Assembly (NCBI GenBank): GCA_022705405.1
Contig: JAKJEN010000014.1
Span: 1 to 33,958 of the forward strand
Origin: Planctomycetota bacterium
GTDB lineage: Bacteria; Planctomycetota; Phycisphaerae; Sedimentisphaerales; Anaerohalosphaeraceae
Reading direction: 5' to 3'
DNA: 33,958 bases
The position numbers were made by a program, and so were the translations under genes. Each line of letters starts with the position of its first letter. Within the stretch, counting starts at the first letter, position 1. The notes under the pieces are model-generated. The model was not told where the DNA came from, did no database searches, and was given only the letters and a program-made list of their open reading frames with translations. Below are positions 1 through 33,958 of the stretch, piece after piece.

Positions 1-67
1 GCAGGGCAAAGAAGACAGCGGCCAAGCTCTGCTTGAATTCTAAAATGCCACCAGTTTTAACTGGTGG
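1..67. other. Possible junction or mobile-element end with perfect hairpin
   Basis: Positions 48-56 (CCACCAGTT) and 59-67 (AACTGGTGG) form a perfect 9-bp inverted repeat with a 2-nt loop, followed by a T-rich stretch (TTCTTTACTTTT). A separate frame (bases 2-43) stays open from the window edge and ends at TAA 41-43, so bases 1-43 could be the 3' end of another gene. Downstream, the transporter sequence begins in the middle of its membrane domain. A short perfect hairpin just after a gene end is typical of IS200/IS605-type ends and of simple terminators. Which one this is, or whether it is an assembly artefact, cannot be decided from 67 bases. Confidence 0.35.
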
Positions 68-1388
68 TTCTTTACTTTTCGTCTTTCGGATCGACTGGCC
101 CACCGCCCTGGTTGCCCTGGCGACCTATCCGGTGTACCTGTTTTTCTTCAATAAATTCAGATCGAGCATCCGGGAGGCCACTACCCGCATTCAGGATGAG
201 CTGGCTGCGATGGCCGGCCACATGAGCGAGCGGATCTCCGCCAGTACGGTTATCCATGCCTTCGGGCGTGAAAAAACAGAAAAACGGCAATTTCGCCGGC
301 AGTCTGAAAAACTTTTTTCTATCAATATGCAGCGCATCCTGATGCAGGGGGCCAATCAGGCGGTCACCGGAACCCTGATGGGCGTCGCTCCGATGCTCGT
401 AGTTTTCATCGGCGGACTGCGGGTCATTCGGGCACAGATGACCGTGGGCGATCTGATCGCCATGATGATGTATCTGGGGCCGCTGTACCTTCCGATGCAG
501 CGATTTTCGGAATTGAATGTGGTGCTGGCCAATGCCCTGGCGGCTCTGGATCGGATCTTTCAAATCATGGATGAACAGCCCGAAATCGTGAACGCTCCGG
601 ACGCAGTGGACTTGCCCGCCGTTCGGGGCCAGGTTCAGTTCGATCGAGTATCCTTTCAGTATGAGCAGGACTGCCCGGTGATTCAGGAGGTCAGTTTCAC
701 AGCGGCCGCCGGAAGACGAATTGCGCTGGTAGGCCCCAGCGGCTCCGGCAAGAGCACCATTGTCAGCTTGATTCCCCGTTTTTATGATGTGCAGAAAGGA
801 CAGGTTCTAATCGACGGGATCGATGTTCGCCGAATCAAGATCCAGTCGCTTCGCAAATCGATCGGGATGGTTCTTCAGGATCCGGTTCTCTTTAGCGGAA
901 CCATCCGCGATAATATCCTGTACGGAAACCCGATGGCCTCCGATCAGCAGGTGCTGGAAGCCGCCCGAGCCGCCCATGCGCTGGAATTTATCGAAACCCT
1001 GCCGGCCGGTTTTGAAACCGAAGTGGGAGAGCGCGGTCTGCTTTTGTCCGGAGGCCAGAAACAGCGAATCACGATTGCCCGTGCGTTTTTAAAAAATCCC
1101 GCCATCCTGATTTTCGACGAGGCCACCAGCTCTTTGGATTCCCAGTCGGAACAATGGATTCAACTGGCCATGGAGAAACTGGTCGAAGGGCGCACAACCT
1201 TCATCATTGCCCATCGTCTGTCCACCGTCATCCATGCCGACTGGATTTTGGTTTTGCTGAACGGACGCATTATTGAACAGGGAACCCACGACCAGTTGCT
1301 TCGGCAGGAGGGACTGTATCGCGATTTTTACCGCAGACAGGTGGAATCGACCCAGGTCAATCTGCTGGATTTTCATCCAATGCTGTAA
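33..1388 (+). CDS. ABC exporter, fused permease/ATPase, N-terminally truncated
   Basis: This is an MsbA/MDR-like half transporter that would couple ATP hydrolysis to export of a lipid, drug or peptide across the inner membrane. The nucleotide-binding domain is complete: Walker A GPSGSGKST near residue 234, Q-loop, signature LLSGGQKQR near 338, Walker B ILIFDEATS near 358, and H-loop IIAHR near 390. The membrane part starts only at about the fourth helix of the usual six (FVFRIDWPTALVAL). At 451 residues it is roughly 130-150 short of the normal 580-600. The nominal start is a TTG at 33, but the frame is open to the window edge. The first 20 or so residues do not look like transporter sequence and are encoded partly by the hairpin at 48-67. 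It is either broken by an insertion or joined to foreign sequence. The family is certain; the substrate is unknown. Confidence 0.85.
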   Translation: MNSKMPPVLTGGSLLFVFRIDWPTALVALATYPVYLFFFNKFRSSIREATTRIQDELAAMAGHMSERISASTVIHAFGREKTEKRQFRRQSEKLFSINMQRILMQGANQAVTGTLMGVAPMLVVFIGGLRVIRAQMTVGDLIAMMMYLGPLYLPMQRFSELNVVLANALAALDRIFQIMDEQPEIVNAPDAVDLPAVRGQVQFDRVSFQYEQDCPVIQEVSFTAAAGRRIALVGPSGSGKSTIVSLIPRFYDVQKGQVLIDGIDVRRIKIQSLRKSIGMVLQDPVLFSGTIRDNILYGNPMASDQQVLEAARAAHALEFIETLPAGFETEVGERGLLLSGGQKQRITIARAFLKNPAILIFDEATSSLDSQSEQWIQLAMEKLVEGRTTFIIAHRLSTVIHADWILVLLNGRIIEQGTHDQLLRQEGLYRDFYRRQVESTQVNLLDFHPML

Positions 1389-1699
1389 ACCTCTGGGAAG
1401 ACGCCTTCCGGCAAGAATCGTGAATTGATATCCGCCCTGATATGGTATTAGAGATCTTGTTTTGAAAAATTTCTTGCTATTTTGAGGATTTTTGGTATAG
1501 TGTATGTAGTTAAAAGGAAATCAGGACATGCCCTGTCGGATTATCATCTTGGCGGGCTCTTAGTTTGAGAATAAACAAGTTGTGTGATTGTTTTGTTCTT
1601 TGAGTTTGGGGACTTGCCGGAAAACTTAGAATTTGTTTTATAACATCGGAAGCGGCCTCCTCAGGTCGGTCGTTGAATTCGGAAAGAGAGGGTAAAATC
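1389..1699. other. Intergenic leader region, AT-richer than flanks
   Basis: This 311-bp gap separates the transporter from the large secreted protein. It contains one plausible sigma-70-like promoter (1474-1501) and then a leader of about 190 nt. The leader is T-rich and shows no strong hairpin with a T-tract. I found no convincing small gene, tRNA or riboswitch in it. A Shine-Dalgarno-like GAGAGGG at 1686-1692 belongs to the downstream gene. Confidence 0.5.
1474..1501 (+). promoter_or_regulatory. Putative sigma-70-type promoter for secreted protein gene
   Basis: A -35-like TTGCTA (1474-1479) and a -10-like TATAGT (1496-1501) are separated by 16 bp in an AT-rich stretch. It points at the 1700-5182 gene and leaves a long leader of about 190 nt. 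Assigned by consensus match only. Confidence 0.4.
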
Positions 1700-4600
1700 A
1701 TGTCTGGAAAAGCATGGATCATTATTTGGATGTTTACAGTCTGTTTTTTTTCTGTCTATGGTGCCGATGGCAGCTTACTCTGGGACGAAGGGGGCGTGCC
1801 GATTACTCTCAACGGGACCTCGCAATACAATTTTGACATCGCCACAGATCAAAACGGCGGACTCTTTTTTGCCTGGGAGGCGGACAATGGTTATGAAATT
1901 GCCCTTCAAAAAATCGATTATACAGGAGAAACCGGGGACCTGTATTCTTTTCCCGGTCCGGCCTGGGGCAGCGCGGTGATTCTGTCTTCCGGACTTTCCG
2001 GAGGCAACCAGAATCCGGATGTTATCTCGGATAATGCGGGCGGGGCAATCGTGGCCTGGGTGGAAAAAATCAGCAGTACACCGATAAACACATGGGTCTA
2101 TAAGGCCCGTCGGGTCAATGGCAGCGGCGCTGTCCTATGGGCTGCCGCAACCTCTCTAACCAGCTCTTATATGGATGTTGCCACCAGTCAGCCCAAGCCG
2201 ATCCTGGTCAGCGATGGAGGCAGCGGCGCCTTCGCAGCTGTCCAGAGCGACGGCTCTTGTCACGTAGTACACATCCGCAGCGATGGAACGCTTAGCGGCG
2301 GCCTTGACGGCGTGGATCTGGGGTTTAATCTGGGAGTCGCCGCCTCTGACGGAGCCGGCGGTGTGATTGTGGCCGGTCTCAATGGGCTGTCGGTTATGGC
2401 CGGCCGGGTAATTCTGGAGGGCGGAACTGTTAAATCAATCTGGACCCCCGGCGGGGCCGCAGTGGGCAGTACGACTGCCGTCGCAACAGCGATTCATGCT
2501 GTCGCCGACGGGGCCGGCGGAGCAATTGTATCCTGGAATGCATCAAACAATGTTCGGATTCAACGGCTAAGCGGCGGCGGTGCGGCATTGTGGAACTCAG
2601 GCGGCCTGGAACTGGTGTCTTCGGCAGCTGTCGGCGGCGTGTGGACGTTTGGCATTACCTCCGATGTCTGTTCCAACGGCGCCGAAGGGGCCTTCGCCGT
2701 CTGGACTGACTGGAGAAATGAGCCGAGTACTGGCGCAAATTGCGACATCTACGCTCAACATATCAATTCTGACGGCCAGATCGTCTGGAGCCAGTACGGC
2801 GTGCGGATCAATTCGCTGACTCCGGGCTCTCAGCGCTATCCTGTAATTTGTCCCGATGCTGTCGGCGGCGCCATTGCCGCCTGGCAGGATTACTACGGAC
2901 TCAGTTATAACATTCGGGCCTGCCGCATCAACGCCGCCGACGGATCCAGAGACTGGTCGATCTGGGCGATCAATGACGATGTGCCCCCTTCCACCCCCGG
3001 CGCCGATCAATTGTATCCCAAGATTCTCTTCGCCGCCGATGGTCCGTCTCCGCAGGGCGCAATCCTTGCCTGGAAAGACAAGCGGGCGGCGCGGGCCAAC
3101 TACTGTCAAAAAGTGGAGATTGATACGGCCGTTGCGCCGCTGTCCCCGTCCAACCTGTCGGCGGCTCTTACCTCATCGCAGATTCATCTGACCTGGAAGG
3201 ATAATTCGGCCAATGAAGCCGGTTTTCGGATCGAGTATAAAAAATGGCGTCGGTATTCCTTTGAACCGACGGAGTGGACGGTTTTGGATACAACCGGCCC
3301 CGATGCGATGTCCTATCAGGTGGATGAGGCGTCGAATAATTATTATTACAAGTTTCGGGTTTGTTCCTTCAACACGTATGGAGATTCGGCCTATTCCAAC
3401 GAGGCCTCTATCTTGGTGGGGCTTCTTCTCAACTGGATCAATATCCATTGGCCCAATGGCGGGGAGTCTTTGGCCGTTGGAGCCGAAAGACAAATCAGAT
3501 GGTCTTCGAGCAGCGGAATTACTAAAGTGACGATTGACTATTCCATCGACGGCGGGAGCCACTGGATCTATCCGCCGATTGCAGCGGGGATTTGGAATAC
3601 CGGTTCCTATCTCTGGAATGTTCCGGCCACGCTCAGCGACCATTGCATCTTGCGGATTCGGGATACCAGCGGCTCTGTGTATGATCTCAGCGACCAGCCC
3701 TTCCGAATTGTGCCGGCCGGGCCTGATTTGATCGTCGAAAAATTTTCCTGTGACCAGCAGGAGACGGCGATTCAGAAAAAAGATTTAGATTTTCATTGTA
3801 CTGTACGCAATGTCGGCTCCGTCGCAGCCGACGGCTTTTATATTGATTTTTATTCCGACCGGGATACGCCGCCCGCTCCCCGCCAGTATGGAGACTTATA
3901 TATCCACATCAGCAGTGGGTTGGCGCCGAACGCCTCTGTGGATTGGGATTTTAATTATTCATACCCGATTCATGGAAATCGGCAAATCTATCTGCAGGTC
4001 GATACGGATGAGGTTGTTCCCGAGGCCGATGAAAAAAACAATGGATGGGGGCCGCACTCCCTGAAGGTCCGTGAATTTGAGTTCATCGAGGCAACTCCGG
4101 GAACCACAAATTGGTGGTTTGGCGGCGATAATCGCAGCGGCTCGACGCGCAATATCGGATACGGGCAGAGTTTTACCCTCCCTCGCAGCGCCCATGTGGA
4201 TTATGCGGGATTCCGTTTCAGTCAGCGGTTTGACTACTACGAAAACCCGGAAGGCATCGGACACGCCGTCACCCTGATTCTTAATATTCGCGCGGAAAAC
4301 GGAACCATCATAAAAACAGTTGCAAAAAATCTACCCGCATCGTTTAACGGCGGCTGGGCGTTCTTTGATGTGGATGCCGACCTGTGGGCCGGGCAGACCT
4401 ATATCTTCACCTTCTATCTTCAGAACGGCCATGTGAACAAGTTGATGTCATATATCTATGCTCGCCAGGATGATCCCTGGCCAAATAGCCAGGGGTATCT
4501 TCTGCATAATGCGACTCCTCCCTATGGCATGGAAGACTGGACGCTCTGGGAAACGCACCCTTGGGATTTCAATTTCCGCATCGCCGGAATTTATACAGAT

Positions 4601-5182
4601 TTGAGCAAGGCCGATTTTACAAGGAACTATTGGGTGGATCTGGAAGATGCGGTCTGGCTGGCGGCCCGATGGCTGCGCGCTGACTGCCAACTGCCGACCT
4701 GGTGCAACCTGACGGATCTGGATTACAGCGGCCAAGTGGATTTGCAGGATCTGGATGACTGGTCTGACTGGTGGCTGTGGGACGGATACGGGCGGCCCGA
4801 CCATGCATCAATTTCAGCCATGGAAGTCCAGTTGAGCACGAGCAGAATTTCTGGATCGGATGGAGTGGATTTTTGGCCCGGAACTTACTTTCTCTACAAG
4901 ACCAGCGAAAACCGGTACGGCAAGTTTATCGTGGAGAACATGGAGCCGGACAATAATCATCGGATGACAATCGGATGGACTACGTATAATGCGGACGGCA
5001 CGATTTATTCCACGGGAACCGGCCTGGCGATTCGGGGCACGTATTACTGTGATCTGGACGCTGGCGCAGAGACTTCTGTCGGAGCTGATTGGTTATGGGA
5101 ACAGAACACTACGACAGTTCGCCACTTAGGTCCACAAAACGGAGCCAAATTCAAACTGATGTATCGGGCGCCGGAACCGTAG
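1700..5182 (+). CDS. Large secreted multidomain protein with dockerin-like domain
   Basis: ATG 1700 is chosen over the in-frame TTG at 1673 because GAGAGGG lies 7 nt upstream and a signal peptide (IIIWMFTVCFFSVYGADG) follows directly. The protein is 1160 residues. Residues about 30-470 hold repeated units with a GGAIVAW-type core (GGAIVAWVE, GGAIVSW, GAFAVWTDW, GGAIAAWQD), consistent with a beta-propeller. Then come a fibronectin type III domain (about 479-572), a beta-sandwich opening WPNGGESLAVG (about 584-673), a CARDB-like domain opening PDLIVEKF (about 675-790), a jelly-roll-like region (about 793-967), a dockerin-like pair of repeats (DFTRNYWVDLEDAVWLA and DLDYSGQVDLQDLDDW, about 969-1030) and an uncharacterised C-terminal domain. 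The role is probably extracellular binding or assembly. No catalytic motif is visible. It ends 9 nt from the convergent rluD-type gene. Confidence 0.85.
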   Translation: MSGKAWIIIWMFTVCFFSVYGADGSLLWDEGGVPITLNGTSQYNFDIATDQNGGLFFAWEADNGYEIALQKIDYTGETGDLYSFPGPAWGSAVILSSGLSGGNQNPDVISDNAGGAIVAWVEKISSTPINTWVYKARRVNGSGAVLWAAATSLTSSYMDVATSQPKPILVSDGGSGAFAAVQSDGSCHVVHIRSDGTLSGGLDGVDLGFNLGVAASDGAGGVIVAGLNGLSVMAGRVILEGGTVKSIWTPGGAAVGSTTAVATAIHAVADGAGGAIVSWNASNNVRIQRLSGGGAALWNSGGLELVSSAAVGGVWTFGITSDVCSNGAEGAFAVWTDWRNEPSTGANCDIYAQHINSDGQIVWSQYGVRINSLTPGSQRYPVICPDAVGGAIAAWQDYYGLSYNIRACRINAADGSRDWSIWAINDDVPPSTPGADQLYPKILFAADGPSPQGAILAWKDKRAARANYCQKVEIDTAVAPLSPSNLSAALTSSQIHLTWKDNSANEAGFRIEYKKWRRYSFEPTEWTVLDTTGPDAMSYQVDEASNNYYYKFRVCSFNTYGDSAYSNEASILVGLLLNWINIHWPNGGESLAVGAERQIRWSSSSGITKVTIDYSIDGGSHWIYPPIAAGIWNTGSYLWNVPATLSDHCILRIRDTSGSVYDLSDQPFRIVPAGPDLIVEKFSCDQQETAIQKKDLDFHCTVRNVGSVAADGFYIDFYSDRDTPPAPRQYGDLYIHISSGLAPNASVDWDFNYSYPIHGNRQIYLQVDTDEVVPEADEKNNGWGPHSLKVREFEFIEATPGTTNWWFGGDNRSGSTRNIGYGQSFTLPRSAHVDYAGFRFSQRFDYYENPEGIGHAVTLILNIRAENGTIIKTVAKNLPASFNGGWAFFDVDADLWAGQTYIFTFYLQNGHVNKLMSYIYARQDDPWPNSQGYLLHNATPPYGMEDWTLWETHPWDFNFRIAGIYTDLSKADFTRNYWVDLEDAVWLAARWLRADCQLPTWCNLTDLDYSGQVDLQDLDDWSDWWLWDGYGRPDHASISAMEVQLSTSRISGSDGVDFWPGTYFLYKTSENRYGKFIVENMEPDNNHRMTIGWTTYNADGTIYSTGTGLAIRGTYYCDLDAGAETSVGADWLWEQNTTTVRHLGPQNGAKFKLMYRAPEP

Positions 5183-5191
5183 ACCCGTTTT

Positions 5192-6259
5192 TCAGGAACC
5201 CGGCGCACGGTAGGTCCGCAGGGCATCCAGAAAACTCTGCATATCCTTCGGCAGCGGGGCCTCGAACGTCATCCGATCTCCTGTAGCCGGATGATTGATT
5301 TCCAGCTTCCAGGCGTGCAGAGCCGTGCGGCCCATCAGCGGATTTTCCGGCGCAGGCGCCCGATCTTCGATTTGCCAGGGATAGACGATTTTGCCGCCGT
5401 ACATCTCGTCGGCGACAACCGGATGTTTGATCCAGGCCATGTGCACGCGGATCTGGTGGGTTCGTCCGGTTCTTAAATCCAGTTGCACCAGACTGTAGCC
5501 CCGGAACTTTTCCAGCGTTTCATAAATGGTGATCGCCTCTTTTCCGATATCCGGCCGGATCGCGAATTTTTCGCGTACCTGCGGATGCACCCCCAGCGGC
5601 TGATTGATGCAGTCGGCCCGCAATTGCGGTGTTCCATGCACGATGGCTATATAGGTCTTCTTGGTGGTGCGGTCAGAAAACTGGCGCGACAGCTTCCAAT
5701 GCGAGGTGTCGTCTTTAGCCACCACCAGCACGCCGGTGGTATTGCGATCCAGCCGGTGAATGATCCCCGGACGCCACGGCTCACTGCCTTCTGAAAGTTC
5801 CTTAAAATGATATACGAGGGCGTTGACCAGCGTTCCGGTCTTAAATCCCCGCGCTGGATGCACAATCAGATCGGGCTGCTTATTGACCGCGATCATATAG
5901 TCATCCTCATAGAGAATCTCCAGCGGGATATTCTGCGGAACCAGTTCGGTCAGCTGCCGCGGAGGAAGAATCAGATCAATCTGATCGCCTGCGTTTAACT
6001 GGCAGCTGGGCTTGGCCGGCCTGCCGTTGACATTGACCCCCTGCTCTTTAATGATCTTTTGCAGGCGAGTGCGGCTGAAATGGCTGAAGCGACCGCACAG
6101 ATATTTATCCAGTCGGCGAAATTTGAGACTGCCGCCCACTCGAAAACAGAGATGTTCTCCGGCCAGTTCCTCGGATAGATCTTCCTCGGTCTGGTCAGAA
6201 AAAATTTCCGGCTCTTCTCCGGGCGGTTGAAATGAGGGGTGTTTGTCAACCGGCTTCAT
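5192..6259 (-). CDS. rluD: RluD-type 23S rRNA pseudouridine synthase
   Basis: The enzyme isomerises specific uridines of 23S rRNA (RluA/RluD family). ATG at 6259 gives 355 residues. A longer in-frame reading to 6379 would add 40 Arg-rich residues that merely overlap the upstream gene, so it is rejected. Domains: an N-terminal S4 RNA-binding domain (about 48-95, RRLDKYL and GVNVNGRPAKPS) and the catalytic domain with IIHRLDRNTTGVLVV, where D171 is the expected nucleophile, followed by a typical TGRTHQIRVHM motif. It starts 4 nt after the stop of the upstream TPR-like gene, so the two are probably translationally coupled. The family is very sure; RluD rather than RluA/RluC is inferred from the S4 domain and overall form. 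Confidence 0.93.
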   Translation of the reverse strand: MKPVDKHPSFQPPGEEPEIFSDQTEEDLSEELAGEHLCFRVGGSLKFRRLDKYLCGRFSHFSRTRLQKIIKEQGVNVNGRPAKPSCQLNAGDQIDLILPPRQLTELVPQNIPLEILYEDDYMIAVNKQPDLIVHPARGFKTGTLVNALVYHFKELSEGSEPWRPGIIHRLDRNTTGVLVVAKDDTSHWKLSRQFSDRTTKKTYIAIVHGTPQLRADCINQPLGVHPQVREKFAIRPDIGKEAITIYETLEKFRGYSLVQLDLRTGRTHQIRVHMAWIKHPVVADEMYGGKIVYPWQIEDRAPAPENPLMGRTALHAWKLEINHPATGDRMTFEAPLPKDMQSFLDALRTYRAPGS

Positions 6260-6263
6260 ACCA

Positions 6264-7031
6264 TTACGGAGCCGCCGGCAGTTCGGGGGCAGGGACAATA
6301 CTCCCTGCCGCCTCTGAGGCCGGAGATTCCTCCGCCGAGACCTCCGTCTCCTCCGCGACCGGCTCCGGAGACTTGACAAAGGTCACTTTCACGGCGTTGT
6401 CGTCCAGCGAGTCCAGACGCCGCTGGGCCTGTTCAATCACTGAGGTTCCTTCATACTCGGAGGTTTGGACAATTTTTGTATAAATCTCGCGGGCCTGATC
6501 GTACTGGCCTCCTTCTTCAGCGCACAGTCCCAATCCGAGTTCTGCCAACCCTCGCAATGTCGGTGTCTGGGCCTTTTCAAGGGCCTGTTCGCAGGCGGTC
6601 TTGGCTCTGGACAGGTTGACCGAGATGGTATCGGCGCTTACGTCTTCCTGAAGATGCAGCTGGGCCCGAAGCAGTTCCGACTCTTCCAGCAGCGCCAGGG
6701 CCGCCAGGTTTGGTTGTCGGGCGGTTTCGGCCGCGTCCTTCAAATCCATTGCTGCTGTGGAAAGCAAAGACCCCGGCAGGGCGCCCTTGGCGCCCTGCGC
6801 TGATGCGGTTATCGATTCCCGAGCTGTCTGAATCTTGGAAACCACATCGGCCTGCTCATAGAAAAGGTTCCGCTGGCGCATACGCTTATACACCGGAATC
6901 ACCACCAGCGCGATAAGAATCAGGCAGATTCCCAAAATTTGATTGGAGTATTTCCGGAAAAAATCCGGTAATTGTTCAAGAAAACCAGCCAATTCATTGT
7001 TTTTTAATTCGCGCCGCTGCTGTGCACTCAT
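6264..7031 (-). CDS. YfgM/TPR-like single-pass membrane protein
   Basis: The predicted protein has 255 residues. ATG 7031 is preferred because AGGA lies 7 nt upstream; an in-frame ATG at 7073 adds 14 residues with a weaker site. A cytoplasmic segment (FLEQLPDFFRKYSNQ) is followed by one membrane helix (ILGICLILIALVVIPVY), then an alpha-helical, Ala/Glu/Gln-rich region with TPR-like helices (LAELGLGLCAEEGGQYDQAREIY). An acidic Pro/Glu/Ala-rich tail (PEPVAEETEVSAEESPASEA) ends the protein. The layout matches YfgM-type proteins, which assist protein traffic at the Sec translocon. That function is inferred from architecture only. It is first in an operon with the RluD-type gene. Confidence 0.75.
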   Translation of the reverse strand: MSAQQRRELKNNELAGFLEQLPDFFRKYSNQILGICLILIALVVIPVYKRMRQRNLFYEQADVVSKIQTARESITASAQGAKGALPGSLLSTAAMDLKDAAETARQPNLAALALLEESELLRAQLHLQEDVSADTISVNLSRAKTACEQALEKAQTPTLRGLAELGLGLCAEEGGQYDQAREIYTKIVQTSEYEGTSVIEQAQRRLDSLDDNAVKVTFVKSPEPVAEETEVSAEESPASEAAGSIVPAPELPAAP

Positions 7032-7112
7032 AAAAATATCCTGTTTTACCGCTACAATAGTTTTTGTTGCCATTTGGGGCTTTTCCGCCCGAAATGCCGA
7101 TACAGGGAGGAT

Positions 7113-7141
7113 ATTATAGAAAGTTTACTTTTGACACGCAA
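7113..7141 (-). promoter_or_regulatory. Promoter for TPR-rluD operon
   Basis: On the minus strand, TTGCGT (7136-7141) and a perfect TATAAT (7113-7118) are separated by 17 bp. The start point would fall near 7106, just upstream of either candidate start of the YfgM-like gene. Its -35 box abuts the -35 box of the divergent promoter at 7131-7159. Confidence 0.5.
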
Positions 7142-7159
7142 TAGATCTTTCAGGATACT
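7131..7159 (+). promoter_or_regulatory. Promoter for S55 peptidase operon
   Basis: A perfect -35 TTGACA (7131-7136), a 17-bp spacer and a -10-like GATACT (7154-7159) lie 70 bp upstream of the 7229 start. It shares position 7136 with the -35 box of the opposing promoter, so the two are back to back and may compete for polymerase. Confidence 0.5.
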
Positions 7160-7228
7160 GTATGTTTCTTTCCCCGCCGGGGGAAGGCAATCGGCCGGAA
7201 AACAGATCTGTAAACAAGGAAGCCGAAG

Positions 7229-9010
7229 ATGAAAAATCCCTGGTCGGCGGCTACAGCCGCTGCAATTTTTTGTGCCTGTGCCCTGTGCTTTGGGTACGAA
7301 ATGGACCCGGCACGGTATATCCCTATTGATCAGGTCAAGCCCGGCATGGAGGGCTGGGGTCTGACCGTGCTGGACGGAAGCGGCATAAAAAAATTCCCAC
7401 TAAAAGTCCTCAGTATTGTCCGGAAAGCCGAGCCCGGCATGGATTTTATCCTCGTGGTTGCTACGGATGAGGAATCCAAATACATCGGCTCAGTACAGGG
7501 CTGCAGCGGTTCGCCGGTGTATTTTGACGGACGTTTGGCGGGGGCTTTGGCAGCTGCCTGGGATCAGGCAGTCGATCCTCTGTATCTGGTTCGTCCGATT
7601 CAGGATATGCTGAAAATAGAGGATTTTATCGATTCGCCTCAGCCGGCCGCCCCCCTTATGGAGGCCAGGGATCTGATGGATCTGCCGGCCGCCGATCAGA
7701 AATATCTTACCTATCTTCAAAAGACCTTCTCTTTTAGCCGATCCGTCCTTCCTTTGACGGCTTCTTTGCCTGATTCGGCTCTTGTTTCGATTGAGCCCTT
7801 TGCGCAGGCCCTGGGCTTGCGAATCGTCAGCGGTTCTGCGGCAGGATCATCGCCTGCGGACTCATGCGATAGCGATCTGATGCATCTTGTCCCCGGCGGT
7901 GTGCTGGGAATACCGCTTTGCTCCGGCGACATCTCCATGTCAGCCGTTGGAACGGTCACTGAGGTCATCAGCGACAGAGTTTTTGGTCTGGGTCACAGTA
8001 TGCTGGGCTGCGGGGCCGTTCAACTGCCGATGTCGGCCGGAACGATCCATACCACCATAGCCCGCCGATCCATCTCATTCAAATATGCCTCCACCGGCCC
8101 GATTCTCGGAACTCTGGTCATGGATGGGGCCTCCGGCGTGTACGGAAAAATGGGGCAAAATCCGCCTCTGCTGCCTCTCCATATTCGAGTGGAACGACAG
8201 GATATCCGCAGCAGTCGGGATTTTTATTGTCAGGCGGCTGTCAATCCTCTTCTGACCCCTCTGCTTTTACGATCTGCAATACAAGGGGCCTCTCGAGTGT
8301 ATGGGGATTTTCCTCCCGAACATTCCTTAGAGTATGATCTTGCCATTCGGATTGCCGGTCATGATCCGATTCAATTTTCCAATGTAAGCACCGACAGCGG
8401 AGCCCAGGCGCCGGCTGCCGAGATCTCTGCGCTGACATCCCTGCTGATGACCAACCCTTACCAAAATGTAGAGATTGAGGGAATCGATGTATCCCTGCGA
8501 TTTGCCCCCCATACGCGCCAGGCACAGATCTGGTCGGCAGAATTATCCGAAATAAAGGTCAAGCCGGGACAGTGGATTACTGCACGGGTGACGCTCCAAT
8601 CGTATCGGATGGAAAAAACTGTCCTTCCTGTTCAACTGCAAATCCCGATGACGGTGAAGCCGGGTCCCTGTACACTCCAGATTTTTTCTCGGGATGAATT
8701 TCTCGGATTTCAGCAGAAGGCCGCCCCGCAGCGATTTGTGGACGAAGATATGCCCTCGATGCTGGCGGTTGTTCGGCGGATTTTACAAACCCCGCGCAAC
8801 CATTTGACTGCCGTCTTGCTGCTGGGGCCCGGCGGCATCGCCATTCGGGACAAGGAACTGCCCAACCTGCCGCCCAGTCGGGCCGTGCTTTTACAGGATA
8901 CCCGTCGTTTTACGCCGGCTGTTGTGATGCAGCAATGGATTCAGACTCAGACCGAGACGGACTTGGTTCCCTCGGGAAATGTAACCGTTCAACTGATTGT
9001 TGAACCATAA
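7229..9010 (+). CDS. Secreted SpoIVB/S55-type serine peptidase domain protein
   Basis: The protein has 593 residues with a signal peptide (ATAAAIFCACALCFGYE). The N-terminal region matches the SpoIVB peptidase S55 family: KPGMEGWGLTVLDGSGIKKFPLKVL (residues 37-61 region), then the serine motif GCSGSPVYFDGRLAGAL (91-107), and a later FGLGHSM...VQLPMSAG block (about 251-268). In SpoIVB the GMSGSP serine is the nucleophile. Here GCSGSP keeps that serine, so activity is plausible. The start is supported by AAGGAAG upstream. It lies 11 nt ahead of the propeller protein, and the three genes through fumarase look like one operon. Planctomycetes do not sporulate, so a role in envelope protein processing is inferred. 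The substrate is unknown. Confidence 0.8.
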   Translation: MKNPWSAATAAAIFCACALCFGYEMDPARYIPIDQVKPGMEGWGLTVLDGSGIKKFPLKVLSIVRKAEPGMDFILVVATDEESKYIGSVQGCSGSPVYFDGRLAGALAAAWDQAVDPLYLVRPIQDMLKIEDFIDSPQPAAPLMEARDLMDLPAADQKYLTYLQKTFSFSRSVLPLTASLPDSALVSIEPFAQALGLRIVSGSAAGSSPADSCDSDLMHLVPGGVLGIPLCSGDISMSAVGTVTEVISDRVFGLGHSMLGCGAVQLPMSAGTIHTTIARRSISFKYASTGPILGTLVMDGASGVYGKMGQNPPLLPLHIRVERQDIRSSRDFYCQAAVNPLLTPLLLRSAIQGASRVYGDFPPEHSLEYDLAIRIAGHDPIQFSNVSTDSGAQAPAAEISALTSLLMTNPYQNVEIEGIDVSLRFAPHTRQAQIWSAELSEIKVKPGQWITARVTLQSYRMEKTVLPVQLQIPMTVKPGPCTLQIFSRDEFLGFQQKAAPQRFVDEDMPSMLAVVRRILQTPRNHLTAVLLLGPGGIAIRDKELPNLPPSRAVLLQDTRRFTPAVVMQQWIQTQTETDLVPSGNVTVQLIVEP

Positions 9011-9021
9011 AGGAATTTTTC

Positions 9022-11241
9022 ATGAAGCCAGTTTCGATTCGTAAAACATGGATTGGGTCGGTTCTATTCGGATTGCTGTGCGTTTCGGCGGCTCCGGCCG
9101 TCACTTCCGTCATCACACGCCACGCCCAAAGCGAGGATTTTCTCAAAGGCAAACTCGAAAATCTTATGATAGATTCCGACGGAACCCTTCGGCCAGCCGG
9201 CCAAGCCGAGACTTTGATTAATCCCGAGGCCCTGGCCGGCGTCTGGACGATCAACACACTGCTGGCAGAACCGGACGGCGCTGCGATTTATCTGGGAACC
9301 AGCCCCAACGGCGATATTTTTAGATACAGCCGCAATCAACTGGAAAGGATCTATCCGGCCAGCGCCGGACCGTCCGTCGTCGGCGACCCGAACAAGGCCG
9401 CCGCTGCGCCGTTTCGCAATGAACATGTTTTTGCGTTGGCCTTTGATGCCGGAGGACGCCTTCTGGCCGGACTTAGCGGAAACGCTGCGCAGTTGATCCG
9501 ATTTGATAAAGAACCCAAACTTCTCTTTCAGTCGCAGGCCGACCGGTATATCTATGCGATTGCTGTGGACCGCGAGGAAACTCTGTATCTGGCCACCGGT
9601 CCGCGAGGACGGATTTATCGGCTGCCGCCTTTTGGCGGAGATGCCGAGGTAGTTTATGAAAGCCGGGATAAAAATATTCTTTGTCTGGCCTTTGCGGCCG
9701 ACGGTTCTTTGCTGGCCGGTACCGACACGCGCGGACTGGTCTATCAAATTGATGTCGGAGCCAAAACCGCACGCGTTCTCTACGACAGCAAACAAATGGA
9801 AATAACGGCCCTGGCAACCGATCCGCAGGGTAATCTGTATCTGGCCGCCTCCAGCGTTGCGGCGGTGGCCGGACAGATCGACTCCGCTGCTCAGGCCCTG
9901 TCTAAATCGCCGGGCCGACCGGACGCAAAGGCCGCTTCCGGCAGCGTATCCGGCGGCCGGTCTTTGACGACGGCTAACACTCCGGAGGAAGAAAAACCTT
10001 CTCGACCGGCAACTCCGCCCCCGCCGCCGCCGCCAACCGGACCGAAATCCGCCAGCAGTATTTGGCGGATTACCCCGGATGGATTTGTCACGGAACTGTT
10101 TTCCGATAAAGTTCTTTTCTATGCCCTGCTCTGGAAGGATGAAAAACTGCTGGCCGCCACCGGCAATCAGGGACGCCTTTTTGGGATCGTTCCGGACAGT
10201 GAGCAGCGCTCGATTCTTTATCAAAACAATCAGTCCGCCCAGATCACCGCCCTTTCCCCCTGCGGCAGTCAACTGCTGCTGGCGCTGTCCAATCCTCCTC
10301 AAGTGATCGGTTTGTCGGCCGAACCGGCCCGGCGCGGCATCTATACCTCCGACCTGATCGACGCCGGCCAGCCCGCGCGATGGGGAAAACTGCAAATCGA
10401 CGCCCATATCCCCAGTGGCGCATCCATCCTCTTTTCCGCCCGAAGCGGAAATGTGGACGATCCCAACGATCCGACTTTTTCTCCATGGCAGGGCGAAAAA
10501 GAATTGACCATGCCGCAGGATCTGAACTGTCCGCCGGCGCGCTACCTTCAGTATCGACTGATCTTTGACCGTGGTACTTCGGCTGCTGGACCTGTCCTGC
10601 GGGAGGCCGCAATTGCCAGCAGTGTTCCCAACCTGCCTCCTCGCGTGCAAGCCGTCCAGATTCTGCCGGTCAAGGACAAACAAAAACCCTCGGTCTTTCA
10701 GATCAGCGCTCGGGCAATCGACGAAAATAACGACACCCTTGTCTATCACTTTGATTTCCGCAGGCAGGATCGGCAAACCTGGATTCCGCTCCAAAAGGAC
10801 AGCGAAAAGCCGATGATCGAATGGGATACCCGAACCGTTGAAGACGGCCGGTATGAGATCCGCGTCACCGCCGACGACAAACGCTCCAACAGTCCCAACC
10901 AGGCCCTGACCGGTTCACGGATAAGCGATATCTTTGTCGTCGATAATACCCCTCCGGCTATCGAAGATGTGCTTCTGGAGGTTCAGGGTAAATCGCTGAG
11001 GTTGCGTTTTTCGGCCGTGGACGCGTATTCTGCCATCGGACCGGTTCAGTTTACCGTCAACAGCAAAGACGACTGGATCGGACTGCTGCCGGAGGATCTG
11101 GTGGCTGATACAACCGAAGAATGGTTCACACTGCAAATGGACGATATGAAAGACGGCGATTATGTATTGGCCCTGGCAGTCAGCGATGCACGGGGCAATA
11201 CACGATACCAGACGTTTGATTTTACGATTCCTGGAAAATGA
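9022..11241 (+). CDS. Secreted beta-propeller protein with Ig-like C-terminus
   Basis: The protein has 739 residues and a signal peptide (WIGSVLFGLLCVSAAPAVTS). AAAGGA lies upstream of ATG 9022. Repeated units with a DGxxLLAG/YLAT core (GAAIYLGTSPNGDIFRY, GGRLLAGLSG, ETLYLATGPRGRIYRL, GSLLAGTDTRGLVYQI, GNLYLAAS, EKLLAATGNQGRLFGI) indicate a propeller over about residues 70-440. It is interrupted by a low-complexity linker with a polyproline run (PPPPPPP near 335). C-terminal beta-sandwich regions follow (AIDENNDTLVYHFDF, RTVEDGRYEIRVTADD). No catalytic residues are evident. The gene is between the S55 peptidase (11-nt gap) and fumarase (4-nt overlap), suggesting co-translation. It could be a partner or substrate of the peptidase; this is inference. 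Confidence 0.8.
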   Translation: MKPVSIRKTWIGSVLFGLLCVSAAPAVTSVITRHAQSEDFLKGKLENLMIDSDGTLRPAGQAETLINPEALAGVWTINTLLAEPDGAAIYLGTSPNGDIFRYSRNQLERIYPASAGPSVVGDPNKAAAAPFRNEHVFALAFDAGGRLLAGLSGNAAQLIRFDKEPKLLFQSQADRYIYAIAVDREETLYLATGPRGRIYRLPPFGGDAEVVYESRDKNILCLAFAADGSLLAGTDTRGLVYQIDVGAKTARVLYDSKQMEITALATDPQGNLYLAASSVAAVAGQIDSAAQALSKSPGRPDAKAASGSVSGGRSLTTANTPEEEKPSRPATPPPPPPPTGPKSASSIWRITPDGFVTELFSDKVLFYALLWKDEKLLAATGNQGRLFGIVPDSEQRSILYQNNQSAQITALSPCGSQLLLALSNPPQVIGLSAEPARRGIYTSDLIDAGQPARWGKLQIDAHIPSGASILFSARSGNVDDPNDPTFSPWQGEKELTMPQDLNCPPARYLQYRLIFDRGTSAAGPVLREAAIASSVPNLPPRVQAVQILPVKDKQKPSVFQISARAIDENNDTLVYHFDFRRQDRQTWIPLQKDSEKPMIEWDTRTVEDGRYEIRVTADDKRSNSPNQALTGSRISDIFVVDNTPPAIEDVLLEVQGKSLRLRFSAVDAYSAIGPVQFTVNSKDDWIGLLPEDLVADTTEEWFTLQMDDMKDGDYVLALAVSDARGNTRYQTFDFTIPGK

Positions 11242-12110
11242 GCCGTATGCGGACAATTGCCTTCCAAAAAATTGTCAATGCGGTTGCCGATCTGTGTATC
11301 CGGGCCGCCTATGAACTGCCTCAGGATGTTCAGGACGCGGTACGCAAAGCTCTGCAGGTTGAATCCCATCCCGGCGCACGCAAGATTCTTGAGCAGCTGC
11401 TGGATAATGCGCGCCTGGCATCCGAGCAGCGCATTCCCCTATGTCAGGATACCGGCCTGACGGTTGTATTTGTTGAACTGGGGCGGGAGGTTTTGGTTCG
11501 CCCGCCCAAAGACAGGCCTAATCTGACGCTCATCGACGCCATTCAGGAAGGTACGGCCAGAGGATACGAGGAAGGTTTCCTTCGCAAAAGCATTGTGGCC
11601 GAACCTCTCTACCAGCGTCTCAATACACAAACCAATACGCCGGCGGTGGTGCATGTGTCGATTGTCCGAGGAAAACGGCTGGGCTTGACTGTCATGCTCA
11701 AAGGCGGCGGCTGCGAAAACAAAAGCCGGTTCAACATGTTTAATCCGACCGAGACTCGGCAAAACGTCAGCCGCTGGATCGTTGAGACAGTTAAAAACGC
11801 CGGCGCCAATGCCTGCCCGCCGTTTGTTGTGGGGGTTGGTCTGGGAGGCGATTTTGAATCCTGCTGCCTGCTCAGCAAAAAAGCCCTTCTGCGTCAAATT
11901 GGAACCTTTCATCCGCTCCCGTTTTACGCCGATATGGAAAAGGATCTGCTGCTGCAGATCAATGCCGCCGGTTCCGGGCCGCAGGGACTGGGCGGCGATA
12001 CCGCCGCACTGGCTGTACACATTGAAACAGCTCCCTGCCATATTGCCTCGCTTCCGGCAGCGGTCAATATCGAATGCCATTCCCACCGGCATAAATCGAT
12101 GGAACTTTAA
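11238..12110 (+). CDS. fumA: Fumarate hydratase class I, alpha subunit
   Basis: This is the iron-sulfur (class I) fumarase/tartrate dehydratase alpha-type subunit, which hydrates fumarate to malate with a beta partner. The 290 residues match the family. The three expected [4Fe-4S] cysteines are present: C69 in PLCQDTG, C193 in ACPPFVVG and C280 in NIECHSHRH. A GGGCENKS motif lies at 156-163. The start ATG 11238 overlaps the preceding stop (ATGA); an in-frame ATG at 11247 is also possible. The beta subunit is not next to it in this window, so it must be encoded elsewhere. The coupling to two secreted proteins is odd for a cytoplasmic TCA-cycle enzyme. Confidence 0.9.
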   Translation: MSRMRTIAFQKIVNAVADLCIRAAYELPQDVQDAVRKALQVESHPGARKILEQLLDNARLASEQRIPLCQDTGLTVVFVELGREVLVRPPKDRPNLTLIDAIQEGTARGYEEGFLRKSIVAEPLYQRLNTQTNTPAVVHVSIVRGKRLGLTVMLKGGGCENKSRFNMFNPTETRQNVSRWIVETVKNAGANACPPFVVGVGLGGDFESCCLLSKKALLRQIGTFHPLPFYADMEKDLLLQINAAGSGPQGLGGDTAALAVHIETAPCHIASLPAAVNIECHSHRHKSMEL

Positions 12111-12128
12111 GCCGCCCCCGAAAATGGA

Positions 12129-13214
12129 CTACTCTTTCAGCGCCGCCAGAATCCGGTCGGTGTCAATATATTCGTCCACCAATTGATGCAGACGATAAAT
12201 TTTGTCGGTATCGTACGAGCGAATCTTAAAGCCCAGATCCTTCATGCGGGCGCTGACGGTAAAGGTATCGTCGTCGCTTAGCAGTACCGGAATCTGACTG
12301 GAACGAAGCAGCGGTTCAATGGCCGGATGCGGCTCAAAGCCGCCGGTCAGGATCATGCCGCCGTTTTTGTCGGTGTAGCGGGACAGCAAAAGAATGGTGA
12401 TCAGGATGTTGTCCACCCGGTCGCCGGGGATGATGACCAGCGTATTGTCCACGATATGCTTGAATACGTGCTGGGGTTCCATCGCTGCGATGACGGTATG
12501 GTTGATCCGATTGCTCAGCGCATCGGTCCCGCACAGAATTTTATAGCTGAATTCTTCGGCCACCTGGCCTACGGTAAACTCTGCCAGACTCGGATCGTAC
12601 GGCACGGCCCCAACCAGTTCGGTACCCAGTAATCGCAGTCCCTTGGCGGCAGTTTCCTTGATCTTGTCATATTTTTCAGGCAGAACTTTGTTGAGGATAA
12701 TCCCAAGCACCTCTACCTGATATTCGCGAAACAGCGCCAGACTGACGGCGATTTCATCAATAGGCCGGCCGATCCCTCCGGCCGTCACAATCACCACCTT
12801 CGCCCCGAGCAACTGAGCTACGCGGGCGTTGGACAGCCCAAAGCAGCTGCCGACTCCGGCATGGCCGGTCCCTTCGTAGATAATCATCGGATGCGACCGG
12901 CGCAGCTGGACATCCACATCCAGAATCTTTTTTTCCAACGGTCCCACGTCCGGATTTTCTATGAATTTTTTGGTAAATCCTTTTTCGATGGCAATTGGGC
13001 TGAGAAGATACGGTTCATCAGTCAGGTGAAAGACCTGATGCATCAGCACCCCGTCTTCGTCGATGTTTTTGTCCTGGTAGCGGACATAGTGCTGCCCGAC
13101 CGGCTTGCAGTAGCCCGGTTTGAGGCCGCGATCGCGCAGGATCTGCATCAGACCCAAACTGATCGAGGTCTTGCCGCTGTCTTGCAGAGTGGCTCCAATG
13201 TAAATCGGTTTCAT
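12129..13214 (-). CDS. BioD-like P-loop ATPase with DRTGG domain
   Basis: The protein has 361 residues. The N-terminal half is a dethiobiotin-synthetase-like P-loop NTPase: the P-loop GATLQDSGKTS (residues 7-17), MIIYEGTGHAGVGSCFGLSNA, and KVVIVTAGGIGRPIDE. The C-terminal half (about 215-340) is a DRTGG domain (VIIPGDRVDNILITIL, GGMILTGGFEPHP). This is the arrangement found at the N-terminus of long phosphate acetyltransferases, but the catalytic Pta domain is absent. Free-standing proteins of this sort are thought to be regulatory or sensory; the exact role is unknown. It is convergent with fumarase (18-nt gap). No strong ribosome-binding site precedes ATG 13214. Confidence 0.82.
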   Translation of the reverse strand: MKPIYIGATLQDSGKTSISLGLMQILRDRGLKPGYCKPVGQHYVRYQDKNIDEDGVLMHQVFHLTDEPYLLSPIAIEKGFTKKFIENPDVGPLEKKILDVDVQLRRSHPMIIYEGTGHAGVGSCFGLSNARVAQLLGAKVVIVTAGGIGRPIDEIAVSLALFREYQVEVLGIILNKVLPEKYDKIKETAAKGLRLLGTELVGAVPYDPSLAEFTVGQVAEEFSYKILCGTDALSNRINHTVIAAMEPQHVFKHIVDNTLVIIPGDRVDNILITILLLSRYTDKNGGMILTGGFEPHPAIEPLLRSSQIPVLLSDDDTFTVSARMKDLGFKIRSYDTDKIYRLHQLVDEYIDTDRILAALKE

Positions 13215-13599
13215 AGATTTTCACGCTTATCGGGGTTTACAATCAGATTCAAAGTATATCGATTTATCGTTGTGATGCCACACAAAAGAGACGATCCGAT
13301 CGATTTAACGGCTTTCCTGTTGTGCCTTCCTTGTTGTCGATAGATATCTCTGTTGAACTATTGTTCGGATTCAAAGCCAGCCCGTCAACTCAGCAATATT
13401 GTCTACTTCAAAATTTGACTATACTTGTACCTTTTCGGGTATCGAACTGAAATTTTTTATCTTATAACTATTTAAAACATAAATAGTTATAAAAAACATA
13501 AAAATATTTAAAAAAAATTTAAAACATCTTTTGAGAGAATGACTAAGATATGTTATTATTATTATATCATTATTCCGACTGATTTTATGAGAATTAAAA
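13215..13599. other. Divergent AT-rich control region upstream of sulfur cluster
   Basis: This 385-bp region lies between the divergently transcribed BioD-like and Rrf2 genes. Its right half (about 13400-13600) is very AT-rich, unlike the rest of the window. It contains a long perfect inverted repeat (13462-13492) and three copies of AAAACAT (13474-13480, 13493-13499, 13521-13527). It also has promoter-like pieces, including TTGTCT at 13399 with TATACT at 13420 (15-bp spacing). I see no small gene or RNA with confidence. It is the natural place for a regulator binding site. Confidence 0.5.
13462..13492. promoter_or_regulatory. Perfect 12-bp inverted repeat, putative Rrf2 operator
   Basis: The arms TTATAACTATTT (13462-13473) and AAATAGTTATAA (13481-13492) are exact reverse complements with a 7-nt centre. 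A symmetric AT-rich site about 108 bp upstream of an Rrf2-family regulator gene suits an autoregulatory operator. It lacks a following T-tract and is too AT-rich for a strong terminator. Confidence 0.5.
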
Positions 13600-14067
13600 A
13601 TGAATCAAAACTTTGAGTACTTTCAGATTTCACAAAAAAGCCGTTATGCCATACGGGCTTTACTTCAACTGGCCCTTCTGGACAGCCGAGAACCGGTCGG
13701 CGTTAAAAAACTTGCTGATGCACAGGATATTCCATCACGATTTCTGGAAGTCATCCTCAGTGAACTTAGGCAGGGAGGGTTTGTTCTGTCTGTACGAGGA
13801 AAACGCGGCGGCTATATGCTTGCCCACCAGCCGAGGCAAATTACCATTGGCCAAATCATTCGTTTTGTTGAATCGGTACAAAACAAGCAGTTTTCTTGCG
13901 ATGGAATTTTCTCGCAACGAATCAAAGCCGGAGATTTCAGTGAAAATTGGCTTTTCAATCAAATTAACGGCGCTATTTCAGAGATCCTCGACGGCGTAAC
14001 ACTCGAGGAGTTGATTCGAAAAGAATCGGCCCATAAGGCTGCTTACGTGGAAAACTATGTAATTTAA
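13600..14067 (+). CDS. Rrf2 family transcriptional regulator, CymR-like
   Basis: The 155 residues fit the Rrf2 family. The winged helix-turn-helix occupies about residues 12-75 (KSRYAIRALLQLAL, IPSRFLEVILSELRQGG, wing VRGKRGGYMLA), followed by the dimerisation helix. Iron-sulfur members such as IscR and NsrR need three clustered cysteines; here only C100 is present, so it probably binds no cluster and resembles CymR, the cysteine-metabolism repressor. It directly precedes sulfate-reduction genes, which supports control of sulfur assimilation. The operator candidate at 13462-13492 suggests autoregulation. ATG 13600 has only a weak GAGA-type ribosome site. The family is secure; the signal sensed is inferred. 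Confidence 0.88.
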   Translation: MNQNFEYFQISQKSRYAIRALLQLALLDSREPVGVKKLADAQDIPSRFLEVILSELRQGGFVLSVRGKRGGYMLAHQPRQITIGQIIRFVESVQNKQFSCDGIFSQRIKAGDFSENWLFNQINGAISEILDGVTLEELIRKESAHKAAYVENYVI

Positions 14068-14121
14068 TTTTTTTGAATATATATCCTACTGTTGCCACGG
14101 GAATACAAGTAATCAAAAATT

Positions 14122-14343
14122 ATGGAAAGCCATTTAAGAAGCATATTTAAGGCGCTCAGTTGGCGGGCCAGCGGAACGGTAGTCACCTTTTTGATCGCCT
14201 GGCTGATTCTCGGTCAGGTTCAGGATGCCGTCAAGATCGGGGCTTTTGATACATTGATGAAGATCGGGGTGTTTTATTTTCATGAACGGCTTTGGAATCG
14301 TCTTCAGTTCGGCAAGCTCAAGCCGCCTGATTATCAAATTTAA
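14122..14343 (+). CDS. DUF2061 small membrane protein
   Basis: The 73 residues match the DUF2061 family: SIFKALSWRASGTVVTFLIAWLI, then a second hydrophobic stretch (AFDTLMKIGVFYFHERLWNRL). Two membrane helices are likely. Members of this family are often found next to, or fused with, sulfate-activation and sulfate-reduction genes, which matches its place between the Rrf2 regulator (54-nt gap) and the APS/PAPS reductase (39-nt gap). The molecular function is unknown; a role in sulfate or sulfite transport is a guess from context. Confidence 0.82.
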   Translation: MESHLRSIFKALSWRASGTVVTFLIAWLILGQVQDAVKIGAFDTLMKIGVFYFHERLWNRLQFGKLKPPDYQI

Positions 14344-14382
14344 GAGCAAGAAAAATACATTATATCCTTTGATGGAGGTACT

Positions 14383-15105
14383 ATGCTGAAAAATTATGCT
14401 CAGACAAACGTAAAAGAACTGGTTGAAGAACTTAATTTCGCCGAGAAAGTGGACCGATCTCTTACTTTGATCGAAGAGGCCTGGAAGGAATACGGCCGCC
14501 GACTTGTGGTTGCCAACAGTCTCGGAAAAGATTCGGTGGTTGTCTGGCATCTGGCCAAACAGGTCAGCCCTGATATCCCCGGCTTTATTGTCACTACGCG
14601 CTACAAACCCAAGGAGACCATTCAGTTTATGAATGAGCAGGCAGCGAAATACCCGGAACTGAAGATCTATAAAAACGATGTTCAGATCCCTGACAATCTT
14701 TATAAAACCCATCCCGACCGATGCTGCGATCTGTTGAAGGTTGATCCCACTCGCCGGGCGATTGAGGAAATGGATGTGGCCTGCTGGGTGACCGGCCTTC
14801 GCTGCACCGAAGGGCGAACCCGTACAGATTTTCAGGAAGTGGAAGAACGCGACGAAGGTCTGATCAAGCTTAATCCTGTTCTTATCTGGTATGAGCGGGA
14901 GATCTGGCAATATCTGGCTTTGTATCAGGTTCCCGTGAATCCTTTATATGCCAAAGGATATCGCTCTCTCGGCTGTGCGCCGTGCACCCAGATTGCTCAG
15001 GGAGCCGATGAGCGGGCGGGTCGCTGGATCGGTACCAGCAAATGCGGCGGAGAGTGCGGGATCCATACGCGGCCTCTGCGAGCGCCTGCCGGAGTAAAGG
15101 TATGA
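14383..15105 (+). CDS. cysH: Assimilatory APS/PAPS reductase, Fe-S type
   Basis: The enzyme reduces activated sulfate (APS or PAPS) to sulfite, using thioredoxin-type thiols. It has 240 residues. The PP-loop-type motif NSLGKDS lies at 45-51. A [4Fe-4S] motif is present as C114-C115 and C198-x2-C201, and the catalytic cysteine is in ECGIH (C225). The cluster cysteines indicate an APS-using enzyme rather than the cluster-free PAPS type. GGAGG sits just ahead of ATG 14383. It overlaps the sulfite reductase gene by ATGA, so the two consecutive steps are translated together. ATP sulfurylase is not in the window. Confidence 0.93.
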   Translation: MLKNYAQTNVKELVEELNFAEKVDRSLTLIEEAWKEYGRRLVVANSLGKDSVVVWHLAKQVSPDIPGFIVTTRYKPKETIQFMNEQAAKYPELKIYKNDVQIPDNLYKTHPDRCCDLLKVDPTRRAIEEMDVACWVTGLRCTEGRTRTDFQEVEERDEGLIKLNPVLIWYEREIWQYLALYQVPVNPLYAKGYRSLGCAPCTQIAQGADERAGRWIGTSKCGGECGIHTRPLRAPAGVKV

Positions 15106-16469
15106 CCGCTCAGACAAGACCAGCCGACCCGGTCCTTGCAGAGCCCCTTCCTTCTCTATCGCCTGCACGGCAGCTGGGCAGTTATGCCCAAAAGCAAGAG
15201 GGGCTGATGATGCAGCGAATTCCTCTGTTGGCCGGCCGGGTCGGCTGGAGCCAGTGGCGCACCATAGCGGAGCTGGCTGTTCGATACACACACTCTGCGC
15301 CGCTGCATCTGACTACGCGGCAGGATATCGAGTTGCATAATCTGCCGCGAGCGTCCGTATCCGCACTCTACCAGGAATTGCTCCAGGTCGGGATCAGTAC
15401 CTTTGGGGCCTGCGGCGATACAATCCGAAATATCACGGTAAATCCGGCCTGCGAGTTTGATCCTCAGGATTTTGATCTGCTGCCGCTGGCTCGACTGGTC
15501 AAAGACTATTTGCAGGAATGGGCAGCCGGCGGCGCTTTGCCCCGTAAATTCAAGGTCAGTTTTTCCGGCTGCAGGGATAACCACGCCTGCCCTTTCATCA
15601 GCGATCTTGGATTTGTCTGTCGTGCGGACGGGTTTTTTCAGGCCGTCGGGGCCGGATCGCTGGGCAGTCGGCCGCAGACAGGAATCTTTCTTTATGAAAA
15701 ATTATCGCCCGAACAGATTCTGCCCCTTTGTAAAGCGGCAATTGAAATGTTTGTCGAACTGGGCGACCGGCAAAACCGCCAAAAGGCCCGTCTGCGCCAT
15801 ATACGCCAGCGTCTGGGAGACCAGACTTTTAAGGAACAGTTAGAAAAGCGATTTCAAATCGCCCGACAGCGGCCCTGGCCGAAGGTCATCCTTTCTCGCG
15901 GACGTTCGGACTGCCGACGGCTTTATACATTACAAATCCCCGCAGGAGACTTGGCTCCTCATCTGGCCCTTGAACTGGCGCAAGCGGCTCAGGGGCAGGA
16001 CGCCTATCTTCGAATCAATCAGTCTCATGGGCTGGAACTGTACGGACCTCGGCTGTTTGCTTTGCCGAATGCATTGCTTGCGTTTGCGGATCTGCCTTGT
16101 GTAGTCGCCTGTCCGGGCGCTGCCGTTTGCCCAAGGGCCCTGGTCCACACAAAAGAGGCGGCCGTTCAGATCCAGAGGATGCAGGGTATCAATATAAGCG
16201 GAAAAAAAATTGCGCTGTCCGGCTGTCCCAACGGCTGTGCACAAAGCGCTGCGGCCGATATCGGCCTGATCGGGCGAATCAAAACAATCGATGGGCAAAA
16301 GAAGGAATGCTTCGACGTCTATCTGGGCGGAGAGAACGGACAAACCGATAAATTGGCGGAGTATGTTCAAACAGTTCCAGCCGAGCGGTTATCCCGCTGG
16401 TTTTTGGAAAGAACAGAAACAGTCAATGCCCAAAGTTATTCGGTAAATCCCGGCATTAGTTCCGGGTGA
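15102..16469 (+). CDS. Siroheme nitrite/sulfite reductase, hemoprotein
   Basis: The enzyme reduces sulfite to sulfide (six electrons) in cysteine synthesis; nitrite is the alternative substrate. ATG 15102 is chosen because it overlaps the cysH stop (ATGA), giving 455 residues; an in-frame ATG at 15042 would lie inside cysH. The [4Fe-4S]-siroheme cysteines are C337-x5-C343 (ACPGAAVCPRAL) and C375-x3-C379 (SGCPNGCAQ). Siroheme-contact motifs TTRQDIELHN (71-80) and CGDTIRN (104-110) are present. It is shorter than CysI (about 570) and close to ferredoxin-type or small assimilatory reductases. Its 3' end overlaps the convergent gene by 34 nt. Sulfite is favoured because of the cysH partner. Confidence 0.9.
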   Translation: MTAQTRPADPVLAEPLPSLSPARQLGSYAQKQEGLMMQRIPLLAGRVGWSQWRTIAELAVRYTHSAPLHLTTRQDIELHNLPRASVSALYQELLQVGISTFGACGDTIRNITVNPACEFDPQDFDLLPLARLVKDYLQEWAAGGALPRKFKVSFSGCRDNHACPFISDLGFVCRADGFFQAVGAGSLGSRPQTGIFLYEKLSPEQILPLCKAAIEMFVELGDRQNRQKARLRHIRQRLGDQTFKEQLEKRFQIARQRPWPKVILSRGRSDCRRLYTLQIPAGDLAPHLALELAQAAQGQDAYLRINQSHGLELYGPRLFALPNALLAFADLPCVVACPGAAVCPRALVHTKEAAVQIQRMQGINISGKKIALSGCPNGCAQSAAADIGLIGRIKTIDGQKKECFDVYLGGENGQTDKLAEYVQTVPAERLSRWFLERTETVNAQSYSVNPGISSG

Positions 16470-17065
16470 TCCAGCTGGCTGAGCGTCTGGCGGATAAACT
16501 CTTTCCAGTGCGGCAGGCGGTGCATTCTTCGCTGGAGGATGATATTGCGCAATGTGCGATAACTCATACACCACATCCGGGTCTGAAGAAATCCTTCCGG
16601 CAGGCGTTTTTTTACGCCGACAAGATCCTTTCTTTCGGCCGCCCGATAAATCTCTTTTAAGGTATCCAGCGAACAGCTGTCCGGTTCGAAGTTCTGCTGA
16701 AGAAAAGTTTGCATCGAGGCCGGATCCTCCGGATTCACCGCCAGCAGTTCGCCGGTCAGCGTGTGCATGGTACTTTCGGATTGTTTGGTCGAGAGACGAA
16801 ATGTGTCGGCCTCCTGCCACCAGTATCGCGGAGCGCGAACATCCAGCCAGACAATGATGCTTTCAAGGAATTTATTGTGCCCGCCGTCTTTATCCGAAAG
16901 CCGTTCGGCCACAATCCCCATCTTCTGCAGACTTTGCTTTTTGTTGTGAGCCAGCCCGGTCAGGGCCGCTTCATAGCCGGATTCATTGGCTTTTTCAACC
17001 CGAATATAAAAGGCAGCTCTCTGCTGCACCTCTGCCGGCCTGTTTTTTTCTACAGCTGTTTCCAT
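16436..17065 (-). CDS. Divergent ThyX-like protein, function unproven
   Basis: This 209-residue protein is not recognised with certainty. Its C-terminal part (LPEGFLQTRMWCMSYRTL, then LRNIILQRRMHRLPHWKEF) follows the pattern of flavin-dependent thymidylate synthase ThyX, where LP..T is followed by an N/S-RSL helix and an lR...Q.E segment. The region APRYWWQEADTF and RLSTKQSESTMH (about 78-101) sits where ThyX has RHRxxSxNxxS, but the canonical motif is not kept. Phage-type ThyX relatives with a STMH ending have this look. It may therefore be a non-canonical or non-catalytic relative. GGAGGG directly abuts ATG 17065, unusually close for a ribosome site. It overlaps the sulfite reductase end convergently by 34 nt. 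Confidence 0.7.
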   Translation of the reverse strand: METAVEKNRPAEVQQRAAFYIRVEKANESGYEAALTGLAHNKKQSLQKMGIVAERLSDKDGGHNKFLESIIVWLDVRAPRYWWQEADTFRLSTKQSESTMHTLTGELLAVNPEDPASMQTFLQQNFEPDSCSLDTLKEIYRAAERKDLVGVKKRLPEGFLQTRMWCMSYRTLRNIILQRRMHRLPHWKEFIRQTLSQLDHPELMPGFTE

Positions 17066-17191
17066 CCCTCCGGTTCCGTCTTAAAGGTTTTCCACTTTCT
17101 ATATTCCACAACGCCGAAAAAGGCAAGAAAATTGTTCGCCTCTTATCCTTCGATCTTGCTCAACTGACAAGCAGCATGAATCTCTGAACGT

Positions 17192-17227
17192 TTTAGTCGG
17201 GTTTTTATCTGCGCAAAAACGACTAAA
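17192..17227. repeat. Imperfect inverted repeat, possible weak terminator
   Basis: TTTAGTCG (17192-17199) pairs with CGACTAAA (17220-17227), and TTTTT (17202-17206) with AAAAA (17215-17219), leaving a 2-nt bulge and an 8-nt loop. On the plus strand it is followed by CTTTTTT. It lies about 50 nt beyond the end of the minus-strand HAD gene, but on that strand there is no T-tract, so a terminator role is uncertain. Confidence 0.3.
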
Positions 17228-17278
17228 CTTTTTTATCCAAATTTTCAACGATCAGAAGTCCCCTGAAAAAATCGCATT

Positions 17279-17890
17279 TCACAGAATTCCGCATCTCTTT
17301 AATTCCTGGCGAACCTGGTCGGCGTTTTGAAACTGGATGGCCGACATCCCTGCCTGCCGAGCTCCTTCCACATTACCGGGCAGATCGTCTATAAAAAGGC
17401 AGCGCTGTGCGGGCATGCCGACGGACTGGGCGGCGATCTGATATATTTTCGGATCGGGTTTGCAGACGCCAACCTGAAAACTGAGGGTCGGCTTTTTGAA
17501 GATTCCCACGATTGGGTAGTTTTGCCGGATATAGGTCCAGTGCGTCAGATCGGTATCCGAGAGCAATCCCAGCGGGATCCGCCCGTTGAGTTCATGCACC
17601 AGGGCTTCCATTTCAGGGTTGGGGTAAAAGATGCTGCACCAGGCCCGTCGGAACAAATCCAGCGGCCAGTCAAATCCATAGCGGCTGCACACGGACTGAT
17701 AAAACTGTTCAAACGAAATCTTCCCGGAATTGAGTTGAGGAATCAGTCCGCTTTCTCTGACTTTACCGGCTGTTTCTTCTCCGCCATTTGAAGCGCCCGA
17801 TGAAATGAGCATCTTCTGCATAGGTTCCAAGTCAATATGGATCAGCACTCGACCCAGATCAAAGATAACCGCTTCGATGTTTTGCGTCAC
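17279..17890 (-). CDS. HAD-superfamily phosphatase, YihX-like
   Basis: The protein has 203 residues. HAD motifs are in order: motif I IFDLGRVLI with nucleophile D11, motif II GLLSDTD, motif III lysine in VCKPDPKIY, and motif IV CLFIDDLPGNVEGA. The DLG form of motif I, with a helical cap (about 20-85), resembles YihX-type sugar-phosphate phosphatases, so a small phosphorylated metabolite is the likely substrate. The start is GTG at 17890, overlapping the stop of the upstream CYTH gene by GTGA; the two are probably translated together. The family is sure; the substrate is unknown. Confidence 0.88.
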   Translation of the reverse strand: MTQNIEAVIFDLGRVLIHIDLEPMQKMLISSGASNGGEETAGKVRESGLIPQLNSGKISFEQFYQSVCSRYGFDWPLDLFRRAWCSIFYPNPEMEALVHELNGRIPLGLLSDTDLTHWTYIRQNYPIVGIFKKPTLSFQVGVCKPDPKIYQIAAQSVGMPAQRCLFIDDLPGNVEGARQAGMSAIQFQNADQVRQELKRCGIL

Positions 17891-18411
17891 AGAGCGTCCT
17901 TTTCCAGAAGCATATCGCTGTAAGAACGGCTTTTCAGATCAGCCGGCGTAATCCCTAATTGTTTCATATAAAATTCACATTGCCGGCAAAGTTTTTCTAT
18001 GCCGATGTCTCCTTTTGTATCGATGGCTTCAATTTCCACAAAATAACCCAGCTCCTCTATGAAATCAATATGAAATTTGACGTTGTCCAGGAAGTAAATC
18101 TCCCGATGCTTTTTAACCGTCGTCTGTGTCTTTAGCGCACTGCTTAATACCTCAGCCAGAGCGGACTGGGGGCCTGTGCGGTAGAGCGACACATTCGCCT
18201 GTTTGGGGCCTTCCTGATCGGGGCGCTGATAAAAGATCAGCGCGTTTTCTATCGTCCCCTGCCGCAGCTTCAGTCGTCCGTGAGGCGACTTATAATAGAT
18301 ATCCGTCTGGTTGTCGATTCCCCTAAAGTCAGCTCCGGCTTTCTGTAAAAACTCTCTGATTTTTTGCGGATCCTTGCAGCGGGCCTTGATTTCTATATTT
18401 GTATGGCTCAT
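17887..18411 (-). CDS. CYTH domain protein (class IV adenylate cyclase-like)
   Basis: This is a 174-residue single-domain CYTH protein. These fold into a tunnel that binds triphosphates with two metal ions and include adenylate cyclase IV (CyaB), thiamine triphosphatase and inorganic triphosphatase. Visible features: an N-terminal NIEIKAR (the ExExK signature in reduced form), QTDIYYKSPHGRLKLRQG, HIDFIEELGYFVEIE and a closing SRSYSDMLLEK. The QTD...GRLKLR form is close to the CyaB-like subgroup. Which reaction it performs cannot be told. It is first in a two-gene unit with the HAD phosphatase (GTGA overlap). Confidence 0.87.
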   Translation of the reverse strand: MSHTNIEIKARCKDPQKIREFLQKAGADFRGIDNQTDIYYKSPHGRLKLRQGTIENALIFYQRPDQEGPKQANVSLYRTGPQSALAEVLSSALKTQTTVKKHREIYFLDNVKFHIDFIEELGYFVEIEAIDTKGDIGIEKLCRQCEFYMKQLGITPADLKSRSYSDMLLEKDAL

Positions 18412-18450
18412 CTTTCATTCTCGATTTCTGAAAAAGCGCTGTTTTCCTGC

Positions 18451-18456
18451 ATTATA
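18451..18456 (-). promoter_or_regulatory. -10 box for CYTH-HAD operon
   Basis: A perfect TATAAT on the minus strand is placed to start transcription about 30 nt ahead of the CYTH gene. No good -35 box is visible at the right distance. The remaining gap up to 18701 holds no convincing gene, terminator or plus-strand promoter. Confidence 0.35.
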
Positions 18457-18701
18457 GGACATTGAGACGGAAAAAATGACTAAATTTTTAGAAAAACCCC
18501 TATCTATACGGCTATTTTACAGAAAATACGGTCTGTATGAAAAATGCCAGAATTGCGTTTAATGCGGTCTGTGTTTTGTCCGAAAGGATGAATGGTCAGC
18601 CCAGCGGCTGTTTAAAATACGACAGAGGGGATCAAAGGGCTGCTTGCAGAAGTTCTTGAAATGAATGAATGAGAAAAAACAATACACAGGAGATCAGTTT
18701 T

Positions 18702-20147
18702 ATGGCAGCGAAAAAGAAAACAGCCAAAAAAGGCGTCCGAAAACTTGCCCGAAAGGCCAGCCGCAGCGCCAAGCCGAAAACGCGCAAAACGGCTGCTCGC
18801 AAAGTCGCCAAGACATCGAGCAAGAGCAGGAAGACAACTCCTCGAAAAAAAAGCCGCGTTGTCGCAAAAAAGAAAACTTTTTCCGTGAAGGCCAAGGCAT
18901 CCGGGAAAACCCGGCGATCTGCCGTTAAGACCAGGGTTTCAAAAAAGACCCGGCCGGCCGTCAAAGCCAAAACAAAAGGAAAAGCCAGGACAGCGCCGAA
19001 AACCGCCGGCAAGCCGATGATTCCGGTACTGGATCTGGAAAAGTATCAGGTCAAGTCCGTCGCCGAAACCGGCGTCAAGGACAACTTTGTCGGTTCCACC
19101 CGTTATGCCTGGATCGGCAGCGGACAGTGCGGCGGCCGACTGGCCAAGGCGTTTTATGATCTGGGCTACAAGAAGGCCATTGCCGTCAATACCTCCCACC
19201 ATGATCTGGATCTGCTGGCGATTCCCGCCTCGCAAAAATTCCTGATGGATATCGGCGAAAAAGGGGCCGGCAAAAATATGATCCGCGGCCAGCAGGCGGT
19301 CAGCCAGTGGCGGCAGGACATTCAGCACCTGGCCCGCAAGACCTTCGGCACTGAGGTAGATCATGTGATGGTCTGCATCGGAGCCGGCGGCGGCACCGGC
19401 GGCGGCAGCGCAGCCGAACTGGTCAATATCGCCAGGGATTATGTCTATTCCATCGGCAAAAGCGACCCGAATAAGCGGGTTGGAGTCATCATGACGCTTC
19501 CGACAGCCGGCGAAGCCAATTCTCCAAAGGTCGCCGAAAACGCCTGGCAGGTTGCCACGGAAATGGGCAAACTGGCGTCCAAAGGGCTGATTTCTCCGCT
19601 GATTATCATCGACAATGAAAAGATCAGCCGGCTGTATCCGGGCAAGACCGTCCGGGAATTCTGGCCGAGTATTAATAACACCGTCGCGGGCATGTTTGAC
19701 GTTTTCAATCGGCTCAGTTCACTGAGCAGCCCCTATACCTCGCTGGATTCGGTGGATTACCAGAGCATTCTCAGATCCGGCGGCTGTGCGATCATGGGGC
19801 TGACCCGCGTCGAAAAGTTCAAAGATCGCTTTGCGCTCAGCAGCGCCGTCAAGCAGAATCTCGAAAAGACGCTGCTCAGCGACGGATTCAATCTGAGCAC
19901 CGCCCGCGTAGCCGGCTGTACGGTTGTCGGCGGCAAGCGGATGATGGCTCATACGCTCAATCTGCAGGACAACATTAATTTTGCGTTTGATGTGCTGGCG
20001 GACCTGGCCCCGCGGGCCACGATTCACCGGGGCATCTATGAAGATGGGCGAGAAGCGCTGCGGGTTTACACCCTCATCGGCGGACTGGATTTTCCGAAGG
20101 CCCGCATTGAGGAACTGAAGGCCGCACAGCTGGTCGCTGTGCCCTAA
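18702..20147 (+). CDS. Tubulin/FtsZ-like GTPase with histone H1-like tail
   Basis: ATG 18702 has AGGAGA 8 nt upstream and gives 481 residues; an in-frame ATG at 18669 has no such site. Residues 1-104 form a histone-H1-like tail of Ala/Lys/Arg/Thr repeats: 43 Lys/Arg and no Asp/Glu in the first 100. A tubulin/FtsZ GTPase domain follows from about 130. Its T1 loop IGSGQCGGR (138-146) is closer to the GQCG of eukaryotic tubulin than to FtsZ, and the tubulin signature GAGGGTGGGS lies at 227-236. A T5-like region follows (LPTAGEANSPKVAENAW), then a T7-like loop SLDSVDYQSILRSGG (347-361). There D352 is kept, while the FtsZ Asn and second Asp are replaced by S350 and S355. The fold is sure from the signature; binding to DNA through the tail, and a role in segregation, chromosome organisation or division, are inference. 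Confidence 0.85.
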   Translation: MAAKKKTAKKGVRKLARKASRSAKPKTRKTAARKVAKTSSKSRKTTPRKKSRVVAKKKTFSVKAKASGKTRRSAVKTRVSKKTRPAVKAKTKGKARTAPKTAGKPMIPVLDLEKYQVKSVAETGVKDNFVGSTRYAWIGSGQCGGRLAKAFYDLGYKKAIAVNTSHHDLDLLAIPASQKFLMDIGEKGAGKNMIRGQQAVSQWRQDIQHLARKTFGTEVDHVMVCIGAGGGTGGGSAAELVNIARDYVYSIGKSDPNKRVGVIMTLPTAGEANSPKVAENAWQVATEMGKLASKGLISPLIIIDNEKISRLYPGKTVREFWPSINNTVAGMFDVFNRLSSLSSPYTSLDSVDYQSILRSGGCAIMGLTRVEKFKDRFALSSAVKQNLEKTLLSDGFNLSTARVAGCTVVGGKRMMAHTLNLQDNINFAFDVLADLAPRATIHRGIYEDGREALRVYTLIGGLDFPKARIEELKAAQLVAVP

Positions 20148-20165
20148 TGGAAATACGCTCTTTTG

Positions 20166-20200
20166 CGCCGGATGCAGACCCTTGCATCCGGCGTTTTTTT
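20166..20200 (+). terminator. Rho-independent terminator after tubulin-like gene
   Basis: CGCCGGATGCA (20166-20176) and TGCATCCGGCG (20183-20193) make a perfect 11-bp stem with a 6-nt loop, followed by seven T. It lies 18 nt past the stop of the tubulin-like gene and should end its transcript efficiently. Confidence 0.9.
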
Positions 20201-20202
20201 GT

Positions 20203-20232
20203 GCGCCGGACGCAGACTCTTTGCATTCGCCG
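20203..20232. repeat. Decayed second copy of the terminator stem-loop
   Basis: GCGCCGGACGCAGACTCT and TTGCATTCGCCG repeat the sequence of 20165-20193 with several changes that break the stem. It looks like a tandem duplication of the terminator, and ends just before the stop codon of the convergent GH106 gene. Confidence 0.5.
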
Positions 20233-20233
20233 A

Positions 20234-23200
20234 TTAGTCTTCGTCGAACTGGCGGAGATAATTCTTCAAAGTACACTGCTTCAAATCCCGGATTCCCTGC
20301 ACAACCGCTTTAGCGCTTAGGCGAGCTCCTGCCGGAGTAGTATGGGTATGATCTTCCAGAAAATATTCATTTTTTACCTTTTCGGGTCCGGCTTTTTCGT
20401 ACTGCTCAGCAATCCGTTCATTCAGATCGATGAAGAAGACCCCCTGCTCCTGTGCCGTTTGAGCGGCCCACAAGCCGTAATCTTCGGAAGCCCTGACCAC
20501 TTTTGCTTCCTTCCAAAGGTTTCTTGGAACCAGCGAGCAAACGATGGGGATTGCTCCTTTGGCCCGAGTGTCTGCAATATATTTGCGCAAATACCATCCG
20601 TAGGTATGTACCGTTTCTTGCCTGCCGGTTGCCTCCATGACGACCTCTTCGCTCAGATCGCCGATGCCTTTAAGGGAGGCCCGTGCGCGTCCGGTATTGA
20701 GCGGGCCTCCGTCATTATGTCCAAACTGTATCAGCACGAAGTCGCTGGGCCGGATATCCGCAAGGACCTTGTCCCACAGTCCTTCGGTCTGAAAGGTGCG
20801 GCTGCTTCGCCCGCCCAGGGCCTGATTGCGGACTGTGATTAGCGGCAAATCGAAGAAATCCGAGAGCGGATCCCCCCACCCCTGAAGACCTGCTGTATTA
20901 TTCTTAACGGTGGAATCTCCAATGATAAAAAGAGTCGGTTTTACGGGTTCTTCTGCCTGGATCCGATCGAACGAGAGAATCTCCATTGGATGCAGCAGGA
21001 CCGGTCCGAGCAGGCCGGAATCGCGAAGGGGCCATCCGGAGGCGTCCAGGGGCTTGTAGTCTATGTTTACAACGTTGATGTCATAGAAATACTTCCAGCG
21101 AATCTTCTTCCGATCCAGATCGCGGATACGATTGGCGGCCAGATTGGTCACATCGATTTCCAGCGTGTTCAATCCTTCCTTGAAAAGAGAATCCGAAAGG
21201 CGGCACCGAAACGGCCCTGACCAGAGAGCTGCGACCGGTGTGCCGTTTAGCCGAGGCCGTGCGCTGTCGCAAACCCGACCCAGATCAAGCAGCCAGCAAT
21301 CTGCCTGACAGACGGGCTTTTCAAATCTGATGGTATATCTTGCAGTCCCTGCAAAGCAATCCGCCTGGGGGTCTTTCCATTGAGTCCAGGAAGTTAATTC
21401 GCTCAGTTGCCGGGATTTCGGCGGAATCGGGCCGTTTTCGATAAAGGCAACCTCCCATGTACCCTGAACCGGAATCGGATCTCCGTGGGGGAGGATATAC
21501 TGCCATTTTTGAACGGCTGCTTCTTTTTCGGCAAAAGTCTTTACGATCATGGACTGCCCGGAATCCAGTTGGATGTAAATTTGTGTATGGCCGTCCTTTT
21601 GACGCTGCGCCGCTTCCAGACCCGGCCCGCCCAAAACAGGATCCATAAAAATTGCCGAATGGGCCGGCCGCGACAATTGGATCCATCGGCTGACCGGCTG
21701 ATTGGAAACATTGACAAAAAAGTAATAATGACCTTCGGGGTGGGTTCGGCGAATGAACTGAATCTGCCAATCGACTGATTCTTCGCGAGCCGTTCGGCCG
21801 GCTTTAAGCATCGGCTCCAATTGCCCAACCAGTAAAGTTCCTTTGCCTATTCTGCACGGACGCACAGAAGGCGGATCCTCCGGGCCGAAAGAGACGGCAT
21901 CCAGAAGTTTTCTGAACTCTTCGCGGCGGCGATCCAGATCGGCCATGCCGGGGACATCCGACGGAAGCGACGACGAAAATAAAACCGTCGCTCCCTTGCG
22001 AATCAGCCGCATCAGATTTTCCAGCGTCTGCACAGGCATAACCCGGCAGCCGGGAATCACAAGCGTTGTATAGGCATTGCCGCCCAGCAGGATCCGGCCG
22101 TCTTGAACCTGTGCCCGGGCCAGGAATTGATCAGAGACCATATCGAAGGCGTAACCTTTATTCCACAGCATCATGGCCGCCTCCTCGAAGCCGGAACCAT
22201 TGAGCCACTGGTCGTAATTGTGCACGCGAAACGGCAGCAGAATTCCATCGGGTGTATTCCAGAAGTCATAGACCGGCAGATAAAGAAGCACATCATTGTC
22301 CGGCCGACCGGACTGAAGGATCGACTGGCAGCGAGCGATGTAAGCGTTAAAGTCGGGCAGATCATGCCAGAGGCCGCCGCCGGGTCCGAAATTGACCGAG
22401 GCGTAAAACTGCCAGCCCGGCCAGGCGGCATTCGTCGGGGAGTAGGGAATCCCGTGAAAGAAAATATGATTGATGCCGCTCAGAAGCAGCAGGTCGGCGG
22501 CGGTTTTGATATCGGTCAGCGAAGCGTTAAAATGCTCCCTCAGCCAAGTAAAGGATTCCGAAGAAGCCAGAGTCCGACCGCTGATATGGGCCGCCGAGGA
22601 AGCCAGTTTCAGCATCGGAATTTGGCGAAAGTCGGGAAATCTGAAGATTTCCGTTTCGGGAATGTCGGCAGCGGCATACAGATCAATCAGATTGGCCGGA
22701 GCGCCGTGGGCCTGATTGCGGCAGCGGCTGCCGTAACGGCGGCACCACTGTGCCCACCGCTGGATATACGCGATGTGCAGATCGGAAATGGTTTCGCGAT
22801 AGTCGCTTTTGACGCGGGCGACAATCTCCGAAGAACTGTCGCCGAAAAAGGCCTCTATATGATCCCGCAGGTCGTAGCCGCGACGCTTCTTAAATTCGTT
22901 GAAGAAATCCGGCGTCCAGTTGGCGTCGAAATATTCAAAGGAATCATGAAAATGTGCTCTCGGCAGGATTCCCTTAAATTCAGAAAAGGGCTTATCAAAT
23001 TCTGATAGATAACTGTCCAGAGCGGCAACCGAATACGGATCGACCACATAGCCCTCTCCGCCGGGAGCGGCGCGTTTGACTCTCTGAATCGGACATCGGA
23101 CGGACAATTCATAAACCGTCCAGGAGCCCTCGGGGACCTGCCATTGGATTTTTCCATCTTGCGCCTGATCGGTCAAATCTATACGACGGCCGTCGCCGGA

Positions 23201-23713
23201 AACGGCGATCAGGCAAGCCAGTTTGGCCTTGGGGTCTTTGGGTATGGCGGTCAAGAACAGCCGCTGATCCGGATCCGGATTATACCGTTCGAGCAGGACC
23301 TTCATCGAAGCCGTCTTTTCGGTGACCTGCGGTCCGCCGAACGGCCAGCCGGTGCCGGTGGACATATCGATACCCAGATCCAGTTTTTTCGCCTGATCGG
23401 TGGTATAGGCCAGCATCTTCATCCATGTTGGCGAAAGAAACTGAATAAATTTATCTTCCTTTCCCCTGACGCCGTAGATCGGGCAGATTTTCAGCCCGCC
23501 CAGTCCAATCTGCTTAAAGTCTGTCAGCAGAGCCGTCAGGTTGGGTTCATCTACGGCGTTTCCCAGCCACCACCAGAATGCCCACGGGCGATTTTCCGAA
23601 GTCGCCGCAGGCCATTGGATATCCGCCGATGCTTCTGTAAAGCCCTGAAATAACAGGCAGACCGATAAGCAGACGCCCCGCAGAAATCTCGCCAACGGCC
23701 ATGATGTCTTCAT
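20234..23713 (-). CDS. GH106 alpha-L-rhamnosidase fused to CE12 acetylesterase
   Basis: The protein has 1159 residues with a signal peptide (FLRGVCLSVCLLFQGFTEASA). Residues about 32-900 match GH106: RPWAFWWWLGNAVD (42-55), GLGGLKICPIYG (70-81), FLSPTWMKMLAYTT and DMSTGTGWPFGGP (116-128). A beta-sandwich near 770-900 precedes the second enzyme. Residues 925-1159 are an SGNH hydrolase of the rhamnogalacturonan acetylesterase (CE12) type: GDST with S934, LGGRSSRTF, FGHND (997-1001) and DHTHTTPAGA with D1121 and H1124. One chain would thus remove acetyl groups and release rhamnose from rhamnogalacturonan I. AAAGGA lies 8 nt before ATG 23713. It is last in the pectin locus, 49 nt after the esterase gene. 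Both families are clear; the precise glycan is inferred from the neighbours. Confidence 0.92.
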   Translation of the reverse strand: MKTSWPLARFLRGVCLSVCLLFQGFTEASADIQWPAATSENRPWAFWWWLGNAVDEPNLTALLTDFKQIGLGGLKICPIYGVRGKEDKFIQFLSPTWMKMLAYTTDQAKKLDLGIDMSTGTGWPFGGPQVTEKTASMKVLLERYNPDPDQRLFLTAIPKDPKAKLACLIAVSGDGRRIDLTDQAQDGKIQWQVPEGSWTVYELSVRCPIQRVKRAAPGGEGYVVDPYSVAALDSYLSEFDKPFSEFKGILPRAHFHDSFEYFDANWTPDFFNEFKKRRGYDLRDHIEAFFGDSSSEIVARVKSDYRETISDLHIAYIQRWAQWCRRYGSRCRNQAHGAPANLIDLYAAADIPETEIFRFPDFRQIPMLKLASSAAHISGRTLASSESFTWLREHFNASLTDIKTAADLLLLSGINHIFFHGIPYSPTNAAWPGWQFYASVNFGPGGGLWHDLPDFNAYIARCQSILQSGRPDNDVLLYLPVYDFWNTPDGILLPFRVHNYDQWLNGSGFEEAAMMLWNKGYAFDMVSDQFLARAQVQDGRILLGGNAYTTLVIPGCRVMPVQTLENLMRLIRKGATVLFSSSLPSDVPGMADLDRRREEFRKLLDAVSFGPEDPPSVRPCRIGKGTLLVGQLEPMLKAGRTAREESVDWQIQFIRRTHPEGHYYFFVNVSNQPVSRWIQLSRPAHSAIFMDPVLGGPGLEAAQRQKDGHTQIYIQLDSGQSMIVKTFAEKEAAVQKWQYILPHGDPIPVQGTWEVAFIENGPIPPKSRQLSELTSWTQWKDPQADCFAGTARYTIRFEKPVCQADCWLLDLGRVCDSARPRLNGTPVAALWSGPFRCRLSDSLFKEGLNTLEIDVTNLAANRIRDLDRKKIRWKYFYDINVVNIDYKPLDASGWPLRDSGLLGPVLLHPMEILSFDRIQAEEPVKPTLFIIGDSTVKNNTAGLQGWGDPLSDFFDLPLITVRNQALGGRSSRTFQTEGLWDKVLADIRPSDFVLIQFGHNDGGPLNTGRARASLKGIGDLSEEVVMEATGRQETVHTYGWYLRKYIADTRAKGAIPIVCSLVPRNLWKEAKVVRASEDYGLWAAQTAQEQGVFFIDLNERIAEQYEKAGPEKVKNEYFLEDHTHTTPAGARLSAKAVVQGIRDLKQCTLKNYLRQFDED

Positions 23714-23762
23714 TGTTTTTTCCTTTTATAAGCAGGGTTATGATTTTTGTTTTTGGATACGA

Positions 23763-25340
23763 TCAAAAATTGTCCGTGCGAAAGGGGGAGGCCGGCAGCC
23801 CTTCACGGTTATAAAGACTGACGGTCGGAAAGTCATCCCAAGCGTATCGTACAGCGACCGGCTGTTTGATTTGCGGACTGCAAACAATCACCGAATCTCC
23901 TTCGATCTTCGCTTGTGCCCAGACAAATTCCCGATCGGTCCCGGCAACGGCAAAACCGCCAAGGATTGTGTCTTTGGATATCAGGCCTCCGCCAAGATGT
24001 TTGAAAGAAAGGACGATTTTATCGCCTTCGATTCGCATCGATTCATACAGCGGACCGCTAAAGACAATATTTTCCTTATAAGCCAGCGCCCGGGCCGCCA
24101 GCGAAAAACGCAGACCTACATCCTGCTTGTTTTTCGGATGGATGTTGTCCGATTCGCCAATATCAATCGTCACGATCATCGCAGTATTGGGAATGTTCAG
24201 ATTTTTTGACTGGGCTTCTCTGACCCGTGTAGTGCCGCCTCCCTGGCAAGGCCGCGCAGGCGGCTTTCCGTAGGCGGCCAGCTGCGCATACAAAAACGGA
24301 AAATCGCCCTGGGCCCAGGCCTTGCGCCAATCTCGAATGAGAGTCTCCATGATTCGATCATAAACGGCTGCTGTAGGAATGTTGGATTCTCCCTGATACC
24401 AGAGGGCTCCGCGGATCGCATAAGGAACCAGCGGGGCCGTCATGGCGTTATAAAGTACGCAGGGGCTGTGCTGATCGGAGTGCGGATTTTTTGGGGCGGC
24501 GGGCTTTCGGGGCGCTTTTTGGCCTTTGGCTTCGGCGGCGGCAGACTGCTCCTTCCAGTGGGCCAGTTCTTCTTCATATTTTTTCTGGGCGGCGCCGCTG
24601 TCAAAATCCTGACATTTTTTTGTGTAGTCCTCCAGCAGAAATTGCAGGTCCGCCTCGGCCTCCAGCGCCGCCCGGCTGGTCCAGGCCTCGGCAGTGCTGG
24701 CGCCATAGGCAGCCGTCAGCAGACCGACGGGAACATTCAGTTTTTGATGAATCTCGCGCGCAAAAAAATAAGCCGCCGCGGACATATGCCCCGCTGTCTG
24801 CGGCGAGCAGATTTCCCAGCGGCTGTCTGTTTCCTGCTGCTGCTGGTCGCTCGTGCGGAAGGGTACATCGAACGCGCGAATCAGAGGATAATCGGCCTGA
24901 GCCACTTCCTGCTGCTCGTTCACTACGCCGCACCAGTAGCGGTCTTCTTTAGCGACGGTCATATCCATATTGGACTGGCCTGAACAAAGCCAGACCTCGC
25001 CCATATATACATCCCGAAAAGATATCGACTGATCGTAGCCGATGATGGACAGACTGTACGGCCCCCCTGCCGATACGGCATCCAGATCGATCCGCCACCG
25101 GCCTTCGGCATCCGCGACGGCGGTCTTTTCCTGCTGCTGAAAACGAACGGTCACCGGCTCGCCCGCCGATGCGGTTCCCCATATCGGGACTGTCCGGTCC
25201 CGTTGAAGCACCATATGATCGCCAAAGACGCTTGCCGGCTTGATCCGGGCCTCTACAGGCGGACAGCAAAAAACGGCCGTCAAAAATCCGATCAGGGCTG
25301 CGCCTGTGAACCTGCTGCCGATCTTTCTTATAGAGTTCAC
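23763..25340 (-). CDS. Sialate O-acetylesterase-like carbohydrate esterase
   Basis: The protein has 525 residues with a signal peptide (GAALIGFLTAVFCCPPVEA). It has the SASA/SGNH layout: an N-terminal Ig-like segment (PASVFGDHMVLQRDRTVPIWGTA), the nucleophile motif WLCSGQSNMD (S123), GALWYQGESN, and the D398-x2-H401 motif in SDNIHPKNK. Such enzymes act on acetylated sugars; in pectin loci they usually de-acetylate oligosaccharides rather than sialic acid. Residues about 240-290 contain an Ala/Lys/Glu/Pro-rich insertion not typical of the family. GTG 25340 overlaps the GH28 stop (GTGA), so the two are co-translated. Confidence 0.9.
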   Translation of the reverse strand: MNSIRKIGSRFTGAALIGFLTAVFCCPPVEARIKPASVFGDHMVLQRDRTVPIWGTASAGEPVTVRFQQQEKTAVADAEGRWRIDLDAVSAGGPYSLSIIGYDQSISFRDVYMGEVWLCSGQSNMDMTVAKEDRYWCGVVNEQQEVAQADYPLIRAFDVPFRTSDQQQQETDSRWEICSPQTAGHMSAAAYFFAREIHQKLNVPVGLLTAAYGASTAEAWTSRAALEAEADLQFLLEDYTKKCQDFDSGAAQKKYEEELAHWKEQSAAAEAKGQKAPRKPAAPKNPHSDQHSPCVLYNAMTAPLVPYAIRGALWYQGESNIPTAAVYDRIMETLIRDWRKAWAQGDFPFLYAQLAAYGKPPARPCQGGGTTRVREAQSKNLNIPNTAMIVTIDIGESDNIHPKNKQDVGLRFSLAARALAYKENIVFSGPLYESMRIEGDKIVLSFKHLGGGLISKDTILGGFAVAGTDREFVWAQAKIEGDSVIVCSPQIKQPVAVRYAWDDFPTVSLYNREGLPASPFRTDNF

Positions 25341-26722
25341 TGCAATCCCTTCATATTCAGACAGTTTTCAAGTTTGACTTTGGAACCGTCGTCGGTCTCG
25401 ATCTGTACGTTCTGAAAAGTCCAGTTCTCGGCGTTTTTGATGGTTCCGGCCTTCTTGGCGCCGATTTGGATATTTTCGAGGAGGAAATTTCCGGCTCGCT
25501 GATTTTTTCGTCCGCTCACAGAAATCGCCGTTTCGGAATCGACCGCTTTGATATTGCGGATCGTGATGTCCCGGATATAGGGTGTGCCCTGTTCCTCGGG
25601 TACCTGCTCCATTAGGGCTTTCCAGTGCCTGGGAAGTTCTCTGCCCTCGGCCTCGATTTGTTTTCGTACCGGTTCGGGCACGGTGTTGTATGCCGGATAC
25701 CAGTCGTAATCGAGTTTGATTGCCTCGCGGACATTATGCATTGTCAGATCGCGGATCAGGGCATTGCGGACAACCCCGCCTCGGCCCTGCGTGGATTTGA
25801 AGCGAATGCCGGTGCTGGTTCCATAGGCCTTGAGATTGTACGCTTCCACATTATAAATACCGCCGGAGGTTTCGCTGCCGAAGGTAATCAGTCCGTGCCC
25901 GCGACGGGCGATGCAGTCGCGAATGACGATATCGTGAGCAGGCCGATTGACCCGTAAACCGTCGGCATCGCGACCCGCTTTCAGGCAGAAATTGTCGTCA
26001 TTGCAGTCGATATCGCAGTTTTGGACCAGGATGTCGGAAGAGGAGTCAATGTCAATGCCGTCGGAACTGGGGCCAACCTTCTCATCGAGATTGGCGCGGA
26101 TGGTCAAACCGTCCACAGTCACATGAGTACTGTAGCAGATATGCACCGTCCAAAAGCCGGGCTCTTGCAGTGTAAGTCCTTCGAGTCTGATATCGGAGGC
26201 ATTGTAAATCAGAATCAGGCGGGGGCGCGTGCAGTCATAATCGACCACCCAGCGCAGTCCTTTGGCGTCGTATTCGCGACGCATCGTCCAGTACTTGTCC
26301 CACCACAGCGAGCCGGCCCCGTCGATGGTTCCCTTGCCGTAAATTTTTACGCCGGCGACGTTTTGAGCGTTAATCAGGGCGGCCGGCCAATCCGTTTCAA
26401 TGCCGGCTACGCGCGTGGCGATCTGAGGATATTCCGATTCCTTCTGAACCCCCAGGATCAGAACGCCCTCGTCGACCCGGAGATCGACTTTATCTTTCAG
26501 AAAGATCGATCCGGTCAGATACGTTCCCGGCGAAAAAACCACCGTTCCGCCGCCTTCTTTAGCGCATGCGTCGATGGCCTGCTGGATGGCCCGGGTGCAC
26601 AGGGTTTGGCCGTCGGGTACGGCTCCAAAATCGCAGGGATTAAATTCTTTGGAACAGGCCGCTCCGCTCAGAACAGCCAGGCACACAAGAATGCATCGGA
26701 AGATCCTGAATTCTTTTTTCAT
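25337..26722 (-). CDS. GH28 polygalacturonase-family hydrolase
   Basis: The protein has 461 residues. The N-terminal hydrophobic segment ends in VLSGAAC (C23), an imperfect lipobox, so it may be a lipoprotein or simply secreted. The right-handed beta-helix carries the GH28 catalytic set: SSDGIDIDSS (219-228), NDDNFCLKAG with D242 and D243, RRGHGLITFGSE with H276, and GIRFKS with R307 and K309. It hydrolyses alpha-1,4-galacturonosyl links in homogalacturonan or the galacturonate-rhamnose links of rhamnogalacturonan; the locus favours the latter. An AGGAG-containing stretch lies some distance upstream of the start. A 138-nt gap separates it from the GH43-like gene. Confidence 0.92.
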   Translation of the reverse strand: MKKEFRIFRCILVCLAVLSGAACSKEFNPCDFGAVPDGQTLCTRAIQQAIDACAKEGGGTVVFSPGTYLTGSIFLKDKVDLRVDEGVLILGVQKESEYPQIATRVAGIETDWPAALINAQNVAGVKIYGKGTIDGAGSLWWDKYWTMRREYDAKGLRWVVDYDCTRPRLILIYNASDIRLEGLTLQEPGFWTVHICYSTHVTVDGLTIRANLDEKVGPSSDGIDIDSSSDILVQNCDIDCNDDNFCLKAGRDADGLRVNRPAHDIVIRDCIARRGHGLITFGSETSGGIYNVEAYNLKAYGTSTGIRFKSTQGRGGVVRNALIRDLTMHNVREAIKLDYDWYPAYNTVPEPVRKQIEAEGRELPRHWKALMEQVPEEQGTPYIRDITIRNIKAVDSETAISVSGRKNQRAGNFLLENIQIGAKKAGTIKNAENWTFQNVQIETDDGSKVKLENCLNMKGLQ

Positions 26723-26860
26723 ACTGACTTCTGCCTTTCTCCTTTTTTTGAAGAGGTTCTTATAAAATCATCCGGCAAGGTATACCGCCTGCCCGTTTGT
26801 CGGCGGGAGCCGGTTCTATACAAGAATCACAAGAGGTTCTGCAATCCGTTATTTCTCCTC

Positions 26861-28900
26861 TTAATCCGTTTGTGCAGATTTGTCCATCGGCCGACGAAGA
26901 TCTTTTGAGGTGGCCAGTGCGATGACTCGGCCGTGATCGCCCACGGCGCAATAAAAATGATACACCACGCCCTCGTGCTGAACAATCCAGGGCTTATGGG
27001 CGTATTTTTGGTCCCACGGCTCAGAGGGGGCCGCAAGATCCGGCCCGTCCCATCGGGTCCAATGCAGCAAATCATACGAACAGGCAAATGTATCAAAGGC
27101 GCCCGGACGCCAGAACGCCCCGAAATAGAACATCACCCAAAGATCGCCGATCTTAGCGATCTGCGGATCGCCGCTGATGCCGGGATGGCCGGACGGAGAG
27201 CGATTGGCCACCACAGCGCCAGGGCCGAACCGTTTCCAGTTGACCATATCCCTGGAAACGGCAACGCCAATCCGCTCGCCGCCGGAGATTGCGGCCGCGT
27301 TATAAAACATCACAAAGGGTTCGCCCAGTGTCTCTTCCTGGTCGCGGATAATATGGCTCTTAAAAAGCGTACGCCCTTCAAATCCCCGAACATTCGCATC
27401 CGTCGAGCGAAGGACCGGCTGATCGAGCCGATGCCAGGGTGTGACAACGGTCGGATCTTCGCTCCAAGCCAGACTGATTGACAGCGGCGGAGTCTCATAA
27501 CCGGGTTTTTGACCTCCCAAATAAGAAAGCCAGAATTTCCCGTCGAAGGTCTGAAGTTCATACGATCCGCCCCATTCGGTATCGCACAAAGCGATTCCGC
27601 CGGCTGCCTGCGCGCTGTCCCAGGCGCCGGCCTGTCCCCGCGGCAGAATGATTCCCAGCGGCTGCCAGTGCAGTAAATCCTTGCTGGAGGCCAGATGGGT
27701 TGTGTAGCCGACCGGATCGTCTTCCAGTTGAAAATATACCATATACCAGGTTCCGCCGCGTCGAAACACGGTCGGTCCGTCCGCCATTTTGCCGGCAGGC
27801 GGCTCAATCACAACCCCATACTTATACGGCGTTTTAACCTGTTCATAAACCGCCTTCATTTCCTCCTTACAAACCGAAGTCCCGGACAGCCGAATCCAGG
27901 TTGGCTGGTCGCGGTCACAGGAAAGCCGACCGTCTGCGTAGTGCAATTCCGTCGCCTGAATAGAGCTGCGGCGTTGTTCCGCCCCGTCTTTTTGGGCATC
28001 TTCTCCCCGTCGGCCGGGGTGTGTGAAATAAAACAAATACGCCCGATCGCCGCTGACTGCAACATCCGGATGGCCGCCTTTGACCTGGTCATCCGGGCCG
28101 GTTCCCGGCTGCAGCAGCAGGTTGTCCTTCTGTCGCGTCCAGGTCAGGGCGTCGGAAGACCGATAGACCCCCAGCCCGTCCCAGGTATCCACGATCATCC
28201 AGTACGATCCTTTCCACCAGAAAACCTTGGGGCCTTCGCCGCGCCATTGTCCGGGGACCTTGCCCTTATCCTCCCAGGCATATAAATCCCGGCTGTCGGC
28301 GTAATACATGGATTTGCCGTCCCGTTCGTTGTTATACCACATTCGCCAGGTCCCGTCGGTCAGCTGGATGACACAGGCATCGATCACACGGTCGCAGGAG
28401 AGTTTGAGGGTCGACTGATACTCCCAGTCAATAAGATTGGTACTGGTCAGATGGAGGATGTCGCGCGGATGATTCCAGTCTGAAAAAATCCCCGGCACAT
28501 ACGTCAGATACATATGCCATGTGCCTTCGTGTTCTATAATCTCCGGGGCCCAGTAGGTATCGTTGCCTTTTTTATAGCCGATGGAAGCGTCGCATCGATA
28601 GGTCCAGGTAGCTCCGCCGTCGGAGGACTGGGCGATGCCGATGGGAGTGCCGTGAACCCAGCTGACGCCGGAGGCGTCTTGAGTATTAGCCCGGCGATTG
28701 GTGTAAAACATCAGCCATTTTTTTTCGCCGGGATGCCAGCAGACAACCGGATCGGCCGCCCCGTCATAGATCGGATCTCGGTACAACGGTTTCGCGGCAA
28801 GATGACTTTTGGGCGGCGCCGAAGAAGGCCGTTCCGTTTCAACTCCATACCCTGCCGCTGCCGGCAAAAAAACACTGAACACAAGAAGAATCCGCTTCAT
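26861..28900 (-). CDS. Two-module GH43/GH117-like five-bladed propeller hydrolase
   Basis: The protein has 679 residues with a signal peptide (LLVFSVFLPAAAGYGVE). It appears to be two tandem five-bladed propellers of the GH43/GH117 clan: the first about residues 40-330 (DGAADPVVCW with D50, YWAPEIIEHEGTWHMYLTY, RGEGPKVFWWKGSYWMI) and the second about 375-670 (MADGPTVFRRGGTWYMVYF, HPGISGDPQIAKIGDLWVMFYF, YAHKPWIVQHEGVVYHFY). Acidic residues at the expected blade positions are kept in the first module, so it is the better candidate for activity. GH43-type enzymes remove arabinose or galactose side chains, which suits rhamnogalacturonan I. AGGGA precedes ATG 28900. It follows the PL11 gene by 31 nt. 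Confidence 0.8.
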   Translation of the reverse strand: MKRILLVFSVFLPAAAGYGVETERPSSAPPKSHLAAKPLYRDPIYDGAADPVVCWHPGEKKWLMFYTNRRANTQDASGVSWVHGTPIGIAQSSDGGATWTYRCDASIGYKKGNDTYWAPEIIEHEGTWHMYLTYVPGIFSDWNHPRDILHLTSTNLIDWEYQSTLKLSCDRVIDACVIQLTDGTWRMWYNNERDGKSMYYADSRDLYAWEDKGKVPGQWRGEGPKVFWWKGSYWMIVDTWDGLGVYRSSDALTWTRQKDNLLLQPGTGPDDQVKGGHPDVAVSGDRAYLFYFTHPGRRGEDAQKDGAEQRRSSIQATELHYADGRLSCDRDQPTWIRLSGTSVCKEEMKAVYEQVKTPYKYGVVIEPPAGKMADGPTVFRRGGTWYMVYFQLEDDPVGYTTHLASSKDLLHWQPLGIILPRGQAGAWDSAQAAGGIALCDTEWGGSYELQTFDGKFWLSYLGGQKPGYETPPLSISLAWSEDPTVVTPWHRLDQPVLRSTDANVRGFEGRTLFKSHIIRDQEETLGEPFVMFYNAAAISGGERIGVAVSRDMVNWKRFGPGAVVANRSPSGHPGISGDPQIAKIGDLWVMFYFGAFWRPGAFDTFACSYDLLHWTRWDGPDLAAPSEPWDQKYAHKPWIVQHEGVVYHFYCAVGDHGRVIALATSKDLRRPMDKSAQTD

Positions 28901-28931
28901 CTGTTTTCATCCCTGAATAAAACAAACGTTA

Positions 28932-31658
28932 TTACAGGCCCGGCGTCGGAGACAGGCCGGTTACCTGCATCCAGTCAATGTTCGCCAGCCCTTCGGAGCC
29001 CTCGGCAATCAGCCGAATACGATTATTTCCAGGAGCCAAATCGACGCTGACTAAAGAGGTCGTGGTCCAGGTCGTCCAGTTGTCCTTTCCCTGTCCGGGG
29101 AAACTGACGTTGGTCGCCTGGGCGGTTCCGCCGACGCTGACGCTGGCCGGCCTGTCGGCCGTGGTCCCGTTAGCGAATCTCCACTGCAGATCATAAGCCC
29201 CTGCCTGCGGCGCATGCACCGACCATTCGATATATTGATCTTTGGCGTTATTGGTATTGGCAAAGCCGCTTCCGGTAAAGCCCTGATGATTGCTGTCAAT
29301 GGTGCCGCTGAAGACCCCGATAAATCCGTCTTCATTTTCCTGGAGCGTGATGGTCAGCAGGGTCGGCGCTTGCGGACTTGCCCAAACTTCTTCCGAGGGA
29401 GCCGATTCATTGAATCGCTGATCGACGGCCGTGACGACATAGAAATATGTCGTACCGTTGACAACGTCCTGATCGATATAGTCTGAGCCGTTCAGAAGCG
29501 AGGAATTTAACAGTACATACTCGCTGTCGGAGGTCAGGCGGCGATAGACATTATATCCGGCCAGATCGCTTTCGGCGTTATCCGCCCAGTCCAGCGTTAC
29601 TGTTTCGTTGCCGGCATAGGCCGACAGTCCGGTCGGTGCGTCCGGGGGTATTCTGTCTATGCCTGTCCAGTTGCCGGCCAGAGCGGCAAACTCCACATAA
29701 TTAATCAGGCAATCAAGATTCAAATCTACGTCTTTGGTCAGATCGCAATCGTCTTCCAGCCAGAATTGAGCAAAGTGCGACAAATCCGTCAGATTGACGC
29801 TCTGATCGTCATTGAAGTCGCCGTACAGCCATTCGGCGCCTGTCAGAATAATATCCGGTACGGGCGGTTGGTTCATCCCGTCTCCGAGGTAGAAACTCGG
29901 ATGCGGCGGCTGGTTGTAAGCCGTGTTCTGCCAGGCAATCGCAAGGCGGTACTGCGGATCGTGCATCAGGGTATAAATCCGATGACTGGTCAAGGTTGTA
30001 GTCGTATAGATTCGAAGAGCTGTATTGTCGGAAGTCCGCCAGATTACCTCCTCTCTCCAATCTCCCAGAATATCGGCTGACAGACAGGGCGTAGATTTGG
30101 TTCCGTTATTGGAGGAACAACCGGATGCCGTTAGCAGTGTCCCGGAGCCGTATTTTTGGATTTTATTGCTGTCCAGGAATTCGCGAAGCAGATCGCCGTC
30201 CCACCAGACCATAAAATTTATTGGATTCGAATGGCTGCCCAGGTTGATTCCGGTACAGGTAGAAAGGGGCACGCCGCCGGAAGCCCAGACCTCGTACCCG
30301 CGATAGTCAGCCCGGATATCGCCGGCGCAGGCGCGTCCTGTATCGCTGCTTGCCGGGCAATGGAAAATAACTTCTCCGGTTCGTGCATCCCGAAAAGAAG
30401 CGCCGAAAGGAGAAGATTCATGGCACTGCCAGACTTCCAGACCCGGCCGGTCGGGGTCCATATCCGATACGTGCATTGCATCTCCGTGTCCAAGCCCTGT
30501 GGAATAAAGTCCGGTTCCATCATGATCAATCGTGCAGGATCCATAGACAATTTCGTCAAAACCGTCCCCGTCCACATCTGCGACGCTTAAATTATGATTG
30601 CCCTGGCCCGCATATGCGGGGTATCCTTTGCTGCTGTCGAAGACCCAGCGCTGCGTTAATTGACCATCTCGCCAGTCCCATGCGGCCAGGACAGTTCTTG
30701 TATAGTAGCCGCGGCACATCACCAAACTGGGCCGCTGACCGTCCAGATAAGCCACACAGGCCAGAAACCGATCTACCCGATTGCCGTAGGAATCGCCCCA
30801 GCTGCTGACTGACCCCCGAGGCGGCACATAGTTGACCGTAGCCATCTCTGCGCCGGTTAGGCCGTTAAATATGGTTAGATACTCAGGCCCCGAGAGGATA
30901 TAACCGCTGCTGTTACGGTAATCAGCCAACGTATCGCCGGGCAGAAGGACAAAATTGCCCAGTCCATCCTTTGTATAAGGAGCTGTCTTGCAGGCCACCT
31001 CCGCCTTGCCGTCGCCGTCCAGATCATAGACCATAAACTGGGTATAGTGGGCGCCGGCACGAATGTTGATCCCCAAGTCGATCCGCCACAGGAGAGTACC
31101 ATTCAATTTATATGCATCCAGATATACATTGCCGGTATATCCGCTGTGGGCGTTGTCTTTCGAATTGGATGGATCCCATTTTACGATGATTTCATATTCC
31201 CCATCGCCGTCCAGGTCGCCGACACTGCAATCATTGGGACTGTAGGTGCAGGTGACGCCGTCGGGCGTTTCAACCCCCGGCGGTACCTGAAGCGGGATTG
31301 TCAGGTATTGCTGGCCCCAGACGCCGATAGATTCAGTACCGGATTGTTCAATACCGCCAATGACAGGGACAATTACGTAAGTACTGGACAAGGTTCCGGC
31401 GGTATCCAGATAATTGGTAGAGTTGGTAATGGGAGTTGAATTAAGTTTGACAGAATCTCGATAGACATTAAACGCAATATTGGCCGGATCGGTTCCAAAC
31501 AGCCGCCAGCAGACATATACGCTTTTGTCCGGTTGTTTGATTGCGACGATGCCGCGCGTCAGATTTTCCATCTGCCGCTGAGCCAAAGCGACAGATGACA
31601 AAATTACTGCAAAAAGCATCCACCGGTTTATTGATATAGATCCTGCCGAAATCGACAT
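28932..31658 (-). CDS. PL11 rhamnogalacturonan lyase with dockerin, FN3, CBM
   Basis: The protein has 908 residues with a signal peptide (MLFAVILSSVALAQ). AGGAG lies 7 nt before ATG 31658. Residues about 27-600 match family PL11, the eight-bladed rhamnogalacturonan lyase: MENLTRGIVAI, CSVGDLDGDGEYEIIVKWDP, VYDLDGDGKAEVACKTAP, and GNHNLSVADVDGDGFDEIVYG with calcium-binding DxDGDG loops. It cuts the galacturonate-rhamnose bond by beta-elimination. A dockerin-like pair follows (GDFNDDQSVNLTDLSHFA and DLNLDCLINYVEFAALAGNW, about 607-667), then FN3 (about 673-760) and a C-terminal CBM6/35-like beta-sandwich (about 767-905). It is the main endo-acting enzyme of the locus. Confidence 0.93.
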   Translation of the reverse strand: MSISAGSISINRWMLFAVILSSVALAQRQMENLTRGIVAIKQPDKSVYVCWRLFGTDPANIAFNVYRDSVKLNSTPITNSTNYLDTAGTLSSTYVIVPVIGGIEQSGTESIGVWGQQYLTIPLQVPPGVETPDGVTCTYSPNDCSVGDLDGDGEYEIIVKWDPSNSKDNAHSGYTGNVYLDAYKLNGTLLWRIDLGINIRAGAHYTQFMVYDLDGDGKAEVACKTAPYTKDGLGNFVLLPGDTLADYRNSSGYILSGPEYLTIFNGLTGAEMATVNYVPPRGSVSSWGDSYGNRVDRFLACVAYLDGQRPSLVMCRGYYTRTVLAAWDWRDGQLTQRWVFDSSKGYPAYAGQGNHNLSVADVDGDGFDEIVYGSCTIDHDGTGLYSTGLGHGDAMHVSDMDPDRPGLEVWQCHESSPFGASFRDARTGEVIFHCPASSDTGRACAGDIRADYRGYEVWASGGVPLSTCTGINLGSHSNPINFMVWWDGDLLREFLDSNKIQKYGSGTLLTASGCSSNNGTKSTPCLSADILGDWREEVIWRTSDNTALRIYTTTTLTSHRIYTLMHDPQYRLAIAWQNTAYNQPPHPSFYLGDGMNQPPVPDIILTGAEWLYGDFNDDQSVNLTDLSHFAQFWLEDDCDLTKDVDLNLDCLINYVEFAALAGNWTGIDRIPPDAPTGLSAYAGNETVTLDWADNAESDLAGYNVYRRLTSDSEYVLLNSSLLNGSDYIDQDVVNGTTYFYVVTAVDQRFNESAPSEEVWASPQAPTLLTITLQENEDGFIGVFSGTIDSNHQGFTGSGFANTNNAKDQYIEWSVHAPQAGAYDLQWRFANGTTADRPASVSVGGTAQATNVSFPGQGKDNWTTWTTTSLVSVDLAPGNNRIRLIAEGSEGLANIDWMQVTGLSPTPGL

Positions 31659-31716
31659 TCTTTTGCTCCTGAAAAAGATTCTTCGGATCCAGTCGGATAG
31701 TATAACCGAAAGAGGA

Positions 31717-33207
31717 TCATTTTTGTGAAAAAATATTACTTAAAGATCCAATTGTATGAGCCAGAAGAAAACTGACGGCCATTGTCGTGAAAGTTCCAAG
31801 CACGATCAGCCAGCTCCAGGCCAGGCCAATCTGTCCAAATTTTTTCAGCAGGAACAGGACGGTCATTGCCCCGGCGCTGAGAATCATGGCAATTACATTT
31901 TCTTTATTGGCGGCTGTCCTGGTCAGCGTGCCCAGCAGGAACACGCCCAGCGCGGCCCCTCCGGTAATCGAAAAGATTTCAAAGGCAAACCAGAGAATAT
32001 TTTCCACCGGCGCACAGCCCAGGGCAATCAGCGCCAAAATCAGGCCGAAGCCGACTACGCCGATCCGCGAGACCATCAGGTAGTGTCGCTGCGAGGCGTT
32101 CGGCCGCAGCAGAGGGCGATAGATATCCGACACAAACGAAGAGGTCAGCGAACTAAGGGGCGAATCAATACCTGCCAGGATGATTGCCGACAGGAGCAAT
32201 CCCCTCAGGCCAACCGGCAGGGTGTGCGTAATAAAAAAAGACAGGACCTCCTTGGCCTTTTGCGGAGCTGCAATTTCCGGATGCTGCCGATAAAATAAAT
32301 ACAGCCCCGTACCGATTGCCAGGTATAACATCAAAACCGGCAGGCCCGCAGCGATGCTCATAAAGATCGTGTTCTGGCTTTGGCGGCGCGTTTTGACGGT
32401 CAGGAGCCGCTGAACCATTTCCTGATCGGCTCCGAACACCGCCAGCCCGATGAAGAAGGCGTTGGCGGTTCCCGCCCAGAAAGTGGTCGGCTCGTTCAGA
32501 TTCAGACGAAAATCAAAAATACTGAGCCGTCCTGCCTGAGCCGCTGTTTGCAGGGCCTCCGAAAGCGGTCCTTCGATCTGCCCGATCAGATACGCCAGCA
32601 GAATTGCTCCGGCAATAAAGAAAATTGCCGCCTGATAGGCGCCTGCCCACACAACGGCCTTGATTCCTCCGATGGCGATAAAAAGGATACTTACTATTGT
32701 AAACAAGAGGACCGCCTGGCCCAGTGTCCAGCCCAGAATCAGGGCCACTCCCATGCAGGCGGCATACAGCCGAACGCCGGATGCGATCAATCGTGTGATA
32801 AAAAAGAAAATTGAGCCGGTGTATTGCGTCTGCGGACCGAACCTGTGGCGGAGATATTCATAAATGCTCGTACACTGGTACTGGTAAAAGACGGGAATAA
32901 ACAGAAAAGCCACAACGATACGTGCCGCTGCGGACCCGAAGAAAAATTGAAGATAATGCCAGTTTTCGCTGTATGCAGCTGCCGGTACCCCGACGATCGT
33001 CAGAGCGCTGACCTCGGCGGCCACAAGCGAAAGTCCGGCGGCCCAGCCCGGGATTTTACGGGAGCCCAGAAAAAAACCTTCTGTTGTTGTCTCCTTTCGG
33101 CCCATCGCCCATGAGATAACCGGCAGCAGGGCCACTGCCAGGGAGGCGATGGCCAGATCCGGTCCGCTGACTGCGCCCAACAGGCCGATTCCCGCCCGGC
33201 CGTTCAC
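31717..33207 (-). CDS. Sodium:solute symporter (SSS family)
   Basis: The protein has 496 residues with many membrane helices typical of the solute:sodium symporter family. Visible family signatures are EGFFLGSRKIPGWAAGLSLVAAEVSALTIVGVPAAAY, given here in parts (EGFFLGSRKIP, then VAAEVSALTIVGVP), SIYEYLRHRFG, AIILAGIDSPLSSLTSSFVSD and FEIFSITGGAALGVFLLG. The last two match the sodium-site region. GTG 33207 overlaps the murQ stop (GTGA). In a SusC/D-free organism it is the obvious uptake system of this locus; the substrate could be an unsaturated or simple sugar from rhamnogalacturonan, or an amino sugar given the murQ coupling. Confidence 0.92.
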   Translation of the reverse strand: MNGRAGIGLLGAVSGPDLAIASLAVALLPVISWAMGRKETTTEGFFLGSRKIPGWAAGLSLVAAEVSALTIVGVPAAAYSENWHYLQFFFGSAAARIVVAFLFIPVFYQYQCTSIYEYLRHRFGPQTQYTGSIFFFITRLIASGVRLYAACMGVALILGWTLGQAVLLFTIVSILFIAIGGIKAVVWAGAYQAAIFFIAGAILLAYLIGQIEGPLSEALQTAAQAGRLSIFDFRLNLNEPTTFWAGTANAFFIGLAVFGADQEMVQRLLTVKTRRQSQNTIFMSIAAGLPVLMLYLAIGTGLYLFYRQHPEIAAPQKAKEVLSFFITHTLPVGLRGLLLSAIILAGIDSPLSSLTSSFVSDIYRPLLRPNASQRHYLMVSRIGVVGFGLILALIALGCAPVENILWFAFEIFSITGGAALGVFLLGTLTRTAANKENVIAMILSAGAMTVLFLLKKFGQIGLAWSWLIVLGTFTTMAVSFLLAHTIGSLSNIFSQK

Positions 33208-33958
33208 ACGCCGCCCCCAATGGATTTGCGCAAAGAGGCGTTGTTCCGCTTCAGAATTTTGCAGGCATTGCTCAGCGTGGTCTTTCGAAAATGCATCACA
33301 AGGGCGGGTTTGAGTTTGCCTTTGGCTCTGCCCAGCAGCGATATGGCTTCTTTGCGGCTTAGCCGGGTCAGTTCCATTACGATGCGAAGGGAACGATCGC
33401 GGAGTTTTTCATTGACGGCATTCAGATCCACCATCAAATTGCCGTATACCTTGCCCAGTTTAATCATCGCTGCGGTTGTCAGCGTATTGAGCACGAGTTT
33501 GGTGGCTGTGCCCGCCTTCATCCGGGTGGAACCGGCGATAACTTCCGGCCCAACGACCGGATTGATCAGAATGTCGGCGGGGATATGTTTTTTTGCTTCC
33601 GGCGCACAGGTAATAAACACCGTGGCGGCGCCGACCTTTTGGGCCTGCCGCAGGGCTCCGTGAACATAGGGCGTCAGCCCGCAGGCGGCAATGCCTACCA
33701 CGACATCGGCGGTGTTGATTTTTTTCTTTAAGAGGGCGTTGGCTCCGTCCTCGATTCGATCTTCCGCTCCTTCAATAGAACGAGTCAGCGCCTTTTTTCC
33801 GCCTGCGATAATTCCCTGCACAACCGAGCGGCGAACGCCGAAAGTGGGCGGGCATTCTGAGGCATCCAGCACGCCCAGTCGTCCGCTGGTCCCGGCCCCC
33901 ACGTAAAACAATCTTCCATTTTTGCCCAGTCGGCCAGCGATCAGATCAACAGCTGCGG
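33204..33958 (-). CDS. murQ: N-acetylmuramic acid 6-phosphate etherase, partial
   Basis: The enzyme cleaves the lactyl ether of MurNAc-6-phosphate to GlcNAc-6-phosphate in cell-wall recycling. The gene runs off the window end; the frame is still open at 33958 (GRLGKNGRLFYVGAG continues before the first in-frame Met-like codon). Visible: SIS-domain phosphate loop VGAGTSGRLGVLDASECPPTFG (in parts: GAGTSGRLG, DASECPPTF), GAEDRIEDG, GIAACGLTPYV, and AGSTRMKAGTATKLVLN. The C-terminal helical UBA-like region (SRKEAISLL, LKPALVMH) is complete. It is translationally coupled to the symporter gene, which is unusual in a pectin locus. Confidence 0.93.
   Translation of the reverse strand, partial: AAVDLIAGRLGKNGRLFYVGAGTSGRLGVLDASECPPTFGVRRSVVQGIIAGGKKALTRSIEGAEDRIEDGANALLKKKINTADVVVGIAACGLTPYVHGALRQAQKVGAATVFITCAPEAKKHIPADILINPVVGPEVIAGSTRMKAGTATKLVLNTLTTAAMIKLGKVYGNLMVDLNAVNEKLRDRSLRIVMELTRLSRKEAISLLGRAKGKLKPALVMHFRKTTLSNACKILKRNNASLRKSIGGGV

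Follow-up and report, generated by a model that had tools for sequence, protein, structure and literature searches.

The planctomycete DNA analysed here, a stretch of 33,958 nucleotides hereafter called the window (Planctomycetota bacterium GCA_022705405.1, contig JAKJEN010000014.1, positions 1-33,958; order Sedimentisphaerales as per GTDB), encodes a tubulin-superfamily GTPase with a histone H1-like N-terminal tail, and we consider this protein a candidate for a hitherto undescribed sort of filament that organises or moves chromosomes. Among the prokaryotic tubulins described to date, contact with DNA is made via adaptors (TubR-tubC), or the filament positions a phage nucleus (PhuZ). Computation revealed a tubulin fold with intact GTP motifs, a tail conserved among relatives, paralogues in the same genomes and relatives on phage contigs. 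The open-access papers searched yielded no described system with the tailed-tubulin architecture, in agreement with the novelty proposed for this fusion in an earlier, sequence-only reading.

The tailed gene and its product

The gene occupies a single open frame across 18702-20147 of the forward strand, which translates into 481 aa. The features of the locus are as follows.

18688..18692, + strand: Shine-Dalgarno-like AGGAG, 9 nt 5' of ATG 18702 (sequence reading)
18702..20147, + strand: coding sequence of the tailed (A-type) tubulin-superfamily GTPase, 481 aa, stop codon included (18702-20144 without stop) (translation, Pfam, AlphaFold)
18702..19016, + strand: polycationic disordered N-terminal tail, residues 1-105, 44 K/R, 0 D/E (composition, AlphaFold pLDDT < 50)
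19017..19046, + strand: conserved N-terminal core motif, MIPVLDLEKY region, common to tailless paralogues and closer phage relatives
19101..20111, + strand (residues ~134-470): tubulin/FtsZ-fold core, residues about 130-475 (PF00091, AlphaFold, Foldseek)
19116..19136, + strand: T1 loop GSGQCGG, nucleotide binding (sequence motif, alignment)
19380..19409, + strand: T4 signature GAGGGTGGGS, nucleotide binding (sequence motif, alignment)
19596..19625, + strand: T6 region PLIIIDNEKI (alignment)
19728..19763, + strand: T7 catalytic loop SPYTSLDSVDYQ; D349 and D352 match the FtsZ T7 aspartates (alignment)
20165..20194, + strand: intrinsic-terminator-like hairpin of 13 pairs followed by TTTTTT, 3' of the stop codon (sequence)

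Inspection of the frame also revealed a longer alternative with ATG at 18669. We take ATG 18702 as the right start because of the AGGAG upstream of it and because the tailed proteins of relatives open with the same MAAKK/MTAKK. A tail arising from a wrong start or a frameshift, which figured in one of the two outcomes that the sequence-only reading had named as fatal to it, was ruled out by the AGGAG element, the starts and frames of relatives, five genus-mates encoding the tailed protein in one frame, and the dN/dS of the core. The latter was 0.02-0.10 within the genus, and by this measure the A-type core is under strong purifying selection.

The tailed gene stands alone, as its neighbours are divergent (CYTH, HAD) or convergent (GH106/GDSL). 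Elsewhere, its neighbours are rpe/accD or a GAF-like gene, and a pgk-rpe-X-accD neighbourhood is common to two families; judged from gene order, the setting appears to be chromosomal, with a housekeeping neighbourhood partly conserved between families. No consistent operon partner was found apart from tandem paralogues, and none pointing to chromosome segregation. In four genus-mates (G001 C32:112101, G003 C41:130161, G004 C8:88025 and G005 C3:53955), no more than about 4 kb separates an HU gene from the tailed tubulin, with signal peptidase genes between the two; the window does not share this arrangement. The position directly upstream of the tubulin gene is occupied, conserved across part of family f7, by a gene for a weakly GAF-like protein of ~215 aa whose N-terminus is basic (L103:8563-9219, L104:8586-9248, L076:5849-6505 and L094:1616-2245). 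The window also harbours, at 13600-16469, an assimilatory sulphur cluster made up of an Rrf2 regulator and, after it, genes for a PAPS-reductase-domain protein and a sulphite/nitrite reductase.

Pfam Tubulin (PF00091) matched residues 137-311 with 40.1 bits against a cut-off of 33 (E 6e-10), and an AlphaFold model based on 27 sequences gave a tubulin fold with core pLDDT mostly >90, so that the other outcome named as fatal, a predicted structure of some different fold, did not occur either. Foldseek comparison with the PDB returned 938 matches at E <= 0.001, the best being 4ei7 (TubZ, E 2.8e-22) and 2xka; ranks 1-15 were all TubZ, and CetZ (CetZ2 at rank 16) and FtsZ came after. By sequence also, the best solved relative was TubZ/RepX of B. 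cereus (4ei7, E 2e-9). Low complexity was ruled out as the source of the superfamily call, since the tail-free core alone finds the relatives and TubZ. Membership of the tubulin superfamily, as proposed from the sequence, was thus upheld by Pfam, AlphaFold and Foldseek, with the refinement that the nearest named family appears to be plasmid TubZ, in sequence as well as structure, and not tubulin or CetZ (the latter was left out of our tree). Three models scored below their thresholds, namely TIGR00065 (FtsZ; 45.2 bits, cut-off 295.2), PF13809 (Tubulin_2; 19.5 bits, gathering score 27, which a few relatives just exceed) and PF22453 (TubZ-like C-terminal domain; 14.6 bits, gathering score 26).

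The two GTPase motifs that had been picked out earlier were located at residues 139-145 (GSGQCGG) and 227-236 (GAGGGTGGGS). Alignment showed T1, T3, T4, T6 and T7 to be intact in A-type and phage members, and D349 and D352 of T7 to be invariant in 27 rows. In FtsZ, the T7 aspartates complete the active site of the neighbouring subunit. With T1, T3, T4, T6 and the T7 aspartates all in place, GTP binding and head-to-tail filaments would be expected of the window protein.

FtsZ shares with this protein the GTPase fold and the T7 D..D, although the window protein falls far short of the FtsZ cut-off; to our knowledge, FtsZ has no basic N-terminal tail. FtsZ-like 1 (Tubulin_2, PF13809), another member of the superfamily, has been reported in planctomycetes (Makarova and Koonin 2010, PMC2875224). 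It has a coiled-coil and a helical C-terminus, and its planctomycete forms carry N-terminal kinase fusions, not a basic N-tail (PMC2875224). TubZ, the GTPase of type III partition on Bacillus, Lysinibacillus and Paenibacillus plasmids, comes closer: its GTP motifs are alike and it too possesses a basic tail, which serves in partitioning DNA (PMC7762940). It differs in that it is plasmid-borne, is only 24-33% identical, and has the tail at its C-terminus, where TubR-tubC binds it and thereby brings plasmid TubZ to DNA (PMC7762940, PMC5322520).

The tail of the window protein contains 31 Lys and 13 Arg in residues 1-105 and no Asp or Glu; the earlier count of 43 Lys/Arg and no acidic residue for the first 100 positions was exact. 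Residues 1-121 have pLDDT almost wholly <50 and no secondary structure in the AlphaFold model. A basic-tailed copy, with a tail of 48 to ~270 aa and 27-46% Lys/Arg, was present in 24 of the 28 carrier genomes, confirming that the tail is conserved among relatives, and nearly all of the few acidic residues in these tails sit where tail and core meet. As for the other four carriers, the gene meets contig ends in G009 and G022, G086 has a 19-residue basic start, and G071, a genome 54% complete, has tailless copies only. Pairwise identity within the genus was 36-88% for the tail and 83-99% for the core, and the dN/dS of the tail, where estimable, was 0.2-0.5 and hence relaxed relative to the core. 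By these comparisons, tail sequence and length drift fast while the charge persists. The MIPVLDLEKY-region motif, present in tailless members also, marks the point of tail addition. At the boundary of basic tail and core, a short FDFN-x-W motif, mostly after G-[ED], is conserved in family f7 and some members of f1 (for example L051, L052, L009 and L013); it is possibly a binding motif.

Repeats lengthen some of the tails, the one in G122 having many copies of an 11-residue KATKKSTASKP-type unit; no tandem repeats were found at the DNA level in the window's own tail. The H1-like tails of Chlamydia Hc2 likewise vary in length by Lys-rich repeats (PMC2848022). Hc1/Hc2, BpH1 and AlgP resemble the tails of the family in Lys/Ala/Thr/Pro composition and in repeat-driven length variation (PMC2848022, PMC9239181), and the window tail, a Lys/Ala-rich, acidic-free, disordered chain, is H1-like in character. 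Unlike the window protein, however, Hc1/Hc2, BpH1 and AlgP have no GTPase domain, and Pfam search of six tails gave no family for five and one chance-level match. When the tail was sought as an element common to other proteins of the same genome, one weak match only was obtained, inside a sigma-factor-like gene.

Paralogues and the probable ligand of the tail

A second, unlinked copy that lacks the long tail is present in all six genomes of the genus (G000 C22:19697-20725, L002, in the window's genome; L022 and L024-L027 in genus-mates). Alignment revealed that T1, T3 and T4 of this copy are ruined and T7 (FD.MD) is kept in five of the six, G002 retaining more. It is fast-evolving within the genus; in other genera the second copy is better preserved and sometimes in tandem (G014, G022). 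Its pattern of lost and kept loops makes the genus copy a candidate pseudo-GTPase filament cap.

In family f7, a tailless A-type core was found in three genomes. Two of these, G071 and G073, have a tandem partner with AAA_lid_14 at its C-terminus (E 4e-17 and 2e-17, respectively), as in NtrC-type activators. G095 has an A-type copy whose tail is 48 residues long, and after it a partner with the AAA lid. The G071 partner also has a Fis-type HTH_8 (23.1 bits, cut-off 22), a cut-off reached by this protein only, the G073 and G095 fusions having the AAA lid alone. The paralogues in which a tubulin fold is fused to the AAA lid of sigma-54 activators are located as follows.

L074:5709-7286 (G071)
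L073:4726-6519 (G073)
L075:5879-7579 (G095)

We know of no description of a tubulin fused to a transcription-factor tail. The f7 fusions are suggestive of a DNA-binding module having been joined to the family for a second time, and as such would be the best evidence at the level of sequence for DNA as the ligand.

No adaptor-like (TubR) gene was seen beside the tailed gene in the window or in the neighbourhoods examined. With no adjacent adaptor seen and an H1/Hc2/AlgP-like tail on the protein itself, the simplest mechanism would be direct, nonspecific holding of DNA all along the filament. We give an even chance to the protein being a chromosomal, TubZ-like, GTP-dependent filament former whose own nonspecific DNA tether replaces TubR/tubC. 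We infer DNA binding from the composition of the tail and the independent helix-turn-helix fusion, and the tail probably holds the filaments to DNA. In such a mechanism, the core would bind GTP and assemble into head-to-tail polymers, in which each GTPase site is completed by T7 aspartates from the adjoining subunit. Every subunit would contribute a disordered Lys/Arg tail of ~105 residues, making the filament an array of H1-like chains, which would hold it nonspecifically along the nucleoid and so stand in for the TubR/tubC adaptor. Chromosomal DNA would then be bundled, moved or spaced as GTP is turned over. The tailless paralogue may take part in many carriers, and in the genus the paralogue with its GTP loops mostly lost and T7 kept could dock on the GTP-loaded end, trigger hydrolysis and block further addition.

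The tail may instead tether another polyanion, such as polyphosphate granules, RNA/ribosomes or the anionic inner membrane, with the filament positioning that cargo, and we regard this as unlikely though still worth weighing, as polycationic disordered tails can also bind RNA, polyphosphate and anionic membranes. The gene divergent from the tailed one in the window, and at the same position in genus-mates L032 and L101, encodes a CYTH domain, a fold known for tri/polyphosphate substrates, but this linkage is limited to the genus. In Pseudomonas, the spacing of polyphosphate granules depends on the granule-associated protein AlgP, which has an H1-like KPAA tail (PMC9239181), chlamydial Hc2 binds RNA too (PMC2848022), and TubY, a partner of TubZ, uses one C-terminal tail for membranes and DNA (PMC7762940). 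However, a typical membrane anchor would form a helix, which the model does not predict for this tail, and the f7 paralogue with the helix-turn-helix points to DNA.

Relatives on phages and distribution in the order

Outside the order, the family finds its nearest relatives in tubulins encoded on contigs of tailed phages, with identities of up to 49%. Scanning IMG/VR contigs with a profile detected 46 relatives, of which 29 have 34-49% identity; none of the relatives carries a basic tail. No relatives were found among INPHARED phages. Neighbouring genes on the phage contigs include portal (L119, L122), baseplate/tail-like (L114), terminase-like together with PhoH (L135), and PhoH (L113, L116) genes. 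The phage tubulins L112-L140 and BFVD A0A6J5RW92 ('FtsZ Cell division GTPase', uncultured Caudovirales phage) have the same full-length core with all GTP motifs, and the closer ones share the P.LD.E N-terminal motif of the window family. They differ in being tailless, in lying beside portal, terminase-like, tail or PhoH genes, and in forming a separate clade: in an unrooted tree without distant outgroups, viral and cellular sets were split by a branch with 100/99 support. L112-L140 (the L112 contig is 241 kb) make up a tailed-phage tubulin group distinct from PhuZ, and L141-L157 (IMG/VR, up to 293 kb) are more distant phage tubulins of ~30% identity with an acidic DFDF.EAYDD-type N-terminus. 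PhuZ of the nucleus-forming jumbo phages, also a phage tubulin with a DNA-positioning filament, is more distant than TubZ, with 14% identity by structure and a very long branch in a tree that included it; PHROGs gave no match for the family.

These relatives at 34-49% identity, together with a patchy distribution and a fast-evolving paralogue with intact T7, would suit a captured phage or plasmid tubulin engaged in mobile-element conflict, for instance by poisoning, through co-assembly, the filament with which an infecting phage positions its DNA, or by acting against a prophage in the same genome. We consider this improbable, as the A-type core is under strong purifying selection, the adjoining genes identified are housekeeping and not defence genes, in neighbourhoods partly conserved between families, and the cellular and viral sets are separate clades; the capture would therefore be old, or its direction reversed.

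The family was found in 28 of the 161 genomes of the order, spanning three of its families, and was absent elsewhere in a class sample of 397 genomes (rest of class) and in a phylum sample of 392; other phyla were searched with close-relative patterns only. As the genomes are mostly metagenome-assembled, absence in a single genome is weak evidence, although 66 from the order reach 90% completeness or more, with the family present in 14. The patchy distribution indicates a function dispensable in the order. With the FtsZ equivalog model, none of 159 genomes of the order, the window's own among them, was over the cut-off, as against 13 of 14 controls, so the lack of canonical FtsZ that the sequence-only reading mentioned for most planctomycetes applies to this order. 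Phycisphaerae divide in a binary-fission-like manner without FtsZ, and the protein driving this is an open question (PMC6952346). That the tailed tubulin is the missing cytokinetic filament, replacing FtsZ in Phycisphaerae with its tail sensing the nucleoid, is very improbable, as 133 of the 161 genomes of the order, near-complete ones included, lack the gene altogether, so that division does not need it, no member was found in the rest of the class sample, and neither a membrane anchor nor an adjoining divisome-type partner was found. Since most of the order is without it, the tailed tubulin is no general answer to FtsZ-less division, and the division role suggested earlier is unlikely to be general.

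Implications of a tubulin with a proposed DNA tether of its own

If the tailed tubulin is indeed a filament held on DNA by its own tail, FtsZ-less bacteria might possess a chromosomal, tubulin-family machine for organising or segregating DNA, with adaptor-free H1-like tails and a pseudo-GTPase paralogue that ends or paces the filament through its T7, related to, and perhaps domesticated from, phage tubulins. We propose this fuller picture only tentatively and hold it to be possible rather than likely. Core and tail are separable, which makes testing in vitro cheap. In a phylum that raises questions about how FtsZ was lost and about what powers division and DNA segregation, the built-in H1-like tail would constitute a direct link from filament to chromosome. 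The protein also ties a cellular family to a set of uncharacterised tailed-phage tubulins.
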